From: an uncultured Pelagibacteraceae bacterium
GTDB taxonomy: Bacteria; Pseudomonadota; Alphaproteobacteria; Pelagibacterales; AG-422-B15
Length of the DNA stretch: 64,000 nucleotides
Assembly (NCBI GenBank): GCA_902524285.1
Contig: CABZCR010000002.1
Location: 1-64,000, forward strand
Direction of reading: 5' to 3'
Part shown: positions 1 to 64,000 of the stretch, piece by piece
Numbering within the stretch: position 1 is the stretch's first letter
Layout of the letters: each line of letters starts with the position of its first letter
Made by a program: the position numbers and the translations under genes
The notes under the pieces: generated by a model
Databases searched by the model: none
Seen by the model: the letters and a program-made list of their open reading frames with translations, nothing else
Told to the model about the DNA's origin: nothing

Positions 1-2
1 CT

Positions 3-734
3 AAACCAATATTTATATGTGGGATGCCAAGATCTGGCACAACTTTGTGTGAACAAATACTTTGTTCGCACTCAAAGGTAGATGGAGCCGGAGAATTAAC
101 TTATTTAGCTGAAATGTCAGGAATAAATCAAATAATTTCACCTGACAACATAAGCTTAGATAAGTTTGAAAATGTAGTTAACGACAAATCTGCATCTCAA
201 AAAACAAGAAATGATTATCTGAATGCACTCAACATTCATGCTGAAAAAAATCCTGAGTTTATATGTGATAAAATGCCTCATAATTATGTTCTCATTGGGT
301 TAATAAAGTACCTCTTTCCTGAAGCAAAAATTATTTATTGCAAAAGAAATCCAATTGATAATTGCTTTTCGCTTTATTCTCATAAATTTACTGAATTATC
401 TCATCAGTACTCATACAATCAAAACATGCTAGCAAATTATTATAAACTGCACCAAGAACTAATGAATTTTTGGATAGAAAAATTTAAAGATGGTATTTTT
501 GTTCTTGATAACGAAGACTTAGTTAATAATCAAGAAAAAGTCTCAAAACAATTAATTGATTTTTGTGAATTACAATGGGAGGATCAATGTCTTGACTTTC
601 ACAAAACAAAAAGACAAGTCAGGACAGCAAGTATAGAGCAAGTTAGGCAGCCTATTAACAAGAAATCTATTGGTGCATGGAAAAAATATGAAAAATATTT
701 TACAGAGCTAGTTGGTGCTTTGAATATAAAATGA
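3..734 (+). CDS. Sulfotransferase domain protein (5' end outside window)
   Basis: The reading frame is open to the left edge (KPIFICG precedes the first ATG at 24), so the gene starts upstream and only its C-terminal sulfotransferase domain is seen. GMPRSGTTL is the PAPS 5'-phosphosulfate-binding loop of the sulfotransferase P-loop fold, and the IIYCKRNPIDNCFSLY stretch fits the 3'-phosphate-binding motif. In marine Alphaproteobacteria this domain commonly sits behind TPR repeats; whether TPRs are present here cannot be seen. The role would be transfer of sulfate from PAPS to an unknown acceptor. It overlaps the next gene by four bases (ATGA). In many alphaproteobacteria leuS occupies this place before lptE-holA, so this gene may be an accessory insertion. 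Confidence 0.85.
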   Translation, partial: KPIFICGMPRSGTTLCEQILCSHSKVDGAGELTYLAEMSGINQIISPDNISLDKFENVVNDKSASQKTRNDYLNALNIHAEKNPEFICDKMPHNYVLIGLIKYLFPEAKIIYCKRNPIDNCFSLYSHKFTELSHQYSYNQNMLANYYKLHQELMNFWIEKFKDGIFVLDNEDLVNNQEKVSKQLIDFCELQWEDQCLDFHKTKRQVRTASIEQVRQPINKKSIGAWKKYEKYFTELVGALNIK

Positions 735-1213
735 TCAAAAATATCCCGTTTATAATTTTATTAGTAATAACAATTAGCTGTGGATTTAAACCAATTCATA
801 AGTTGTCTGATGATAATAAAAGTGATGGAATTTACAAAGTTAAGATATTGAATAATGTAGCCAGAGAAATCAGTGAGGAAATAAGTAACAATATTATAAA
901 TAGTAATGAGGATACAAAGTATACCGCAATGCTTACGGTTAATCAGAACCTCACTCCTCTAATTGTAAATACAAATGGAACCGTAGCTAAATATAGGATT
1001 GAAATATCAATAAGTTATGAACTTATTGATAATAAAACCAGTGAAAGGTTAACGATGGGTAATGCCAGGGGCTTTGCACAGTACGATATTGGAACTTCAG
1101 AAATCAATAACGAGGATACAAAAAAAAGTATGATAAAAATTGCAACTAAAAACGCTTTCCAATTAATGACAACAAAAATACAAAACGATATATCAAACAA
1201 AAATGATAATTAA
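731..1213 (+). CDS. lptE: LptE-like LPS-assembly lipoprotein
   Basis: A 160-residue lipoprotein. An N-terminal hydrophobic segment ends in a lipobox with Cys17 (ITISC), followed by GFKPIH, typical of the LptE/RlpB family start (CGFxPL-type). LptE plugs the LptD outer-membrane barrel and helps insert lipopolysaccharide into the outer leaflet. Sequence conservation in this family is weak, so the call rests on the lipobox, the length, and the position directly before holA, the usual alphaproteobacterial arrangement. It overlaps the sulfotransferase gene by 4 bases and holA by 11, so the three are probably cotranscribed. It could be another small outer-membrane lipoprotein, but the context makes LptE the best choice. 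Confidence 0.75.
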   Translation: MIKNIPFIILLVITISCGFKPIHKLSDDNKSDGIYKVKILNNVAREISEEISNNIINSNEDTKYTAMLTVNQNLTPLIVNTNGTVAKYRIEISISYELIDNKTSERLTMGNARGFAQYDIGTSEINNEDTKKSMIKIATKNAFQLMTTKIQNDISNKNDN

Positions 1214-2228
1214 AGATTATCAGCTTACAAAAGTTACAAGTGATAACAAAGATTTTTTATGCATTTTGTTTTATGGGCCAAATGAAGGATTAGTCAGAGA
1301 TAAAGTTAATTACACTACACAACAGTACTTGAGTACAAATCTATATGAACTGATTAACTTTAATGCTAAAGAATTAGATAATGATCCGCATACTCTAGAT
1401 AATATTTTAAGAACAGTATCAATGTTCTATCCAAATAAAATTGTTGTTATTGAATCAATAAAAGAAAAATACATAAAAATAATAGAAAAAATAATATTAA
1501 ATCCGCCACAAAAAGTGGTTTTGATAATCAAATCTGAAAATCTATCCAGATCATCGAAAATAAGAAGTTTTTTTGAAAGTGAAAAGACTATTTTTACACT
1601 TGCGTGTTATGAGGATGATATAAAAAGTCTAATGAAAACTATTGATTCATTTGATCAAGAAAACAAAATTGGTTTTGATCGTGATATCAAAAGTTATCTC
1701 CTTCAATCTTTAAGCAATGATAGGATGATCAGTAAACAAGAGTTAGAGAAAATTAAACTTTTTTGTCATAAAAATTCTAAAAAAATAGAACTTGATGATA
1801 TCAAAAACCTACTCCAAGACTCGAGTTCAAAAAACTTAAATATAATGAACCAGAATGTTATGAACGGTAACACAGCAAAAAGTTCGAGAGTAATTGGTCA
1901 ACTTCTATCTGAGGGCACTAATCCTATAAGTCTCATAAGAAGTCTCATAAATTACATTATGCGAATACAAATAACGAAAATTGAAATGAGAAAAGGTGAC
2001 AGTTTCGAAAATGCAATTAAAGCTTTAAGACCTCCAGTTTTTTGGAAAGATAAAGATATTTTTCAAAAACATTGTATGCAGTGGCCAATACAAAGTATTG
2101 AGAAAATCTTATCAAATTTGCTTGAAGCAGAAATAGAATGTAAATTAAACAGCAAATTATCAGGCATTAATTGTGAAAAATCTATTTTGCTTATTGCGAA
2201 TAAAGGAAGAGAATATCTTAGAAATTAA
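1203..2228 (+). CDS. holA: DNA polymerase III, delta subunit
   Basis: 341 residues, the usual HolA length. It starts with the ILFYGPNEGLVRDKV segment corresponding to the degenerate Walker-like region of delta, followed by the AAA+ fold and a C-terminal helical collar region. Delta is the wrench of the clamp loader that opens the beta sliding clamp; like other deltas it lacks a functional ATPase P-loop. The start ATG lies within the end of lptE (11-base overlap). It ends convergently with parB, the two stop codons sharing TTAA at 2225-2228, so there is no room for an intrinsic terminator between them. Confidence 0.88.
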   Translation: MIIKDYQLTKVTSDNKDFLCILFYGPNEGLVRDKVNYTTQQYLSTNLYELINFNAKELDNDPHTLDNILRTVSMFYPNKIVVIESIKEKYIKIIEKIILNPPQKVVLIIKSENLSRSSKIRSFFESEKTIFTLACYEDDIKSLMKTIDSFDQENKIGFDRDIKSYLLQSLSNDRMISKQELEKIKLFCHKNSKKIELDDIKNLLQDSSSKNLNIMNQNVMNGNTAKSSRVIGQLLSEGTNPISLIRSLINYIMRIQITKIEMRKGDSFENAIKALRPPVFWKDKDIFQKHCMQWPIQSIEKILSNLLEAEIECKLNSKLSGINCEKSILLIANKGREYLRN

Positions 2229-3085
2229 TTTTTAAGTTTTCTTGTCACTGATTCTAATTGGTCAAGAGTCTTATATTCAATTTTAATTGAACCACCTTTT
2301 TTACCTTTATGATCAATTAAGACATTTAATCCGAGAGTCGCGGTTAAATTATTTTCTAAGTCAATGGTGTCTGGGTCTTTAAGTTTTACTTTCTTAACTC
2401 CTGGCTTTTTCTGTTTTGCAAGGTCTTCTGCGGCTCTTACACTTAAGTTTTCGCTTACAATTTTTTCTGCCAACTGTTCTGGGAAAGCACTATTCATAAT
2501 TGCACGTGCGTGACCAGAAGAAATTTTACCTTCTGAAATCATATCTTGGATTGACTGAGGTAGTCCAAGAAGTCTAATAATATTTGCAATATGACTTCTA
2601 CTTTTACCAACAATTTCTGCAAGAACCTCTTGGGTATGACCATGGTTCTCAATTAATCTTTTATAACCAGCGGCTTCTTCTATAGGTGATAAATCGGATC
2701 GTTGAACATTTTCAATGATTGCTATCTCTAAAGATTCTACATCGTCTAATTGCCTGATAACTGCTGGAACTTCATGAAGTTGCGCAATCTGCGCAGCACG
2801 CCATCTTCTTTCCCCTGCAATTATTTCATACGCTCCAGTCTCAGTAGGTGATGGTCGAACCAATATTGGTTGCACAAGCCCTTTAGATTTTATTGACTCT
2901 GCCAATTCATTAATACTGTTTTTATCGAATAATCTTCTTGGTTGAGATGGACTAGGTTTAAGTTTTACAATTGAGATTTTAGTTTCTTGATTTGAGGACT
3001 CATTTTTATTTAGAGAAGTTTTAACATCACCCATAAGGGACGAAAGACCACGACCTAAACCTTTTTTTGAAATTGAAGAATTCAT
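2225..3085 (-). CDS. parB: Chromosome-partitioning protein ParB
   Basis: 286 residues. The N-terminus (KKGLGRGLSSL, residues 7-17) is the ParA-interacting motif of chromosomal ParB proteins. The CTP-binding ParB/Srx domain follows with GERRWRA at 91-97 and ENVQRSDLSPIEEA at 124-137, then a helix-turn-helix at about 150-175 that recognises parS, and a C-terminal dimerisation tail. ParB loads on parS, spreads as a CTP-dependent sliding clamp and, with ParA, segregates the origin region. It follows parA with a one-base TAATG overlap. A perfect parS lies about 1.4 kb away inside rsmG (4440-4455). Confidence 0.96.
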   Translation of the reverse strand: MNSSISKKGLGRGLSSLMGDVKTSLNKNESSNQETKISIVKLKPSPSQPRRLFDKNSINELAESIKSKGLVQPILVRPSPTETGAYEIIAGERRWRAAQIAQLHEVPAVIRQLDDVESLEIAIIENVQRSDLSPIEEAAGYKRLIENHGHTQEVLAEIVGKSRSHIANIIRLLGLPQSIQDMISEGKISSGHARAIMNSAFPEQLAEKIVSENLSVRAAEDLAKQKKPGVKKVKLKDPDTIDLENNLTATLGLNVLIDHKGKKGGSIKIEYKTLDQLESVTRKLKN

Positions 3086-3873
3086 TAAGCGGCCTCCTGT
3101 TCTTTATTTTGTCTTATGATCTCGTCTGCTAATCTTAAATACGCCTGACTACCTGCAGCTTTTTGATCATAAATTAAAGCTGGCATTCCAAAAGATGGTG
3201 CTTCTGAAACTCTTACGTTACGAGGTATGATTGTTTCATATACTTGTTGACTTAAATGCTTTTTAACATCATCAGCAACTTGTGATGAAAGTTTATTTCT
3301 TCCATCAAACATTGTTAAAACTATCCCGTCGATTGTCAGATTGTGATTAAGATTTTGCTTTACCCTATCAATTGTTTTTATTAGTTGACTAAGACCTTCT
3401 AATGCAAAAAATTCACATTGGAGCGGAACGATAATTGAGTCAGCCGCAGTCATTGCCATAACAGTGAGAAGACTTAAAGCTGGCGGACAATCTATGAAAA
3501 CATAACCAAAGTCATTTAAAGAATTTTGATCCGTTAAAATTTTTTTAAGAGTAAAAGCTCTATCGTTTACTTCGGCCAGTTCAGGTTCAATGCCTGATAG
3601 GTCAACAGTAGATGGAATGATTTTTAAATTTTCTATTTCTGTATTTTGAATTGCGTCAAATAACTCGCACTGAGATGCAAGAACCTCATAGATTGAGTTA
3701 TTTCTGTTTTGATAATCTATACCCAATCCTGTACTTGCATTTCCTTGTGGATCGAGATCAATAATTAAAACTTTTTCCCCAATTGCAGCTAAGGCTGTGG
3801 ATAAGTTTATTGCTGTAGTGGTTTTTCCCACTCCACCTTTCTGATTTGATATTGCTATAATCTTGCTTTTCAT
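3085..3873 (-). CDS. parA: Chromosome-partitioning ATPase ParA
   Basis: 262 residues, a chromosomal-type short ParA (Soj) without an N-terminal HTH. The deviant Walker A motif KGGVGKTT occupies residues 12-19, and FIDCPPALSLLT gives Walker B plus the A' region, followed by QCEFFALEGLSQL typical of Soj/ParA. It binds DNA nonspecifically as an ATP dimer and forms the gradient that pulls ParB-parS complexes. It is joined to rsmG upstream and parB downstream by TAATG stop/start overlaps, implying one transcript mnmE-mnmG-rsmG-parA-parB on the minus strand. Confidence 0.97.
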   Translation of the reverse strand: MKSKIIAISNQKGGVGKTTTAINLSTALAAIGEKVLIIDLDPQGNASTGLGIDYQNRNNSIYEVLASQCELFDAIQNTEIENLKIIPSTVDLSGIEPELAEVNDRAFTLKKILTDQNSLNDFGYVFIDCPPALSLLTVMAMTAADSIIVPLQCEFFALEGLSQLIKTIDRVKQNLNHNLTIDGIVLTMFDGRNKLSSQVADDVKKHLSQQVYETIIPRNVRVSEAPSFGMPALIYDQKAAGSQAYLRLADEIIRQNKEQEAA

Positions 3874-4496
3874 TAAGTTATTGATTTTATTACATTTTTT
3901 AATTCTAAAATATATGAACCTTTTTCTCTTTCATTTTCATGCAATACGTGAGTAAAATTCCAATATTTAGTAGCTTGCATAAGTTCTTCATCTATATGTA
4001 CACCTTTATGCAAAAGCAAAGTAGTATTTTTTTTGCTTATATTGTAACTAATTGATAATAAATGGTTTAATTGACTTACAGCTCTCGCTAAAATGATATC
4101 AAATTTTTTATTTTCAATTTTTTCAGCCTTAATGGGAATCACTTCAGTATTTTTAAGATCTAATTTAGCAATACATTTGTTAAGAAATAATGCACGTTTG
4201 GATCTATTTTCACACAAAAAAACCCTATTTTGAGAGCTAAATAGAAGTGAAACTGGTATACCAGGAAAGCCAGCACCACTTCCAATATCAATGATATCAT
4301 TTCCACTGCTATTTATAAACTGAGCTAATCTAAGAGAGTCATAGATATGTCTTGTCCAGATAAAATTCCTATCATTCTTTGATATTAAATTTTGGTCATC
4401 TGACAAAATCATTTCCCTGAATTCAGCCAATTTTTCAATTGTTTCACGTGAAACATTTGGCAAGAGCTCTTTAAGAGCATCTGGCGAATCAATCAT
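3873..4496 (-). CDS. rsmG: 16S rRNA (guanine-527-N7)-methyltransferase
   Basis: 207 residues, normal for RsmG (GidB). The SAM-binding motif DIGSGAGFPGIP is at residues 70-81. The enzyme makes m7G at 16S position 527 in the decoding region; loss gives low-level streptomycin resistance in other bacteria. The N-terminal NVSRET (residues 14-19) is encoded by DNA that is also a perfect parS site, so this stretch of protein is shaped by a DNA function. It sits between mnmG (10-base gap) and parA (one-base overlap). Confidence 0.95.
   Translation of the reverse strand: MIDSPDALKELLPNVSRETIEKLAEFREMILSDDQNLISKNDRNFIWTRHIYDSLRLAQFINSSGNDIIDIGSGAGFPGIPVSLLFSSQNRVFLCENRSKRALFLNKCIAKLDLKNTEVIPIKAEKIENKKFDIILARAVSQLNHLLSISYNISKKNTTLLLHKGVHIDEELMQATKYWNFTHVLHENEREKGSYILELKNVIKSIT
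4440..4455. promoter_or_regulatory. parS centromere site
   Basis: The 16-bp sequence TGTTTCACGTGAAACA is a perfect palindrome identical to the bacterial parS consensus. It lies inside the 5' end of rsmG, 350-600 bases upstream of parA in the transcription direction and about 10.3 kb from the likely oriC. ParB encoded at 2225-3085 is the expected binder. I found no second perfect copy when reading the window by eye. Confidence 0.93.
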
Positions 4497-4506
4497 TATT
4501 TTGATA

Positions 4507-6375
4507 TTAAGCTAATTTTTGAGATTTAGCTTTGGTTTTTATATATGATAAAATAACACTGAGAGCTGCAGGCGTAACACCATCAATTCTTGATGCTTGA
4601 GACAAGTTTTTAGGCTTAATTTTTGTAAGTTTTTCAACGATTTCTGTTGATAAACTCGGAATTAATTCGTAATCCAGATTTGATGGAATTTCTACCTTTT
4701 CCTCTTTAGTAAGTGAAATGATCTCACTTTCCTGTTTTTTAAGATAACCCTTGTAATGAGCCTCAGTAGTTATTTGTTCAAGAATTTCTCTATCATATTT
4801 CTTAAGATCTAAATCAAAGATTTCATCTATTTTATCAATATCAATGTCTGGATACGCCAATAAATCAAAAGCTGATCTCTTTTTTCCATCTTGATTAATT
4901 TGGACACCAATCTTTGAAAGTGCATTAGGTGTAACATATTGATTTTTAACAATTTTATTTAAATTATCAAGGTTAATTTTTTTATCTGAATATTTTTGGT
5001 ATCTATCAGAATTAACTAATCCCAGATTATGTCCGATCTCAGTTAATCTTAGGTCTGCATTATCTGCGCGTAATGATAGTCTATATTCTGCTCTAGAAGT
5101 AAACATTCTATAGGGCTCAGTAACCCCTTTTAGAGTTAAATCATCTATCATTACTCCAATGTATGAGTCATTTCTTGAGAAAACATGTTCTTTATTACTA
5201 AGAGAAATTGCAGCATTCAAACCAGCTACAAGTCCTTGTGCTGCAGCTTCCTCATAGCCTGTAGTCCCATTAATTTGACCAGCAAGATACAACCCTTTTA
5301 TTTTTTTGGTTTCTAATGATTGGTAAAGTTCTCTTGGGTCAATAAAGTCATATTCGATGGCATAGCCGTGTCTCACAATTTTAGTATTCTCTAAACCATT
5401 GATTTTGCTTATAAATTTTTCCTGAACTTCAGGTGGCAGTGAAGTTGAGATACCATTTGGATATATTAAATCACTATCAAGTCCTTCAGGTTCTAAAAAT
5501 ATTTGGTGTCTTTGTTTATCTGCAAATTTAACCACTTTGTCCTCTACAGAAGGGCAGTATCTGGGACCAGTTCCACTAATTTGACCTGAGTAAATAGCTG
5601 ATTTTGTTATATTTTTTTGAATTATGTTATGAACCTCCGCATTTGTATAAGTCATGTGACAAGGTAATTGTTCATTATGAGTTCTTGTGGTTAAGAATGA
5701 AAAATAAGAGTGCTCATCGTCAGCTTCCTGTTTTTCAAGCCTAGAAAAGTCTATTGTATTTTTATCCAATCTTGCTGGTGTCCCAGTTTTTAGACGTCCT
5801 ATATTAAAGCCGGTTTTATAGAGCGAGTCTGCAAGTCCTATTGATGGAGAGTCTCCGTGTCTTCCTGCTGGAATAGTTTTGTCACCTAAATGGATTAGGC
5901 CATTTAAAAATGTACCTGTTGTGATGATTACTTTTTTGGTTGATATTTTTTTACCGCTCGCGCAGGTAACACCAGCAATTTGTTTATTATTATCAAAAAT
6001 TAAATCTTCTACAGGATCAAATAAAAGTTCTAAATTTTTGGTATTTTGAATCTCTTCTTGCATATGTTTTTTATAGAGCTTTCTATCCGATTGTGCTCTT
6101 GGTCCTCTTACTGCAGGGCCTTTGGTTCTATTTAACAATCTGTATTGAATACTTGATAAATCAGCTATACGCCCCATTATTCCGTCAAGCGCGTCGATTT
6201 CCCTGACTAAATGACCTTTACCAAGACCACCGATGGCAGGATTGCAGGACATTTCACCAATAGTATCAAATTTATGGCTGATTAAGAGGGTTTTTGCACC
6301 TACTCGTGCGGAAGTAGTCGCAGCTTCACAGCCGGCATGTCCTCCTCCAACTACTACAACATCATAGGTATTCAT
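4507..6375 (-). CDS. mnmG: tRNA uridine 5-carboxymethylaminomethyl synthesis enzyme MnmG
   Basis: 622 residues, full length for MnmG (GidA). The FAD-binding Rossmann motif GGGHAGCE is at 10-17, followed by the family signature EMSCNPAIGGLGKGHLVREI and, later, the GLYLAGQINGTTGYEEAAAQG signature. With MnmE it installs the carboxymethylaminomethyl group on U34 of several tRNAs, using FAD and methylene-THF. The gene lies 48 bases downstream of mnmE, and that gap contains a 19-base near-perfect palindrome just before this start (6380-6398). Confidence 0.97.
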   Translation of the reverse strand: MNTYDVVVVGGGHAGCEAATTSARVGAKTLLISHKFDTIGEMSCNPAIGGLGKGHLVREIDALDGIMGRIADLSSIQYRLLNRTKGPAVRGPRAQSDRKLYKKHMQEEIQNTKNLELLFDPVEDLIFDNNKQIAGVTCASGKKISTKKVIITTGTFLNGLIHLGDKTIPAGRHGDSPSIGLADSLYKTGFNIGRLKTGTPARLDKNTIDFSRLEKQEADDEHSYFSFLTTRTHNEQLPCHMTYTNAEVHNIIQKNITKSAIYSGQISGTGPRYCPSVEDKVVKFADKQRHQIFLEPEGLDSDLIYPNGISTSLPPEVQEKFISKINGLENTKIVRHGYAIEYDFIDPRELYQSLETKKIKGLYLAGQINGTTGYEEAAAQGLVAGLNAAISLSNKEHVFSRNDSYIGVMIDDLTLKGVTEPYRMFTSRAEYRLSLRADNADLRLTEIGHNLGLVNSDRYQKYSDKKINLDNLNKIVKNQYVTPNALSKIGVQINQDGKKRSAFDLLAYPDIDIDKIDEIFDLDLKKYDREILEQITTEAHYKGYLKKQESEIISLTKEEKVEIPSNLDYELIPSLSTEIVEKLTKIKPKNLSQASRIDGVTPAALSVILSYIKTKAKSQKLA

Positions 6376-6379
6376 GAAT

Positions 6380-6398
6380 AAGTTAATTAAATTAACTT
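6380..6398. repeat. 19-base palindrome before mnmG
   Basis: AAGTTAATTAAATTAACTT reads the same on both strands except for the central base. It lies four bases upstream of the mnmG start codon. As RNA it could fold into a 7-bp stem with a 5-base loop; as DNA it could be an operator. No U-tract terminator follows on the mnmG-sense strand, and its extreme AT content makes chance occurrence possible. Confidence 0.5.
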
Positions 6399-6423
6399 AG
6401 ACTAATTGCAATCAATTATTTTT

Positions 6424-7719
6424 TTATTTACCTATGCAAAAATCTTTAAAAATAACTTCTAGATATTCTTCAACATCAACATGACCAGTTATTTTTCCAA
6501 TTTCCTGAATAGCTAATCTTAACTCCTCAACCATAAGTTCAGAATTAACTTTTAAATCGATACTTTTTGCACTTAGTAAACTTTGAACAGAATTTTGAAC
6601 ACCAAGGATATATCGAGTCTTTGTAGGTATTGTATCGGTGTAACTTATAAATTTATTTGATACATGCTCAGCAATCTTATTGATTAAATTATCAATACCG
6701 CTTCCATTTGAAACTGAAATATTGATACAGCCTTCTTGTTTGTAATTATTATGTAAGTCACATTTATTTAGAACTGTGAGTCGATCCTCGTGTAATTCAA
6801 TATTATTTGGATTATCAAATAATTCTAAAACTAAATTTGCTTCTTTAATTTTGCTTTGGGTTATCTCAATTCCTTTTTTTTCGATCTCGTCTTCAGTATC
6901 TCTTAGGCCCGCGGTGTCTGTTAAAATAACTGGAAATCCAGCAATATTTAGCCTTACTTCAATCGCATCTCTGGTCGTGCCCACCCTGTCAGAAACAATT
7001 GCGACATCACGATTTGCAAGTGAATTTATCAAACTTGATTTACCAACATTTGGAGATCCGATGATAGCAACTTTATAACCGTCTCTTAATATCTCTCCTT
7101 GATTACGTTGTTTTAAGTGTTTATTCATTTCAACCAAAAGTTTTTCAATTTTAGAATTGATATTGTTGAGAACGTTTTCAGGAATATCTTCATCTGCAAA
7201 ATCTATATCGGCTTCAAGATAAGCAACTAATTCTATTAGAGACTTTCTCCAAGATAAGTATAATTTATTCAGTGAGCCATTCATCTGGGACAGTGCTTGA
7301 TTATGTTGAATTTCAGTTTGCGCATTAATTAAATCACCCATGGCTTCAATTGCTGTCAGGTCCATTTTGTTATTCACAAATGCTCTTTTTGAAAATTCAC
7401 CAGGTTGTGCCAGTCTTAACTGGTCAATATTAGAAAGTGATTTGAGTAAAAGCTGAACAGTTGTATGGCCACCATGAACATGGAATTCAACGACATCTTC
7501 TCCTGTGAAACTTTTTGGTTTTGAGAAAAACACAGCAAGACCTTTATCAATTAAGTTACCATTTTCTGGATCATAAAATTCTGATTTTGTTAAGACGTTT
7601 GGATCGAAGTGACTCGTTCTAGAAATTGTTTTAAGCGCTGTGAGCGCTAGGTGTCCCGAGACCCTTACCACCGCTAATCCAGCAACACCGCTAGCGGTTG
7701 ATAATGCAAAAATTGTCAT
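6424..7719 (-). CDS. mnmE: tRNA modification GTPase MnmE
   Basis: 431 residues. There is an N-terminal THF-binding domain, a helical domain with an inserted G domain (G1 motif GSPNVGKSS at 221-229, DTAGLRDT as G3, NKCD as G4), and the diagnostic C-terminal CIGK tetrapeptide. It is the partner of MnmG in U34 modification of tRNA and a potassium-dependent GTPase. It is slightly shorter than E. coli MnmE (454) but has all motifs. Its start overlaps the stop of the upstream 2Fe-2S protein gene by four bases. Confidence 0.97.
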   Translation of the reverse strand: MTIFALSTASGVAGLAVVRVSGHLALTALKTISRTSHFDPNVLTKSEFYDPENGNLIDKGLAVFFSKPKSFTGEDVVEFHVHGGHTTVQLLLKSLSNIDQLRLAQPGEFSKRAFVNNKMDLTAIEAMGDLINAQTEIQHNQALSQMNGSLNKLYLSWRKSLIELVAYLEADIDFADEDIPENVLNNINSKIEKLLVEMNKHLKQRNQGEILRDGYKVAIIGSPNVGKSSLINSLANRDVAIVSDRVGTTRDAIEVRLNIAGFPVILTDTAGLRDTEDEIEKKGIEITQSKIKEANLVLELFDNPNNIELHEDRLTVLNKCDLHNNYKQEGCINISVSNGSGIDNLINKIAEHVSNKFISYTDTIPTKTRYILGVQNSVQSLLSAKSIDLKVNSELMVEELRLAIQEIGKITGHVDVEEYLEVIFKDFCIGK

Positions 7720-8036
7720 TTTTTTATTTGGAGATTTTCAGCGACGCGATCATTGATGAGATGTTCATTAATTACTTGATCTACCTCTTCTTCTGTTTTG
7801 CATGAGTACCAGATATTATCAGGATAAACGACGAGTGTAGGGCCAAATTCACAATGATCTAGACATCCAGAGGCATTAATCCTTATTTTCTTGTCAGGTG
7901 TGAGCTCTTTTGTTTTTTTCTTCATATATGCTCGAAGCACTGTTGAATTCTTAGTTGCGCAACAACCTTTCGGATGACCATCGGGTCTCTGATTTGTGCA
8001 AAAAAACACGTGTCTTTCAAAAAATTTATTAGTCAT
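7716..8036 (-). CDS. Thioredoxin-like [2Fe-2S] ferredoxin
   Basis: 106 residues with four conserved-type cysteines of the thioredoxin-like 2Fe-2S ferredoxin family: FFCTN near residue 13, GCC near 25-26, and SGCLDHCEFGP. The HVFFCTNxR...GHPKGCC opening and the GxxVxVYP-type VVYPDNIWY segment match the family found in many proteobacteria as a (2Fe-2S) ferredoxin domain protein. The physiological electron partner is unknown. It is first in the minus-strand run toward mnmE and is divergent from the MGMT gene across 30 AT-rich bases, which must hold both promoters. Confidence 0.85.
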   Translation of the reverse strand: MTNKFFERHVFFCTNQRPDGHPKGCCATKNSTVLRAYMKKKTKELTPDKKIRINASGCLDHCEFGPTLVVYPDNIWYSCKTEEEVDQVINEHLINDRVAENLQIKK

Positions 8037-8066
8037 AAGATCAAAAAATTATAATATCTTATATAT

Positions 8067-8522
8067 ATGAGCAGCTACGTTTTCAAATCAATCATTGGAA
8101 ATATTGAGCTTATCTCCAGTAAAAATAGAATAATTGCAGTTCATAGAACAAGGAAAAAGCCTAACAAAACTGATGATAAGCTGTTAATAAGATCCGCTTT
8201 TCAAATTAAAATGTATCTTGCACGCAAAAGACGATCTCTTAATTTTCCAACAAGACAGATGGGTACAAAATTTCAAAACCGTGTTTGGAATTATTTACGC
8301 AGGGTACCCTATGGTAAAACAACAACTTACGGCGAAATAGCGAGAGAATTAAGAACATCACCACGAGCTGTTGGAGGCGCCTTGGGAAGAAATAATCTTA
8401 TGATGACAGTTCCATGTCACAGAGTCGTGGGCAGTGATGGCAAACTCACTGGATTTACATCAGTGGGTGGATTGAGTACTAAAAAAAATTTACTGAACAT
8501 TGAACAAAAAAATAAAAAATAA
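8067..8522 (+). CDS. Methylated-DNA-protein-cysteine methyltransferase (MGMT/Ogt-like)
   Basis: 151 residues. The active-site motif PCHRV places the acceptor cysteine at residue 117, and RAVGGALGRN (100-109) carries the arginine finger of the DNA-binding helix. The N-terminal domain is short and divergent. It repairs O6-methylguanine and O4-methylthymine by irreversible transfer of the alkyl group to its own cysteine. It is transcribed with apt, which begins inside its 3' end. Whether it is the Ada-C or Ogt type cannot be settled here, so no symbol is given. Confidence 0.9.
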   Translation: MSSYVFKSIIGNIELISSKNRIIAVHRTRKKPNKTDDKLLIRSAFQIKMYLARKRRSLNFPTRQMGTKFQNRVWNYLRRVPYGKTTTYGEIARELRTSPRAVGGALGRNNLMMTVPCHRVVGSDGKLTGFTSVGGLSTKKNLLNIEQKNKK

Positions 8523-9039
8523 ACTCAAGGAGGCAATCAGGGTGATCCCTGATTTCCCAAAAAAAGGAATTATGTTTCAGGACATAACGTCTATTACAGA
8601 CAATAAATTGCTCTTCAAACAAGTTATTAACGAAATTTCAAAATATGCTAGTAAGCAGAAATTTACTAAAGTTGCAGGTGTTGAAGCAAGGGGTTTCATC
8701 TTTGGTGCTGCGGTAGCTTTTAAACTGGGTCTTCCTTTTGTTCCAATTAGAAAAAAAGGAAAGCTTCCTGGAAAAGTTACGCGGCAAAAATATTCTCTTG
8801 AGTATGGCAACGACGAAATTCAAATTCATAGTAATTCGATCACTTCACGGGATAGGATTTTAATAATTGATGACTTAATTGCAACCGGCGGTACCGCTTT
8901 AGCTTCAGCAAAACTTATCTCCAAATGTAAAGTAAAAAATATCGAATTTTATTTTATAATCGATCTGAAAAATGTTGGTGGTTCACAAAAATTAGGAAAG
9001 AAATTTAAACTGTCTTCGATTTTAGAGGCTGAAGGGTAA
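8500..9039 (+). CDS. apt: Adenine phosphoribosyltransferase
   Basis: 179 residues, matching the family length when started at the TTG at 8500. The PRPP-binding loop ILIIDDLIATGGTA is at about 120-133 and VEARGFIFGAAVA, a typical Apt segment, at 61-73. It converts adenine and PRPP to AMP. The alignment with Apt N-termini (IRVIPDFPKKGIMFQDIT) needs the codons before the first possible GTG at 8542, supporting the TTG start and its 23-base overlap with the MGMT gene. It ends 14 bases from the convergent stop of the secreted-protein gene. Confidence 0.93.
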   Translation: MNKKIKNKLKEAIRVIPDFPKKGIMFQDITSITDNKLLFKQVINEISKYASKQKFTKVAGVEARGFIFGAAVAFKLGLPFVPIRKKGKLPGKVTRQKYSLEYGNDEIQIHSNSITSRDRILIIDDLIATGGTALASAKLISKCKVKNIEFYFIIDLKNVGGSQKLGKKFKLSSILEAEG

Positions 9040-9053
9040 TTGGGTAAAGTTGA

Positions 9054-9986
9054 TTATTCAAATTCCATTGAGAATTGTGTGTCGCCAAACAAAATTGATG
9101 TAACGAACCATCCACCACCTCCAGAAGGCACAACTGTAATTCTTGCAGCATAATCAGTTGAATATTTATACGTAAGTGTACTTGTTTGGTCGGTAATCGT
9201 AACAGGGCTAGAAAATTCATCTTTGATAATTAATCTTGAAGCGTCACTATATGTGCTTGCTAGCGCACCACTGTCATTGAGCAAGAAAGTTGAACGATAA
9301 TTACCGTTATGGGACAAAGCTGTGTAACTAATTAGTGTATTGAGAAATTCGGTTGTTGACAGAGAATTATATGTGAAACTGTAATCGTTAAAAGTCGGCT
9401 GTGCTTCAGAAAATGCCTCTGTAAAACCAAATAAATTTCCAGTAAGAAAATCCTGCATAGACATGTTTCGATCACCTCCGCCAATAAATTTCGATGGAAA
9501 AGGTAAACTCCAGCCTGTTCCTGTACTATTACCACCAAACATCAATTCTTCGTCAAATTCAAGTTCCACATAAATTGGAACTGTGGTTGATATTTCAGCA
9601 TAACCCGCAGTATATGTTCCTGATGGTGGAAGAGTGGCAGGAAAACTGAATTCATTACCTTTTTCTACACCAAAAGAAATGGCTTCATTCCCCTCAGCTG
9701 TATTCCAGAGATAATAGCACGGATCTACTGTTGAATTGCCTAAAATATAATCATTAGGATCAGAAGTACACAAAGCAAGTTTGTTGAAATTTAAAATGAA
9801 ATTAGAGACCGGCGCATCACACGTTCTCCCACCGCCAGAGTTAGTTGCAATATTTTCAAGTTCTGATACATCAATCTTACCATCTACCATAGGACAGTTT
9901 TCAAAACCGTTAATTGCGTAGAGATTTCCACTGAATGTTAAGGAGTAAAATAGAAATACCAATGTGAGGAATAATTTTTTTTGCAT
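9054..9986 (-). CDS. Secreted protein of unknown function, partner of the barrel gene
   Basis: 310 residues, family not recognised. A clear signal peptide (hydrophobic residues about 5-20, likely cleavage after LYA near residue 24) is followed by a mature protein rich in Ser, Thr, Gly, Asn and aromatic residues, a composition usual for extracellular beta proteins. Four cysteines cluster in the N-terminal third (CPMV, RTCDA, ALCTS, DPCYY), suggesting two disulfides. No transmembrane segment or lipobox is visible after the signal. It begins one base after the end of the inverse-autotransporter-type barrel gene, so the two are surely cotranscribed and may work together at the outer membrane; that is inference. 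Confidence 0.75.
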   Translation of the reverse strand: MQKKLFLTLVFLFYSLTFSGNLYAINGFENCPMVDGKIDVSELENIATNSGGGRTCDAPVSNFILNFNKLALCTSDPNDYILGNSTVDPCYYLWNTAEGNEAISFGVEKGNEFSFPATLPPSGTYTAGYAEISTTVPIYVELEFDEELMFGGNSTGTGWSLPFPSKFIGGGDRNMSMQDFLTGNLFGFTEAFSEAQPTFNDYSFTYNSLSTTEFLNTLISYTALSHNGNYRSTFLLNDSGALASTYSDASRLIIKDEFSSPVTITDQTSTLTYKYSTDYAARITVVPSGGGGWFVTSILFGDTQFSMEFE

Positions 9987-9987
9987 T

Positions 9988-10881
9988 TTAATATCCCACT
10001 ATTCTAACCGTTCCAGATCGGTTTGTTTGTTTTTTTATTTTATTTTCTCTTCTGACCTTTTCATATTTTCGTTCGCTAACGTCACTGAAACTGTATAGTG
10101 AATAAGGAACAGAAGAATACATTTTTGCCAATTCACTTAATGGTTGGTTTTTGTTACTCTTAAATTCAAAGAGGTTTACATTTAATGTGACAAATTCTTC
10201 ATCACGTGCTAATTGATCAAAGCTGGTTTTGCCAAATTCTAGTGTCATGCCGAAAGGAAATTTACTTTTTAGACTGTAAGTCTCACCTTCAAGATCTCTG
10301 GAACTGTTTATACCGTTCCATGAAAATACTTCAGCATAGAATTTGGACTTGGGAAGATAAGGAAGGGGAAATGCAATTTGTGCATCGTATCCATCAAGAG
10401 TATATTCTCTCAAACCGTCTACTACTACATAGTCCGTTACAGCATCATAATAATTTAAATGAATGTCCCCAAGACTTGTAAGAAGATCGGATCCGATACC
10501 AAAGCGTTCATGTGAATTGTCTAAATCTAGATCATAAAAAATATTAAATCCCACCATTAACTTATTTTCATAAAGGCTGTGCCTTTGCACCAAACCAATA
10601 TTTAACATTTCTATATCTGCTTGGGTTGAAAGGTGGCCCTGAATAAAAGTGTTTCTATTATTTTGGTCATATAAAGGTAGGATTGTACTTATACCGTATG
10701 ACGGCTTGCCTTTGTAAAAGCCTGAGAGGTCAACTTCAACATTTTCAAAAATATCATTCACTGCTAATTCAGCTTTTTCCTCAGCCGTTTCAGCTGCTTT
10801 TTTTATAAGCGTATTTGCAACCTCGCTTCCAAAAGCAATGGATGAACAAAAAAGTGTAATGATGAATAGGATCCGTCTCAT
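9988..10881 (-). CDS. Stand-alone inverse-autotransporter-type beta-barrel protein
   Basis: 297 residues. A signal peptide (residues 1-19, ending IAFGS) is followed by a short helical Ala/Glu-rich stretch (about 25-45) and then a region resembling the intimin/invasin inverse-autotransporter beta-domain: ILPLYDQNNRNTFIQG, NIGLVQRH, LMVGFNIFYDLDLDNSHERFGIGSD and LNYYDAVTDY in the family order. Inverse autotransporters usually carry a long C-terminal passenger; here only about 60 basic residues follow the barrel and there are no Ig-like repeats. It is the first gene of a two-gene unit with the secreted protein downstream. It could also be a simple outer-membrane porin-like protein. Confidence 0.75.
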   Translation of the reverse strand: MRRILFIITLFCSSIAFGSEVANTLIKKAAETAEEKAELAVNDIFENVEVDLSGFYKGKPSYGISTILPLYDQNNRNTFIQGHLSTQADIEMLNIGLVQRHSLYENKLMVGFNIFYDLDLDNSHERFGIGSDLLTSLGDIHLNYYDAVTDYVVVDGLREYTLDGYDAQIAFPLPYLPKSKFYAEVFSWNGINSSRDLEGETYSLKSKFPFGMTLEFGKTSFDQLARDEEFVTLNVNLFEFKSNKNQPLSELAKMYSSVPYSLYSFSDVSERKYEKVRRENKIKKQTNRSGTVRIVGY

Positions 10882-10934
10882 TGGTTATGTAGAATAATTA
10901 TGGACTGAAAAATTTATAATACTAAATTTTATTA

Positions 10935-12200
10935 CTATTTATTCATTGATTGAAAGAAATCTGCGTTATCTTTTGTTTCTTTTAATTTACCAAGCAAAAA
11001 TTCAATGGAGTCCATTGTTCCCATTGGGTTAAGAATACGCCTGAGAACATACATTTTTTGAAGCTCGTCCTTATCGAGTAAAATTTCCTCTTTTCGTGTA
11101 CCTGACTTAGTAATATCGATTGCAGGATATATTCTTTTATCAGCAACTTTTCTGTCCAATATAATTTCTGAGTTACCGGTACCTTTAAATTCCTCAAAAA
11201 TTACCTCATCCATTCTACTTCCTGTATCAATCAGGGCAGTTGAAATAATAGTTAGTGAACCACCATCTTCAATATTTCTGGCTGCTCCAAAAAATCTTTT
11301 CGGTCTTTGTAAAGCATTTGCATCTACACCACCCGTTAAGACTTTTCCTGAGCTTGGAACAACTGTATTGTATGCACGACCTAATCTTGTGATTGAGTCC
11401 AGTAAAATAACTACATCCTTCTTATGTTCTACTAGTCTTTTAGCCTTGTTGATAACCATCTCTGCGACTTGCACGTGACGTGACGCAGGCTCGTCAAAAG
11501 TTGAGCTGACAACCTCTCCTTTTACAGAACGTTGCATGTCGGTAACTTCCTCTGGCCTTTCGTCAATTAATAAAACCATCAAATAACATTCTGGGTGGTT
11601 ATCAGTAATTGAATGCGCAATATTTTGAAGCAAAACTGTTTTACCAGTTCTTGGCGGTGAAACAATAAGCGCTCTTTGACCTTTACCAATTGGTGCAACC
11701 AAGTCAATTACCCTTGAACTTTGATCACTTGCTGGTTTTTCAGTTTCTAATCTGATTTGCTCATCAGGGTAAAGAGGTGTTAAGTTATCAAAATTAATTT
11801 TATTTCTGCTTTTTTCAGTTGCTTCGTAGTTGATTGTATCAATTTTTAATAATGCAAAATAACGTTCACCGTCCTTTGGTGCTCTAATTGGACCCTCAAC
11901 AGTGTCTCCTGATCTTAATCCAAATCTTTTAATTTGACTTGGGCTTACATAAATATCATCAGGACCTGGAAGATAATTGGCCTCCATTGATCTTAAAAAA
12001 CCAAATCCATCCTGTAAAACTTCTAAAACTCCTTCACCGTCAATATCTTTGTTATCACTCGCAAGAGTTTTCAATATTTCAAACAGCATATCTTGTGTAC
12101 GCATTGAACTAGCGTTTTCAACGCCAAGTTCCTCTGCATAAACAAGAAGTTCTTGTGGAGTTTTTTTCTTAAGATCTCTTAATTTTAAGTTTTTAGCCAT
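10935..12200 (-). CDS. rho: Transcription termination factor Rho
   Basis: 421 residues. It has the N-terminal helical Rho-N region (1-45), a cold-shock-like RNA-binding domain (about 52-120, with GFGFLRS and [14 protein letters not shown]), and the hexameric RecA-like ATPase with Walker A SPPRTGKT near 181-188 and the [14 protein letters not shown] signature. It translocates on untranslated RNA and terminates transcription. With so few intrinsic terminators visible in this window, Rho is probably important for transcript ends here. It lies downstream of the haem genes, 74 bases after hemJ. Confidence 0.98.
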
Positions 12201-12274
12201 TCGTATTAATGATGATGATGTGGAAAATAGTTTGGAAGCTGTTTTCTAACCGTAATCGTTAAATATAGCAAGTT

Positions 12275-12718
12275 TTATATTGGTTTAAAAATAACCAGAA
12301 ATACGACAATTATCATCAAAACCGTTGGAAATTCATTGATAATTCTAAAAAAACGCTCTGATTTTGGCCTTTTATCTTCTTGAAACTCTCTTGTTAATTT
12401 TGAAAAATACCCATGAACTCCAGACATAAGAATCACAAATATGATTTTTAATTGAAGCCATAATTGAAACAGCGCATCAATACCCAAATTTGATATCAAC
12501 GCTAAACCAAACAACCATGAAAATATCATTGCTGGATTCATAATAATTTTAAGTAAACGTAATTCCATTAATTTAAAAGTCTCTGACGAGTCAGACCCCA
12601 CCTCTTTACTCCAATGATACACAAATAATCTTGGCAAATATAATAAACCCGCCATCCACGCTATCACACTGATGATGTGTAAACTAAGAAATAAGTTGTA
12701 TAAAAAAATTGAATTCAT
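12275..12718 (-). CDS. hemJ: Protoporphyrinogen IX oxidase HemJ
   Basis: 147 residues with about four transmembrane segments. The N-terminus LHIISVIAWMAGLLYLPRLFVYH is characteristic of HemJ (UPF0093), including the histidines and arginine implicated in haem binding. HemJ oxidises protoporphyrinogen IX to protoporphyrin IX, the substrate of ferrochelatase encoded immediately upstream; the genes overlap by four bases (ATGA). The C-terminus is very hydrophobic (FPTVLMIIVVFLVIF), as in the family. Location: inner membrane. Confidence 0.92.
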   Translation of the reverse strand: MNSIFLYNLFLSLHIISVIAWMAGLLYLPRLFVYHWSKEVGSDSSETFKLMELRLLKIIMNPAMIFSWLFGLALISNLGIDALFQLWLQLKIIFVILMSGVHGYFSKLTREFQEDKRPKSERFFRIINEFPTVLMIIVVFLVIFKPI

Positions 12719-13734
12719 CTTAATTCTTGGTCACATTGTTTAAACGTTGCCGGACATATTTTTTGCCTGATATTCCCGCTCTCAATTTTCTCTGACTCAC
12801 TAACTATTTCAGATAAGCTTTCTATAAATGTTTGATCAAGATTTAAAGACTCAGATCTATGGTAATGCTTACAGCCTAATTCGCTTGCAAGTTCTTGATA
12901 CTCGATATCTAATTCAACGAGTGTTTCAGAGTGATCCGAGACAAACGCAATTGGAACAATAACCAGCGCTCTATCTTCGCTAATTGCATTTTCAATTTCA
13001 CTTGGTGTTGTTGGTTCAAGCCATTTAACTGGGGTAACTTTACTTTGGTAAGCCAAAACATGATCTTCATAACCATGAATGCCCTGCATGACCGCCTTAA
13101 CTGTTTGCTCCACTTGCCACTGATATGGATCACCTTTTTTAATGATTGATACAGGTAAACTGTGTGCGGAAAATAGAACTCTTACTTTCTTATCTTTGAC
13201 GTGATTTATCTTGTTCTGGATCAGTTTTTGATGGGCTTTTATTAATTTCGCGTCATATGGATAGCAACAGGTGTATTTTGTTTTTGCATTTAATTTCTGG
13301 TTTTGGGCTTCTTTGAACCATGCATCCAAAGAAGATTTTGTTGTAGTTGTGGAGTACTGTGGATACAAGGGCAGTAAAAATATTTTGTCTGGATTATAGT
13401 CTTTTACTTTCGCAACGACCTCGGCTGTCATTGGGTGCCAATATCTCATACAAACAAATACCTTGTTTTCGATACCTTTGTTTTTTAGCTCTTTCTGAAG
13501 GGCCGCTGCTTGGGAGTTAGTAATTTCAAGAATAGGGGATTTACCGCCTATTTCAGCATAGATTTCAGTGGCCTCTTTGGTACGACGAGAAGATATAAGC
13601 CTTGCCAATAAATACCGGAATGGATTCGGAAGTCTAAATATATTGGGATCATTAAACAAATTAAATAAAAAAGGTTTTACGCTTTCTTGTTTATCTGGTC
13701 CGCCCAGATTAAATAAAACAACTGCTGTTTTCAT
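12715..13734 (-). CDS. hemH: Ferrochelatase
   Basis: 339 residues. It has the family landmarks VVLFNLGGPD at the N-terminus, RYWHPM, LLPLYPQYSTTTTKS, the active-site histidine region LFSAHSLPVSIIKKGDPY, and the PIAFVSDHSETLVELDIEY segment with the conserved His/Glu. It inserts ferrous iron into protoporphyrin IX, the last step of haem b synthesis. It is in a tight operon with hemE upstream and hemJ downstream, each by a four-base overlap. Confidence 0.97.
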   Translation of the reverse strand: MKTAVVLFNLGGPDKQESVKPFLFNLFNDPNIFRLPNPFRYLLARLISSRRTKEATEIYAEIGGKSPILEITNSQAAALQKELKNKGIENKVFVCMRYWHPMTAEVVAKVKDYNPDKIFLLPLYPQYSTTTTKSSLDAWFKEAQNQKLNAKTKYTCCYPYDAKLIKAHQKLIQNKINHVKDKKVRVLFSAHSLPVSIIKKGDPYQWQVEQTVKAVMQGIHGYEDHVLAYQSKVTPVKWLEPTTPSEIENAISEDRALVIVPIAFVSDHSETLVELDIEYQELASELGCKHYHRSESLNLDQTFIESLSEIVSESEKIESGNIRQKICPATFKQCDQELR

Positions 13735-14717
13735 TTTGACCTTATCTGTAAAAGCATCTGCTCAACCTTCTCAATTGATGTCTCGGGCAGAACCCCGTGC
13801 CCTAAATTGAAAATATGTGGTCTTTCTCTAAAAGCAAACAATATTTCTTCTATCTTCTGACTAAGGTTTTTGGAGTCTTTTAATAGGTGTTTAGGATCCA
13901 AATTTCCTTGAAAAACAATTTTATCGTTTAGCTCGTTAATTTTATCCAGGGGAAAATTATAATCTAAAGTAACACAATCAAGCTTATCAATATTTGAATA
14001 TTTTTTATAACATACAAGATTAGTGTTTCTGGGAAAGCCAATAACAGGTATGTCTTTTATTTTTTTTATACTTTCAATAATTTTTTTTGTAGGTTGAATA
14101 CACCATTTGTCAAACTGTTCGTCGTTCAAATGTTCTGCTGCTGATTCAAATACTTGAAAGGCATCAATTCCACAATTAATTTGCATTTCTGCATGTTGAA
14201 TGATCGCATGTGTCATTTGCTCGATTAAGTTATCAATTTGTGAGGTCTTTTTTATAACATCTTCGGGTTTTAGTTTTTGGCGTTCATTCTTTTCATATAA
14301 ACAATAAAACAAGGTCGTCCATACTCCACCAGCAAATCCTATTAAGGGAACATTTGTGTTTTCTTTAATTTTTTTTATTCCTGTTGCAAGGGGTAAGGTT
14401 TTTTCAGGATTATAATTTATGTTCTCATTAAATTTTATTAATGGACCCTGCCCTTCGATAAAACTAACGGTTGAACCTGCAGCAAGGGGGGTTATTAGGA
14501 TATCTGAAAATACAATACATGCGTCCATGCCATATCTTTTTACAGGCTGCATTGACACCTCAAGTATTGTCAAGGGGTCTAGAAACATATCCATTAAATC
14601 ACCAAATCTTTTTCTTATGGTTATGTATTCAGGCAAGTGTCTTCCTGCTTGTCTCATTAACCAAACTGGTGTTGGGTTTGTCTTCTGTCCTTTAAGTGTA
14701 TCTATAAATATACTCAT
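13731..14717 (-). CDS. hemE: Uroporphyrinogen decarboxylase
   Basis: 328 residues from the ATG at 14717 (MSIFIDTLKGQ). A longer frame continues to an ATG at 14906, but the extra 63 residues look like translated intergenic DNA, and HemE proteins begin just before the VWLMRQAGRHLPEY signature, seen here at residues 18-31. GFPRN and GHGVLPET near the end also match. It decarboxylates the four acetates of uroporphyrinogen III. The gene begins at the border of the likely replication origin, the same arrangement as hemE at the origins of Caulobacter and Rickettsia. Confidence 0.96.
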   Translation of the reverse strand: MSIFIDTLKGQKTNPTPVWLMRQAGRHLPEYITIRKRFGDLMDMFLDPLTILEVSMQPVKRYGMDACIVFSDILITPLAAGSTVSFIEGQGPLIKFNENINYNPEKTLPLATGIKKIKENTNVPLIGFAGGVWTTLFYCLYEKNERQKLKPEDVIKKTSQIDNLIEQMTHAIIQHAEMQINCGIDAFQVFESAAEHLNDEQFDKWCIQPTKKIIESIKKIKDIPVIGFPRNTNLVCYKKYSNIDKLDCVTLDYNFPLDKINELNDKIVFQGNLDPKHLLKDSKNLSQKIEEILFAFRERPHIFNLGHGVLPETSIEKVEQMLLQIRSK

Positions 14718-14990
14718 TATATTATATATATAATTGTAGTTGTTTATGTCCCTGTGGAATTGTGTATATATAAAAAGTCGCTTTTTGCCCACAATTCGAT
14801 ACACAGAACAATCGCTTTGAATTATAAGCTTTTTAACCTTATACACCGCCGTGGAAGAAAAACGCAGCATCTTTAACAAGTGAACAAAGTTTGCAAAAAT
14901 TCTCAATAAAGGTAGAAAAATAAGTTAAAAACTACAAATGAGCAAAGTTAGTAAAAGTACTCACACACCTTAAGGGGTTTATACAGGTTT
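14718..14990. other. Probable chromosomal origin of replication (oriC)
   Basis: This is the 273-base non-coding gap between divergent hemE and maf, and the longest gap in the window. Alphaproteobacterial origins are known next to hemE. DnaA-box-like nonamers (consensus TTATNCACA) include TGTGTATAT at 14761 (reverse, one mismatch), TTATACACC at 14839 (one mismatch), CGATACACA at 14797 and TTATACAGG at 14979 (two mismatches each). AT-only runs at 14718-14735 and an A-rich stretch at 14914-14940 could unwind. A nested inverted repeat lies at 14757-14797. Flanking genes diverge, parAB and parS are nearby, and the hemE and maf promoters must also be here. Confidence 0.8.
14757..14797. repeat. Nested inverted repeats in the origin region
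   Basis: GAATTGTG (14757-14764) pairs exactly with CACAATTC (14790-14797), and inside it AAAAAG (14772-14777) pairs with CTTTTT (14781-14786) around a TCG loop. The outer left arm runs into the DnaA-box-like TGTGTATAT, and the outer right arm is followed by ATACACA, extending the symmetry. It could be a paired DnaA-box structure, a regulator site, or a terminator-like hairpin. Confidence 0.6.
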
Positions 14991-15596
14991 ATGAACAGAG
15001 ATATAATTTTGGCATCTAAAAGCGAAACAAGGATTAAATTGTTACGCAACGCCGGCATAACCTTTGAGTCCGTTGCTCATGGTGTAGATGAGGATGAGGT
15101 AAAGCTGTCGATGAGCAAAAACACACCCGAAGAGGTTGTGGTTAAACTTGCCGAGATGAAGGCCTTGAAGCCCTCCATGTCTAATAAGGGTGCATTTGTT
15201 ATTGGATCAGACCAAGGCTTGGACCTGAAAGGCGAACTGATTAACAAGGCCCAGAATAGAAATGAAGCAAAAGAACAGCTGATGAAAATGAGCGGATCTA
15301 TTCACACCCTCATAACGGCCACGACGGTCGCCCAAGACAATAATATTATTTGGAAGCATGTAGACAGATCTAAAATGCATATGCGAAAACTGAGCGAGGA
15401 TCTGATAAAAGAATATTTAAATAAAGTCGACAACTATATTCTTAACCTTGTAGGTGTCTATGCAATTGAGAAAGAGGGAATCAAGCTTTTTGAAAATATT
15501 GGGAGCGACCTTTTTTCAATACAAGGTATATCATTAATTCAATTAACCCAGTACCTTTGGGACAATAATCTTCTATTTGAAAAGAATGACACATAA
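14991..15596 (+). CDS. maf: Maf-family nucleotide pyrophosphatase
   Basis: 201 residues, normal Maf length. It begins IILASKSETRIKLL (the SxSxxR motif at 9-14) and has GSDQGLDLKGE where the family has the catalytic aspartate region. Maf proteins hydrolyse non-canonical or surplus nucleoside triphosphates; the exact subfamily substrate (dTTP/UTP or m7GTP) cannot be fixed by eye. It is the first gene to the right of the likely origin, as in other alphaproteobacteria. Its composition is unusual: 58 of the 120 bases at 15121-15240 are G or C, well above the surrounding genes. Confidence 0.9.
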   Translation: MNRDIILASKSETRIKLLRNAGITFESVAHGVDEDEVKLSMSKNTPEEVVVKLAEMKALKPSMSNKGAFVIGSDQGLDLKGELINKAQNRNEAKEQLMKMSGSIHTLITATTVAQDNNIIWKHVDRSKMHMRKLSEDLIKEYLNKVDNYILNLVGVYAIEKEGIKLFENIGSDLFSIQGISLIQLTQYLWDNNLLFEKNDT

Positions 15597-16398
15597 AAAA
15601 ACAGCAGTTATCGGAGATCCAATAGATCACAGTCTTTCACCTAAAATTCATAACCACTGGATTGAAAGCGAAAGTATTGGTGTGGCTGCCTACCAAAAAA
15701 TAAATATAAAAAAAGAAAACTTTAATAGGGATGTTGATCGTTTAATAGAAGAGGGTTACTACGGTTTAAACGTTACAGTTCCACTTAAGGAGGACGCATA
15801 CAAATATTGTGATAACACATCTGATGTTGCAAAAACCCTCAAAGCAGTTAACACACTTATAATTAATAATGACGGTGTTTACGGTGATAACACCGACCCG
15901 ATCGGTTTTGAAAAATCAATTGCAAACAGAGGATTAAATAAAAAACCGTGTGTGGTGCTAGGAGCCGGTGGATCAGCAAGAGCGGTTGTGTACGCACTTA
16001 CACAAATGAAATGTGAGATTGGTATTTATAACAGAACAAAAAAAAACGCAGAAACACTTCGCAGCGACCTGGGTGTTGAGGCAACAATCTTAACAGAAAA
16101 AACACTTAGTGAGTTTGTCGGGTCCTCACATTTAGTTGTCAACACCACAAGCCTAGGGCAACAAGAAGGCGAAGAAAACAACTTAATAGACTTTAACAGC
16201 CTAAATTCATCCACACATGTTTACGATCTGATATACAATCCAAGCAAGACAACTTTTCTAAGACACGCTGAGAAAAATGGCTGCACAGTTCAAAATGGAT
16301 TAGAGATGCTAATTCATCAAGCTGCCCAGTCTTTTAAACTATGGCACGACACAATGCCTAAGTTTGATAAAGATTTAATGAGTGCTTTGGGGGGTTAA
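15577..16398 (+). CDS. aroE: Shikimate dehydrogenase (NADP+)
   Basis: 273 residues. It shows GDPIDHSLSPKIHN (shikimate binding), GLNVTVPLKE with the catalytic lysine, NTDPIGF, and the nucleotide-binding GAGGSARAVVYAL. It reduces 3-dehydroshikimate in the chorismate pathway. The start is either the ATG at 15577, overlapping maf by 20 bases, or the in-frame ATG at 15586 (MTHKKTAVIGDP), which better matches family N-termini. It is followed after three bases by coaE. Confidence 0.95.
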   Translation: MKRMTHKKTAVIGDPIDHSLSPKIHNHWIESESIGVAAYQKINIKKENFNRDVDRLIEEGYYGLNVTVPLKEDAYKYCDNTSDVAKTLKAVNTLIINNDGVYGDNTDPIGFEKSIANRGLNKKPCVVLGAGGSARAVVYALTQMKCEIGIYNRTKKNAETLRSDLGVEATILTEKTLSEFVGSSHLVVNTTSLGQQEGEENNLIDFNSLNSSTHVYDLIYNPSKTTFLRHAEKNGCTVQNGLEMLIHQAAQSFKLWHDTMPKFDKDLMSALGG

Positions 16399-16401
16399 CT
16401 A

Positions 16402-17025
16402 GTGTTGTTGGTTGGTATAACGGGATCTATTGGTATGGGAAAATCCACAGTTGCTCAAATGTTTAAAGACCATGGTTACGGCGTTTACAATGCTGACGAA
16501 ACAGTTCATTATATCTACGAAAACGATGGAGAGGTCATAGAAAAAGTAGAGAGACAATTTCCAGGCTCAACTAAAAACGGTGTAGTAAATCGACTAGCAC
16601 TAAGAGATATTCTAAATAAAGACCCTAATAAATTTAGAGATCTAGAACAAATTGTTCACCCCGTAACAAGGAAATATCAAATAATCTACATAAAAAAATT
16701 AATCGAAGAAGGAAAGATGGGTTGTGTTTTAGACATCCCACTACTCTTTGAAACTGGAGGAGAAAAATATGTAGACGTTTCTGTTGTGGTTACAGCGTCT
16801 GAGTCAACACAACAATCCAGAGTGGTGTTAGAGAGAAAAGTACCTTTAGAGATTTTTAACGCTATCAAAGATCAACAGATGCCAGACAGAGACAAATTAA
16901 AAAAAGCAGATTACATCATTTCAACTGATAAAAATATTGAAGATACCAAATCAGAGGTAAAAGAAGTTGCTGCAAAAATTAAATTGATTAATCCAAAGGT
17001 GTGGAATACCTTCTTTAATCGATGA
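16402..17025 (+). CDS. coaE: Dephospho-CoA kinase
   Basis: 207 residues starting at GTG. The P-loop GITGSIGMGKST is at residues 5-16, followed by NADETVH (family VxDAD-type motif) and VLDIPLLFETGGEKYVD. It phosphorylates dephospho-CoA in the last step of coenzyme A synthesis. It is between aroE and dnaQ, the order conserved at alphaproteobacterial origins, and overlaps dnaQ by four bases. Confidence 0.96.
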   Translation: MLLVGITGSIGMGKSTVAQMFKDHGYGVYNADETVHYIYENDGEVIEKVERQFPGSTKNGVVNRLALRDILNKDPNKFRDLEQIVHPVTRKYQIIYIKKLIEEGKMGCVLDIPLLFETGGEKYVDVSVVVTASESTQQSRVVLERKVPLEIFNAIKDQQMPDRDKLKKADYIISTDKNIEDTKSEVKEVAAKIKLINPKVWNTFFNR

Positions 17026-17732
17026 GACAGGTCGTACTTGATACAGAAACCACAGGACTAAGGCCTTCAGAAGGTCACAGAGTAATTGAAATTGCCGCAA
17101 TAGAGATAATTGATTATCTTCCCACTGGAAAAACATATCAACAATATATTAACCCCCAGCGAGATGTGCCTGAACCATCATTTAAGATACATGGATTAAG
17201 CTACGAATTTTTAAAAGACAAACCTTTGTTCGAGCATATTGTTTCAGAGTTCTTAGAATTTTTAGGTACAGATCCAATAATTGCTCACAATGTGGACTTT
17301 GATGTTGGCTTCTTAAATTACGAGCTTAATACTTGCGGTAAAGAGTCTATTAAAAATGATAAAATTGACACAGTTTCGATTGCTAGAGAAAAATTTCCTG
17401 GCCAGAGTGTCTCACTTGATGCGCTCTGTAAAAGATTTGCAATTGATAACAAGCAGAGAGAAAAACATTCAGCTACTATTGATACCGAGCTCCTAGCCCG
17501 TGTGTACATAGAACTAATGGATGCTCGCGAACTAAGCCTTGATCTAAGCACCAATTCAGTAATAGCGAACTCCAGCCCATCTTTTGACACTGAAAAGATC
17601 AAGAATAGAAATTTAGCACCTCGGATTTCTGATCAAGAAAAAAAACTGCATGAAGAATTTATTCAAACACTAGGTGAGCACTCTATTTGGAAAAAAATTA
17701 ATCAATCGAAAAACAATCAAACGAGTGAATAA
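17022..17732 (+). CDS. dnaQ: DNA polymerase III, epsilon (proofreading) subunit
   Basis: 236 residues. The 3'-5' exonuclease motifs are in order: DTETTG (7-12), HNVDFDVGFL (ExoII), and HSATIDTELLARVY (ExoIIIe, with the catalytic His and Asp). The C-terminal tail after about residue 190 is low in conservation and would bind the alpha subunit. It proofreads replication errors. Its 3' end may overlap the following Nudix gene, depending on which start that gene uses. Confidence 0.96.
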   Translation: MRQVVLDTETTGLRPSEGHRVIEIAAIEIIDYLPTGKTYQQYINPQRDVPEPSFKIHGLSYEFLKDKPLFEHIVSEFLEFLGTDPIIAHNVDFDVGFLNYELNTCGKESIKNDKIDTVSIAREKFPGQSVSLDALCKRFAIDNKQREKHSATIDTELLARVYIELMDARELSLDLSTNSVIANSSPSFDTEKIKNRNLAPRISDQEKKLHEEFIQTLGEHSIWKKINQSKNNQTSE

Positions 17733-18537
17733 CAAAATTAATCATACTTCTTGCGATAACGGCAATTATCAAAAAGTACCTACGCCAGCTGCATCAGTAT
17801 TGCTAATACGAGATACCAAACAGCGGATAGAGGTGTTTATGATTAAAAGATCCATGAAAACAAATTTTGGCGGTGTATGGGTATTTCCAGGAGGTAAAAT
17901 TGATAATGAAGATATTTCAAGTAATTATTTAAAATACAGCCCTCATCTTGATGACGTCTTAGCATCAGAACGGCTTGGTTTAAAAAAAGACGGCCTCTCA
18001 TATTGGGCTGCAAGTATAAGAGAGTGCTTTGAGGAAAGTGGAATTCTTCTTGCAAATAAAAAGGGAGTAAATTTAAAAAATACTGTTCTAAACAATGATG
18101 ATATTAAAATAATAGATCAATACAAAAGAAAAATTTTACAAGGTGAAAATATTTTTTATGAAATGATAGATATTTTAAATTTAGAATTGGCAACAAACGA
18201 ACTTGCATATATATCACACTGGGTTACTCCAAAAATAGAGAAAAGAAGATACAGTACTAGATTTTTTATAGCCCGCACAACCGATCAGGTAGCTGTACAC
18301 GATGGCGTGGAGGGAGTTGAAAGCAAATGGATTAATCCTGAGGAAGCTCTTGAACAGTTTAAGGCTGGAGATTTTCCTATGATCATGCCAACAATTAAAA
18401 ATCTTGAAATGATTTGTGGTTTTGCTAATACTTTTGAGCTTTTATCTTTTATGAACAGTAAAGATAAAAATGATATACCAAACGTAGAACCAGTTTTTGA
18501 GATTGTTGACGGTGAACCTAGATTAATTAGATACTAG
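17725..18537 (+). CDS. Nudix hydrolase with interrupted Nudix box
   Basis: About 270 residues from the GTG at 17725; another in-frame GTG at 17674 would add 17 residues lying fully inside dnaQ, and neither start has a clear ribosome-binding site. VFPGGKIDNED is the first half of a Nudix box, then some 37 residues intervene before AASIRECFEESGIL supplies the REXXEE half. Such an insertion is known in NUDT19-type (CoA-directed) Nudix proteins, so a CoA or acyl-CoA diphosphatase is possible; nearness to coaE is suggestive only. The 3' end overlaps convergent secB by 11 bases. Confidence 0.82.
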   Translation: MNNKINHTSCDNGNYQKVPTPAASVLLIRDTKQRIEVFMIKRSMKTNFGGVWVFPGGKIDNEDISSNYLKYSPHLDDVLASERLGLKKDGLSYWAASIRECFEESGILLANKKGVNLKNTVLNNDDIKIIDQYKRKILQGENIFYEMIDILNLELATNELAYISHWVTPKIEKRRYSTRFFIARTTDQVAVHDGVEGVESKWINPEEALEQFKAGDFPMIMPTIKNLEMICGFANTFELLSFMNSKDKNDIPNVEPVFEIVDGEPRLIRY

Positions 18538-18955
18538 TTTTACTTTTTTTTTTCTTATAAAGTTCAGCAAAATTTACAGGATCCAACATCAGTGGTGGTA
18601 AAGAACCATCGGCGTGTAGATCATAAATAATACGTCTTGCAAATGGAAAAAGTATTCTTGGGCACTCTACTAACAAATAAGCCTCTTTAATATCATCAGT
18701 TAAATTTTCAATTTCAAACAAACCTACATACTTAAGATCAACTAAATACAAACTATCTTCACCCCGTCTGGCTCCAACATTAATTTGAAGTTCTACCTCA
18801 TAGACATCGGTACCTTTACGATTCTGAGCCTTAACATCAATGTTTGCATTAATAGCCGGTCTATCACTCCCAGGTTGAAATGATCCTGGGCCATTTGGAT
18901 TTTCAAAAGATAAGTCTCTAACGAATTGTGTGATAATTTTTGATTTTACATCCAT
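18527..18955 (-). CDS. secB: Protein-export chaperone SecB
   Basis: 142 residues. It contains the family landmarks FVRDLSFENPNGP, the central YEVELQINVGA strand, and CPRILFPFARRIIYDLHADGSLPPLMLDPVNFAELY at the C-terminus. SecB tetramers hold precursor proteins unfolded and deliver them to SecA. In alphaproteobacteria it commonly lies near dnaQ and fxsA beside the origin, as here. Its start touches the end of fxsA (one-base overlap). Confidence 0.97.
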   Translation of the reverse strand: MDVKSKIITQFVRDLSFENPNGPGSFQPGSDRPAINANIDVKAQNRKGTDVYEVELQINVGARRGEDSLYLVDLKYVGLFEIENLTDDIKEAYLLVECPRILFPFARRIIYDLHADGSLPPLMLDPVNFAELYKKKKSKTSI

Positions 18956-19389
18956 TACTTTTTTTCCTCATCATCAATTTCAATGTAATCACCCTCAATA
19001 GTGGAGTCATGCTGATTATTTTGATTACCATATCTAGAAAGCATATAACTTGCTACTAACTTAATAAAAATTATTCTTGAGACTGGTATTAATCCTAAGA
19101 AACCCAAAGCATCAGTAAAAAAACCTGGTGTAATTAATAAAATACCTGCAACAAGTATAACTAGTCCTTCAAACATAGTTTGAACAGGTGCTTCAAGGTT
19201 TTGCAATTGAGCCGTTAATTTCTGAAAAGTACTTATGCCTTGCTGACGGACAAAAAAAACGCCGACAATAGCCGTAAGAAATATAAGCATAATGGTATAG
19301 AAAGATCCGATAATGCTTCCAATTTTAATAAATAAGCTAATTTCGATGATCGGAATAAGTACAAAAATTGCGATAAATATAAAAAACAA
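18955..19389 (-). CDS. fxsA: FxsA-family inner-membrane protein
   Basis: 144 residues with transmembrane segments at about 2-22, 27-48 and 75-98, and a short acidic cytoplasmic tail (EGDYIEIDDEEKK). The opening with PIIEISLFIKIGSIIG and the later LVAGILLITPGFFTDALGFLGLIPVSR are the FxsA hallmarks. In E. coli excess FxsA relieves F-exclusion of phage T7; the native role is unknown. It is cotranscribed with secB and divergent from the Tim44-like gene. Confidence 0.92.
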   Translation of the reverse strand: MFFIFIAIFVLIPIIEISLFIKIGSIIGSFYTIMLIFLTAIVGVFFVRQQGISTFQKLTAQLQNLEAPVQTMFEGLVILVAGILLITPGFFTDALGFLGLIPVSRIIFIKLVASYMLSRYGNQNNQHDSTIEGDYIEIDDEEKK

Positions 19390-19439
19390 AATAAAAAGTA
19401 AATATTGAAAGTTTAGTTTTAATCCCTAAATAAGGATTC

Positions 19440-19445
19440 TATAAT
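19440..19445 (+). promoter_or_regulatory. Candidate -10 box for the Tim44-like gene
   Basis: A perfect TATAAT lies 10 bases upstream of the ATG at 19456, in the 66-base divergent gap with fxsA. No good -35 is present at normal spacing, so this is a weak call in very AT-rich DNA, and the transcript leader would be very short. Confidence 0.35.
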
Positions 19446-19455
19446 ATTTAAATAT

Positions 19456-20070
19456 ATGAGTGAAGCATTTCAATACATAGATATACTGATTTTAGCAATT
19501 ATTGCTGGTATTGTCCTCCTGCGTCTTAGAAGTGTTTTAGGAAGACGAACTGGTCATGAAAAAACAGACAAAACCTCTTATAGCTACGAAACACCACAAA
19601 CTTCACAGGAAGAAAAAGTAATACCAATTGAATCAAAAACTTCACCCAGTAAGCGCGAGGATGGTTGGTTTGATAACGATGACTTCTTGCGAGGAGCAGC
19701 AAATGCCTATGAGACTATCGTTACTAATTTCGAGAATGGCAACAAAGATGCTCTGAGGTCTTTACTCTCTGACGATGTGTTAAATAGTTTTTCATCAGTT
19801 ATTGATGAAAGAAACAGTAAGAATGAAACAGTTGAATTTAATTTTATTGGAATTGAAAAGTCTGAAATTGTTCATAAAGATTTAAAGAAAAATCCAATGG
19901 AAGTAACTGTAAGATTTGTATCTGAGATGATCACCTGTATCAAAAACAGCAAGGACGAAATTATTTCAGGCAGTTTGAATCAAGTTCAAAAAATTACTGA
20001 TGTTTGGACATTTGAAAAGTTAAAAGATAAAAAAAGTTCAAATTGGCTGCTTACAGCGACCTCTGATTAA
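19456..20070 (+). CDS. Tim44/TimA domain protein
   Basis: 204 residues: one N-terminal transmembrane helix (about 8-24), a charged linker to about residue 70, and a C-terminal Tim44-like domain (FLRGAANAYETIVTNFENGNKDALRSLLSDDV, and the closing VTDVWTFEK-type segment). Bacterial homologues of mitochondrial Tim44 are inner-membrane proteins of uncertain function. In alphaproteobacteria this gene is typically next to fxsA and secB, as here. Its stop shares TTAA (20067-20070) with the convergent thioesterase gene. Confidence 0.88.
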   Translation: MSEAFQYIDILILAIIAGIVLLRLRSVLGRRTGHEKTDKTSYSYETPQTSQEEKVIPIESKTSPSKREDGWFDNDDFLRGAANAYETIVTNFENGNKDALRSLLSDDVLNSFSSVIDERNSKNETVEFNFIGIEKSEIVHKDLKKNPMEVTVRFVSEMITCIKNSKDEIISGSLNQVQKITDVWTFEKLKDKKSSNWLLTATSD

Positions 20071-20495
20071 TCAACTAAATACTTATTCAACTTTGTTCTG
20101 ATTTCGTCTGGAATAGTTGCCGATTTCATACTTTCTTGGTTGGTATTGACCCAAGTAATATTAGCTGAATTTAAAATTTCGTCCGATCCTACTCTATATA
20201 TTTCTTGTATGAATGTCATACTTGAGTTTCCAATTTCCTTTACGCCTGTGTAAACCTCAAGTTGATCACTTAGTCTTGCGGGACTTTTAAAATTCATTTG
20301 AACGCCAACAGTATGAAAATCGTTGCTCGTATTTTTTATATACTCATCTTGATTAAAACAATCCTCAAGCATTTCACTTAAAGAAATATCAAAATATGTT
20401 AAGTAATGAGAGTTATAGACTATTCTTTGACAATCTACTTCCGAGTAACGTACTTTTATTTTATTTAAGTGAGTTTTTTTATTTTTTAGAGACAT
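20067..20495 (-). CDS. YbgC/4HBT-type acyl-CoA thioesterase
   Basis: 142 residues with a single hotdog fold. The motif VRYSEVDCQRIVYNSHYLTYFDIS matches the 4-hydroxybenzoyl-CoA thioesterase/YbgC active site (D-x-x-x-H/V-x-N...Y-x-x-Y/F), with Asp in the catalytic position. It would hydrolyse an acyl-CoA of unknown chain. In many proteobacteria ybgC starts the tol-pal operon, but here it stands alone, five bases downstream of hslU on the same strand, so its partner pathway is unclear. Confidence 0.82.
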   Translation of the reverse strand: MSLKNKKTHLNKIKVRYSEVDCQRIVYNSHYLTYFDISLSEMLEDCFNQDEYIKNTSNDFHTVGVQMNFKSPARLSDQLEVYTGVKEIGNSSMTFIQEIYRVGSDEILNSANITWVNTNQESMKSATIPDEIRTKLNKYLVD

Positions 20496-20500
20496 ACAAA

Positions 20501-21805
20501 TTAAAGAATAAATTTGGAAAGATCAGTATCTTTTGATAATTCATTTACATTATCTTTTACGTAGTTTGCATCAATTGTTATTTTTTCTCCACTTTTATCA
20601 GCTGCAGAAAAACTAATATCTTCCAGTACCCTCTCAAGAATTGTATGTAATCGACGTGCGCCTATATTCTCAATTGTTGAGTTTATATCTACAGCAAGAG
20701 TTGCAATTGCATCGATGCCATCTTCGCTGAAGCTAATTTTTACATCCTCAGTACCCATAAGTGCCTCATATTGTTTGATAAGGCTATACTTAGGCTCAGT
20801 CAGAATACGTTTAAAGTCCTCCTGTGAAAGTGCCTTGAGATTAACTCTTATTGGCAGTCTGCCCTGTAATTCTGGCAGTAAATCTGAAGGCTTGGAAAGT
20901 TGAAATGCTCCAGATGCGATAAAAAGAATATGATCAGTTTTAATTGTTCCGTGTTTTGTATTTACTGTTGTGCCCTCAATTAATGGCAACAAGTCTCTTT
21001 GCACTCCTTCTCTTGAAACATCACCACCAACTCTCTCACTTCTTGCACATACCTTGTCTATTTCGTCAATAAATACAATTCCATTATCCTCTACCGCTTT
21101 TTTTGCCTCGATTACAATTTGATCAGTATCGATTAATTTATCAGATTCTTCATTTACTAAAATTTCATAGGAGTCTGCTACTGTCGTTTTTTTCTTTTTA
21201 GTTTTTGGTCCCATGGCTTTACCGAGCATGTCGTTTAGATTTATCATTCCTATACCAGCACCTTGTCCACCTTGAAGATCAATTGTCGGGAATGATCCGG
21301 CATCTTGTACAGCTATTTCAATTTCTTTTTCATTGAGTTCATTATTTCTAAGTTTTTTTCTGAAACTTTCTCTTGTAGCTGGCCCAGAACCTGGTCCAAC
21401 TAAAGCATCTAGTACACGTTCTTCAGCAGCTAATTGTGCTTTTGCCTTTACTTCTTTTCTTTTTATCTCACGAACCATTGTAATTGCTATTTCAATCAAA
21501 TCACGAACAATGGATTCCACATCTCTACCTACATAACCAACTTCTGTAAATTTTGTTGCTTCAACTTTTATAAACGGTGCTTGTGCTAATTTTGAGAGCC
21601 TTCTAGAAATTTCAGTTTTACCAATTCCAGTAGGACCAATCATTAAAATATTTTTTGGAAGAACTTCTTCTCTCATATCTTCTGGTAATTGTTGGCGTCG
21701 CCAACGATTCCTCAGTGCGATGGCTACAGATTTTTTTGCATCATCTTGGCCGATAATATATCTGTCAAGTTCGGAAACAATTTCCCTCGGTGAAAATGCT
21801 TGCAT
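20501..21805 (-). CDS. hslU: HslU, ATPase subunit of the HslUV protease
   Basis: 434 residues. Walker A GPTGIGKT is at 57-64, the GYVGRDVES pore motif follows, and Walker [11 protein letters not shown] comes after an intermediate I-domain of about 130 residues rich in charged residues. The C-terminal tail (DLSKFIL) is the type that docks into HslV. It unfolds substrates for HslV. It is tightly coupled to hslV with three bases between them. Confidence 0.98.
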
Positions 21806-21808
21806 TAT

Positions 21809-22360
21809 CTAATACTCAATTTTTTCAAGTGTTATATTGTTGTTTGTAAAAACACAAATCTCACCAGCAATTTTTAACGACTTTAACGCAATTTCTTCAG
21901 CGGTGAGATCAGTATCAATAAGAGCCTTAGCAGCGGATAGTGCATAATTACCACCGCTACCAATTCCAATAATTGACCCTTCAGGGTCTAACACATCACC
22001 CATTCCAGTAATTAGAAGTGATGTAGAAGAGTCTGCAACTGTAAGAAGCGCTTCCAGACGCCTTAAATATTTGTCGGTGCGCCAATCTCTCGCCAGTTCA
22101 ACACATGCTCTGGAAAGCTGTTTAGGATGCTTTTCTAGTTTCGCTTCCAGTCTTTCAAATAAAGTAAATGCATCTGCAGTTGCTCCAGCAAAACCAGCGA
22201 TAACACTACCATCACCTATTTTTCTAACTTTCTGGGCAGTGCCTTTAATGACTGTATTTCCAAGACTAACTTGTCCGTCTCCCGCGACAACAACCTGAGT
22301 GCCTTTTCTTACACTAATAATAGTTGTGCCGTGCCATGATTGACTTTCTTGATTTTCCAT
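21809..22360 (-). CDS. hslV: HslV, proteolytic subunit of the HslUV protease
   Basis: 183 residues. A short propeptide (about 11 residues) precedes TT; Thr12 in WHGTTI becomes the N-terminal nucleophile after autoprocessing. The mature start TTIISVRKG, the GDGQVSLG segment and IGSGGNYA match the family. It forms a double hexameric ring of proteasome-type subunits. It is the first gene of the hslV-hslU unit, divergent from hisB across 115 bases, and has a possible heat-shock promoter just upstream. Confidence 0.97.
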
Positions 22361-22370
22361 GCAGTGTGTT

Positions 22371-22398
22371 ATGTGGCTATTTATTTATTAACTTCAAG
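22371..22398 (-). promoter_or_regulatory. Possible heat-shock (RpoH-type) promoter of hslVU
   Basis: On the minus strand CTTGAA (22393-22398) is followed after 16 bases by CCACAT (22371-22376). This resembles the RpoH consensus CTTGAA-N13-17-CCCCAT. The start site would fall only a few bases from the hslV ATG at 22360. It is a plausible but unproven match; the AT-rich background gives little statistical weight. Confidence 0.35.
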
Positions 22399-22475
22399 CC
22401 CTGACTTTTCACTAAAAATTACATTTTTTATAGATAATTCAGTGATTTATTGATAGAAACCGACTGGATTTTGTT

Positions 22476-23075
22476 ATGAGAACAGCAGAGTATAAAAGAG
22501 ACACGAAAGAAACCTCTATCTCTGTCGATATTAATATCGACGGAACAGGTAAGTACGATATCAAGACTGGCATAGGATTTCTTGACCACATGCTTGAACA
22601 GTTATCAAAGCACTCACTGATTGATATGAAGATAAAAGCAACAGGAGATACTCACATTGATTATCACCATACAACTGAGGATACAGGCATTGCAATTGGT
22701 GAATGTTTATCAAAAGCTTTAGGTAATCGACAAGGTATTACACGTTATGCGCACTCATATATTCCCATGGATGAAACATTATCAAGAGTTGCGCTTGATC
22801 TCTCAAATAGACCTTATTTAATTTGGAAAGTAAAATTTGGTGCTCCAAAGATAACATCTTCTCAAGGTGACTTTGATACTGAATTATTTAAAGAATGGTT
22901 CCAAGCTTTTGCACAAGCAAGTGGAACAACATTACATGTGGAAAATATTTATGGAGAAAACAACCATCATATAATTGAATCTTGCTTTAAGGCTTTGGCA
23001 AGAAGTTTAAGAAATGCTGTTACGATTAACGAGCGAGAGGGAATGAACATTCCTTCGACCAAGGGACAACTTTAA
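22476..23075 (+). CDS. hisB: Imidazoleglycerol-phosphate dehydratase
   Basis: 199 residues, the monofunctional HisB. It has the metal-binding [13 protein letters not shown] and HHTTEDTG (64-71) repeats and the second-half counterpart [16 protein letters not shown]. It dehydrates IGP in the sixth step of histidine synthesis. It is the first gene of a plus-strand histidine operon. Divergence from hslVU is a common alphaproteobacterial arrangement. The next gene, a peroxiredoxin, starts two bases after the stop. Confidence 0.97.
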
Positions 23076-23077
23076 CA

Positions 23078-23536
23078 ATGATTAAAGAAGGCCAAAAACT
23101 ACCTTCATTCAAACTTAAAAATCAGAAAGATGAAGAAGTTAAATTTCCTACAAAAGAGGACACGGTAATTTATTTTTATCCTAAAGCGGATACTCCAGGT
23201 TGTACAAAAGAGTCTTGTGATTTCCAAAGCAATCTTCGAAAGTTAAACAATCTAAAGGTAAGAGTCTATGGTATATCCAAAGACACCGTTCAAAAACAAA
23301 ATATATTTGCTGAAAAATACAAATTAAAATTTGATCTTCTTTCTGATGAGAGTGATAAAATTTGCGAGAAATTTGGTGTATGGGTTAAAAAAAGTATGTA
23401 TGGCAGAACGTACAAGGGCATAGAAAGATCTACATTTCTTATTATTAAAGGCAAGGTCGTAAAGGTTTGGAGAAAAGTGAAAGTAAATAATCATGTAGAG
23501 GAAGTTATTAATACTATAAAACAAATGAATAAATGA
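23078..23536 (+). CDS. bcp: Thioredoxin-dependent thiol peroxidase (Bcp/PrxQ)
   Basis: 152 residues. YFYPKADTPGCTKESCDF holds the peroxidatic Cys42 and resolving Cys47 of the alpha-helical C-x4-C PrxQ type. It reduces hydrogen and organic peroxides with thioredoxin. It is placed inside the histidine operon, two bases after hisB and overlapping hisH by four bases, so it must be transcribed with the his genes. Nothing in the protein suggests a histidine-specific role. Confidence 0.95.
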   Translation: MIKEGQKLPSFKLKNQKDEEVKFPTKEDTVIYFYPKADTPGCTKESCDFQSNLRKLNNLKVRVYGISKDTVQKQNIFAEKYKLKFDLLSDESDKICEKFGVWVKKSMYGRTYKGIERSTFLIIKGKVVKVWRKVKVNNHVEEVINTIKQMNK

Positions 23537-24171
23537 AGTTAGTAATTATCAACTACGGCTCAGGAAATTTACATTCAGTACACAAGGCATTTGAAGCAGT
23601 AAATAATAACTTAGAAAATCCATATGACATCGTTGTCACAAATACACCATCTGAAATATTAAACGCCGATAAATTAGTTCTTCCTGGAGTAGGAGCTTTT
23701 CAAGACTGTAAGAACTCAATTAACAAAATAGACGGTTTGTTTGAAAGTCTTGAACAAGTGGTAATTGGTGAAAAAAAAGCTTTTATGGGCATTTGTGTTG
23801 GAATGCAATTACTAGCAGAAAAATCATTGGAATTTGGGGAATTTGAGGGCTTTGGATGGATACCCGGAGAAGTAGTCAAGATCGAGGCTCCAGCTGATTA
23901 TAAAATTCCACACATGGGATGGAATGAAGTCACTTTTCACAATCATGAATTACTGAATAATATTTCACAAAATACTGATTTTTATTTTGTGCACAGTTAC
24001 TACTTTAAAACTAAAAAAAATGAAAATTGCATTGCAACTACAAATTATCCAAATCCAATTACTGCAGCAGTACTAAAGGAAAATATTTTTGGTACACAAT
24101 TTCATCCAGAAAAAAGTCATAATAATGGAAAACAAATAATTATAAACTTTCTCAAGTGGGAACCTTCATGA
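23533..24171 (+). CDS. hisH: Imidazole glycerol phosphate synthase, glutaminase subunit
   Basis: 212 residues of class I glutamine amidotransferase. The nucleophile is Cys88 in MGICVGMQLL, and HPEKS near residue 192 gives the His and Glu of the triad. IINYGSGNLHSV is the typical N-terminus. It supplies ammonia to HisF for the closure of the imidazole ring, releasing AICAR. It overlaps hisA by four bases (ATGA) when hisA starts at 24168. Confidence 0.96.
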   Translation: MKLVIINYGSGNLHSVHKAFEAVNNNLENPYDIVVTNTPSEILNADKLVLPGVGAFQDCKNSINKIDGLFESLEQVVIGEKKAFMGICVGMQLLAEKSLEFGEFEGFGWIPGEVVKIEAPADYKIPHMGWNEVTFHNHELLNNISQNTDFYFVHSYYFKTKKNENCIATTNYPNPITAAVLKENIFGTQFHPEKSHNNGKQIIINFLKWEPS

Positions 24172-24890
24172 TTTTATTTCCAGCTATTGATTTAAAAGAG
24201 GGTAAATGTGTAAGATTAAAACAAGGTGATTTTAAACAGTCAACAACATACAACGAGTCACCGTTAGAACAGGCTAAAATTTTTGAAGCTTCAGGAGTAG
24301 AATATTTACATTGCATCGACTTAGATGGCGCACTTAAGGGTAATTTTGAAAATATTAAATCTGTTGAGCAAATAAAAAAAAATACAAGTCTCAAGATTCA
24401 ATTTGGTGGTGGAGTAAGAAATATTGAAAGAGTCGAAAGACTTATCAATATTGGTGTGAATAATGTTATTATCGGAACATCAGTATTTGAAAATAAAACT
24501 TTTTTTGAGGAATCAGTTTGCAATTATCCTAATCGAATTTCAATCGCTCTCGATATTAAGCAGAACCAAATTGCTACAAAGGGTTGGAAAGAAATTAAAG
24601 ACATACAAATTTCTGATTTCTTCAAAAGTATAGAAGATCTTAATATCAACTCAATAATTATTACTGACGTTATGAGGGATGGTATGAAGCAAGGAATTAA
24701 CTTTGAAATGCTAGAAAATGTAATGGTGCAAACAAAGTTTGACTGTGTTGCATCAGGCGGGGTATCAAACATCTTGGATCTTATCAACCTAAAGAAAAAA
24801 AATTACTCACAAATGAAAGGTGTAATTGTAGGTAAGGCAATTTATGACAAAAATATTGATATTGCAGAGGCATTAAAGATAGTTAGATAG
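24168..24890 (+). CDS. hisA: ProFAR isomerase
   Basis: 240 residues from the ATG at 24168 ([12 protein letters not shown]), which matches HisA N-termini and gives an ATGA overlap with hisH; an ATG four codons earlier (24156) is less likely. It is a (beta-alpha)8 barrel with the catalytic Asp in [13 protein letters not shown] and the second phosphate-binding half GGVSNILDL. It isomerises ProFAR to PRFAR. The next gene, hisF, follows after one base. Confidence 0.95.
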
Positions 24891-24891
24891 A

Positions 24892-25650
24892 ATGCTAAAA
24901 AAAAGAATCATACCTTGTTTAGATGTTGATCGAGGAAGAGTTGTCAAAGGTGTCAATTTTGTTGACTTAATTGATGCTGGTGATCCTGTTGAACAGGCAA
25001 AAATCTATAATTCTGAGGGAGCTGACGAACTTTGCTTTCTAGACATAACTGCCTCAAGTGACGATCGAGAAACTCTCTTTGAAGTTGTAAAAAAAACTGC
25101 TGAGAATTGTTTCATACCTCTGACTGTTGGTGGAGGAGTTAGGACCATTGATGATATATCTCGTTTGCTTCATCATGGAGCAGATAAAGTGTCCATAAAT
25201 ACAGCAGCGGTTGAAAACATTGACCTGGTTGCAAAAGCAGCAAAGAAATATGGTTCCTCAACAATAGTTATAGCAGTGGATGCAAAAAAAACTGGAAATA
25301 AAAGTTGGAATATATTTACCCATGGTGGAAGAAATCCTACAGATATTAATGCATTAGAATATTGTATTGAAGTAGCTAATTTAGGAGCTGGTGAAATATT
25401 ATTAACTTCAATGGACAGAGATGGAACAAAAATAGGATTTGACAATGAATTATTGAGCACTGTCTCATCCTCTATTGATATTCCTGTTATTGCTTCAGGT
25501 GGTGTTGGAAACCTTGAGCACTTTGTTGAAGGGGTATTAAAGGGAGGAGCTAGCGCTCTATTAGCTGCTTCTATTTTTCATTTCGGAGAATATAGTATTA
25601 AAGATGTAAAAACATATCTTGCTGAACAAAATATAGCAGTTAGGATTTAA
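24892..25650 (+). CDS. hisF: Imidazole glycerol phosphate synthase, cyclase subunit
   Basis: 252 residues. [18 protein letters not shown] is the diagnostic N-terminus with catalytic Asp11-equivalent, LTVGGGVRT and [11 protein letters not shown] are the phosphate-binding loops, and [15 protein letters not shown] holds the second catalytic Asp. It partners HisH. It is followed two bases later by a DUF1330 gene rather than directly by hisE. Confidence 0.97.
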
Positions 25651-25652
25651 TT

Positions 25653-25940
25653 ATGAAAGGTTATTGGGTTGTAAAAGTTAATGTGTTACATCCGGAGAAG
25701 CAAAAATTGTATGCAGAGCATGCAACTACGGCAGTAAAAAAATATAATGGTAAATTTTTAGTACGAGGTGGCGAACAAACAACTATGGAAGGTAAAGAGT
25801 TTAAAAGAAATGTCATTGTTGAGTTTGAGTCAATTGAAATGGCTAAACAGGCTTACAATTCAGATGAATATAAAAATGTAAAAAAAATCTTGGGTGACGA
25901 AAAGGATAGAATTTTTGCAATTGTTGAGGGAGTGGAATGA
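25653..25940 (+). CDS. DUF1330 domain protein
   Basis: 95 residues, a single DUF1330 domain of the dimeric alpha/beta-barrel superfamily: GYWVVKVNV at the N-terminus, then YNGKFLVRGG, RNVIVEFESIEMAKQAYNSDEYK, and a C-terminal strand. The function of DUF1330 proteins is not established; they are small cytoplasmic proteins. It is embedded between hisF (two-base gap) and hisE (four-base overlap), so it is expressed with histidine synthesis genes. No active site can be assigned. Confidence 0.85.
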   Translation: MKGYWVVKVNVLHPEKQKLYAEHATTAVKKYNGKFLVRGGEQTTMEGKEFKRNVIVEFESIEMAKQAYNSDEYKNVKKILGDEKDRIFAIVEGVE

Positions 25941-26248
25941 GTAGTAAAAAAGTTGATGTGTTAGTTCGGCTCTTTGATACAATTATATCTCATGCTCATG
26001 AAGACCCATCTAAATCTTATACGGCAAAACTCATATCAGAAGGTAAAAGCAAATGTATAGAAAAGTTAAAAGAGGAATCACTTGAAACTGCGGAGGCCGC
26101 TGAAGAAGATAATGTAGAGCAGATAATTTATGAATCAGCTGATCTTATTTACCATTTGTTAGTTATGTTGAAAAAATTTGATATTACTCCTGATCAAGTT
26201 TATGAAGAGTTAGAAAAAAGAGAGGGCAAATCAGGGCTTAGAAATTAA
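25937..26248 (+). CDS. hisE: Phosphoribosyl-ATP pyrophosphatase
   Basis: 103 residues, an all-alpha MazG-like NTP pyrophosphatase. The motif KLKEESLETAEAAEEDN and the later ESADLIYHLLVML match HisE metal-binding helices. It performs the second step of histidine synthesis, PR-ATP to PR-AMP. HisI, which follows in the pathway, is not encoded next to it and not in this window. It abuts hinT (shared base at 26248). Confidence 0.94.
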   Translation: MSSKKVDVLVRLFDTIISHAHEDPSKSYTAKLISEGKSKCIEKLKEESLETAEAAEEDNVEQIIYESADLIYHLLVMLKKFDITPDQVYEELEKREGKSGLRN

Positions 26249-26637
26249 TGGTATACGACAAAGAAAATATTTTTGCTAAAATTTTAAGAGGTGAAATACC
26301 TTGTGATAAAATTTATGAAGATGAATATGTTCTATCATTCAGAGATATTCGTCCTCAAGCGCCTTCACACGCCCTAGTAATTCCTAAAGGGGAATATGTA
26401 GACATAAATGATTTTAGTGCGAATGCTTCAGATGAAGAAATAGTTGGTTTTAACCGGGCTATTTCAAATGTTGCAGACATGTTGGGTATAAGTGAAAAAT
26501 CTGGAGGAGGAGGATACAGGCTCATTGCTAATGCCGGTAAGGATGCCCATCAAGAAGTACCACATTTACACTTTCATTTACTCGCTGGAAGACCTTTGGG
26601 GCCAATGGTGTTTCCTGAAAAACCCGAATACAAGTAA
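26248..26637 (+). CDS. hinT: HIT-family purine nucleotide hydrolase (HinT-like)
   Basis: 129 residues. The histidine triad HLHFHLLAG is near residues 111-119, with the N-terminal IFAKILRGEIPCDKIYEDEYVLSFRDI segment typical of HinT. Such proteins hydrolyse adenosine phosphoramidates and adenylated by-products. Its following the his genes, especially hisE, is common in Alphaproteobacteria. It starts within the last base of hisE and was probably cotranscribed with it. Confidence 0.93.
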   Translation: MVYDKENIFAKILRGEIPCDKIYEDEYVLSFRDIRPQAPSHALVIPKGEYVDINDFSANASDEEIVGFNRAISNVADMLGISEKSGGGGYRLIANAGKDAHQEVPHLHFHLLAGRPLGPMVFPEKPEYK

Positions 26638-26642
26638 TAAGT

Positions 26643-27104
26643 ATGAGTGAAAAAATCACAGACGCTGAACTCATCAAGCTGTTTAATAAAAATAAATTAT
26701 TCGATCTTTTTAATATGACCGTTCTTGCAGTTGACACCACAGTTGGCAACATCAAAGTTGAGTTTGATATTGATAAAAAATATTGCAATCCTGCAGGTGA
26801 CGTCCAAGGAGGTATAGTAAGTGGAATGGTAGATGATACAACTGCATTAGCTTTTATATTTCAAAATCATTTCAAAAAAAGACCGCCAACAATAGAACTG
26901 AAAACTAATTTTTTGTATCCAACTAAACCGGGGAAAGTTACTGGATATGGACGAGTAGTAAAGTCAGGAAAAAATATTGTTTTTTTAGAGGGTAGACTGG
27001 AGCAAAACAATAGGACCGTTGTTACCTCAACATCAACATGTGTAAGTGTTGATATGCCTCAGGTGAATTTAAAAAAAATGATTGGAGATAATAATGAAAA
27101 ATAA
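26643..27104 (+). CDS. PaaI-type hotdog thioesterase
   Basis: 153 residues. NPAGDVQGGIVSGMVDDTTALAF corresponds to the PaaI/YdiI-type active-site segment (NxxGxxHGG...D), with Gln in place of the usual His before GG, and LKTNFLYPTKPGKVTGYGRVVK forms the central strands. It probably hydrolyses an aryl- or acyl-CoA thioester. It begins five bases after hinT and overlaps the following oxidoreductase by 11 bases. Confidence 0.82.
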   Translation: MSEKITDAELIKLFNKNKLFDLFNMTVLAVDTTVGNIKVEFDIDKKYCNPAGDVQGGIVSGMVDDTTALAFIFQNHFKKRPPTIELKTNFLYPTKPGKVTGYGRVVKSGKNIVFLEGRLEQNNRTVVTSTSTCVSVDMPQVNLKKMIGDNNEK

Positions 27105-28098
27105 ACAATGGATTTTAAAAAAATTTCCTGTAGGTGAAATTAGTGAAGGAGATTTAGTTTTGGAAGAAAATGAAGTTCCAAGTCTTTCAGATAGTCAAAT
27201 TTTAATAAGAAATATATACCTCTCCCTAGATCCTGCAAATCGTGGGTGGATGAGTGGACAAAGATCCTATGTGGACGCAATGCAAACTGGCGATATTATG
27301 AGGGGTGGTACAATCGGTATAATTGAAGAAAGTAAAAATGAAAAATTTAAAAAAGGTGAAATTGTAAACTGTATGGGTGGCTGGCAGCAGTTTTGTGTTA
27401 GTGACGGTAAAGGTGTAAGACAAATTCCCCAGGGTACTGGCTTTCCCCTTGATAGCTATATGAGTATATTAGGAATGACTGGTCTTACAGCTTACTTTGG
27501 TTTACTCGATGTAACTGATCCACAGCCTGGAGAAACCTTAGTTGTTTCTGCAGCAGCAGGAGCTGTTGGATCAATTGTATGTCAAATAGGAAAAATTAAA
27601 GGTTGTAGGGTAGTGGGTATTGCCGGCTCAGATACAAAATGTAAATGGCTTGTTGATGAATTAGGTATTGACTCCGCAATTAATTATAAATCTGAAAATA
27701 TTAGGCAAAGACTTAAAGAAAATTGTCCTGATGGAGTAGATATTTATTTCGAAAATGTTGGTGGCAGCATCACAGAGGCAGTTTTAACTCGAATGAATAT
27801 TAATGGAAGAATAAGTTTGTGCGGATTAATTTCTGGGTATAACTCTGAATCAGTTGTTCCGGGACCAGCTTGGGGAAATTTGCTAATAAAGAGAATCAAA
27901 CTTAAAGGCTTTATTGTTTTTGACTATTTCAAAAGGTATATGGAGGCATATCAAGATATTATGCAATGGTTAAAAGAAGATAAAATCAAATATAAAAATC
28001 ATATAATACCCGGGATAGAAAATGCTGGAAGCGCTATCAAGAAATTATTTTCAGGAGAAAATGAAGGTAAGTTAATAATTAAAGTGAGTGAGGAATAA
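27094..28098 (+). CDS. Zinc-independent MDR oxidoreductase (leukotriene B4 dehydrogenase/CurA-like)
   Basis: 334 residues from the ATG at 27094, which has GGAG ten bases upstream; an in-frame ATG at 27082 would lose that site. The N-terminus MKNKQWILKKFPVGE, then NIYLSLDPANRGWM and the NADP-binding SAAAGAVGSIVCQIGKIKGCRVVGIAGS are those of the LTB4DH/PtgR-like, zinc-free medium-chain family (NADP-dependent alkenal/one or curcumin reductases). The substrate is unknown. It ends two bases from the stop of the convergent glycosyltransferase gene. Confidence 0.88.
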   Translation: MKNKQWILKKFPVGEISEGDLVLEENEVPSLSDSQILIRNIYLSLDPANRGWMSGQRSYVDAMQTGDIMRGGTIGIIEESKNEKFKKGEIVNCMGGWQQFCVSDGKGVRQIPQGTGFPLDSYMSILGMTGLTAYFGLLDVTDPQPGETLVVSAAAGAVGSIVCQIGKIKGCRVVGIAGSDTKCKWLVDELGIDSAINYKSENIRQRLKENCPDGVDIYFENVGGSITEAVLTRMNINGRISLCGLISGYNSESVVPGPAWGNLLIKRIKLKGFIVFDYFKRYMEAYQDIMQWLKEDKIKYKNHIIPGIENAGSAIKKLFSGENEGKLIIKVSEE

Positions 28099-28100
28099 CA

Positions 28101-28988
28101 TTATTTTTGAAATCTAATTTTTTTACTTACAGTAGTATCATTCATATCTAAAAGTTTGTGTTCTAGGTTTTTATTTTCTCTAATTTCATCTTGAGCTGCA
28201 AGGTGAATGATACTTATTGGATCATTTGGAACGTAGAAATCTACGAATTTATTTATTGACGCATTCCATCTCAGTTTTCCAAAATAATTACAAATATCCG
28301 GCAACGGCTCAAAAGGCAGTGAGTCATGATAAATCGTAAGTCCCATCGATAATTGATCTGAGGTAAATACCCTTCCCTTTTTTAATATTCTTTGTTGCCA
28401 ATATCTAAATCTTTCCCAATGTGGCGCATCTTTCTTTAGTGCATATGCGCCTGCATTTAATGTGGATTTAGCCTTAAGAATATTAATCAAATTTTTTGGT
28501 AAATTAGATCTTATTGCGTTTTTATACAAAATATTTCTTAATTCAACTAATCGTCCAAACCAATTTTTGTATATTATTGTGTCTATATTATTTCTGCTAG
28601 ATTGACTTACAATTCCTAGTTTATTTTTTGCTGCAACTGATACAAAATAATCTATAGCTTTTGATGTCTGAAACCAAGTATCTCCGTCAACCCACAATAT
28701 TGTATCAGCCTTCGGGAATATCTTATCAAGATGAAGTTTTGCAACATTTATCTTAAGAAAATTTCTTCCACGGCTTCTTTTCTCTGCTATCTCACTACAC
28801 CATCCCGGATCTAGGACTTGTACAGAATTTTTTTCAAAATATTTTTTTTGCTCCTCTTTGAGCCCTCCGTCAAGGAATGTGAGATTAATTTTGGTATCTA
28901 AGTTTAATGCTTTTATTGAGCAAGCTAGTTCATCGAGCAACTCAAAATATTTGCTATCGCCTCCCGAAACTATTTGCAATCGCGTCAT
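28101..28988 (-). CDS. GT8-like glycosyltransferase
   Basis: 295 residues. ILWVDGDTWF carries a DxD-type metal site (D-G-D), LNAGAYALKKDAPHWERFRYW is the acceptor-side signature of GT8-like (GT-A fold) enzymes, and FTSDQLSMGLTIY and IIHLA resemble the family's distal D-Q and H motifs. No transmembrane segment is seen, so it is probably a cytoplasmic or peripheral enzyme adding a sugar to LPS or another glycan. The nearest minus-strand neighbours are SDR and PfkB genes, so the context does not define the acceptor. Confidence 0.72.
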   Translation of the reverse strand: MTRLQIVSGGDSKYFELLDELACSIKALNLDTKINLTFLDGGLKEEQKKYFEKNSVQVLDPGWCSEIAEKRSRGRNFLKINVAKLHLDKIFPKADTILWVDGDTWFQTSKAIDYFVSVAAKNKLGIVSQSSRNNIDTIIYKNWFGRLVELRNILYKNAIRSNLPKNLINILKAKSTLNAGAYALKKDAPHWERFRYWQQRILKKGRVFTSDQLSMGLTIYHDSLPFEPLPDICNYFGKLRWNASINKFVDFYVPNDPISIIHLAAQDEIRENKNLEHKLLDMNDTTVSKKIRFQK

Positions 28989-29007
28989 TAATAGCCAAGA
29001 TAATTCA

Positions 29008-29853
29008 TTATCCTGACCTTTTTTGGATCAACCGGTCCAGCATTCTATCAGTAACTAAATTTGGAATCGTCCAATACATCATTCTATCTGGTGTGATTGT
29101 ATACCTTGTTTTTCTATTTGAATCATGTAACGCATTAAAAATTAATTTTCCAACTTCCTCAGCTGGGAAGGCTATCTTTTTAGCATTTTTCATTCTTCTA
29201 GGTATTCCTCTAGCTGCTTTTGCATAATCAGTTTTTTTAAGACTTGCTAAAAATTTTTTATCAATCTTATCAAAAATTTGAGTTTTTATTGGTCCAGGTG
29301 CAATGATAACAACATCAACTCCATATCTCATCAATTCTCTTCGTAGTGTATGACTTAATCCTTCTAGTCCAAATTTAGATGCAGTATAAGCTCCTACACC
29401 AGGCATACCAATTTTACCTGAAATTGAGCTAATATTAAAAATTACACCTTTCGTGAAATTATTATTTTTTTCTGCCCCACACAATGGAGCAAAATATTTA
29501 ATGACTCTAAATGCGCCATTTAAATTAATATCAATTTGTTTTTCAAAATCTTTTACTTTTTGATGTAATAGAGGGCCAGATATTGCTACACCTGCGTTAT
29601 TGACCAATGCATGAAGGTTTGAACTCTGAAGATCTTTTTTCAAAAATGTGACTGCTTTTTTTAGCTGAGCTTCTTTTGTTACATCAAAATTTAGAGGTGT
29701 GAAATTATCTTTATAAATTTTCTTTAATTTGCTTGCATCTTTTGAATTACGAATGCTCCCATAAACATGAAAACCATTTTTGACAAAATAATTGAGTGTT
29801 CCTAGTCCAATACCAGTAGAGACACCTGTTATCATTATAGATTTTTTGATCAT
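29008..29853 (-). CDS. Short-chain dehydrogenase/reductase
   Basis: 281 residues of the classical SDR family. TGVSTGIGLGTL is the NAD(P)-binding motif near residue 9, NNAGVAISG the NAG motif, ISSISGKIG holds the catalytic serine and YTASKFGLEGL the YxxxK. The substrate cannot be predicted. A basic C-terminal extension (about 225-281) is of the kind seen in membrane-associated SDRs. It overlaps the upstream kinase gene by four bases. Confidence 0.88.
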   Translation of the reverse strand: MIKKSIMITGVSTGIGLGTLNYFVKNGFHVYGSIRNSKDASKLKKIYKDNFTPLNFDVTKEAQLKKAVTFLKKDLQSSNLHALVNNAGVAISGPLLHQKVKDFEKQIDINLNGAFRVIKYFAPLCGAEKNNNFTKGVIFNISSISGKIGMPGVGAYTASKFGLEGLSHTLRRELMRYGVDVVIIAPGPIKTQIFDKIDKKFLASLKKTDYAKAARGIPRRMKNAKKIAFPAEEVGKLIFNALHDSNRKTRYTITPDRMMYWTIPNLVTDRMLDRLIQKRSG

Positions 29854-30803
29854 AACCTTGCTCCATAAATTTGAATTATTTTAGAGGCTAATGTTACACC
29901 TCCATTCCCACATCGCTCTAAGTTTTCACCATTAATGTATCCAAGTAAGAACCCTGCAGCAAATAAATCTCCTGCTCCAGTAGTATCAACTAAATTTTCA
30001 ATTTGTTGAGCTTTTATTTGTATAAGTTGATCTTTATGAACAATCATCGCACCATTTTCTCCAAGTGTGATAGCAAATATTTTATCATACTGACTTATAA
30101 TCTCGAGGCAATCACCAAGACTATCCTTTTGATAGAGCGATTTTATTTCTTCTTCATTTGCAAAAATTATGTCAGCTTCATTATTGACTAGATTTAAAAA
30201 ACTTTCTCTAAATCGTTCAATGCAAAAAACATCAGACACACTAAATGCAACTAATCTATTTGCCTCTTTAGAAATTTTTATTGCTTTTTTAATTGCTTCT
30301 TGCGCATCATCAAGATCCCAGAGGTATCCTTCTAGATAAGTAATTTTGGACTGTGCTATAACATCTTCATTAATATCATTTGAGTTTAGTTTTTGTGAAA
30401 TTCCTAAATAAGTACTCATAGTTCTTTGTGCATCCGGCGTTACCATTACTAAACATCTTCCAGTTTCGCTTTCATCTGATTGAGCCTTATTTGCAAAAAC
30501 AACTTTTTCTTTTTTAAGACCTTGAATGAATGAATTCCCAACTTCGTCTTCGCCTACTTTGCCGATGAAAGCTGATTTGATATTATTTTGAGCTAATGCA
30601 ACGATGGAGTTTGCGACTGACCCTCCAGAGACATTTGCTTTTATTTCAATTTTTTTTGATAGGGATTTAATTGTATCTAAATCAACGAGCGACATCAGCC
30701 CTTTTCTAAGTTCTTGTTGATTTATAAATTCATCATTGACATCAGTGATTACATCTACAATTGCATTCCCTATACCAACAATATCAAATTCTTGATTCAC
30801 CAT
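29850..30803 (-). CDS. PfkB-family kinase, adenosine kinase-like
   Basis: About 317 residues. DTTGAGDLFAAGFLLG is the PfkB signature 2 with catalytic Asp, and IVGIGNAIVDV and NVSGGSVANSIVALA match the N-terminal signature of the adenosine kinase-like group common in Alphaproteobacteria. Three starts are possible: ATG at 30815, ATG at 30803, or GTG at 30800. A GGAG stands two bases before the ATG and five before the GTG, so the GTG is also plausible. Substrate: adenosine or a ribose-type sugar. It overlaps the upstream SDR gene. Confidence 0.82.
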   Translation of the reverse strand: MVNQEFDIVGIGNAIVDVITDVNDEFINQQELRKGLMSLVDLDTIKSLSKKIEIKANVSGGSVANSIVALAQNNIKSAFIGKVGEDEVGNSFIQGLKKEKVVFANKAQSDESETGRCLVMVTPDAQRTMSTYLGISQKLNSNDINEDVIAQSKITYLEGYLWDLDDAQEAIKKAIKISKEANRLVAFSVSDVFCIERFRESFLNLVNNEADIIFANEEEIKSLYQKDSLGDCLEIISQYDKIFAITLGENGAMIVHKDQLIQIKAQQIENLVDTTGAGDLFAAGFLLGYINGENLERCGNGGVTLASKIIQIYGARL

Positions 30804-31528
30804 GTCTCCACCCAAGGACGTAGATCTAGCTCAAACGTCCATGCATTTTTTGGTTGATTATGTATCATCAAATAGTTTTGCGCAATATCATCTGGCTTCA
30901 TTAGGCCATCAATTTTTTTCTTTTCTTTTACATACTCAGGAAAAAGTTTATTTACCCACGGTGTATCAATTGCTCCATCTACAATAACATGAGCTACATG
31001 AATACCTTTTGGTGCTAACTCTTTTGCCATACTTTGTGCTAAAGCTCTTTTAGCTTGTTTAGCACCGGAGAATGCAGCAAAACCCTCTTTACCTCTAATA
31101 CTCGCTGTCGCACCGGTAAATATGATTGTCCCTTTCTTTCTTGGCGTCATTTTTCTTGTTACTTCTCTCCCCATAAGAAAAGCACCAAACGTTGCCATTT
31201 CCCATACTTTATAATATTTTTTTGAGGTCGTTTCTAAAATGTTGAAACGAATGTTTGCACCAATGTTGTAAACAGCCACATTAATTTCACCAATCTCTGC
31301 TTCTATTTTATTAATAAAGTTAATTACATCATCTTCTTTTCTTGCGTCCAAACTATATGCGAAACACGTTCCGCCATTTTTTTCTATTTCATTTTTTAGC
31401 GAGGCTAACTGATCCCCATTTCTTCTAGCAACTACAGTAATGAAATTATTTTGCGCAAACACTCTCGCTACTGCTGAACCAAGGCTATCACCAGCGCCGA
31501 TGATGAGTGCTACTTCTTTTTTAGACAT
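30797..31528 (-). CDS. Atypical SDR with Phe in place of the catalytic Tyr
   Basis: 243 residues from the ATG at 31528 (MSKKEVALIIGAG); an ATG seven codons earlier is also in frame. The Rossmann motif IGAGDSLGSAVA is normal, but where SDRs have YxxxK this protein reads FSGAK in GFAAFSGAKQAKRALAQ, so the catalytic Tyr is replaced by Phe. GATAS supplies the Ser. The ELAPKGIHVAHVIVDGAIDT segment is typical of a proteobacterial SDR subgroup that I believe shares the FxxxK form. It may not be an oxidoreductase in the usual sense. Its end overlaps the kinase gene. Confidence 0.85.
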   Translation of the reverse strand: MSKKEVALIIGAGDSLGSAVARVFAQNNFITVVARRNGDQLASLKNEIEKNGGTCFAYSLDARKEDDVINFINKIEAEIGEINVAVYNIGANIRFNILETTSKKYYKVWEMATFGAFLMGREVTRKMTPRKKGTIIFTGATASIRGKEGFAAFSGAKQAKRALAQSMAKELAPKGIHVAHVIVDGAIDTPWVNKLFPEYVKEKKKIDGLMKPDDIAQNYLMIHNQPKNAWTFELDLRPWVETW

Positions 31529-31587
31529 AATGAATAAAGTTATCAGCAAACAATAAACAGTTAAAGGTGTTTTATTTTTGTTATCAA

Positions 31588-32241
31588 CTATGTTTTTTTT
31601 GTTCTAATAGGCTTTTTTCTATTTGGACAACAAGTCTTACATATTTTACACTCTATACCAAAACAACTTCGAGCTTCACAATATTCCCTTCCATAAAATA
31701 TTATTTGTAAATGTAACTTGTTCCAAAGTTTTTTAGGAAAAATTTTTTTTAAATCATGCTCGGTTTGCTTTACACTTTTACCATTTGTCAACCCCCATCT
31801 TTGTGCAAGTCGATGAATATGAGTATCAACAGGAAATGCTGGGTGACCAAAACCTTGTGACATTACAACACTAGCTGTTTTATGTCCTACTCCAGGAAGT
31901 GCCTCTAGATCTTCAAAGGTTTCAGGAACCTTACCACTATAATTTTTCATTAATATTTTTGATAGCTTTGAGATGGCCTTTGATTTTTGTGGTGCAAGAC
32001 CACAAGGTCTTACGATATTGTAAATTGTTTTGACTGATAGTTTCTCCATTTTTGCCGGATTATTTGCTTTTTTAAAAAGCAAAGGAGTTACTTCATTGAC
32101 TCTTTTATCTGTACACTGCGCACTTAGAAGAACAGAAATTAATAATTCAAAAATATTTTTATGATTTAGCGGAATTGGGGTTTTGGGATAAATTTTATTT
32201 AAAATACTAATAATTTTTTTTGCCTTATCAGCCTTTAACAT
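31588..32241 (-). CDS. nth: Endonuclease III
   Basis: 217 residues. The helix-hairpin-helix LEALPGVGHKTASVV holds the catalytic Lys and VDTHIHRLAQRW the catalytic Asp, so the DNA glycosylase/AP-lyase centre is complete. Near the C-terminus a cluster of cysteines (YCEARSCFGIEC, KICKTCC) stands where the 4Fe-4S cluster is normally bound by C-x6-C-x2-C-x5-C, but the spacing is different here. It removes oxidised pyrimidines. It ends the minus-strand run grpE-dnaK-dnaJ-dapB-nth. Confidence 0.93.
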   Translation of the reverse strand: MLKADKAKKIISILNKIYPKTPIPLNHKNIFELLISVLLSAQCTDKRVNEVTPLLFKKANNPAKMEKLSVKTIYNIVRPCGLAPQKSKAISKLSKILMKNYSGKVPETFEDLEALPGVGHKTASVVMSQGFGHPAFPVDTHIHRLAQRWGLTNGKSVKQTEHDLKKIFPKKLWNKLHLQIIFYGREYCEARSCFGIECKICKTCCPNRKKPIRTKKT

Positions 32242-32258
32242 TATGGTTCTTTTTCAAC

Positions 32259-33068
32259 CTAACTTATATTTAGTACATCCGACATGTCAAATAGGCCAGG
32301 TTTTTTGTTCATGCCCCATTTCACAGCTTGTATTGCTCCATTAGCAAAAATACCCCTATCTTTTGCTGTATGCTTGATAGTAATGTCTTCATCCCTGCTT
32401 GAAAAAATAATTTCGTGATCACCAATTACTTCACCTTTGCGGAAGGATGAGACTACAATTTTATCTTTAGTACTTTTAGCCTTTATGTTTAGACGAGAGA
32501 TTTTTTTGATATTTTCAAATTTTTTATTTTTACCTTCTGCTGCAGCTTGCCCCATCATTACTGCAGTGCCTGAAGGTGCATCAATTTTATGTCGATGATG
32601 TGTTTCATTTATTATGATATCAAAATCATTTTTTAAACTTGAGGAACTTATTTTAATTAATTTATTTATTAGATTTATACCTAAACTCATATTACCTGAT
32701 TTTATGATTGTTGCATGCTGCGCAGCGAGTTTAATTTTTTTTAACTGAGAACTATTAAAACCTGTAGTTCCAATTATATGTACTATTCTTGCTTGAGCTG
32801 CATATTTTGTATGTATCATAGTTGCTTCAGGAGTTGTGAAGTCAATAACAGCGTCAGTTTTAGCAAATAATGGTATTATATTATCTGTAACTTTAATTTT
32901 TAATTTTTTCGTTTTGATTAATTGACCTAAATCTTTGCCAATAGCTTTATGTCCGCTTCTCTCGGTCGCACCATACAAAACTAGTGATTTATCTTTCAAA
33001 ACTCTTTTAGCGATTTGCATTCCCATGCGTCCGGTTACGCCAGTTATGACAATTTTTATTTTTTTCAT
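32259..33068 (-). CDS. dapB: 4-hydroxy-tetrahydrodipicolinate reductase
   Basis: 269 residues. It shows ITGVTGRMG (nucleotide binding), VIDFTTPEAT, IIGTTGF, and the substrate-binding NETHHRHKIDAPSGTA with catalytic Lys. It reduces HTPA in the lysine/diaminopimelate pathway, supplying peptidoglycan. It follows dnaJ after 39 bases; the dnaK-dnaJ-dapB order is common in Alphaproteobacteria. nth follows after 17 bases. Confidence 0.97.
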   Translation of the reverse strand: MKKIKIVITGVTGRMGMQIAKRVLKDKSLVLYGATERSGHKAIGKDLGQLIKTKKLKIKVTDNIIPLFAKTDAVIDFTTPEATMIHTKYAAQARIVHIIGTTGFNSSQLKKIKLAAQHATIIKSGNMSLGINLINKLIKISSSSLKNDFDIIINETHHRHKIDAPSGTAVMMGQAAAEGKNKKFENIKKISRLNIKAKSTKDKIVVSSFRKGEVIGDHEIIFSSRDEDITIKHTAKDRGIFANGAIQAVKWGMNKKPGLFDMSDVLNIS

Positions 33069-33107
33069 TAATTTAGGATAATCGAAATAATTTAAAAAGT
33101 AAGTTTT

Positions 33108-34244
33108 TTAAGCTTTTGTTTTCCAAAAATCCTTAGCTTTTTTAAAAAATGCCGATGCTAAAGGACTCTCGTTTTGATTACTGGTTTCCTGAAAGGATTT
33201 CAATAGTTCAATTTGCTTCTTATTTAAATTTACTGGTGTTTCGACTTTTGCCTGAATATACAAATCACCTAAATAACCGTTGCGAACATTAGGCATGCCT
33301 TTTGATTTTAATCTGAATTGGTCACCAGATTGAGTACCTTGGGGTATTCTTAGCCTTGCTTTACCGCCATCTATAGTCGGTATGTCAATAGCGCCGCCAA
33401 CAGCAGCGTCCACCATTGATATTGGTACCTCAGCAAATAAATTTTCATTTTCACGAGCAAATATTTCGTGCTCATTTACATTTACAAATATATACAAGTC
33501 CCCCTGCTGTCCGCCGTTTAGACCTGCTTCACCTTCTCCAGACAGTCTTATTCTAGAACCATCATCAACGCCCTTTGGAATTTTCACCATTAAACTCTTT
33601 GTTTTCTGTGTTCTCCCAGATCCGTTGCATGGTCTGCATGGATCTGAAATAGTTGAACCACTTCCCTGACAGGTTGGGCAAGTTTGTTGAATTGAAAAAA
33701 ACCCCTGTTGTGAGCGTATCTGCCCTCTTCCTCCACATGACTGACAAGTTACTGGCTGACTTCCTTGAGATGCACCAGAACCTGAACAAGAGTCGCATTT
33801 AACTTGAGTTGGAATTTTAACTTTAAATTTTTTACCATTAAATGCTTCTTCAAGACTAACAGTAATATCATATCTTAAGTCTGAGCCACGATTATTTGTT
33901 TTTCTTCTACGATTTCCTCCACCACCAAAAAAGGATGAGTCTCCAAAAAAGTCTTCAAAAATATCTTGGAAAGCTGATGAATTAAAATCAAAACCAAAAC
34001 CGCCCTGACCTGCGTTACCATCTACTGCTGCATGACCAAACTGGTCGTAAGCTGAACGTTTTTCTTTATCATGAAGTATAGCGTATGCTTCACTCGCTTC
34101 TTTGAATTTAACCTCCGCATCGGCATCACCCTGATTACGGTCAGGATGATACTTCATTGCTAATTTTCTATAGGCTTTTTTGATCTCAGCATCATCAGCT
34201 GACTTGGAAACACCAAGAACTTCATAATAGTCTCTTTTTGACAT
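33108..34244 (-). CDS. dnaJ: Chaperone protein DnaJ
   Basis: 378 residues. The J domain (1-70) contains the HPD tripeptide (YHPDRN), followed by a Gly/Phe-rich region (about 75-120), four zinc-finger CxxCxGxG repeats ([32 protein letters not shown]) and the C-terminal substrate-binding and dimerisation domains. It stimulates DnaK ATPase and delivers substrates. It starts 12 bases after the end of dnaK. Confidence 0.98.
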
Positions 34245-34256
34245 AAGCTTACCTGC

Positions 34257-36182
34257 TTACGATTGCTTATTATCTTCTTTGACTTCCTCGAATTCAGCGT
34301 CAACAACTTTTTCATTTTTTTGGTTAGATCCACCATCAGTATTGTCAGACTGCTCGTTTGGATTAGGAGCATCTTGTTGTTGAGCTTTATACATTGCTTC
34401 ACCTAATTTCATAGACGATTGAGTTAATGCTTCAAGTCCACTTTTAATCTTATCGGTGTCATCTGAAGCAATAGCCTCTTTTAAAGCCCTAATATCGTTT
34501 TCAATTGTATTCTTTTCTTGCTCAGACACCTTATCACCAAATTCTTTTAGATTTTTCTCAGCAGAGTGTATCATCGTGTCTGCTTGGTTTTTAACATCAA
34601 CGCCTTCTCGCTTTTTCTTATCCGCTTCCGCGTTGGCCTCAGCTTCCTTGACCATTTTGTCGATCTCTTCTTCACTCAAACCACCCGATGCTTGTATTTT
34701 AATTTGTTGCTCTTTTCCTGTGCCTTTGTCTTTTGCAGACACATTTACAATTCCATTAGCGTCAATATCAAATGTTACTTCAATTTGAGGAACACCCCTG
34801 GGTGCAGGTGGAATACCTACTAAGTCAAAGTTTCCAAGTAATTTATTATCTGCAGCCATTTCTCTCTCACCCTGGCATACTCGTATTGTTACAGCAGTTT
34901 GATTGTCATCAGCAGTTGAAAATACCTGACTTTTCTTTGTCGGAATTGTTGTATTTTTATCAATTAATTTTGTAAAAACACCACCAAGTGTTTCAATACC
35001 AAGAGATAGAGGTGTAACATCAAGCAATAATACATCCTTAACATCCCCTTGAAGAATACCAGCTTGTATAGCTGCACCTTGCGCAACAACTTCATCCGGG
35101 TTCACTCCTTTATTTGGTTCTTTACCAAAAAAGTTTTTAACAGTTTCAATAACTTTTGGCATTCTTGTCATACCACCAACCAGGACTACCTCGTCAATTT
35201 CACCCGCACTCAATCCAGCATCCTTGAGAGCGGCATCACATGGTTTAATTGTTTTTTCAATTAAATCATCAACAAGTGTTTCAAGCTTTGCTCTTGTTAC
35301 TTTTATGTTTAAATGTTTCGGACCTGATTGATCAGCTGTAATAAATGGTAAATTAATTTCTGTTTGAGATGTTGAAGATAATTCGATCTTAGCTTTTTCA
35401 GCAGATTCTTTCAATCTCTGGAGAGCTAACTTATCTTGAGTAAGGTCAATATTATTTTCTTTCTTAAATTCTTCAGCAAGATAATTTAAGAGACGAGTGT
35501 CAAAATCTTCACCACCTAAAAATGTATCACCATTAGTTGATTTAACTTCAAAAACTCCGTCGCCAATTTCTAGAATTGAAATATCAAAAGTACCACCACC
35601 TAAATCATATACAGCAATTGTTTTGCCATCTTTCTTATCTAAACCATATGCTAGTGCAGCAGCAGTTGGCTCATTGACTATTCTTTCAACTTCAAGTCCA
35701 GCTATTTTACCAGCATCTTTAGTGGCTTGTCTTTGAGCATCGTTAAAGTAAGCAGGGACCGTGATGACAGCTTTTTCAATTTTTTCTCCTAAATACCTTT
35801 CTGCATCTTCTTTTAATTTTTGAAGTACAAAAGCAGAAATTTGAGATGGTGAATATTTTTCAGATCCTGACTCTACCCATGCGTCACCATTTTCAGATTT
35901 AATGATTTTAAAAGGCACCATATCAGCGTCTTTTTTTACCATTGGATCATCGAAAGACCTGCCAATAAGTCTCTTAATTGCAAAAAATGTATTTTCAGGA
36001 TTTGTTACGCCTTGCCTTTTTGCGGGTTGTCCAACTAACTTTTCTTCATCACTTCCAAAACTTATAATTGAAGGCGTAGTTCTAGATCCTTCAGCATTTT
36101 CAATAACCTTAGGGTCCTTTCCATCCATTATCGAGATACAACTATTTGTAGTTCCTAAATCTATACCTATTACTTTTGCCAT
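34257..36182 (-). CDS. dnaK: Chaperone protein DnaK (Hsp70)
   Basis: 641 residues. The ATPase domain starts [13 protein letters not shown] and has [12 protein letters not shown] and [11 protein letters not shown]; the substrate-binding domain and a variable C-terminal lid end in the acidic [11 protein letters not shown] tail (the EEVKDD-type motif). It is an ATP-dependent holdase/foldase working with DnaJ and GrpE. The 119-base gap to grpE contains a good heat-shock-like promoter (36212-36239). Confidence 0.99.
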
Positions 36183-36211
36183 ATTCTTATTCTAAATTGA
36201 TATTTGCTCTA

Positions 36212-36239
36212 TATATGGGTAGTTGATTTTGCAGTACAA
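36212..36239 (-). promoter_or_regulatory. Probable heat-shock promoter of dnaK
   Basis: On the minus strand TTGTAC (36234-36239) is followed after 14 bases by CCCATATA (36212-36219). The second element fits the RpoH -10 consensus CCCCATNT well, the first fits CTTGAA less well. This would give a leader of about 20-25 bases before the dnaK ATG at 36182. The same gap carries no intrinsic terminator for grpE, so dnaK may also be read from the grpE promoter. Confidence 0.5.
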
Positions 36240-36301
36240 CCCCTTACTTAAAAAAAGAGTAAAATGAGATTGTAAGTTATTATTATACTATCCTATTGAT
36301 T

Positions 36302-36856
36302 TTATTTAACTTTTTTCTTTACCACACCTACAAGCGCTGGTCTTAGAAGTCTATCTCCAATTTTGTATCCCTCTTGAACAACTTCAGCAACAGTTCCAGC
36401 TTCTTGATCATCCTTTTTAACCTCATACATTGCTTGGTGGACATTCGGATCAAATTGCTCACCCAGCGATTTAATTTGTTCAATCTTAAATTTTTCAAAA
36501 GAAGATATAATTTGTTTCTCGGTGAGCTCAATTCCCTCAAATAGTTGTGAAAGACCGCCTGATTTTTCTTTTACTTCTTTAACTTTAACTGAAGCTATAG
36601 CTCTTTGGAGATTATCGAGAACTGATAGTATCTCTTTTGCGAAGTTTGAAATTACATAATTGCTTAAGTCCTCTTTTTCTCTATCAAATCTTTTTCTTAG
36701 ATTTTCATTTTCAGCTAGGCTTGTTAGAAGCCTACTCTCAAGCTCTTTAAGCTTATCATTATTATCAGTACCTGCTTTTTCTGATTTTTCTGCAGAATTA
36801 TTATCTACTTTGGCAGGTTTAGGATCTAGATTTTTTTTATTTTTATTTTTGGTCAT
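36302..36856 (-). CDS. grpE: Nucleotide exchange factor GrpE
   Basis: 184 residues. A charged N-terminal region (1-35) and a long coiled coil (about 36-85, with LLTSLAENENLRKRFDREKED) are followed by the beta-domain (QFDPNVHQAMYEV and VGDRLLRPALVGV-type signature). It releases ADP from DnaK. It is upstream of dnaK, dnaJ and dapB on the same strand, making a compact chaperone operon, and is divergent from rph with overlapping promoters. Confidence 0.96.
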   Translation of the reverse strand: MTKNKNKKNLDPKPAKVDNNSAEKSEKAGTDNNDKLKELESRLLTSLAENENLRKRFDREKEDLSNYVISNFAKEILSVLDNLQRAIASVKVKEVKEKSGGLSQLFEGIELTEKQIISSFEKFKIEQIKSLGEQFDPNVHQAMYEVKKDDQEAGTVAEVVQEGYKIGDRLLRPALVGVVKKKVK

Positions 36857-36863
36857 ATTTAAT

Positions 36864-36892
36864 TATGTAATGATCTATATTATTTTCGTCAA
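36864..36892 (-). promoter_or_regulatory. Candidate sigma70 promoter of grpE
   Basis: Minus strand TTGACG (36887-36892) then 17 bases then TACATA (36864-36869). The -35 matches the consensus in five of six positions, the -10 in three. It lies in the 59-base divergent gap with rph and would give a leader of only a few bases. Confidence 0.4.
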
Positions 36893-36899
36893 TACATAG

Positions 36900-36905
36900 T
36901 ATAAT
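36900..36905 (+). promoter_or_regulatory. Candidate -10 box of rph
   Basis: A perfect TATAAT lies ten bases before the rph ATG at 36916. There is no clear -35, and the region upstream is the -35 of the oppositely oriented grpE promoter, so the two would compete. The transcript leader would be very short or absent. Confidence 0.4.
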
Positions 36906-36915
36906 TTATCACTCA

Positions 36916-37629
36916 ATGAGAAATAATAGAAATATCAACCAAATAAGAAATATAGAAATAATTCCTAAATTTTCATGCAATCCGGAAGGCTCATGTTTAA
37001 TTAAATGTGGTAGTACACATGTGATCTGCAGTGCATCACTTGATAGAAATTTACCAAGATGGTTAAAAAATTCAGAAACTGGGTGGGTAACAGCAGAGTA
37101 TGGGATGTTACCAAGATCAACTTCTGAGAGAATGTCTAGAGAAGCCGCTAAAGGCAAACAGTCTGGTAGAACTCAGGAAATCCAAAGACTAATTGGAAGA
37201 TCACTAAGATCAATAGTTAATTTAGAAGATTTAAGAGAATTACAAATAATAATAGATTGTGATGTTATCCAAGCAGATGGCGGAACAAGAACTGCTTCAA
37301 TCTCAGGATCATTTATTGCACTCCAATTATGCATAAATCATATGCTAAATAAAAAAATTATAAAAAAAAATCCAATAAGTGAATATGTTGCCGCAATCAG
37401 CTGTGGAATTATAAATGGTGAGCCTTATTTAGACTTAGATTTCGAAGAAGATCAAAATGCTGAAGTAGACGCAAACTTTGTAATAACAGAAAGTGGTAAA
37501 TTAGTTGAAGTACAGATGACTTCAGAAAAAAAGCTTTGTGAGGAGAGGTCATTTAATGCAATGTTGGAACTTGCAAAATCAGGGATCTCTGAGATTATCC
37601 AAATGCAAAAACAAATTTTAAGTGATTAA
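36916..37629 (+). CDS. rph: Ribonuclease PH
   Basis: 237 residues, normal for RNase PH. The family motifs GWVTAEYGMLPRST, RTQEIQRLIGRSLR and DCDVIQADGGTRTASISG are present, the last including the phosphate-binding and catalytic residues. It trims tRNA and rRNA 3' ends phosphorolytically. rdgB begins within its last eight bases; rph-rdgB is a frequent pair, here divergent from grpE as in other Alphaproteobacteria, where hrcA is often nearby but not seen here. Confidence 0.96.
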   Translation: MRNNRNINQIRNIEIIPKFSCNPEGSCLIKCGSTHVICSASLDRNLPRWLKNSETGWVTAEYGMLPRSTSERMSREAAKGKQSGRTQEIQRLIGRSLRSIVNLEDLRELQIIIDCDVIQADGGTRTASISGSFIALQLCINHMLNKKIIKKNPISEYVAAISCGIINGEPYLDLDFEEDQNAEVDANFVITESGKLVEVQMTSEKKLCEERSFNAMLELAKSGISEIIQMQKQILSD

Positions 37630-38236
37630 AAGTATAAAAGAAATAGTCATTGCCAGTCATAACGAAGGAAAGGTGAGAGAAATCAGATCTCTATTAAAGC
37701 CAATGGGATTCAAAATTTACTCCGCAAAAAAATTTTGTATTAATGAACCAATTGAAGATGGAAAAACTTTTAGAGAAAATTCTCTAATAAAATCAAAAAA
37801 TGCTGCCAAAAAATCGGGTATTCCTGCCATTGCTGACGATAGTGGCCTTTGTATATTATCGCTTGGTAATCAACCTGGAATATACTCAGCCAGATGGGCT
37901 GGAAAGGATAAAAATTTTGATACGGCAATCAGAAAAATACGAAAAAAAATTTATAAAAATAATCATGTTAATAAAAGCTCTAGAAAAGCTTTTTTTTGTT
38001 GTGCTTTATCTATTTATTTTCCAGATAATAATTACAGAGTATTTGAAGGAAAAAAATATGGGCATATTCAATTTCCTCCTTTAGGCAAAAATGGCTTTGG
38101 ATATGATCCAATATTTGTCCCAATTGGTTATAAAAAAACATTTGGTGAAATGAATTTCAATTATAAGGAAAGAATAAGTCACCGATCAATTGCATTTAAA
38201 AAAATGAAAACTTATTTAGAAAGATTTAAAGATTAA
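37622..38236 (+). CDS. rdgB: XTP/dITP diphosphatase (RdgB/HAM1)
   Basis: 204 residues from the GTG at 37622. IVIASHNEGKVREI is the SHNxxK phosphate-binding motif, IADDSGLCI the metal site, and GFGYDPIF and ISHRSIAFKKM the nucleobase-binding and C-terminal motifs. It removes dITP, XTP and related triphosphates. It overlaps rph by eight bases. Its stop shares TTAA (38233-38236) with the convergent LpoA-like gene. Confidence 0.95.
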   Translation: MIKSIKEIVIASHNEGKVREIRSLLKPMGFKIYSAKKFCINEPIEDGKTFRENSLIKSKNAAKKSGIPAIADDSGLCILSLGNQPGIYSARWAGKDKNFDTAIRKIRKKIYKNNHVNKSSRKAFFCCALSIYFPDNNYRVFEGKKYGHIQFPPLGKNGFGYDPIFVPIGYKKTFGEMNFNYKERISHRSIAFKKMKTYLERFKD

Positions 38237-39525
38237 TTCAACAGACTAAATTTTTGATTCTTTATTTTATATATTTTTGGTTGTCGTAAGACATTGCCAT
38301 CTGAAGTTATTTTAAACCAACCATTCATTCCAATAAAACCATTGGAGTTATGCAGTTTTTTTATTGTGAAATTGTTTTTGTCTTGATGAAGATCACTGAT
38401 GAGTCCAACAATATCATAGCTTAACGCTGCTAAAGAGTGTGGCTTAGAATTAAAAATTTCAAAATACATATTCTCAAATTTTCTCCGATTATCTATGTCA
38501 AGTGACGCAAAGTATCCATTTTCTAAACCTGGCTCTTTAAGTGATAAATTCTTAGCCCACAAAGAACTTCCTATATATTGAACTTTTTTAGGATCTACAT
38601 CGTAGTATGGAAGTATAGAGCTGAAGTTTGATACCTCTTGAAAATTTTGTGCGAAAATTATTAAGGCTTCAAAGTTTAATTGACCGTAGGTATCTAATTT
38701 TTTTAATCTCTTCAATTCTTCTTTAGCTTTTTCAGAATTTTCTTTTTCCAATTGTTTAATTTTCTTTTCTAAATTAGCTTTTCTTTCCTCAAAATTTGAA
38801 ACATCCTTTGAAACATCATAATAACTTGGAGACTTTGGATTATAGAAAGTAAAATTAAAGGATGATAAATTATTTTTATCATGAAATTTTTTAATTTCTC
38901 TTTCAACACGAATTCCAAACTCATTTCTTGGCACTAATACAGCATATTTTTTTAAATCACGTTTAATGGAATAGTTTAATATTCTCTTTATTTCATCTTC
39001 TAATTTAAACCCGAACACATATAGTCCCTCGTCTTGTATTTCAGAATTATTAGAAAGAGCTATTATGGGTATACTATTATTTTTTGTGATCTCTCTAACC
39101 TGATTGACTTTTTCTGAGAAAACTGGCCCAATAATTATATCTATGTCATCTTTAAGTACGTTATATAATCGAGATAACAACTGTCCTTCATCACCTGTAT
39201 CAATTATTGTAAATATAATTTTTTTATTATCTTTTTTTTCAATTGCCAATTGAGCTGAATTTAATAACGATCTACCTATTTGGTAGTGTTTACCACTTAG
39301 AGGTAGCATTAAAACAATATTAAGAAATTGCTTTTGAGCAATATCCTTATCTTCACTCAGTATCTGTAATGATAACGAATTATTATTTTTATTCTTATTA
39401 TCTAATTTTATAGATTTATTATATGTGGTAGTTTCATTTTGGTAATTACTTGGAGTTTCACAACTAAGAAAGCTAATGAATGTAGAGAAAGCTATTAATA
39501 GTATAATTTTTTTTTTTAGATACAT
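38233..39525 (-). CDS. Penicillin-binding-protein activator (LpoA-like) lipoprotein
   Basis: 430 residues. The signal has a lipobox with Cys22 (FISFLSC), then a linker and a type I periplasmic-binding-protein fold (VLMLPLSGKHYQIGRSLLNSAQLA, IIGPVFSEKVNQVREI, IPIIALSN). A charged coiled coil (about 223-252, Lys/Glu rich) interrupts it, as in other alphaproteobacterial members. LpoA activates a cell-wall synthase in E. coli; these alphaproteobacterial proteins carry that name by homology. The divergent neighbour rsmI is conserved context. The two starts abut directly (CATATG, 39523-39528). Confidence 0.82.
   Translation of the reverse strand: MYLKKKIILLIAFSTFISFLSCETPSNYQNETTTYNKSIKLDNKNKNNNSLSLQILSEDKDIAQKQFLNIVLMLPLSGKHYQIGRSLLNSAQLAIEKKDNKKIIFTIIDTGDEGQLLSRLYNVLKDDIDIIIGPVFSEKVNQVREITKNNSIPIIALSNNSEIQDEGLYVFGFKLEDEIKRILNYSIKRDLKKYAVLVPRNEFGIRVEREIKKFHDKNNLSSFNFTFYNPKSPSYYDVSKDVSNFEERKANLEKKIKQLEKENSEKAKEELKRLKKLDTYGQLNFEALIIFAQNFQEVSNFSSILPYYDVDPKKVQYIGSSLWAKNLSLKEPGLENGYFASLDIDNRRKFENMYFEIFNSKPHSLAALSYDIVGLISDLHQDKNNFTIKKLHNSNGFIGMNGWFKITSDGNVLRQPKIYKIKNQKFSLLN
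39502..39507 (+). promoter_or_regulatory. Candidate -10 box of rsmI inside the lpoA-like gene
   Basis: A perfect TATAAT lies 18 bases before the rsmI ATG, inside the codons of the divergent gene's signal peptide. It is the only place left for an rsmI promoter, because the two start codons touch. No convincing -35 is seen. Confidence 0.35.
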
Positions 39526-40413
39526 ATGAACATAAAATTAAACAATAGCTATATTAATGAATTATTAGAATACGAAAAGGTTCAAAATGGATTGTACATT
39601 GTGGCAACTCCCATTGGTAACCTTGGCGATATTACTATCAGATCACTTAAGATCTTATCTTGTGTCGATCTTATTTTATGCGAAGATAGTAAAACGAGTA
39701 AAAAATTAACTAACAAGTATGGGATCAAGACACCTTTAAAACCTTTTCACAAATTTAATTCTAAGAAATCAATACCGTTATTAATAAAAATGCTTCATTT
39801 AGGTAAGTCTATGGCCTTAATCAGTGATGCTGGAACGCCACTAATTTCAGACCCAGGTGCAGACCTTGTAAAAAGCTGTGAGATTAACAGCATAAAAGTA
39901 TTTTCAATACCAGGGCCCTCCGCAACAATAGCTAGTTTTGTGCTGTCAAACTTTTCTGAAAAATCTTTTTTATTTAGAGGTTTTTTCCCACGACAAAAAA
40001 GAGATGTTGCTAAAGAAATAGACATTATAAAAAAGATGGATTGCCCAATTATTTTTTTTGAGTCTCCTAAGCGTATTTTAAAATCATTATTATTAATACA
40101 AAAAAAACATGGTAATTGTGAAATTACTTTTGTTAGGGAATTAACTAAAAAAAATGAAGAAGTAATTAATTCTAATATATCTAATGTTATTAGCATATTG
40201 AAACAGAGAGCGAAAATTTTAGGGGAAGTAACTTTTATTATAAATCCAATACAAGACCTACTTGGAGAAAAAATTTCGAAACAAGATATACTATTACTTA
40301 CTGATAAGCTTAGAAGAGATGGCCTAAATATATCTGAAATTTCTAGAGTAATTTCTAATGACTTTAACGTATCAAAAAGAGATGTATATCAATTGTTGAT
40401 AAAAAATCAGTAA
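39526..40413 (+). CDS. rsmI: 16S rRNA (cytidine-1402-2'-O)-methyltransferase
   Basis: 295 residues. GLYIVATPIGNLGDITIRSL (about 22-41) is the RsmI signature, followed by ALISDAGTPLISDPGADLV and IPGPSATIAS, the tetrapyrrole-methylase fold SAM site. It methylates C1402 in the decoding centre. The first 20 residues are an extension before the usual start, but there is no other good start codon before the signature, so the ATG at 39526 is kept. Confidence 0.95.
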   Translation: MNIKLNNSYINELLEYEKVQNGLYIVATPIGNLGDITIRSLKILSCVDLILCEDSKTSKKLTNKYGIKTPLKPFHKFNSKKSIPLLIKMLHLGKSMALISDAGTPLISDPGADLVKSCEINSIKVFSIPGPSATIASFVLSNFSEKSFLFRGFFPRQKRDVAKEIDIIKKMDCPIIFFESPKRILKSLLLIQKKHGNCEITFVRELTKKNEEVINSNISNVISILKQRAKILGEVTFIINPIQDLLGEKISKQDILLLTDKLRRDGLNISEISRVISNDFNVSKRDVYQLLIKNQ

Positions 40414-40447
40414 TAAAATAAAACTTGGTATATGATGATTAGTAACA

Positions 40448-41038
40448 ATGAAAATTAAATCTTTATTTGTTGTAATATATATAGCTTTTTCTGGTATTTG
40501 GATAACAAATTGTGCTCAAGTTGCAACTGGAGCGGCTGTAAAGGTTGTTACTGTTAATCAGGAAGATAGATCAATTGGTGAGTTTGTTGACGATACGATA
40601 ATTAAAACTGTAATTAAAAATGCATATTTTGATCAAAATGAAAATTTATTTTTTAATATTGATGTTGAGGTATCTCAAGCTAGAGTTTTACTTACAGGAA
40701 CAGTAGAGAATATTGATCTAAAAATCGAGGCAACGCGTATTGCATGGGGAGTAAGCGGTGTAGAAACTGTTATAAATGAAATTCAAATCTCGAATTCAGA
40801 CAACATTCTTAATTATGCTGATGATTTAGTAATAAGCACAAAAGTAAAGGGAAAATTAATCTTACAAGAAAATGTTAATTCACTTAACTACAATATTGAG
40901 ACAGTAAATAAGCTTGTTTATATAATTGGAATTGCAGCAAGTGAGAGTGAGAAAAATTTAGTAATTGATATTGCACAAAACGTATATGGAGTTAAAGAAG
41001 TAATAGATTATATCTCAATTAGAGAAAGTGAAATTTAA
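40448..41038 (+). CDS. BON-domain outer-membrane lipoprotein (DolP/OsmY-like)
   Basis: 196 residues. The lipobox Cys is near residue 22 (WITNCAQ), followed by two BON domains, about 46-115 (VLLTGTVENIDLKIEATRIAWGVSGVETVINEI) and 125-192 (VYIIGIAASESEKNLVIDIAQNVYGVKEVIDYI). BON proteins of this type (E. coli DolP/YraP) bind anionic phospholipid and support envelope integrity. The rsmI-BON-gshB order is conserved in proteobacteria, but the usual yraN gene is absent from the 34-base gap after rsmI. Confidence 0.87.
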   Translation: MKIKSLFVVIYIAFSGIWITNCAQVATGAAVKVVTVNQEDRSIGEFVDDTIIKTVIKNAYFDQNENLFFNIDVEVSQARVLLTGTVENIDLKIEATRIAWGVSGVETVINEIQISNSDNILNYADDLVISTKVKGKLILQENVNSLNYNIETVNKLVYIIGIAASESEKNLVIDIAQNVYGVKEVIDYISIRESEI

Positions 41039-41043
41039 TAAAA

Positions 41044-41973
41044 ATGAATATTGGTTTTCAGATAGATGAGGTTGAAAAACTTAATTTTAAAACTGATAGC
41101 TCACTTCCACTTATCCTTGAATCTCAGAAAAGAAGAAATAAAAACTATTATTTTTTACCAAGCAGTTTAACGTATAAAGAAAATCATTTGTATGCCCAAG
41201 TAAGGGATATTTCATTCAGAAATAACAAATTATCAAGCTACGTAATCGGTAAAGAAAAGCAATTCAGAGTTGATCATTTTAATTATGTTTTTATAAGACA
41301 GGATCCGCCATATAATATGGAGTATATCTCTTCTTTACATCTTTTAGAGCAAGTTACGGGTTCTATAAAGTTTATTAACAGTCCAAAAGGCATTAGGAAT
41401 GCTCCAGAAAAAATTTCAATGCTAGCACACAAAAACATTATACCTCCAACAATAATTACTAGATCTAAAATTGAAGTTGTTAATTTTATGAAAAAATTTG
41501 GAAAGTCAGTAATTAAACCGTTATACGGCAATGGAGGTGAGAGCATATTTTTACTTGATAAAAATGACGAAAATTACAATCAAATTATCGAGAGATTTAC
41601 AGATCAACTCAATGAGCCTTTCATAGTTCAAAAGTTTTTATCAGAGATAAAAAAGGGGGATAAAAGGATAATTATTATTAATGGAAAACCAATTGCAGCT
41701 CTGAGAAGAATTCCAAACAAGAAAGAAATAAGATCTAATATTCACGTTGGAGGCAACTGTGAAGCAGTTAATTTGTCAAAAAATGATCTGAAAATTTGCA
41801 ATCAAATAAAAAAATTCTTACAAGATGAAGGACTTTTCTTTGTTGGCATTGATATTATTGGAAAATATTTAACAGAAATAAATGTTACTTCTCCAACTTG
41901 CATCCAAGAAATTAAAAAATTTCATAAAATTGATATAGCCAAAATAATATGGGATCAACTTAATGAATATTAA
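41044..41973 (+). CDS. gshB: Glutathione synthetase
   Basis: 309 residues with the ATP-grasp fold. IRQDPPYNMEYISSLHLLEQ, FINSPKGIRNAPEK, SVIKPLYGNGGESIF and the Mg-ligand end VGIDIIGKYLTEINVTSPTCIQEI match bacterial GshB (the last being the TEINVTSPTG motif). It joins gamma-glutamylcysteine and glycine. It starts five bases after the BON gene. A short 14-base gap leads to the esterase gene. Confidence 0.95.
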   Translation: MNIGFQIDEVEKLNFKTDSSLPLILESQKRRNKNYYFLPSSLTYKENHLYAQVRDISFRNNKLSSYVIGKEKQFRVDHFNYVFIRQDPPYNMEYISSLHLLEQVTGSIKFINSPKGIRNAPEKISMLAHKNIIPPTIITRSKIEVVNFMKKFGKSVIKPLYGNGGESIFLLDKNDENYNQIIERFTDQLNEPFIVQKFLSEIKKGDKRIIIINGKPIAALRRIPNKKEIRSNIHVGGNCEAVNLSKNDLKICNQIKKFLQDEGLFFVGIDIIGKYLTEINVTSPTCIQEIKKFHKIDIAKIIWDQLNEY

Positions 41974-41987
41974 TTAAATTTTTTCTT

Positions 41988-42950
41988 ATGAGTGTACAGG
42001 CCAAATTACTAAATTTTATGCTTACAAAATATGTTAAAAATGTCCAACCTCCGGTTGAGGAAAGATCATATATAGAAGCTAGAAAGATGATGAATCAGGA
42101 AGGATATAGTGATCAAAATGCACCATTCGGATCAAAAATAATTCAAAAATTTATTTTTAAGAAAACTAAATCATACATTACAACTAATGAAATTTTTTTA
42201 AATAATATAAGAGCTCTACATTTTACACATGACAACTTTGATAACGAAAAATGTATATTGTATTTTCATGGCGGAGGATATGTTGCTGGTTCTCCAGAAA
42301 CTCATCAAAATATGCTACTTTCACTAGCTCACTTATCTTCAACTCAAATATTTGCTATTGATTATTCATTATCGCCTGAGAGCGTTTTTCCGCAAGCAAT
42401 AAATGATGCTCTAAAGAGTTATGATGCTCTAATTGAAAAAGGTTTTAAAAGTGATAATATATTTTTTGGAGGAGACTCAGCTGGTGGAAATTTAACCTTG
42501 GTAAGTACACTCAAATTACAACAGTTAAATCAAACACTGCCATCAAAATTATTCTTATTATCGCCCTGGACTGATCTAACCGGCGAAGGGAGAAGTATTA
42601 AGGAAAATTCAAAATCAGATCCATACTTGTCATACGACAATTGGCTAAACACGTCACTTTCAATGCAAAAGACTGTAAAAGAGTGGTATGCCCCTAATCA
42701 GAATTATCAAAATCCACTTATCTCACCTGTATTTGCTGAGTATCGTGATTTTCCAAATACATTAATCCAAGTGAGTGATATCGAAATACTTTATAGTGAC
42801 TCCCAAGATGTTGCTGAAAGAATAAAAATAGGAGGTAATGAAGTTAAACTTTCTGTTTACAATAATCTACCACATGTATGGCAGATCTTTGGATTTTTAC
42901 CTGAAGCAAAACAAGCGCTTCGTGAAATTTCCGATTTTTTAAAGAATTAA
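41988..42950 (+). CDS. Alpha/beta hydrolase, hormone-sensitive lipase (HSL) family
   Basis: 320 residues. YFHGGGYVAGSPETHQ is the HGGG oxyanion motif, FFGGDSAGGNLTL the GDSAGG nucleophile elbow with catalytic Ser, and DIEILYSDSQD and HVWQIFG supply Asp and His. It is an esterase/lipase of the bacterial HSL (family IV) group acting on short acyl esters; the true substrate is unknown. No signal peptide. Its stop shares TTAA (42947-42950) with the convergent malic enzyme gene. Confidence 0.9.
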   Translation: MSVQAKLLNFMLTKYVKNVQPPVEERSYIEARKMMNQEGYSDQNAPFGSKIIQKFIFKKTKSYITTNEIFLNNIRALHFTHDNFDNEKCILYFHGGGYVAGSPETHQNMLLSLAHLSSTQIFAIDYSLSPESVFPQAINDALKSYDALIEKGFKSDNIFFGGDSAGGNLTLVSTLKLQQLNQTLPSKLFLLSPWTDLTGEGRSIKENSKSDPYLSYDNWLNTSLSMQKTVKEWYAPNQNYQNPLISPVFAEYRDFPNTLIQVSDIEILYSDSQDVAERIKIGGNEVKLSVYNNLPHVWQIFGFLPEAKQALREISDFLKN

Positions 42951-45214
42951 TTCTTAAAAGCTGATAATGCAGCAAGATTGACAATATCTGCAACATTCGC
43001 ACCTAATGGAGCGATTTGTATACTTTCTTTAAAACCGACTAAATAAGGCCCCACAAGCGTACCGCCTCCAAGCTCTTGAAGCATTTTTGTAGAAATACTC
43101 GCACTATGAATCGCTGGCATAATGAGTAGATTTGCAGGTCCCGATAATTTACAGAATGGATAAAGACTCATTAAATTTTCATTGAGTGCTGTATTTGCTC
43201 CCATTTCACCGTCATATTCAAAATCAAGATTTCTTTCATCCAGAATTTTTTTCGCGTCTCTCATAAAAACTGATCTTTCCGTAAATGGCTTTCCAAAATT
43301 TGAATATGAAACTAACGCAGCTTTAGGCTCGATACCAAATATATCTCTAACAACCTCAGCACTTTCTTGAGTAATATTTGCTAATTGAGATGCATTTGGC
43401 ATGTCATGTACATTAGAGTCTGCAACAAAGATTGTTCTACCATTGCATAACATAACCGTCATGCCGAGAATTGTTTTGTTAGGAATTGGATCTAAAACGT
43501 ATTCAATACTTTCTAGAGAAGCTGCATAACTTCTTGTCAATCCACATACCATTGCATCAGCTTCTTTTAAGGATACCATGCATGCCGCAAAAACATTTCT
43601 TTCTCTTATAAGTAGATCAAGACAGTCTTTCTTTAGAAAACCTTTTCTCTGTAAACGGTGATAAATATGTTCTGCATAACGATCATGCTCTGTTTTATTT
43701 CTAGTACTATGAACTTCCATTTGATCGAAAAAATCTAAACCCATATCCTTCATTTTATTTTCAATAATTTCATCTCTTCCAATTAGAATTGGAGTACCCA
43801 TTCCATTGTTTAGAAAAATTACTGCAGCCCTGATCATGTTTTCCTCTTCACCCTCAGTAAAAATTACTCTTTTCGGATTCTCTTTCACCTCTTGAAAAAC
43901 TTTTTGAAGAAGACCAGCAGATGGATTTAGTCTCGCGGACAGCTCATTAGAATAGTTTTCCATATCAACAATTGCTTTACGCGCAACCCCTGTATCCATT
44001 GCAGCTTTAGCAACTGCCGGTGGAACTTTACTAATCAATCTAGGATCAAAAGGAGAGGGAATAATATATTCTGGGCCATACTGAGGTCTATTTCCAGGAT
44101 ATGCATTTGCCACTTCATCTGGCACGTCTTCTTTGGCCAAATCAGCAATTGCTTTTGCTGCAGCAATTTTCATTTCAAGATTAATTGTTTTTGCCCTAAC
44201 ATCCAGAGCGCCTCTAAATATGTATGGAAAGCCCAATACGTTGTTAACCTGGTTAGGGTAATCAGATCTTCCAGTGGCAATTATTGCATCATCTCTGCAT
44301 TCTTTAATTTTCTCTGGTAATATTTCTGGCTCAGGATTTGCCATGGCAAAAATAATTGGTTTTTCTGCCATGGAAAGGATCATCTTTTGATTAATGATGT
44401 TTCCAACAGAAAGTCCAAAAAAGATATCAGCTCCTTCTAATGCATCTTCAAGAGTTTTACATTTTGTTTTTACTGCATGTGCAGATTTCCACTGATTGAT
44501 ATTTTCTTTTCTTTCGGTATTTATAACTCCCTTAGTGTCACATAATATTGCATTTTCATTTGGCATGCCCATTGCTTTTAGTAGTTCAAGACACGCAATC
44601 CCTGCAGCTCCAGCACCATTAACAACAATTTTAGCCTCACTAATTTTTTTACCAGTAAGGTCTAATGCATTTATAAGAGCTGCAGCAGATATAATTGCAG
44701 TACCATGTTGATCATCATGAAAAATTGGTATGTCCATAATTTCTCTCAGTGTGTCTTCAATTATGAAACACTCAGGTGCTTTTATATCTTCAAGGTTAAT
44801 TCCCCCAAAAGAAGGTCCTAAGTACTTTACAGAATTGATAAATTCATCCGCATCTTCTGTGTCAATTTCTAAATCGATTGAGTCGATATCTGAAAATCTT
44901 TTAAATAAAACAGATTTACCTTCCATAACTGGTTTTGAAGCATGGGCACCTAAATTTCCTAAACCTAAGATTGCAGTACCATTTGATATAACTGCAACGA
45001 TGTTACCTTTACTGGTGTAATCATAGACTGTACTTGTATCATCTGCTATCGCATTAACCGGTGCAGCAACACCTGGTGAATAAGCTAGTGACAGATCTCT
45101 TTGAGTTTCAAGTGGCTTTGTAGCTTTAATTTCAATTTTTCCTGGCTTACCCTGTGCATGAAAAACTAAAGCTTCTTTTTCACTAAAATGTTCTTCTCTA
45201 TCTTTTTTGGCCAT
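42947..45214 (-). CDS. maeB: NADP-dependent malic enzyme fused to a phosphotransacetylase domain
   Basis: 755 residues. The N-terminal malic enzyme (about 1-425) has SLAYSPGVAAP, FHDDQHGTAII, VVNGAGAAGIACLELL and AMANPEPEI. The C-terminal phosphotransacetylase-like domain (about 435-755) includes ALVSYSNFGKP and YDGEMGANTALN. This is the MaeB type, decarboxylating malate to pyruvate with NADP; the C-terminal domain usually acts in acetyl-CoA-dependent regulation rather than PTA catalysis. It is divergent from murJ across 123 AT-rich bases in which I see nothing else. Confidence 0.97.
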   Translation of the reverse strand: MAKKDREEHFSEKEALVFHAQGKPGKIEIKATKPLETQRDLSLAYSPGVAAPVNAIADDTSTVYDYTSKGNIVAVISNGTAILGLGNLGAHASKPVMEGKSVLFKRFSDIDSIDLEIDTEDADEFINSVKYLGPSFGGINLEDIKAPECFIIEDTLREIMDIPIFHDDQHGTAIISAAALINALDLTGKKISEAKIVVNGAGAAGIACLELLKAMGMPNENAILCDTKGVINTERKENINQWKSAHAVKTKCKTLEDALEGADIFFGLSVGNIINQKMILSMAEKPIIFAMANPEPEILPEKIKECRDDAIIATGRSDYPNQVNNVLGFPYIFRGALDVRAKTINLEMKIAAAKAIADLAKEDVPDEVANAYPGNRPQYGPEYIIPSPFDPRLISKVPPAVAKAAMDTGVARKAIVDMENYSNELSARLNPSAGLLQKVFQEVKENPKRVIFTEGEEENMIRAAVIFLNNGMGTPILIGRDEIIENKMKDMGLDFFDQMEVHSTRNKTEHDRYAEHIYHRLQRKGFLKKDCLDLLIRERNVFAACMVSLKEADAMVCGLTRSYAASLESIEYVLDPIPNKTILGMTVMLCNGRTIFVADSNVHDMPNASQLANITQESAEVVRDIFGIEPKAALVSYSNFGKPFTERSVFMRDAKKILDERNLDFEYDGEMGANTALNENLMSLYPFCKLSGPANLLIMPAIHSASISTKMLQELGGGTLVGPYLVGFKESIQIAPLGANVADIVNLAALSAFKN

Positions 45215-45337
45215 AATTTACTTTTTTCGGATTTTATATAGGATTTAAACTACTTTTCAAATTCAAAAGATATATATTAGACGAACCTTTATTTTTGAAG
45301 TTATTTAAATCAAAATAAATTAATAAACAATGTTTAT

Positions 45338-46876
45338 ATGAACGTTTTAAGGTCTTCTGTTATTTATTCTTTTTTTACCTCATTAAGTAGAATTTTTGGA
45401 TTTATCAGAGACATACTAATTGCCAATTTCTTAGGTACCGGTGTAGTAGCTGATATTTTTTTCGTTGCATTTAGGTTTCCAAATACCTTTAGAAGAATAT
45501 TTTCAGAAGGAGCATTAAACTCGGCATTCGTACCCATCTACACAAAACTTATCACGAATAATTCAAAAAAAGAGTCAAGTAAATTTGCTGGAAGTATTTT
45601 TTTAATTTTCTTTATTACAACCTCATTAGTAGTTTTAATCATTGAAATTTTTATGCCATTCTTTATGGCTATTTTAGCTCCTGGTTTTAAGAATGACCAT
45701 GCTAAGTTTGCTGAATTAGTTAAGGTTTCAAGAATTATTTTCCCGTTTTTAATTTTAATAAGTATTTCGTCAATTTGTTCATCTATTCTTAATTCTTATA
45801 ACAAGTTTGCTTTGTCAGCAGCCCTCCCAATAATATTAAATATCACTTTAATTATCGCATTAATCATTGCAGCTTATGCATCAATCGACTTTTTAATCTT
45901 CTTATCATGGAGTGTTATTGTTGCTGGAACAATTCAGTTTATACTTCTCACAATAGTATTAATCAGAAAAAGAATATATTTTTCTTTTACTACAAATATA
46001 TACACCAGCTACATTAAAAGGTTCGCAAAATTATTTTCTGCAAGTTTTTTATCATCTGGATTATTGCAAATTAATATTTTGATCGGAACGATAATTGCCT
46101 CTTACGAAAGTGGTGCAATTTCATATTTATACTATGCCGATCGAGTTTATCAATTGCCTCTTGCACTTATTGGTATAGCAATTGGTATGGTTCTACTTCC
46201 CTCAATTTCAAGCAAGATAAAATCAGATAGTTTTGAAATAATCAATCGTTCAATAGAACAAACTTTATTATACTCGTTTTTATTCGCGGTTCCTGCATCA
46301 TTTGGGATTTTTGCGCTTTCAGAGCAAATTATTAGCTTACTTTTCGAACGAGGAGAATTTGATGAAGTATCTACATTGTTCACTTCTAAAGCCCTGAAGC
46401 TATATTCCTTCGGCCTTGTAGCATTTATTCTCATGAAAATTTATACACCAATATTTTTTGCACACGAAAAGGCAAAACCTACTTTGTATATTGCCATTAT
46501 AAATATAATTATTAATACTGTACTAAGCATAGTCCTATTTATTAATATAGGATTTGTTGGCATTCCAATAGCTACAAGTGTATCAGCGTGGATATGCGTT
46601 ATATTAATGAACTATTTCTTAGAAAAATATGATTATTATAAGATTAGCGACAGAATTTTCTTACCCATAACAATCATTTTTATTGCTTCGCTTTTAATGT
46701 ACTTTTATTTACTTTTTTTAACAAAATATTCAGAAATATTTATAAATTTATTACAGGATCATAAAATTATATTCCTTTTATTTTCAGTGCTTTCTTCAAT
46801 ACTACTTTATTTTATTCTGATTTCATTTTACAAGCCGTTTAGATATTCTGAAATTAAAAAAGTTTTACAAAAATGA
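45338..46876 (+). CDS. murJ: Lipid II flippase MurJ
   Basis: 512 residues with about 14 transmembrane helices of the MOP/MviN fold. Family landmarks: SRIFGFIRDILIANFLG at 17-33, FRFPNTFRRIFSEGALNSAFVPIY at 45-68, and YADRVYQLPLALIGIAIGMVLLPSIS around 265-290. It flips lipid II to the periplasm for peptidoglycan synthesis. murJ-trpS is a conserved alphaproteobacterial pair; trpS overlaps its end by four bases. Confidence 0.95.
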   Translation: MNVLRSSVIYSFFTSLSRIFGFIRDILIANFLGTGVVADIFFVAFRFPNTFRRIFSEGALNSAFVPIYTKLITNNSKKESSKFAGSIFLIFFITTSLVVLIIEIFMPFFMAILAPGFKNDHAKFAELVKVSRIIFPFLILISISSICSSILNSYNKFALSAALPIILNITLIIALIIAAYASIDFLIFLSWSVIVAGTIQFILLTIVLIRKRIYFSFTTNIYTSYIKRFAKLFSASFLSSGLLQINILIGTIIASYESGAISYLYYADRVYQLPLALIGIAIGMVLLPSISSKIKSDSFEIINRSIEQTLLYSFLFAVPASFGIFALSEQIISLLFERGEFDEVSTLFTSKALKLYSFGLVAFILMKIYTPIFFAHEKAKPTLYIAIINIIINTVLSIVLFINIGFVGIPIATSVSAWICVILMNYFLEKYDYYKISDRIFLPITIIFIASLLMYFYLLFLTKYSEIFINLLQDHKIIFLLFSVLSSILLYFILISFYKPFRYSEIKKVLQK

Positions 46877-47895
46877 GTGAACTTAAAAATAATATTGTTT
46901 TATCAGGAGTTCAACCTTCGGGCGACCTTCATATAGGCAATTATCTCGGAGCAATTAAAAATTTTGTAGGTATGCAAAATGACTATAATTGTTTTTTTTG
47001 TATAGTAGATTTACATGCAATTACAGTGAAGCAGGATCCAAAAATACTTAAAAGAAATACTTTGGAAGTTGCAGCGACCTACGTTGCATCAGGCATAGAT
47101 CCAAAAAAAAGTGTAGTATTTAATCAAAGTAGTGTACCTGCTCATTCAGAGTTAGCATGGATATTTAATTGTGTAACAAGAATGGGATGGTTGAGTCGCA
47201 TGACACAATTCAAAGATAAAGCAGGCAAAGATAAAGAGAATGCGAGTTCAGGACTATTTATTTATCCAAACTTAATGGCTGCAGACATATTGATTTATAA
47301 AGCAACTCATGTACCGGTAGGAAATGATCAAAAGCAGCACTTGGAACTTACAAGAGATATTGCACAAAAATTCAACCGTGATTTTGATTGTGAAAACTTC
47401 TTTCCAATTCCTGAGCCAATTATAGATAAGGATATTTCAAGGATCATGTCACTCAAAGATGGAAATCAAAAAATGAGTAAATCAGACCAATCAGAATACT
47501 CTCGTATAACTCTTATGGATGAGAGTGATGAAATTATAAAAAAAATAAAAAAAGCAAAAACCGCGGATAGTGTAATGCCAGAAAAAATTGAGGATATACT
47601 TAAACTGAGTGAGGTAAATAATTTACTTAATATTTATTCCGGATTTTCTGGAGTAGAAAAACAAGAGCTGATTGCAAAATACAAAGGACAAAATTTTTCT
47701 AATTTTAAATCTGACTTGTCAGATACTCTTGTTGAACAAATAAAACCTATAACAGCAGAAATTAAAAAACTTATGCAGGATAAGAGCTATCTCTTAGAGA
47801 TATTGCAAGAGGGCCAAAATAAAGCAAACGAAGTTGCAAAAAAAACTATTAACGATGTTTATGACATTGTAGGATTACTCAGAAATGAAACATAG
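46873..47895 (+). CDS. trpS: Tryptophanyl-tRNA synthetase
   Basis: 340 residues, a class Ic synthetase. GVQPSGDLHIGNYLGAIKNF contains the HIGN ATP motif, LMAADILIYKATHVPVGNDQKQHLEL the substrate pocket, and KMSKSD the second ATP motif. It overlaps murJ by four bases and the UspA gene by eleven. No T-box or other leader could be present, since the gene starts inside its neighbour. Confidence 0.97.
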   Translation: MSELKNNIVLSGVQPSGDLHIGNYLGAIKNFVGMQNDYNCFFCIVDLHAITVKQDPKILKRNTLEVAATYVASGIDPKKSVVFNQSSVPAHSELAWIFNCVTRMGWLSRMTQFKDKAGKDKENASSGLFIYPNLMAADILIYKATHVPVGNDQKQHLELTRDIAQKFNRDFDCENFFPIPEPIIDKDISRIMSLKDGNQKMSKSDQSEYSRITLMDESDEIIKKIKKAKTADSVMPEKIEDILKLSEVNNLLNIYSGFSGVEKQELIAKYKGQNFSNFKSDLSDTLVEQIKPITAEIKKLMQDKSYLLEILQEGQNKANEVAKKTINDVYDIVGLLRNET

Positions 47896-48361
47896 ATCAA
47901 AGTTCATAGTAATAGTTGATGATACTCAAGAATTGGATGTAGCGATAAGGTTTGCTGCTAAGCGCGCTCAAAGCACAAAAGGTGGAGTTATATTATTAAA
48001 TGTAATAGAACAATTTGATCCTCAACAATGGCAGTCGATTGAAGATATAATCCTTCAAGAAGCAAGAGACAAGGCACAAGAAAAACTTCAAAAATGGTCT
48101 AAAATAATAAATGATCTTACAGGAATTGTTCCTGAATTAATAGTGAAGGAAGGAGTTACAAGTGAAAAAGTTGTTGAGACACTTGAAGAAGATAAGGCAA
48201 TAAGATTTCTTGTTTTGGCTGCAGCTGAAGCAGACAAGCCTGGACCGCTTGTCACCCTTTTAGCGGGTAAAAAATCTGGAAAATTACCAGTTCCTGTAGT
48301 AATTATACCGCAAGGATTGTCAGACAATGTAATTGATGATTTAGCATCAAGATCAGATTAA
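47885..48361 (+). CDS. Universal stress protein (UspA family)
   Basis: 158 residues with the alpha/beta UspA fold: FIVIVDDTQELDVAIRFAAKRAQ at the start, the central ILLNVIEQF strand, and FLVLAAAEADKPGPLVTLLAGKKSGKLPVPVVIIPQ at the end. This places it in the alphaproteobacterial group found between trpS and nfuA. The function is unknown; nucleotide binding is possible but the canonical G-x2-G-x9-GS motif is not clear. It starts inside the last codons of trpS. Confidence 0.87.
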   Translation: MKHRSKFIVIVDDTQELDVAIRFAAKRAQSTKGGVILLNVIEQFDPQQWQSIEDIILQEARDKAQEKLQKWSKIINDLTGIVPELIVKEGVTSEKVVETLEEDKAIRFLVLAAAEADKPGPLVTLLAGKKSGKLPVPVVIIPQGLSDNVIDDLASRSD

Positions 48362-48448
48362 AAATCTTATATATTTCAGTAACTTATTAAAAAACTGTTT
48401 CAAAACTTTAAAAATTTATGAATTTATCTATATAAATTTATTATCATT

Positions 48449-49012
48449 ATGTTCATACAAACCGAATCAACACCAAACCCCAATTCATTGAAGTTCATTC
48501 TTGATAACTACGAGCTGTGTGAAAATCCTATTGAATTTAGCAAAACTCGTAAAAAAATTCATTCAACTCTTGCTGATGAGCTTTTAAAAATAGAAGGTGT
48601 AGAAAATCTATTATTTAATAAGAATTGTATTTCAGTTAACAAAAATGAATATACTTGGGATCAGCTTAAAGCTTCAATATTAAAAGTAATTTCAAACCAT
48701 ATAAACTCAGGACTCCCAGCTGTTGAAAAAAAAGATCACAACTCTGTTCAAATTGATAGCGTCAATTATGATAAAGATGACACTAAAGTAGTGAGTATGA
48801 TCAATAGCATTTTATCATCAAAGATAAGGCCAGCGATAATGCAAGATGGGGGAGATGTGCAATTTATAAAGTATGAAAGCGGTACTGTATATTTGTCTTT
48901 AAAGGGAAGTTGTGCAGGTTGTCCTAGCGCGACAGTTACATTAAAGAATGGTATTGAAAATATGCTTAAACATCACATACCTGAAGTTAAACAAGTTGAG
49001 CAGGTACTCTAA
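48449..49012 (+). CDS. NifU-family Fe-S cluster carrier (NfuA-like)
   Basis: 187 residues. The N-terminal Nfu_N domain (TESTPNPNSLKFIL, 4-17) and the C-terminal NifU domain with the cluster-binding CxxC (GSCAGCPSATVTLKNGIENML, near 152-158) are both present. It carries 4Fe-4S clusters to target apoproteins. usp-nfuA order is conserved in Alphaproteobacteria. The 87-base gap before it holds AT-rich sequence and probably its promoter. Confidence 0.94.
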   Translation: MFIQTESTPNPNSLKFILDNYELCENPIEFSKTRKKIHSTLADELLKIEGVENLLFNKNCISVNKNEYTWDQLKASILKVISNHINSGLPAVEKKDHNSVQIDSVNYDKDDTKVVSMINSILSSKIRPAIMQDGGDVQFIKYESGTVYLSLKGSCAGCPSATVTLKNGIENMLKHHIPEVKQVEQVL

Positions 49013-49026
49013 GAGGTTATAAGACG

Positions 49027-49995
49027 ATGAATATTTTAATTACTCAAGATAAAAATGTGCAATTTTTATTTAAAATATATTATTTTATTTTTCTAGTTAT
49101 TACCGTATCAGTTTTAACTTCTTTGATATTTACTAATAGTATTTATCATAAGATAACTACCGCAAAAAACACGTCATCCGATATTTATGAAAAAGACTAT
49201 CCAGTTTCTTATACCGGTGATTTACAAACAGTAAGATCGCTTCAGCAAAATAAAATTATTAATGATATTCAGATCGATGAAATCAGAAATACCAAAATCG
49301 TGCCAAATTTAAAAGTTGCTAAATTACCAGATGATTTAAATACAATCAAATCCATAAAAAATAGAAAAGAGCTTTTTATAAAAATCACATTGCCATTAAT
49401 AGTTCAAGAAAATAGCAAACTCTTATCAATAAATAAAAAAATAAGATTGATTAAAAATAGTTTTGATCAAATATCGCGAAAAGAAGCAGTTTGGATTAAT
49501 AATTTAATGCATGAGTATAAAGTAGATACTTTAGATTCTTTATTAGTGAAAGTTGACACAATACCCGCATCTCTTGCATTGGCTCAAGCAGCAATTGAGA
49601 GTGGATGGGGAACTTCGAGATTTGCATATGAGGGAAATGCACTCTTTGGACAATATGTCTGGGGTAATACAAATAACGGTATTATACCTAATGATCGAGA
49701 AACTAATGCAAAGTATAAAATCAAATCATTTGATAGCTTGAGCGAGTCAGTAGCGTCTTACATGAAAAATTTGAATACAAATTTTCACTATGATGACTTT
49801 CGCATTAATAGATTTGTATTACGATCAAATAATTTACCTATAAACGGCACTATTCTAGCTGAGTATCTCTCTAGCTATTCTATTGAGGATGATTATATCG
49901 ATAAGGTCAGAAATATTATTGAAATAAATGACTTTGAAGATTTTGATGACTTAAATATAGAAAAACAGCTTATGCTAATTACAGACATTATTTAA
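49027..49995 (+). CDS. Membrane-anchored glucosaminidase (Bax-like)
   Basis: 322 residues. One N-terminal transmembrane helix (about 14-36) is followed by a linker and a mannosyl-glycoprotein endo-beta-N-acetylglucosaminidase/Bax-type domain (about 150-300): PASLALAQAAIESGWGTSRFAYEGNALFGQYVW has the catalytic Glu in the AIESGWG motif. It probably cleaves peptidoglycan. It is inserted between nfuA and tsaB and overlaps the convergent polysaccharide deacetylase by eight bases. Confidence 0.88.
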   Translation: MNILITQDKNVQFLFKIYYFIFLVITVSVLTSLIFTNSIYHKITTAKNTSSDIYEKDYPVSYTGDLQTVRSLQQNKIINDIQIDEIRNTKIVPNLKVAKLPDDLNTIKSIKNRKELFIKITLPLIVQENSKLLSINKKIRLIKNSFDQISRKEAVWINNLMHEYKVDTLDSLLVKVDTIPASLALAQAAIESGWGTSRFAYEGNALFGQYVWGNTNNGIIPNDRETNAKYKIKSFDSLSESVASYMKNLNTNFHYDDFRINRFVLRSNNLPINGTILAEYLSSYSIEDDYIDKVRNIIEINDFEDFDDLNIEKQLMLITDII

Positions 49996-51022
49996 CTAAA
50001 AACTGATATCCAAACCAATACCACTTTTCATCTAATTTTATTGTACAATTTAGTCTAGCTCTTCCTTTCAAGTAAGCCTCACTCAATTGAATTTGTACTC
50101 TGTCTTTTTTAATATTTACAACTTCTTGCTTGTTCCATATTCCACCAGGATTAGAAAAACAATCTAAAGAATTACCTTGCAGATCATTTATTATACTAAA
50201 TTCAATAGATGGTTTTTTATTATTAGTAAGGAACATATCCTCTGGTAAAAAATTTCTTATATTCAAAGAATACGCATTTGCTGCAAACTGAAATCTATCT
50301 TTGTCTCCAAATCTTTCATTAAGAGAAAACCTTGGCAAATAATATCTGTTATCAAAACTAGAAATAACCCCAGAGTGTTGACCAAAAGCATGGGAAATAT
50401 CGAATTCTTTTAAAATTCTAATTATTTCACTGCTTGTTTCACCATACGGATATGCAAAAAGTTCTGGGATGAAACCAATATTCTTAAGCCAACTTTTATG
50501 GGAATTTAATATATCTTCTTTTACATTTGAAATATTGTTTAATGGCATGTGCAAATGTGTAGATGTGTGTTGACCAACACTTCCACCTTCATCAATAAAT
50601 ATTTTTATTTCATCCCATGTCATGTAACCTCTAGTTTTTTTATCAATTATTTCTGTAGATACAAATAACGTGACTGGAATTGCATTATCTCTGAAAACTG
50701 GCCATGCAACTTTGTAAAATGACTCATAGGCATCATCTACAGAAAATGCAACAGCTTTATCGTGAAATTTGCCATTACTATCCAAAACTTCAATTAATTC
50801 ATCTAACTCTATGACTTTAATCTTATTACTTACAATATGTTCAATATGTGAATAAAATTGTTCCTTAGTAACATTGGTTGACGGATACTTATCTTCCCCA
50901 AATCTGTGGTACATAAATACTGAAACACCAGGTTCAGAAAAAGCAGGTAGGACACATGAAAAGCAAATTAATAAAAATAAAAAATAAATTTTACTAAAAT
51001 CAGTAAAAAAAAAATTATTCAT
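49988..51022 (-). CDS. Secreted polysaccharide deacetylase (NodB-like domain)
   Basis: 344 residues. A signal peptide (about 12-30) precedes a NodB domain: FMYHRFGEDKYP, the metal/catalytic Asp motif AFSVDDAYESF (for TFDDGY), and the metal-binding GQHTSTHLHMP (for HSxxHP). The C-terminal third is a beta-rich extension without clear homology. It would remove N- or O-acetyl groups from an extracellular or cell-wall glycan. It is the only minus-strand gene in the 45-64 kb run. Confidence 0.85.
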   Translation of the reverse strand: MNNFFFTDFSKIYFLFLLICFSCVLPAFSEPGVSVFMYHRFGEDKYPSTNVTKEQFYSHIEHIVSNKIKVIELDELIEVLDSNGKFHDKAVAFSVDDAYESFYKVAWPVFRDNAIPVTLFVSTEIIDKKTRGYMTWDEIKIFIDEGGSVGQHTSTHLHMPLNNISNVKEDILNSHKSWLKNIGFIPELFAYPYGETSSEIIRILKEFDISHAFGQHSGVISSFDNRYYLPRFSLNERFGDKDRFQFAANAYSLNIRNFLPEDMFLTNNKKPSIEFSIINDLQGNSLDCFSNPGGIWNKQEVVNIKKDRVQIQLSEAYLKGRARLNCTIKLDEKWYWFGYQFLVK

Positions 51023-51063
51023 TTCATTTTATTTTTAGTCTATATGTAAAAAATAGCAATAAT

Positions 51064-51687
51064 ATGTTTCTTATTCTAGATTTCACTAAATCACTCAAGC
51101 TTGCAATCTTTAGCAAGAATATTTTGCTTACAAAAGAATTAAATACACAAAAAAATATATCTGAAATATTAATTGTTGAAGTAGAAAAGTTTTTAAAAAA
51201 ATCAAAGATTAGTATTAAGCAATTAAAGTCAATTTATGTCATTACTGGTCCCGGAAGTTTTACAGGTATCAGATCAGCATTAACTTTTGCTAAATCTTTA
51301 AAACTGACCATGAAATTAAATCTTTATGGGTTATCAAAATTTGAAATTATAAACTTTAAATTTAAAATCAATAAATATAACGAAAACAGACGTATATTTT
51401 TACATTATAGAGATAGTCAGTTCTTTTCCCAGACTTTCAAAGGCTATAAGTCAATAGATGAAGTCAGGTTAATCAACTTTGATGATGAAAAATTAAAATT
51501 AAATAATAAGTTAACTTACATATATGATAATATTCTGTTTAAAGCTTTAGCAGAAAATGAAACTTTTAAAAAAAAAGATAGTTTGCATTTAGTAGTCTAT
51601 AATTTTATAGAAATAAATGAAATTATTATAAATAATATGATTGATAACACCGACCCAAAGCCGCTATATATAAGTAATTATTACTGA
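51064..51687 (+). CDS. tsaB: tRNA threonylcarbamoyladenosine biosynthesis protein TsaB
   Basis: 207 residues. GPGSFTGIRSALTFAKSL (about 62-79) is the diagnostic TsaB motif. The N-terminus ILDFTKSLKLAIF is degenerate relative to the usual ILAIDTS, and the C-terminal half is poorly conserved, so the protein is a divergent member. It partners TsaD and TsaE in t6A37 synthesis. rimI, which usually follows, is missing; fur follows nine bases later. Confidence 0.88.
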   Translation: MFLILDFTKSLKLAIFSKNILLTKELNTQKNISEILIVEVEKFLKKSKISIKQLKSIYVITGPGSFTGIRSALTFAKSLKLTMKLNLYGLSKFEIINFKFKINKYNENRRIFLHYRDSQFFSQTFKGYKSIDEVRLINFDDEKLKLNNKLTYIYDNILFKALAENETFKKKDSLHLVVYNFIEINEIIINNMIDNTDPKPLYISNYY

Positions 51688-51696
51688 GTACCATAA

Positions 51697-52110
51697 ATGA
51701 TTAATGTAAAAAAAATGTGCAAAGAAAAAGGCTTAAGAATGACTGAGCAACGAAATATTATAGCAGATGTCATAACAGAAATGAGCGTGAATGGGCACCC
51801 TGATGTAAATGAGATTTTTTTAAATGCAAATGAAAAAGATAAAAATATTAGTATCGCGACAGTATATAGAACAGTAAAGTTATTTGAGGAATATGGGGCG
51901 ATTGAGAAACATGAGTTCAAAGATGGCAGGTCTAGGTATGAAGCTATTGAAGACCACCACCACGATCACTTGATAGATATTGAGTCAGGAGAGATCCATG
52001 AATTCACTAATGAAGAAATAGAAAATATTCAGAAAGCGGTTGCTAAATCACTTGGCTACGAACTCGTAGATCATAGGTTAGAACTCTATGGAATTAAAAT
52101 TAAAAAATAA
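51697..52110 (+). CDS. Fur-family metal-responsive regulator (alphaproteobacterial Fur/Mur type)
   Basis: 137 residues. The winged-helix domain (1-80; GLRMTEQRNIIADVI, ATVYRTVKLFEEYGAI) is followed by a metal-binding dimer domain with HHHDHLIDIESGEIHEF. The structural CxxC of E. coli Fur is replaced by IDIES, as in the alphaproteobacterial Fur/Mur group, so it may sense iron, manganese or both. The position after tsaB and before plsC/miaB is conserved. Confidence 0.93.
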   Translation: MINVKKMCKEKGLRMTEQRNIIADVITEMSVNGHPDVNEIFLNANEKDKNISIATVYRTVKLFEEYGAIEKHEFKDGRSRYEAIEDHHHDHLIDIESGEIHEFTNEEIENIQKAVAKSLGYELVDHRLELYGIKIKK

Positions 52111-52114
52111 TTAA

Positions 52115-52891
52115 ATGTCCATCCTAAGACTCATTTTTATATTATTTTTTTTAGTTTTGATTATTGCCATATCAATACCAATTCAAATTATATGTAATAC
52201 TATAGGCTTTAAATTAAAAAAACTTTATCCATTATTTTTTTACCAATTGATCAAAATAACTATAGGAATAAATATAAATTTTAATAAAGCAAAGTTTAAT
52301 AAAAGAAAAAATGGAGTATTGTATATTGCAAACCATGTTTCCTGGTTTGATATCATCTGTTTAGGAACGTTATTAAATGCAAGATTTGTTGCAAAAAAAG
52401 AGGTCTCTAAAATGGGAATTTTTGGTTTTTTAGCTAAATTAAGTAATACTTTTTTTATCGATAATGAGAACAAAATTAAAATTATAGAGTATAATAATTT
52501 TATTCGAAAAAAACTTCAAAAAGGTGAAAATTTTATCATTTTTCCAGAAGGAACAACTTCCGATGGAAATGGCATTATAAATTTTAAATCATCAATGCTT
52601 GAGTGTGCGTTTGATGAGAGCAATCAGATAAATATACAGCCAATATCAATATGTTATTCAAAGTTAAACAATATCCCTATGGGAATATATTTAAGACGAA
52701 ATATAGCATGGGTTGGTGATACTTCTATGGTGGCAGCTATGGCCAATTTCTTAAGATCTGGTAGAATTACAGTAGATATAATTTTTCACGAACTAATGAG
52801 CATCAATAATTTTAAGAATAGAAAAGAATTAGCAAGTTATTGTGAAAATCAAATATTGAGTGGTTTAAATAAAACTTTAAAAATTAATTAA
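52115..52891 (+). CDS. plsC: 1-acyl-sn-glycerol-3-phosphate acyltransferase
   Basis: 258 residues. One N-terminal transmembrane helix (about 3-25) is followed by the acyltransferase domain: the NHVSWFD motif (HX4D-type, near 74-80), and FPEGTTSDG as the substrate-binding FPEGT block. It acylates lysophosphatidic acid at sn-2 in phospholipid synthesis. It could also serve lipid A or ornithine lipids, but the context (fur-plsC-miaB) is the usual alphaproteobacterial one. Confidence 0.9.
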   Translation: MSILRLIFILFFLVLIIAISIPIQIICNTIGFKLKKLYPLFFYQLIKITIGININFNKAKFNKRKNGVLYIANHVSWFDIICLGTLLNARFVAKKEVSKMGIFGFLAKLSNTFFIDNENKIKIIEYNNFIRKKLQKGENFIIFPEGTTSDGNGIINFKSSMLECAFDESNQINIQPISICYSKLNNIPMGIYLRRNIAWVGDTSMVAAMANFLRSGRITVDIIFHELMSINNFKNRKELASYCENQILSGLNKTLKIN

Positions 52892-52892
52892 A

Positions 52893-54200
52893 ATGCGTCA
52901 TTCAACTTTTTTTGTTAAGTCATACGGTTGTCAAATGAATGTTTATGATAGTAAAAAAATCATTTCGATTCTGGAAAATAAAGGGTTAAAAAAAAATAAA
53001 GATTTAGAAAATGCTGATTTGGTTGTTTTCAATACTTGTAATATACGAGATAAAGCCGCTCATAAACTTTATTCAGATATTGGAAGATTAAATAAATATA
53101 AAAAAGAAAAAACAATAGCAGTTGTTGGTTGTGTGGCACAAGCTGAAAATTCAGAAATGTTTAATAAAAATAAATCAATCGATATTGTTTTAGGCCCGCA
53201 AAGCTACCACTTATTGCCACAAATGATTGATGACTTAAAAAAAAATCCCAAACAGATAAATACTGAATTTATAGTGAATGAAAAGTTTGATTACTTGACA
53301 GAACAAAAAAGAAAGCAGGGAGTTTCCTCATATATAACTATTCAAGAAGGTTGTGATAAATTTTGCTCATTCTGTGTGGTACCTTACACAAGAGGACCTG
53401 AGTACTCTCGTCCTTTAAAGTCCTTAATCAATGAGATTAATATACTTACTGATAAAGGGGCAAAAGAGATCGTATTATTAGGTCAAAATGTAAATGCATA
53501 CAATACTTCTTATAATGGAAGAAAAATCAATATAGCGGATTTAATTGAAGAAATAAGTAACAACAAAAAAATTAATAGAATAAGGTATACAACTTCGCAC
53601 CCGACTAATATGAGCGATGATTTAATCAATTTGCATTCAACTAATAAAAAACTTATGCCTTTCCTTCATTTGCCTGTTCAGTCAGGATCATCAAATATTT
53701 TGAGGAAAATGAACAGAAAATACGATACTGATTATTATTTAAAGATCATTGAGAGACTAAAAACTGTTAATCCAAAAATTGAAATATCCTCAGATTTTAT
53801 TATCGGTTACCCAGGTGAAACTGATAGTGATTTCAAAAAAACACTTAATTTAGTTGATGAAATAAAGTTTACTCAATCATATTCATTTATTTATAGCCCT
53901 AGGCCTGGTACTAAATCTGCAGTTGAAAAAGATGAGACATCACTTCAAATTAAAAAAGAACGACTTACCATTCTCCAAGAACGATTAAAAGAAATACAGT
54001 TTGAATTTAACAAAAGTTTCTGTGGTAAAAGTACTGATGTCTTAATCGAAAATCAAAGTGTTAGTAATCCTGAATATTTTTTTGGAAGAACGCCATTTAT
54101 GCAATCTGTTTATATAAAGTCTCAAAAAATGAATCCAGGTGAAGTAAAAAATGTAAACATTTCAACTTGCAATCATAAGAACTTATATGCTAGTTATTAA
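52893..54200 (+). CDS. miaB: tRNA-2-methylthio-N6-dimethylallyladenosine synthase
   Basis: 435 residues. The N-terminal MTTase domain (KSYGCQMNVYDSKKI, VVFNTCNIRDKAAHK, VVGCVAQAE) carries three cluster cysteines; the radical SAM domain has CDKFCSFCVVPYTRGPEYSR with CxxxCxxC; and a C-terminal TRAM domain ends the protein. It methylthiolates i6A37 of tRNA using two 4Fe-4S clusters. It begins one base after plsC. The miaB-phoH-ybeY-corC-lnt order is conserved. Confidence 0.97.
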   Translation: MRHSTFFVKSYGCQMNVYDSKKIISILENKGLKKNKDLENADLVVFNTCNIRDKAAHKLYSDIGRLNKYKKEKTIAVVGCVAQAENSEMFNKNKSIDIVLGPQSYHLLPQMIDDLKKNPKQINTEFIVNEKFDYLTEQKRKQGVSSYITIQEGCDKFCSFCVVPYTRGPEYSRPLKSLINEINILTDKGAKEIVLLGQNVNAYNTSYNGRKINIADLIEEISNNKKINRIRYTTSHPTNMSDDLINLHSTNKKLMPFLHLPVQSGSSNILRKMNRKYDTDYYLKIIERLKTVNPKIEISSDFIIGYPGETDSDFKKTLNLVDEIKFTQSYSFIYSPRPGTKSAVEKDETSLQIKKERLTILQERLKEIQFEFNKSFCGKSTDVLIENQSVSNPEYFFGRTPFMQSVYIKSQKMNPGEVKNVNISTCNHKNLYASY

Positions 54201-54217
54201 TTTAATGTATATAAAAC

Positions 54218-55231
54218 TTGAAGAATAAATTACTCAATAATACGTACAGTGAGAATTCTGCACAGGATCTTAGCTCAACAGTAATAACCATAGAAAACTC
54301 TGAAGCATTAGATATTTTTGGAGTAAATAACAAAAATATAAATTTTTTTAAAAAAAAATTACCTTTAAAAATATACCAAAAAGGAAATCAATTAATTATT
54401 CAGGGAAATAAGAAAAATAGAGATATTTTAAAGAAAGCAATAAACCGTACAATCAAAGATAAGAAATTAAATAAAAAAATTAACTTTAGCATGAACTCCA
54501 TGCAGGAGAACTTAAACATGTATATTTCAAATGATATAAAAAATTTAAATGTTACTAAAACAGCTAAGGCTGATGTTATTGGTAAAAGTAAACTGCAAAA
54601 TACTTACTTAGAATTATTACAAAATAAACAAATAGTATTTGCAATTGGGCCAGCTGGTACAGGAAAGACATTTCTTGCTGTCGCTGCAGCAGTTTCTCAA
54701 CTTATAGAAAATAAGTTTGATCGCATAATTTTATCTAGGCCTGCAGTGGAGGCAGGTGAGAAATTAGGATTTCTTCCAGGCGATTTGAAAGATAAAGTAG
54801 ACCCCTATTTAAGGCCATTATACGACTCATTGTATGATTTAATGCCATCTGATATTGCGCTAAGGAAGATTCAGTCGTCTGAGATTGAAATTGCACCATT
54901 AGCATTTATGAGAGGCAGGACTCTTAATAATTCATTCGTCATATTAGATGAAGCTCAAAATGCTACGCATAATCAAATAAAAATGTTTTTAACAAGATGC
55001 GGTAAGAATTCAAGAATGGTTGTGACCGGGGATCCTTCACAGACAGACCTAAGCAGGAGAAGTGAATCAGGTCTAATAAGATCTATAAAAATTTTGTCAG
55101 ATATTGAAGGTGTTTCAGTAATAAATTTTGGACAGAAGGATATAGTTCGAGATGAAATGGTTACAAAAATCATAAACGCCTACGATTCTTATGATGATCA
55201 AATCAAGGACCTTTTTGATCAAAAAAACTAA
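54218..55231 (+). CDS. PhoH-family ATPase (PhoH-like protein)
   Basis: 337 residues from a TTG at 54218. The P-loop AIGPAGTGKTFLAVAAAV lies near residues 141-158, with LDEAQNATHNQIKMFLTRCG as Walker B and VVTGDPSQTDLS the following motif. The N-terminal KH-like region is poorly conserved. PhoH proteins act with YbeY in RNA maturation or decay, and ybeY follows after three bases. The exact start is uncertain because no ATG precedes the conserved region in frame. Confidence 0.92.
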   Translation: MKNKLLNNTYSENSAQDLSSTVITIENSEALDIFGVNNKNINFFKKKLPLKIYQKGNQLIIQGNKKNRDILKKAINRTIKDKKLNKKINFSMNSMQENLNMYISNDIKNLNVTKTAKADVIGKSKLQNTYLELLQNKQIVFAIGPAGTGKTFLAVAAAVSQLIENKFDRIILSRPAVEAGEKLGFLPGDLKDKVDPYLRPLYDSLYDLMPSDIALRKIQSSEIEIAPLAFMRGRTLNNSFVILDEAQNATHNQIKMFLTRCGKNSRMVVTGDPSQTDLSRRSESGLIRSIKILSDIEGVSVINFGQKDIVRDEMVTKIINAYDSYDDQIKDLFDQKN

Positions 55232-55234
55232 TTA

Positions 55235-55693
55235 ATGATTGAAATAAATTATAATATTGATGCTGCAGCGGGATGGAAAAAAAATTTTCCATATTTTAAA
55301 AAGTATATTTCAAAAACAGTCAATGCTACTCTAAACATTGTTGATGTTGGGGTCGCTAAAAATGTTTCAATAACTTTTTTATTGACCTCAAATAAAAAAA
55401 TTAAAGAATTAAACATGAAATTTAGAAAAAAAAATAAACCTACTAACGTCTTGTCATTCCCAATGCAATCAACATATATGGATAACTATCTTTTAGGTGA
55501 TATTGTGCTGGCAAATCAAACTTTGCTACAAGAGTCAATAGAACTAAGGGTTAAAAAATACGATTACTTAAGCAAGATGACAATTCATGGAATGCTTCAC
55601 TTATTAGGATATGATCATAAAACAGAAAAACAATACAAACAAATGAAAAAATTTGAAAATTTAATATATAATTCTGTTAAGCTTGAATTATGA
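55235..55693 (+). CDS. ybeY: Endoribonuclease YbeY (rRNA maturation factor)
   Basis: 152 residues. The zinc-binding motif HGMLHLLGYDH (HxxxHxxxxxH type) is near the C-terminus, with LNMKFRKKNKPTNVLSFP, the conserved RxxxxPTDVLSFP-type segment, in the centre. It processes the 3' end of 16S rRNA. It lies between phoH and the CorC-like gene, overlapping the latter by four bases. Confidence 0.96.
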   Translation: MIEINYNIDAAAGWKKNFPYFKKYISKTVNATLNIVDVGVAKNVSITFLLTSNKKIKELNMKFRKKNKPTNVLSFPMQSTYMDNYLLGDIVLANQTLLQESIELRVKKYDYLSKMTIHGMLHLLGYDHKTEKQYKQMKKFENLIYNSVKLEL

Positions 55694-56526
55694 TAAATAA
55701 GATATTTAATAAAAATATTTTCAAAAAAAAGTCATCAAACAATTCATTGAAGCAGAGTATCGAGACTGTTTTGGATAGCGATCTGAAAGGCGCAGAGGGA
55801 ATATCCAAACACGAAAGATTAATGCTTTTAAACATTCTGAAAATTAATGATATTAGATCTTCAGATATTATGATACCAAGAGCAGATATTGGTGCCGTAG
55901 AAGTTAATGACTCTTTTGAAAAAGTACTCGAGGTATTTATTAAGGAAGCTCACTCCAGAGTACCTGTATATGACAAAAACTTAGATAATATTATTGGAAT
56001 GGTTCACATAAAGGATTTGGTTAATTTTCAAAACCAAAAAAGGTCTGAGACCAACTTTCTTAGAGATTTAAAAAGGGATATTTTAGAAATACCTCCTTCA
56101 ATGCCAGTGCTTGATTTACTTTTAAAAATGCAAATAACGAGGTTGCACATGGGTATCGTTATAGATGAATATGGTTGTACTGATGGCCTCATTACTATTG
56201 AAGATGTAATTGAGGAAATTACCGGCGAAATAGAGGATGAGCACGATGAAAAAAACTTACCCATGCTTATTAAATCATCCGCAAACACCTATGAGGCGAG
56301 TGCAAGGGTTTCAATCGATGAGCTGCAGAATGTAACAAATATTGAATTTATTGTTTCAAATGAAAATGAAGACATAGATACTCTAGGAGGATTAATATTT
56401 GCAATTACTGGCAGGGTCCCTCAAAGAGGAGAGATCATACAACACGACTCAGGAACGACATTTGAAATAAAAGATGCAGATCCAATGAAAATTAAATCTG
56501 TAAAAGTATCAACCCCGAAAAAATAA
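55690..56526 (+). CDS. CBS/CorC-HlyC domain protein (TlyC/CorC)
   Basis: 278 residues: two CBS domains (about 57-185, with MIPRADIGAV, HSRVPVYDKNLDNIIGMVHIKDL, and GIVIDEYGCTDGLITIEDVIEEITGEIEDEHDE) followed by a C-terminal CorC_HlyC FAD-like domain (about 200-275). No membrane-spanning DUF21 domain is present, so this is the soluble CorC/TlyC form. It is associated with magnesium and cobalt resistance in E. coli. It abuts lnt (shared base at 56526). Confidence 0.92.
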   Translation: MINKIFNKNIFKKKSSNNSLKQSIETVLDSDLKGAEGISKHERLMLLNILKINDIRSSDIMIPRADIGAVEVNDSFEKVLEVFIKEAHSRVPVYDKNLDNIIGMVHIKDLVNFQNQKRSETNFLRDLKRDILEIPPSMPVLDLLLKMQITRLHMGIVIDEYGCTDGLITIEDVIEEITGEIEDEHDEKNLPMLIKSSANTYEASARVSIDELQNVTNIEFIVSNENEDIDTLGGLIFAITGRVPQRGEIIQHDSGTTFEIKDADPMKIKSVKVSTPKK

Positions 56527-57953
56527 TGAATTTATTGGGAGTTATTCCGCCTAAAAAAATTAATTTATTTATTGTAAGTTTTCTATTGGGGTTATTCTTA
56601 GCTTTAAGTTTTGAGCCATTCAAGGTTCCTTTTTTGTCTTTGCTTATTATTGGTGTCTATTTTTTACTAAATGAAACTGTTTTTAAGAGTTTTCAAAATT
56701 ATCGTAAAATTTTTTTTTATAATGGAATTTTATTTGGTTTCGGTTTTTTTTTACTAAGTATGTATTGGGTTTCAAATTCAATATTAGAGCTTAATGATAA
56801 ATATTTCTATATTGCTCCAATCATTTTGATTTTTTTACCATTTTGTTTATCGATTTTTTTTGGAATTATGCAACTTATTAATGCTTCCATGTGGAGCACA
56901 TCAAATTCTAAATTATTTTATTTTAGTTCTCTATGGACAATTTTTGAATTATTAAGGAGTGAATTATTCACAGGCCTTCCATGGAATTTGATCGGCTATA
57001 GTTGGTCATGGTCATTAAGCTTTTCACAATCCGTTTCAATTTTTGGTATTTATGGACTTGGTTTGATAACCGTATTCAGTGCTGTATGTATATTCAGCTA
57101 TATAACAAACAGTAAAAACTTTTTTTACGTAATTACAGGAGTACTAATATTTTTGTTGTTATATATATATGGTAACTCTAGACTTAATAATTATCAAATA
57201 GAATACTCAGAAAATAATATAAGAATTGTCCACACATACTTTGATCAAAAAGATAAGTGGGCTAGCGAATCAATTTCACAAATTATGAAAATGGGATCAT
57301 ACAATATGGTAACAGTTTTTCCTGAGACCTCATTGAGATTTGATGCAAATAAACCTGAAAATTGGATAGTTGGTTATATTAGAAAAGATCAAAATAATTT
57401 TTTTAATTCTATTAACTATTCAGGATTTACTTATGATAAAAAAATTCTTGTTCCATTTGGGGAATATTTTCCTTTCTCAAAGTTTTTAAATGTTTTATTT
57501 CCTGAAAACTTATTTTTTAAAAATGAAATCTCAAAAGGTGATAATGATCAAGAGTTTCCATCTAATCTGTCACCTTTAATTTGCTATGAGGTGATTTTCC
57601 CTAATTTTGTTCGTGATAGTCTAACTGATAATACTAATTTACTAGTAAATATCAGTAATGATGGGTGGTTTGGTGATTTTAGTGGTCCTAGGCAGCATTT
57701 TGTTCATGCTCAGTTCAGATCAATCGAACTTGGAATTCCTATGGTTCGATCTTCAAATAAAGGCATTTCCGGATTAATTGGCTCGATGGGGGAAATAATA
57801 AATGCTACAAATTCTAAAAAAAGTACCTACTTAGATTTAAAAATTCCAAAAAAACTTGAGGCAACTGTTTACAGACAGCACGGAAATATTATTACGTATT
57901 TTTTGATAGTTTTATTTTTTATTATTGGATATGCTGTATGTTCTAAACAATAA
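56526..57953 (+). CDS. lnt: Apolipoprotein N-acyltransferase
   Basis: 475 residues. Six to eight transmembrane segments (about 13-210 and 450-470) flank a periplasmic nitrilase domain with the catalytic triad: Glu in VFPETSLR, Lys in the [12 protein letters not shown] stretch, and Cys in LICYEVIFP. It adds the third acyl chain to lipoproteins, matching the lipoproteins (LptE, LpoA-like, BON) coded in this window. The stop is followed by seven bases before metK. Confidence 0.95.
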
Positions 57954-57960
57954 GCTGAAT

Positions 57961-59118
57961 ATGAATAAAAATTATCTCTTTACAAGTGAGTCAGTTTCTG
58001 AGGGTCATCCTGATAAAGTATGTGATATAATTTCTGATGCAGTTGTCGATGATTTTCTATCACAAGAAAATCCTGAGAACGTAAGGGTCGCAATGGAAAC
58101 ACTGGTTACTACTAATAAAGTGGTGATGGCCGGTGAAGTTAGAGGTCCAGAAAATTACAAATGTGATTATGAATCTTTAGCTAGAAAAGCTGTAAAGGAT
58201 ATCGGATACGAACAAGAGGGATTTCATTGGGAAAAATTTTCTTTTGATTGCTCAGGAGTTCATAGTCAATCCGCTGATATTGCTATGGGAGTTGATGCAT
58301 CAGGTAACAAAGACCAGGGTGCTGGCGATCAAGGAATAATGTTTGGATATGCTTGCAAAGAAACAGCTACTCTTATGCCTGCTCCAATTTATTATTCACA
58401 TAAAATATTAGAGGAAATGGCAATAAAGAGAAAAAGGGGTGAAACGCCTGGAATCCAACCTGACTCTAAAAGTCAAGTTACTCTTAAGTATAGTAATGGC
58501 TTACCAGAGAAATGTACAAAGATAGTTGTTTCTACGCAACATGATGAAAATTTAGATCAACAAGGTGTGAGTGAAATTATCATTCCAATAATCAAAAATA
58601 TAATGCCAGATGAGTGGTTAAGTAATGAAACTGAAATTTTAATTAACCCAACCGGAAAATTTGTAATTGGTGGTCCAGACGGAGATACAGGTTTAACAGG
58701 CAGAAAAATAATTGTTGATACTTACGGAGGAGCTGCCCCACATGGTGGTGGTGCATTTTCTGGAAAAGACCCCACTAAAGTTGATAGATCTGCAGCTTAC
58801 ATTACGAGATATATTGCAAAAAATATTGTTGCATCAGGCATAGCTGATAAATGCACACTACAACTAGCCTACGCGATTGGAGTTTCGGAACCACTCTCAA
58901 TTTATGTTGATACACACGGTACATCTAATATTTCAGATGAAGAACTTATAAAAAAAATAAATTCTAATATTGATCTTACCCCTAGAGGAATTAGAGATCA
59001 CTTAAACTTACACAAACCAATATATAAAAAAAGTGCTGCTTACGGGCATTTTGGAAGAGATGTAGAAAGTGACGGATCTTTTTCTTGGGAAAAAATCGAT
59101 TTAGCTAACAAACTATAA
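57961..59118 (+). CDS. metK: S-adenosylmethionine synthetase
   Basis: 385 residues from the ATG at 57961 ([22 protein letters not shown]), the normal MetK start; an in-frame ATG 36 bases earlier would lie inside lnt. [12 protein letters not shown] and [15 protein letters not shown] are the two family signatures with ATP and metal residues. It makes SAM for the many methyltransferases here. A regulatory RNA directly ahead is excluded by the seven-base gap to lnt. trmB follows after seven bases. Confidence 0.98.
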
Positions 59119-59125
59119 ATTTTTT

Positions 59126-59830
59126 TTGTTTTCGCGCAAGAATAACTACCCTACATTTTATACATACCACGGAAGAAAAATTTCTAAAAAAATATCCCCA
59201 TTAAAAGTTAATCTCATAAATAAATTTTATGATCAATATTCACTTGATGAGTCGGTTATTAACTATCATATAAGTAAAAAAAATTGCAAAAAGATAAATA
59301 TCCCAAAATATTATAACAAGGTGAACATTGAAATTGGTTTTGGCAATGGTGAATTTTTAATCAAAAATGCTACAGCTAAACCAGAAGAATTGTTTATTGG
59401 TATCGAGGTATATGTAAATGGAATTGCAAGAGTACTTTCATCAATTGTAGAAAATAAAATAAGTAATATTATTTTGAGTAATATAAACAGCTTTTATTTT
59501 TTAGAAGCAATACCATTTAAATCAGTTGATAAAATATTTATCATCAATCCAGATCCATGGATTAAGAAACGACACCATAGGCGAAGATTGATTTCTTATG
59601 CAACAGTTAAAACTCTATATGAGATAATTAAATCTAAAAATTCAATTTATATTACCACAGACTCAGAGCCTTACATGAATGATATAAAAGATTTGCTCAA
59701 TGATCATAAAAATGTAATCGGTGGATATACTGTTAGAATTTTGATGGAGAATGATGATTTATATGGTATTTCAAAATATCAGAGAAAAGCCATAGAAAAA
59801 GGGGGTAAACTATATCAATTTTTAATTTGA
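59126..59830 (+). CDS. trmB: tRNA (guanine-46-N7)-methyltransferase
   Basis: 234 residues from a TTG at 59126; no ATG is available in the region that aligns with TrmB N-termini (YGRRxGRxL-type, seen here as YHGRKISKKISPLK). The SAM motif IEIGFGNGEF, the NPDPWIKKRHHRRRLI motif and GGKLYQFLI near the end match the family. It makes m7G46 in tRNA. The gene is followed by 114 bases containing the nusA leader, where rimP would be expected. Confidence 0.93.
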   Translation: MFSRKNNYPTFYTYHGRKISKKISPLKVNLINKFYDQYSLDESVINYHISKKNCKKINIPKYYNKVNIEIGFGNGEFLIKNATAKPEELFIGIEVYVNGIARVLSSIVENKISNIILSNINSFYFLEAIPFKSVDKIFIINPDPWIKKRHHRRRLISYATVKTLYEIIKSKNSIYITTDSEPYMNDIKDLLNDHKNVIGGYTVRILMENDDLYGISKYQRKAIEKGGKLYQFLI

Positions 59831-59849
59831 AAAAACAAATTTTACTTAC

Positions 59850-59878
59850 TTGATTTATTAGGTCATGAGGTGTATAGA
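59850..59878 (+). promoter_or_regulatory. Candidate promoter for nusA
   Basis: TTGATT (59850-59855), a 17-base spacer and TATAGA (59873-59878). Spacing is ideal and each element matches the consensus in four of six positions. It lies upstream of the terminator-like hairpin, giving an attenuated leader of roughly 60 bases before the nusA ATG at 59945. Confidence 0.4.
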
Positions 59879-59902
59879 ATGCAATTATTGCTAAATCAAA
59901 CT

Positions 59903-59929
59903 AAAGTGGGTTGAGCCCACTTTTTTTTT
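59903..59929 (+). terminator. Rho-independent terminator / attenuator before nusA
   Basis: AAAGTGGG (59903-59910), loop TTGAG, CCCACTTT (59916-59923), then a T run to 59929: a perfect eight-base stem with a U tract, by far the clearest intrinsic terminator in the window. It ends 15 bases before the nusA start. It may end the trmB transcript, or act as an attenuator for nusA; the two readings are not exclusive. Confidence 0.8.
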
Positions 59930-59944
59930 ACGCAAAGGATAAAT

Positions 59945-61480
59945 ATGGTCAGTGCTAATAAAATTGAAATTTTAAGAATTGCGGAAACTGTTGCTCAGGA
60001 AAAAATGATTGATAAAACAATTGTTATTTCTGCTTTAGAAGAAGCGATTGCCAAAGCTGCAAAGAGTAATTATGGCGAGGAAAATGAGGTAATAGTAGAG
60101 ATTAATCAAGAAAATGGTGATATTTCTATATCAAGAAAAATGCTTGTTGTAGATGATGTTAAAAATAAATTTCTTGAAATAACTTTAAAGGCAGCAAAAA
60201 AAATAAACGGAGCTGCTCAACTAGGCGATCAATTGCTAGATCCATTACCCCCGTTGGATTTCGGAAGGATAGCAGCTCAATCAGCAAAGCAAGTAATAAA
60301 TTCTAAAGTTAGAGAAGCAGAAAGAGAAAGACAATATAATGAATACAAGGATAGAGTGGGTGAAATCGTTAATGGCATAGTTAAGAGATCAGAGTTTGGT
60401 AATATTATATTAGATTTAGGAAAAGCAGAGGGCGTCATAAGAAAAGACCAGACTATACCAAGAGAAAATTTACGAAATGGTGATAGGGTCAGAGCATATA
60501 TTTATGATGTGAGATCTGAACTTAAAGGGCCTCAAATATTTTTGTCAAGGTCGCACCCTCAGTTTATGGCAAAACTTTTTACTCAAGAAGTACCTGAAAT
60601 TTACGATGGAATAATTTCTGTTAAAAGTGTAGCACGTGATCCTGGAAGTAGAGCAAAAATTGCAGTTTTCACTGAAGATGGTTCAATTGACCCGGTTGGC
60701 GCGTGTGTAGGTATGAGAGGAAGTAGAGTGCAAGCAGTTGTAAATGAGTTGCAGGGAGAAAAAATAGATATTATTAACTGGTCTGATAATGTAGCTAATT
60801 TAGCTATTGCTTCCCTGTCTCCCGCAGAAGTCTTGAAAGTTGTGCTAGACGAGGATCAAAATAAAATTGAGGTTGTTGTTTCTGAAGAACATCTAAGTCT
60901 TGCTATTGGAAGAAGAGGCCAAAACGTGAAACTTGCTACAGAACTAACCGGTTACGAGATTGATATTTTAACGGAAGATGAAGAGTCTTCAAAGCGACAA
61001 GAGGATTTTTCGAATAAAACAAATATATTCGTTCAATCTTTAGATGTTGATGAAACTCTTGCCCAATTACTTGTGAGCGAAGGTTTTAGTAGTGTGGAAG
61101 AAGTAATAGAAACAGATATATCAGAATTATTATCAATAGAAGGTTTTGACGAGGAAATCGCATCAGAATTAATTGAAAGAGCAAAGAAGTATTTATTTGA
61201 TAAAGATCAAGAAAATCAATCAAAAATTGAAAATATGGGGGTCTCTAAAGATTTAACTCAATTTGATTTACTTACAAAATCAATGGTGGTTAAACTTGCT
61301 GAAAATAATATCAAATCACTTGATGATTTTGCTGGATTAACAACAGATGATCTTATCGGATATTTAGAAGATAAATCAGATAAGAATTCAAAAGTTGTAG
61401 GAATATTAGAAGAATTTAATTTAACAAGAGAAGAAGGCGACCAATTGATAATGGAGGCTAGAAAGATATGGCTTGATTAG
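59945..61480 (+). CDS. nusA: Transcription termination/antitermination protein NusA
   Basis: 511 residues. The N-terminal RNA-polymerase-binding domain (1-130) is followed by an S1 domain (about 133-200, GEIVNGIVKRSEFGNIILDLGKAEGVI), tandem KH domains (about 205-345, with VGACVGMRGSRVQAVVNEL and LAIGRRGQNVKLA) and two acidic C-terminal repeats (about 360-420 and 435-511). It modulates pausing and termination. It lies behind a terminator-like hairpin in a short leader. infB follows after 16 bases with no ylxR gene between. Confidence 0.97.
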   Translation: MVSANKIEILRIAETVAQEKMIDKTIVISALEEAIAKAAKSNYGEENEVIVEINQENGDISISRKMLVVDDVKNKFLEITLKAAKKINGAAQLGDQLLDPLPPLDFGRIAAQSAKQVINSKVREAERERQYNEYKDRVGEIVNGIVKRSEFGNIILDLGKAEGVIRKDQTIPRENLRNGDRVRAYIYDVRSELKGPQIFLSRSHPQFMAKLFTQEVPEIYDGIISVKSVARDPGSRAKIAVFTEDGSIDPVGACVGMRGSRVQAVVNELQGEKIDIINWSDNVANLAIASLSPAEVLKVVLDEDQNKIEVVVSEEHLSLAIGRRGQNVKLATELTGYEIDILTEDEESSKRQEDFSNKTNIFVQSLDVDETLAQLLVSEGFSSVEEVIETDISELLSIEGFDEEIASELIERAKKYLFDKDQENQSKIENMGVSKDLTQFDLLTKSMVVKLAENNIKSLDDFAGLTTDDLIGYLEDKSDKNSKVVGILEEFNLTREEGDQLIMEARKIWLD

Positions 61481-61496
61481 TCATATTTGATTTTTT

Positions 61497-63905
61497 ATGA
61501 CTGAAAAAAACGACACTAACAAAAAGAAGAAAACTTTAAGTTTAAAATTAGGCTCAAAGCCTAAAATTGCTCAAAAAAGAAGTATTGAAGTTGGAAAAAC
61601 AGTAATTGTAGAAAAAAAAAGGTATAAGAAAGGGCCTAGTTCGGAAACCCAATCCATAAAAACGAATAATAAACAGACTATTGCCCTCGAAAAAAAATCA
61701 ACTAACACCATTGAAAAAAATACTCAAGAAAAAAAATCAGGCGTCGTATTAAAACCATTAACTAAAGATGAGCAAAAAAGAATTCTCAAAGCTGATAGTA
61801 AAAGCGAAAAAAATAATGAAATAGAAAAGATTAGATCAGAAAAATCTTTTAATCCTTTGGCGCAGCAAGATGCCTCCACAGCAGTAGATAGAAATATTGA
61901 TTTTGATAAGATAGATAACAGAGAAATAAAGAAAGATATTGAAAAGAAAAAAATTTCTGAAACATCTAAAGAAGCTGACGATAGAAAGAAACCTCAAAAT
62001 ATATTTGGTAGAAAAAAAATTAGAGAGAGAAAAGTTACTATTGTTACTGCCTTGAGTGACATAGACGAAAGAACAAGAAGTCTCGCAGCTTATAAAAGAG
62101 CTAAACAAAAAAATAAAAAAACAAACATTGAACAAGAACCTGCAAAAAAGATTGTTAGAGATGTGTACATACCAGAATTTATAACTGTTAAAGAGTTAGC
62201 GAATAGAATGACTGAAAAGTCAGGTGACTTAATAAAATCATTAATGAAAATGGGAATGATGGCTACTATAAATGAGTCAATAGATGCCGATACAGCAGAG
62301 CTATTGGTCACAGAGTTTGGGCATAATTTTAAAAGAGAAAATATTGAGGACCTTGAGAAAGATTTAATATCAAAAGACTCAAAAGCAAAAAAAAATAATG
62401 TCAGATCCCCAATAGTGACAATTATGGGTCATGTAGATCATGGAAAAACCTCTTTACTCGATAAAATCAGAAACTCAAATGTTGTTTTGGGTGAAAGTGG
62501 AGGTATAACTCAACATATTGGTGCTTACGAAGTTATACATAATAATAAAAAAATTACGTTTATTGATACTCCTGGTCATGCAGCATTTACTGATATGCGC
62601 GCAAGAGGTGCGAACGTAACAGATATTGTAGTTTTAATAGTTGCTGCTGATGATGGCGTAATGCCTCAAACAAAAGAAGCTATAGCTCATGCAAAATCAG
62701 CAAAAGTTCCAATAATAGTAGCAATAAATAAATGTGATAAACCAGATTCAAATCCTCAAAAAATTAAAGAGCAGTTATTATCAGAAGATTTAATAGTTGA
62801 AGATCTTTCAGGAGAAATTCAATCAGTAGAAGTATCTGCAGAAACAGGTAGCAACCTTAATAAATTGCTTGATTCAATTTTATTACAAGCTGAACTTTCA
62901 GAATTAAAATCAAATAATGAAACATTTGCTGAAGCGACTGTTATTGAAGCTAATGTTGATAAAGGAAGAGGTCCGCTCTGTAATATTATTGTAACAAACG
63001 GTAAATTAAAAGTTGGTGATATAGCTGTAGCGGGAAGTGAATATGGAAAAGTAAGGGCAATACTTAATGATCAAGGACAAAATTTGAGTGAAGCTGTATC
63101 ATCTATGCCAGTTCAAGTATTAGGACTTAACGAGCCACCCGAGGCAGGGGATAGTTTTGTGACAGTTGAAAACGATGAAAAGGCGCGTGAATTATGTGAA
63201 ATTAGAAGTGAAATTAAAAAAAATAAAGTTTTACCAAAAAAAATAAAGAATATAGACAACGACTTAGCATTTGGTTCTATAGAAAATAGTAAAGAGATAC
63301 TAGAGGTTGTGATTAAAGCTGATACGCGTGGTTCTTCAGAAGCTATCATACATCAGTTAGAAAATATAAAGAGCGATAAAATATTAATTAAGGTCATCCA
63401 TTCGGGAGTAGGATTTATAAATGAAAGTGATGTAGCTCTTGCATCAGCATCGAATGCATTATTATTATCATTTAACTCAACAACTACAAAAGAAGCTAAG
63501 GCAAAGGCCAAACTGAATAATATTATGATCCAAAATTTTAATATAATTTATGAGCTAATTGAGTATGTATCTGACTTTGCTAGCGGCAAATTGAAACCAA
63601 CCATTAAAGAAAATTTTATAGGAAAAGCAGAGGTATTACAAATTTTTAAAGTTTCAAAAGTTGGAGCAATTGCTGGCTGTAGGGTCATAGAGGGATCAGT
63701 GCAAAAAAATGCTAAAGTTAAGGTCACAAGACATGAAAAAATAATTTATGATGGTGACATTCTTAGTCTTAAAAGAGAAAAAAATGAAGCAAGTGAAGTA
63801 AAATCAGGAACTGAATGTGGCATAAGTATTAAAGAATTTAATGATTTTGAAGTTGGAGATTTTATTGAAGTTTTCAGCATTGAAGAGATAGCACAAACAT
63901 TGTGA
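61497..63905 (+). CDS. infB: Translation initiation factor IF-2
   Basis: 802 residues. A lysine-rich, low-complexity N-terminal region (1-220) leads to an IF2N-like helix bundle (about 225-285), the G domain (GHVDHGKTSLLD at about 308-319, DTPGHAAF, NKCD), and domains II, III and C2. It brings initiator tRNA to the 30S ribosome. It overlaps rbfA by four bases. Slightly shorter than the roughly 890 residues of E. coli IF2-alpha, as expected from a reduced N-terminal region. Confidence 0.97.
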   Translation: MTEKNDTNKKKKTLSLKLGSKPKIAQKRSIEVGKTVIVEKKRYKKGPSSETQSIKTNNKQTIALEKKSTNTIEKNTQEKKSGVVLKPLTKDEQKRILKADSKSEKNNEIEKIRSEKSFNPLAQQDASTAVDRNIDFDKIDNREIKKDIEKKKISETSKEADDRKKPQNIFGRKKIRERKVTIVTALSDIDERTRSLAAYKRAKQKNKKTNIEQEPAKKIVRDVYIPEFITVKELANRMTEKSGDLIKSLMKMGMMATINESIDADTAELLVTEFGHNFKRENIEDLEKDLISKDSKAKKNNVRSPIVTIMGHVDHGKTSLLDKIRNSNVVLGESGGITQHIGAYEVIHNNKKITFIDTPGHAAFTDMRARGANVTDIVVLIVAADDGVMPQTKEAIAHAKSAKVPIIVAINKCDKPDSNPQKIKEQLLSEDLIVEDLSGEIQSVEVSAETGSNLNKLLDSILLQAELSELKSNNETFAEATVIEANVDKGRGPLCNIIVTNGKLKVGDIAVAGSEYGKVRAILNDQGQNLSEAVSSMPVQVLGLNEPPEAGDSFVTVENDEKARELCEIRSEIKKNKVLPKKIKNIDNDLAFGSIENSKEILEVVIKADTRGSSEAIIHQLENIKSDKILIKVIHSGVGFINESDVALASASNALLLSFNSTTTKEAKAKAKLNNIMIQNFNIIYELIEYVSDFASGKLKPTIKENFIGKAEVLQIFKVSKVGAIAGCRVIEGSVQKNAKVKVTRHEKIIYDGDILSLKREKNEASEVKSGTECGISIKEFNDFEVGDFIEVFSIEEIAQTL

Positions 63906-64000
63906 TCTTAAAAAAAAGAGCTGAAAAGTCTAATAGATCAAATAAGGTCTCTGAGATAATCAGAAAAGCTGTAAGTGAAGTTTTGGTAAGAAATGAACTT
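63902..64000 (+). CDS. rbfA: Ribosome-binding factor A (3' end outside window)
   Basis: A GTG-started frame beginning inside the infB stop (GTGA overlap) reads MILKKRAEKSNRSNKVSEIIRKAVSEVL for the first 28 residues and stays open to the window end. The pattern of basic residues followed by a VxExIRKxxSEVL helix matches RbfA N-termini, and infB-rbfA is a near-universal pair. RbfA assists 16S 5'-end maturation and cold adaptation. Only about a quarter of the protein is visible. Confidence 0.82.
   Translation, partial: MILKKRAEKSNRSNKVSEIIRKAVSEVLVRNEL

Follow-up and report, generated by a model that had tools for sequence, protein, structure and literature searches.

A putative hemE-type chromosomal replication origin between hemE and maf in a SAR11 bacterium

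INTRODUCTION

Where does chromosome replication begin in SAR11 bacteria? SAR11 cells count among the ocean's most abundant, and growth estimates from metagenome coverage require a known origin position. Among the titles and abstracts listed by our searches of open-licence literature, none reports a mapped SAR11 origin. The window analysed here (the whole stretch of DNA under study, 64,000 nucleotides) is the first part of a 94,746-base contig, C2, from a 958-kb genome assembly in 32 contigs that is 69% complete. A search with its HemE brings up 'Pelagibacteraceae' records as named relatives, which places the genome in SAR11. It contains an unusually long gap between hemE and maf, which a first-pass annotation, made from the letters alone, proposed as the likely chromosomal origin.

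We conclude that this gap is very probably the chromosomal replication origin, as that annotation had suggested. The conclusion is based on the position of the gap, the surrounding gene cluster, the conservation and enrichment of DnaA-box-like sites, the two-arm GC skew of relatives and the lack of a box cluster at dnaA. The gap very probably belongs to the known hemE-type origins of Alphaproteobacteria, with two unusual traits: its boxes are weak, and the middle base of its trio-like repeat is changed. From these observations we infer DnaA binding, the melting site and bidirectional firing, which are described conditionally below.

THE GAP AND ITS GENE CLUSTER

The gap and the genes that give it its setting are as follows:

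14718 to 14990, no strand: the 273 bp between hemE and maf, putative oriC
13731 to 14717, minus: hemE, uroporphyrinogen decarboxylase (PF01208, E 2.3e-74)
14991 to 15596, plus: maf, nucleotide pyrophosphatase family (PF02545, E 2.8e-38; TIGR00172 above its cut-off)
10935 to 13734, minus: rho, hemJ-like (UPF0093) and hemH
15577 to 17732, plus: aroE, coaE and a dnaQ-like exonuclease
2225 to 3873, minus: parB and parA
4440 to 4455, plus: parS, inside gidB, a perfect match to TGTTTCACGTGAAACA

The gap is bounded by the hemE start at 14717 and the maf start at 14991. The mechanical hemE reading frame extends to 14906; once it is trimmed to the conserved start, the 273 bp form the longest gap of the 64-kb window, as first claimed, and the runner-up has 123 bp. 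The TIGR01464 hemE profile gives 295 bits, slightly below its cut-off of 303.

Genes run in the order parB-parA-gidB-gidA-mnmE...rho-hemJ-hemH-hemE on one side and maf-aroE-coaE-dnaQ on the other; the Caulobacter origin is flanked by this same cluster. The divergence noted in the first-pass annotation holds: between 2.2 and 14.7 kb, 11,304 coding bases lie on the minus strand and 996 on the plus strand, the exceptions being two small plus-strand genes at 8.1-9.0 kb, and the maf side has five plus-strand genes from 14,991 to 18,537. The parAB genes and parS are also where they were reported, with the perfect parS 10.3 kb from the gap.

Three side observations concern genes of this neighbourhood. 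The hemH gene next to the putative origin (12715-13734 in the window) occurs in two very different forms within the window's family, with 66-96% or 26-28% identity to the window's copy and no simple phylogenetic pattern (loci L054, L055 and L209-L214), and the sequences suggest gene replacement adjoining the origin. Beside rho, the minus-strand gene at 9988-10881 matches an inverse autotransporter beta-domain (PF11924, E 8e-24); comparison with 18 related loci, some of them too short to reach that place, gave a match to this protein in 3. Finally, two related loci, L203 (genome G025) and L212 (G015), resemble one clade of the genus at gidA and mnmE (91-95%, as in clade A, defined below) and another, clade B, at hemE (56-59%), maf (69%) and aroE (46-47%); judged from these identities, the mix is a mosaic break near the putative origin. 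By eye, the DnaA of G025 resembles that of clade A.

CONSERVATION OF THE GAP AND ENRICHMENT OF BOXES IN RELATIVES

Relatives were taken from two families of the order, for which we use the working labels f1 (the window's family) and f2. In the window's genus, 43 genomes, all in pieces, were searched; 4 had no hemE match, and for 30 of the other 39 the match was accompanied by a locus. Seven further genus loci were added later, as was G042, an outlying member of the genus; G021, a fragment, was left out. Clade A consists of the window and 21 same-genus loci with HemE identities of 81-95%, and clade B has HemE identities of 56-59%.

The 30 aligned same-genus loci, the window's among them, all have hemE and maf on either side of a gap measuring 271-277 bp; in the seven additional clade B genomes the gap is 275 bp. 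In G042 it measures 262-283 bp, depending on the start estimate. The same two genes lie on the two sides in 18 of 20 further loci (G042, two of the same family and 17 from f2). In 15 f2 loci, a ppsR-like reading frame precedes maf, and the gap from hemE to ppsR is 235-286 bp after coding ends are trimmed. With such recognisable flanks and nearly fixed length, the putative origin can be placed even in fragmented assemblies.

The two exceptions belong to genus g5 (L072 in G046, L073 in G047), where the hemE match is a distant homologue of 26-27% identity, far from maf. Among the genes in line with it, two match hemH and hemJ of the window. In G046, ppsR and maf are still adjacent, at about 1.06 Mb.

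DnaA-box-like sites were counted with the motif TTATNCACA and compared with the counts of 559 permuted motifs made of the same letters. Sites with at most one mismatch number 47 in 21 clade A gaps (a count reached by 6 of the 559 permuted motifs), 32 in 8 clade B gaps (0 of 559), 13 in the three gaps of G042-G044 (0 of 559) and 64 in 15 f2 gaps (0 of 559), although box counts within a clade are not independent of one another. The untrimmed gaps of the more distant relatives (G042-G044 and f2) held up to 51 bases of the hemE coding end, and trimming these leaves the counts unchanged. The check in relatives proposed with the first-pass annotation is therefore answered by strong enrichment in related gaps.

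In the f2 gaps (L057-L071, 15 gaps), the most frequent exact 9-mer is another one: TTATNAACA occurs 34 times, TTATNCACA 6 times, TTATNGACA once and TTATNTACA not at all. In several f2 gaps the box-like 9-mers stand in tandem, in 11-bp steps. These counts suggest that the DnaA box of the sister family has drifted to TTATNAACA.

GC SKEW AND THE dnaA REGION

In many bacteria the origin lies at dnaA, and the hemE-maf gap would then be merely a conserved divergent promoter. On the window's contig, dnaA is found at G000:C2:80306, about 65 kb from the gap; the hemE-dnaA distance is 60-71 kb in all 11 genomes compared in which hemE adjoins maf, so low-resolution skew separates the two positions only in part.

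Skew was sampled in 4 of the 11 one-contig f2 genomes (G061, G045, G051 and G048), from the hemE locus and 20 stretches, each 20 kb long, which covers about one third of each genome. In a two-arm GC-skew fit with the terminus opposite the origin, the distance between hemE and the best origin is 56, 30, 28 and 29 kb in these genomes, respectively, where half-chromosomes are 580-672 kb long; 4-5% of grid positions match the two-arm score of hemE. The distances from the same optima to dnaA are about 119, 101, 91 and 34 kb. The optimum is thus closer to hemE than to dnaA in 4 of 4 genomes, though barely so in G048 (29 versus about 34 kb). The plain cumulative GC minimum is looser: it falls on hemE in G051 and 291 kb away in G048, and in G061 and G045 it is 64 and 80 kb from hemE, within the sampled stretch containing dnaA, which favours an origin at dnaA. 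Third-position skew puts the origin 126, 0, 8 and 101 kb from hemE, agreeing in only two of the four relatives. The skew check suggested with the first-pass annotation does not refute the origin: the two-arm fit falls in the neighbourhood of hemE, and the other two measures are looser. A skew switch is a customary sign of an origin but is not among the four criteria of PMC1914354. Because gene direction alone gives the same optima, GC skew and gene direction are to be counted as one line of evidence.

In the window's genus, plain skew on a 660-kb contig of G037 is mostly negative up to a turn 27-60 kb before hemE and mostly positive after it. On this contig and on the window's, skew at third positions has no switch. 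Skew on the window's own 94.7-kb contig was set aside, the contig being too short and its skew governed by gene direction.

The regions upstream of dnaA (330 bp) speak against an origin there. In 18 f1 sequences they contain 20 one-mismatch boxes, a count reached by 84 of 559 permuted motifs and hence no enrichment, and in 8 f2 sequences they contain none. This control used 26 of 28 DnaA loci, leaving out one from f1 and one from f2 with fewer than 200 bases upstream; G020 had no dnaA match, and a weak partial match in G017 was left out. With no enrichment of boxes at dnaA and two-arm optima nearer hemE, we regard an origin at dnaA as very improbable.

DnaA-BOX-LIKE SITES IN THE WINDOW'S GAP

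As the first-pass annotation stated, the boxes of the window's gap are imperfect: exact matches to TTATNCACA number zero. Exactly two sites have one mismatch, at 14761 (minus) and 14839 (plus), where 0.34 would be expected from the density in the window; 41 of the 559 permuted motifs equal this count. Sites with at most two mismatches number 15 (13 of them with two, including 14797 and 14979 of the first-pass annotation and several that are pure AT). The density in the window would predict 4.1, and permuted motifs average 4.8, with 3 of the 559 reaching 15. Elsewhere in the window, two places hold three one-mismatch sites within 265 bp, so the gap is not singled out by one-mismatch boxes alone; its region also reaches three if a site just outside is counted.

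Nine f1 representatives were aligned, and each of 530 start and strand choices was scored by its mean mismatch in six relatives outside clade A, three of which are mutually close clade B genomes. The lowest scores are 1.0 at 14761 (minus), 1.33 at both 14839 and 14870 (plus), 1.5 at 14785 (plus), 1.67 at 14879 (minus) and 2.33 at 14979 (plus), against a mean of 5.55 over all choices (a scan of the gap up to 14974). When only one clade B relative is kept, leaving four relatives, the order is 14761, 14785, 14839 level with 14879, 14870 and 14979. The box-like sites of the gap are:

14753 to 14761, minus: weak DnaA-box-like site adjoining the trio-like repeat; 3 mismatches, TGTG kept in nine f1 representatives
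14761 to 14769, minus: DnaA-box-like ATATACACA; 1 mismatch, the best conserved position of the gap (first of 530)
14785 to 14793, plus: DnaA-box-like TTGCCCACA; 2 mismatches, exact TTATCCACA in G043 (fourth of 530)
14797 to 14805, plus: box-like CGATACACA; 2-6 mismatches in six relatives (53rd of 530), unsupported outside clade A
14839 to 14847, plus: DnaA-box-like TTATACACC; 1 mismatch, exact TTATACACA in G044 (joint second of 530)
14870 to 14878, plus: decayed box position with 3 mismatches in the window; joint second of 530 in relatives, and the left member of an inverted pair
14879 to 14887, minus: TTGTTCACT, the right member of this pair; 2 mismatches (fifth of 530)
14957 to 14965, plus: box-like GTACTCACA; 2 mismatches, ATATCCACA in three clade B representatives, not conserved in G042-G044
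14979 to 14987, plus: box-like TTATACAGG beside maf; 2 mismatches (sixth of 530)

Of 8 clade B gaps, 5 have an exact TTATCCACA at 14870; the position at 14979 is an exact TTATACACA in G042, with one mismatch in G044 and three in clade B. Both one-mismatch nonamers of the first-pass annotation are therefore present and kept in relatives. Its two sites with two mismatches are likewise there; 14979 ranks sixth in relatives, and 14797 is unsupported outside clade A. The sites at 14785 and 14870/14879 are new relative to its list, as are the candidate melting module on the hemE side and the TTG-TAG-TTG repeat described below.

A further reading is that the gap only drives transcription of the hemE and maf operons in both directions, its conserved core being promoter and leader. 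Genes do diverge from the gap, and its core, about 75 bp long and close to hemE, is almost identical between clades A and B, whose HemE identity is only 56-59%. Outside this core, however, the conserved positions are DnaA-box-like and at fixed places, the hemE side keeps its boxes in f2, where ppsR sits before maf, and relatives show two-arm skew. We consider a promoter-only role even less probable than an origin at dnaA. Promoter activity and an origin role may coexist in the gap; the Caulobacter origin has a promoter inside it.

A CANDIDATE MELTING MODULE NEXT TO hemE

The hemE end of the gap has two features:

14718 to 14735, no strand: AT-only run in which the DNA unwinding element probably starts, present in the nine f1 representatives aligned
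14734 to 14742, plus: trio-like repeat TTGTAGTTG, which reads TTG TAG TTG

Read from hemE on the plus strand, the AT run is followed by the trio-like repeat, then by a short spacer and a pair of neighbouring box-like sites in the same orientation (14753 and 14761). On a 20-step scale, the window has just five positions of lower stability than 14718. The AT-only stretches noted in the first-pass annotation are thus real in this run, but the gap as a whole is barely richer in AT than the window (68.9% versus 67.5%).

The trio position varies by lineage: it is TTGTAGTTG in 22 of 22 clade A gaps, TAGTATTAG in all 15 clade B genomes read, TAGTAGTAGTAG in G043 and G044, and TTGTTGTTG (TTG TTG TTG) in G042. 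TAG/TAT runs are present in part of the f2 gaps. Compared with dinucleotide shuffles, the trio run is strong only in G043 and G044 (0.00-0.01), marginal in clade B (0.04-0.07), mixed in f2 (0.00 to 1.0 over 15 gaps) and weak in the TTG forms (0.02-0.16 in clade A, from 15 of 22 values, and 0.12 in G042). The TTG reading accordingly follows from position, not from these statistics.

The arrangement resembles the bacterial basal unwinding system (BUS), in which DnaA moves from a box pair onto trios (consensus 3'-GAT-5') and melts the DNA, as described in PMC8287927 and PMC6669920. The published BUS rule combines a box that differs from TTATCCACA at no more than two positions with three or more NAN trios at a distance of 0-16 bp. 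The rule has no match in the window's gap, and 77 of 200 shuffles of the gap give one. G044 satisfies it at the homologous place, with a spacer of 15 and five trios; in G043 and G034, the best hits of each, three at most, lie elsewhere than the trio position.

In Bacillus subtilis, according to PMC10721633, Asn187 of DnaA contacts the middle adenine of the trio, and a thymine at this middle position slows or impairs melting and replication. The matching residue is Phe in 19 f1 and Tyr in 9 f2 proteins among 28 SAR11 DnaAs; an alignment of chain 8btg_A and the DnaA of the window's genome served to check the numbering. Co-variation of single-strand-binding residues with TTG and TAG trios was considered and rejected: the residue at the Asn187 position is Phe in the TAG and TTG clades alike and so does not explain the trio change.

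As a separate observation on this protein, the DnaA of the window's genome (near 80.3 kb of contig G000:C2) has KSRLSGGL, in which Gly takes the place of a Trp seen in G043, G044 and B. subtilis. The Trp forms of the motif are KSRLSWGL and RSRFEWGL, and Gly is present in 26 of 28 SAR11 DnaAs. This change from Trp to Gly after KSRL/F sets G043 and G044 apart from the other 26 but ignores trio type, and it too was dropped as a candidate.

The middle adenine is largely T in clade A and G042, and relatives have TAG or TAT. Tentatively, SAR11 origins may use an altered DnaA-DNA code, with the trio recognised differently or melting achieved without it; we rate this as possible but rather unlikely. 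The TAG-to-TTG series within one genus offers natural variants for how DnaA reads a melting repeat.

Taken as an origin, the gap might work as follows. DnaA would occupy mostly non-consensus boxes over the gap, at 14753-14769, 14785, 14839, 14870/14879, 14957 and 14979. A DnaA filament would grow from the tandem pair at 14753-14769 across the trio-like repeat at 14734-14742, then enter and melt the AT-only run at the hemE start. Helicases would load at the melted run and forks would depart in both directions, with the nearby ParABS system segregating the new origins.

OTHER REGULATORS AND THE PROBABLE LOSS OF A BOUNDARY GENE

Sites for other regulators were also sought. Exact CtrA sites (TTAA-N7-TTAA) number zero in 33 f1 gaps, where one-mismatch forms are not enriched either, and 11 in 15 f2 gaps, a count reached by 12 of 69 permuted motifs. 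For IHF we used WATCAANNNNTTR, which differs from the consensus of PMC1914354. The window's gap has 1 one-mismatch site (reached by 97 of 200 permuted motifs), and the f2 gaps have 44 (22 of 200), both near chance. None of the 33 f1 gaps contains GANTC, and the 15 f2 gaps together contain 3 copies; PMC3973325 reports a CcrM homologue for SAR11 genomes.

A search for ppsR (COG1806), the usual second boundary gene, gave no match in 5 f1 genomes, one of which is just 69% complete, and a match in 4 of 4 f2 genomes. Given this distribution, the hemE-maf boundary most likely arose through loss of ppsR in the window's family.

COMPARISON WITH KNOWN SYSTEMS

The origin of Caulobacter crescentus (Cori), which was identified experimentally, and that of Rickettsia lie between hemE and COG1806, according to PMC1914354. 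The window's gap is like them in its hemE boundary, divergent flanks and DnaA-box-like sites. It is unlike them in that its second boundary gene is maf rather than COG1806/ppsR and in that, across 33 f1 gaps, CtrA and IHF sites show no clear enrichment and GANTC is absent. The published criterion for a hemE-type oriC, as worded in the same paper, is position near either boundary gene; a missing ppsR is therefore compatible with membership of the type. Published hemE-type origins without CtrA sites exist as well (PMC1914354).

Another likeness is to the origins of Wolbachia, Ehrlichia and Anaplasma, which the same source places between hemE and COG1253. There, as here, hemE is kept on one side and the gene on the other side has changed, and some members have few or no CtrA sites. 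The second gene differs from maf.

At the level of melting, the gap resembles the BUS in its co-oriented weak boxes, short spacer, three-base repeat and AT run, and in the orientation from box through trio (3'-GAT-5') to AT (PMC8287927, PMC6669920 and PMC10721633). It differs in that the repeat of the window's clade has T in place of two of the three middle adenines.
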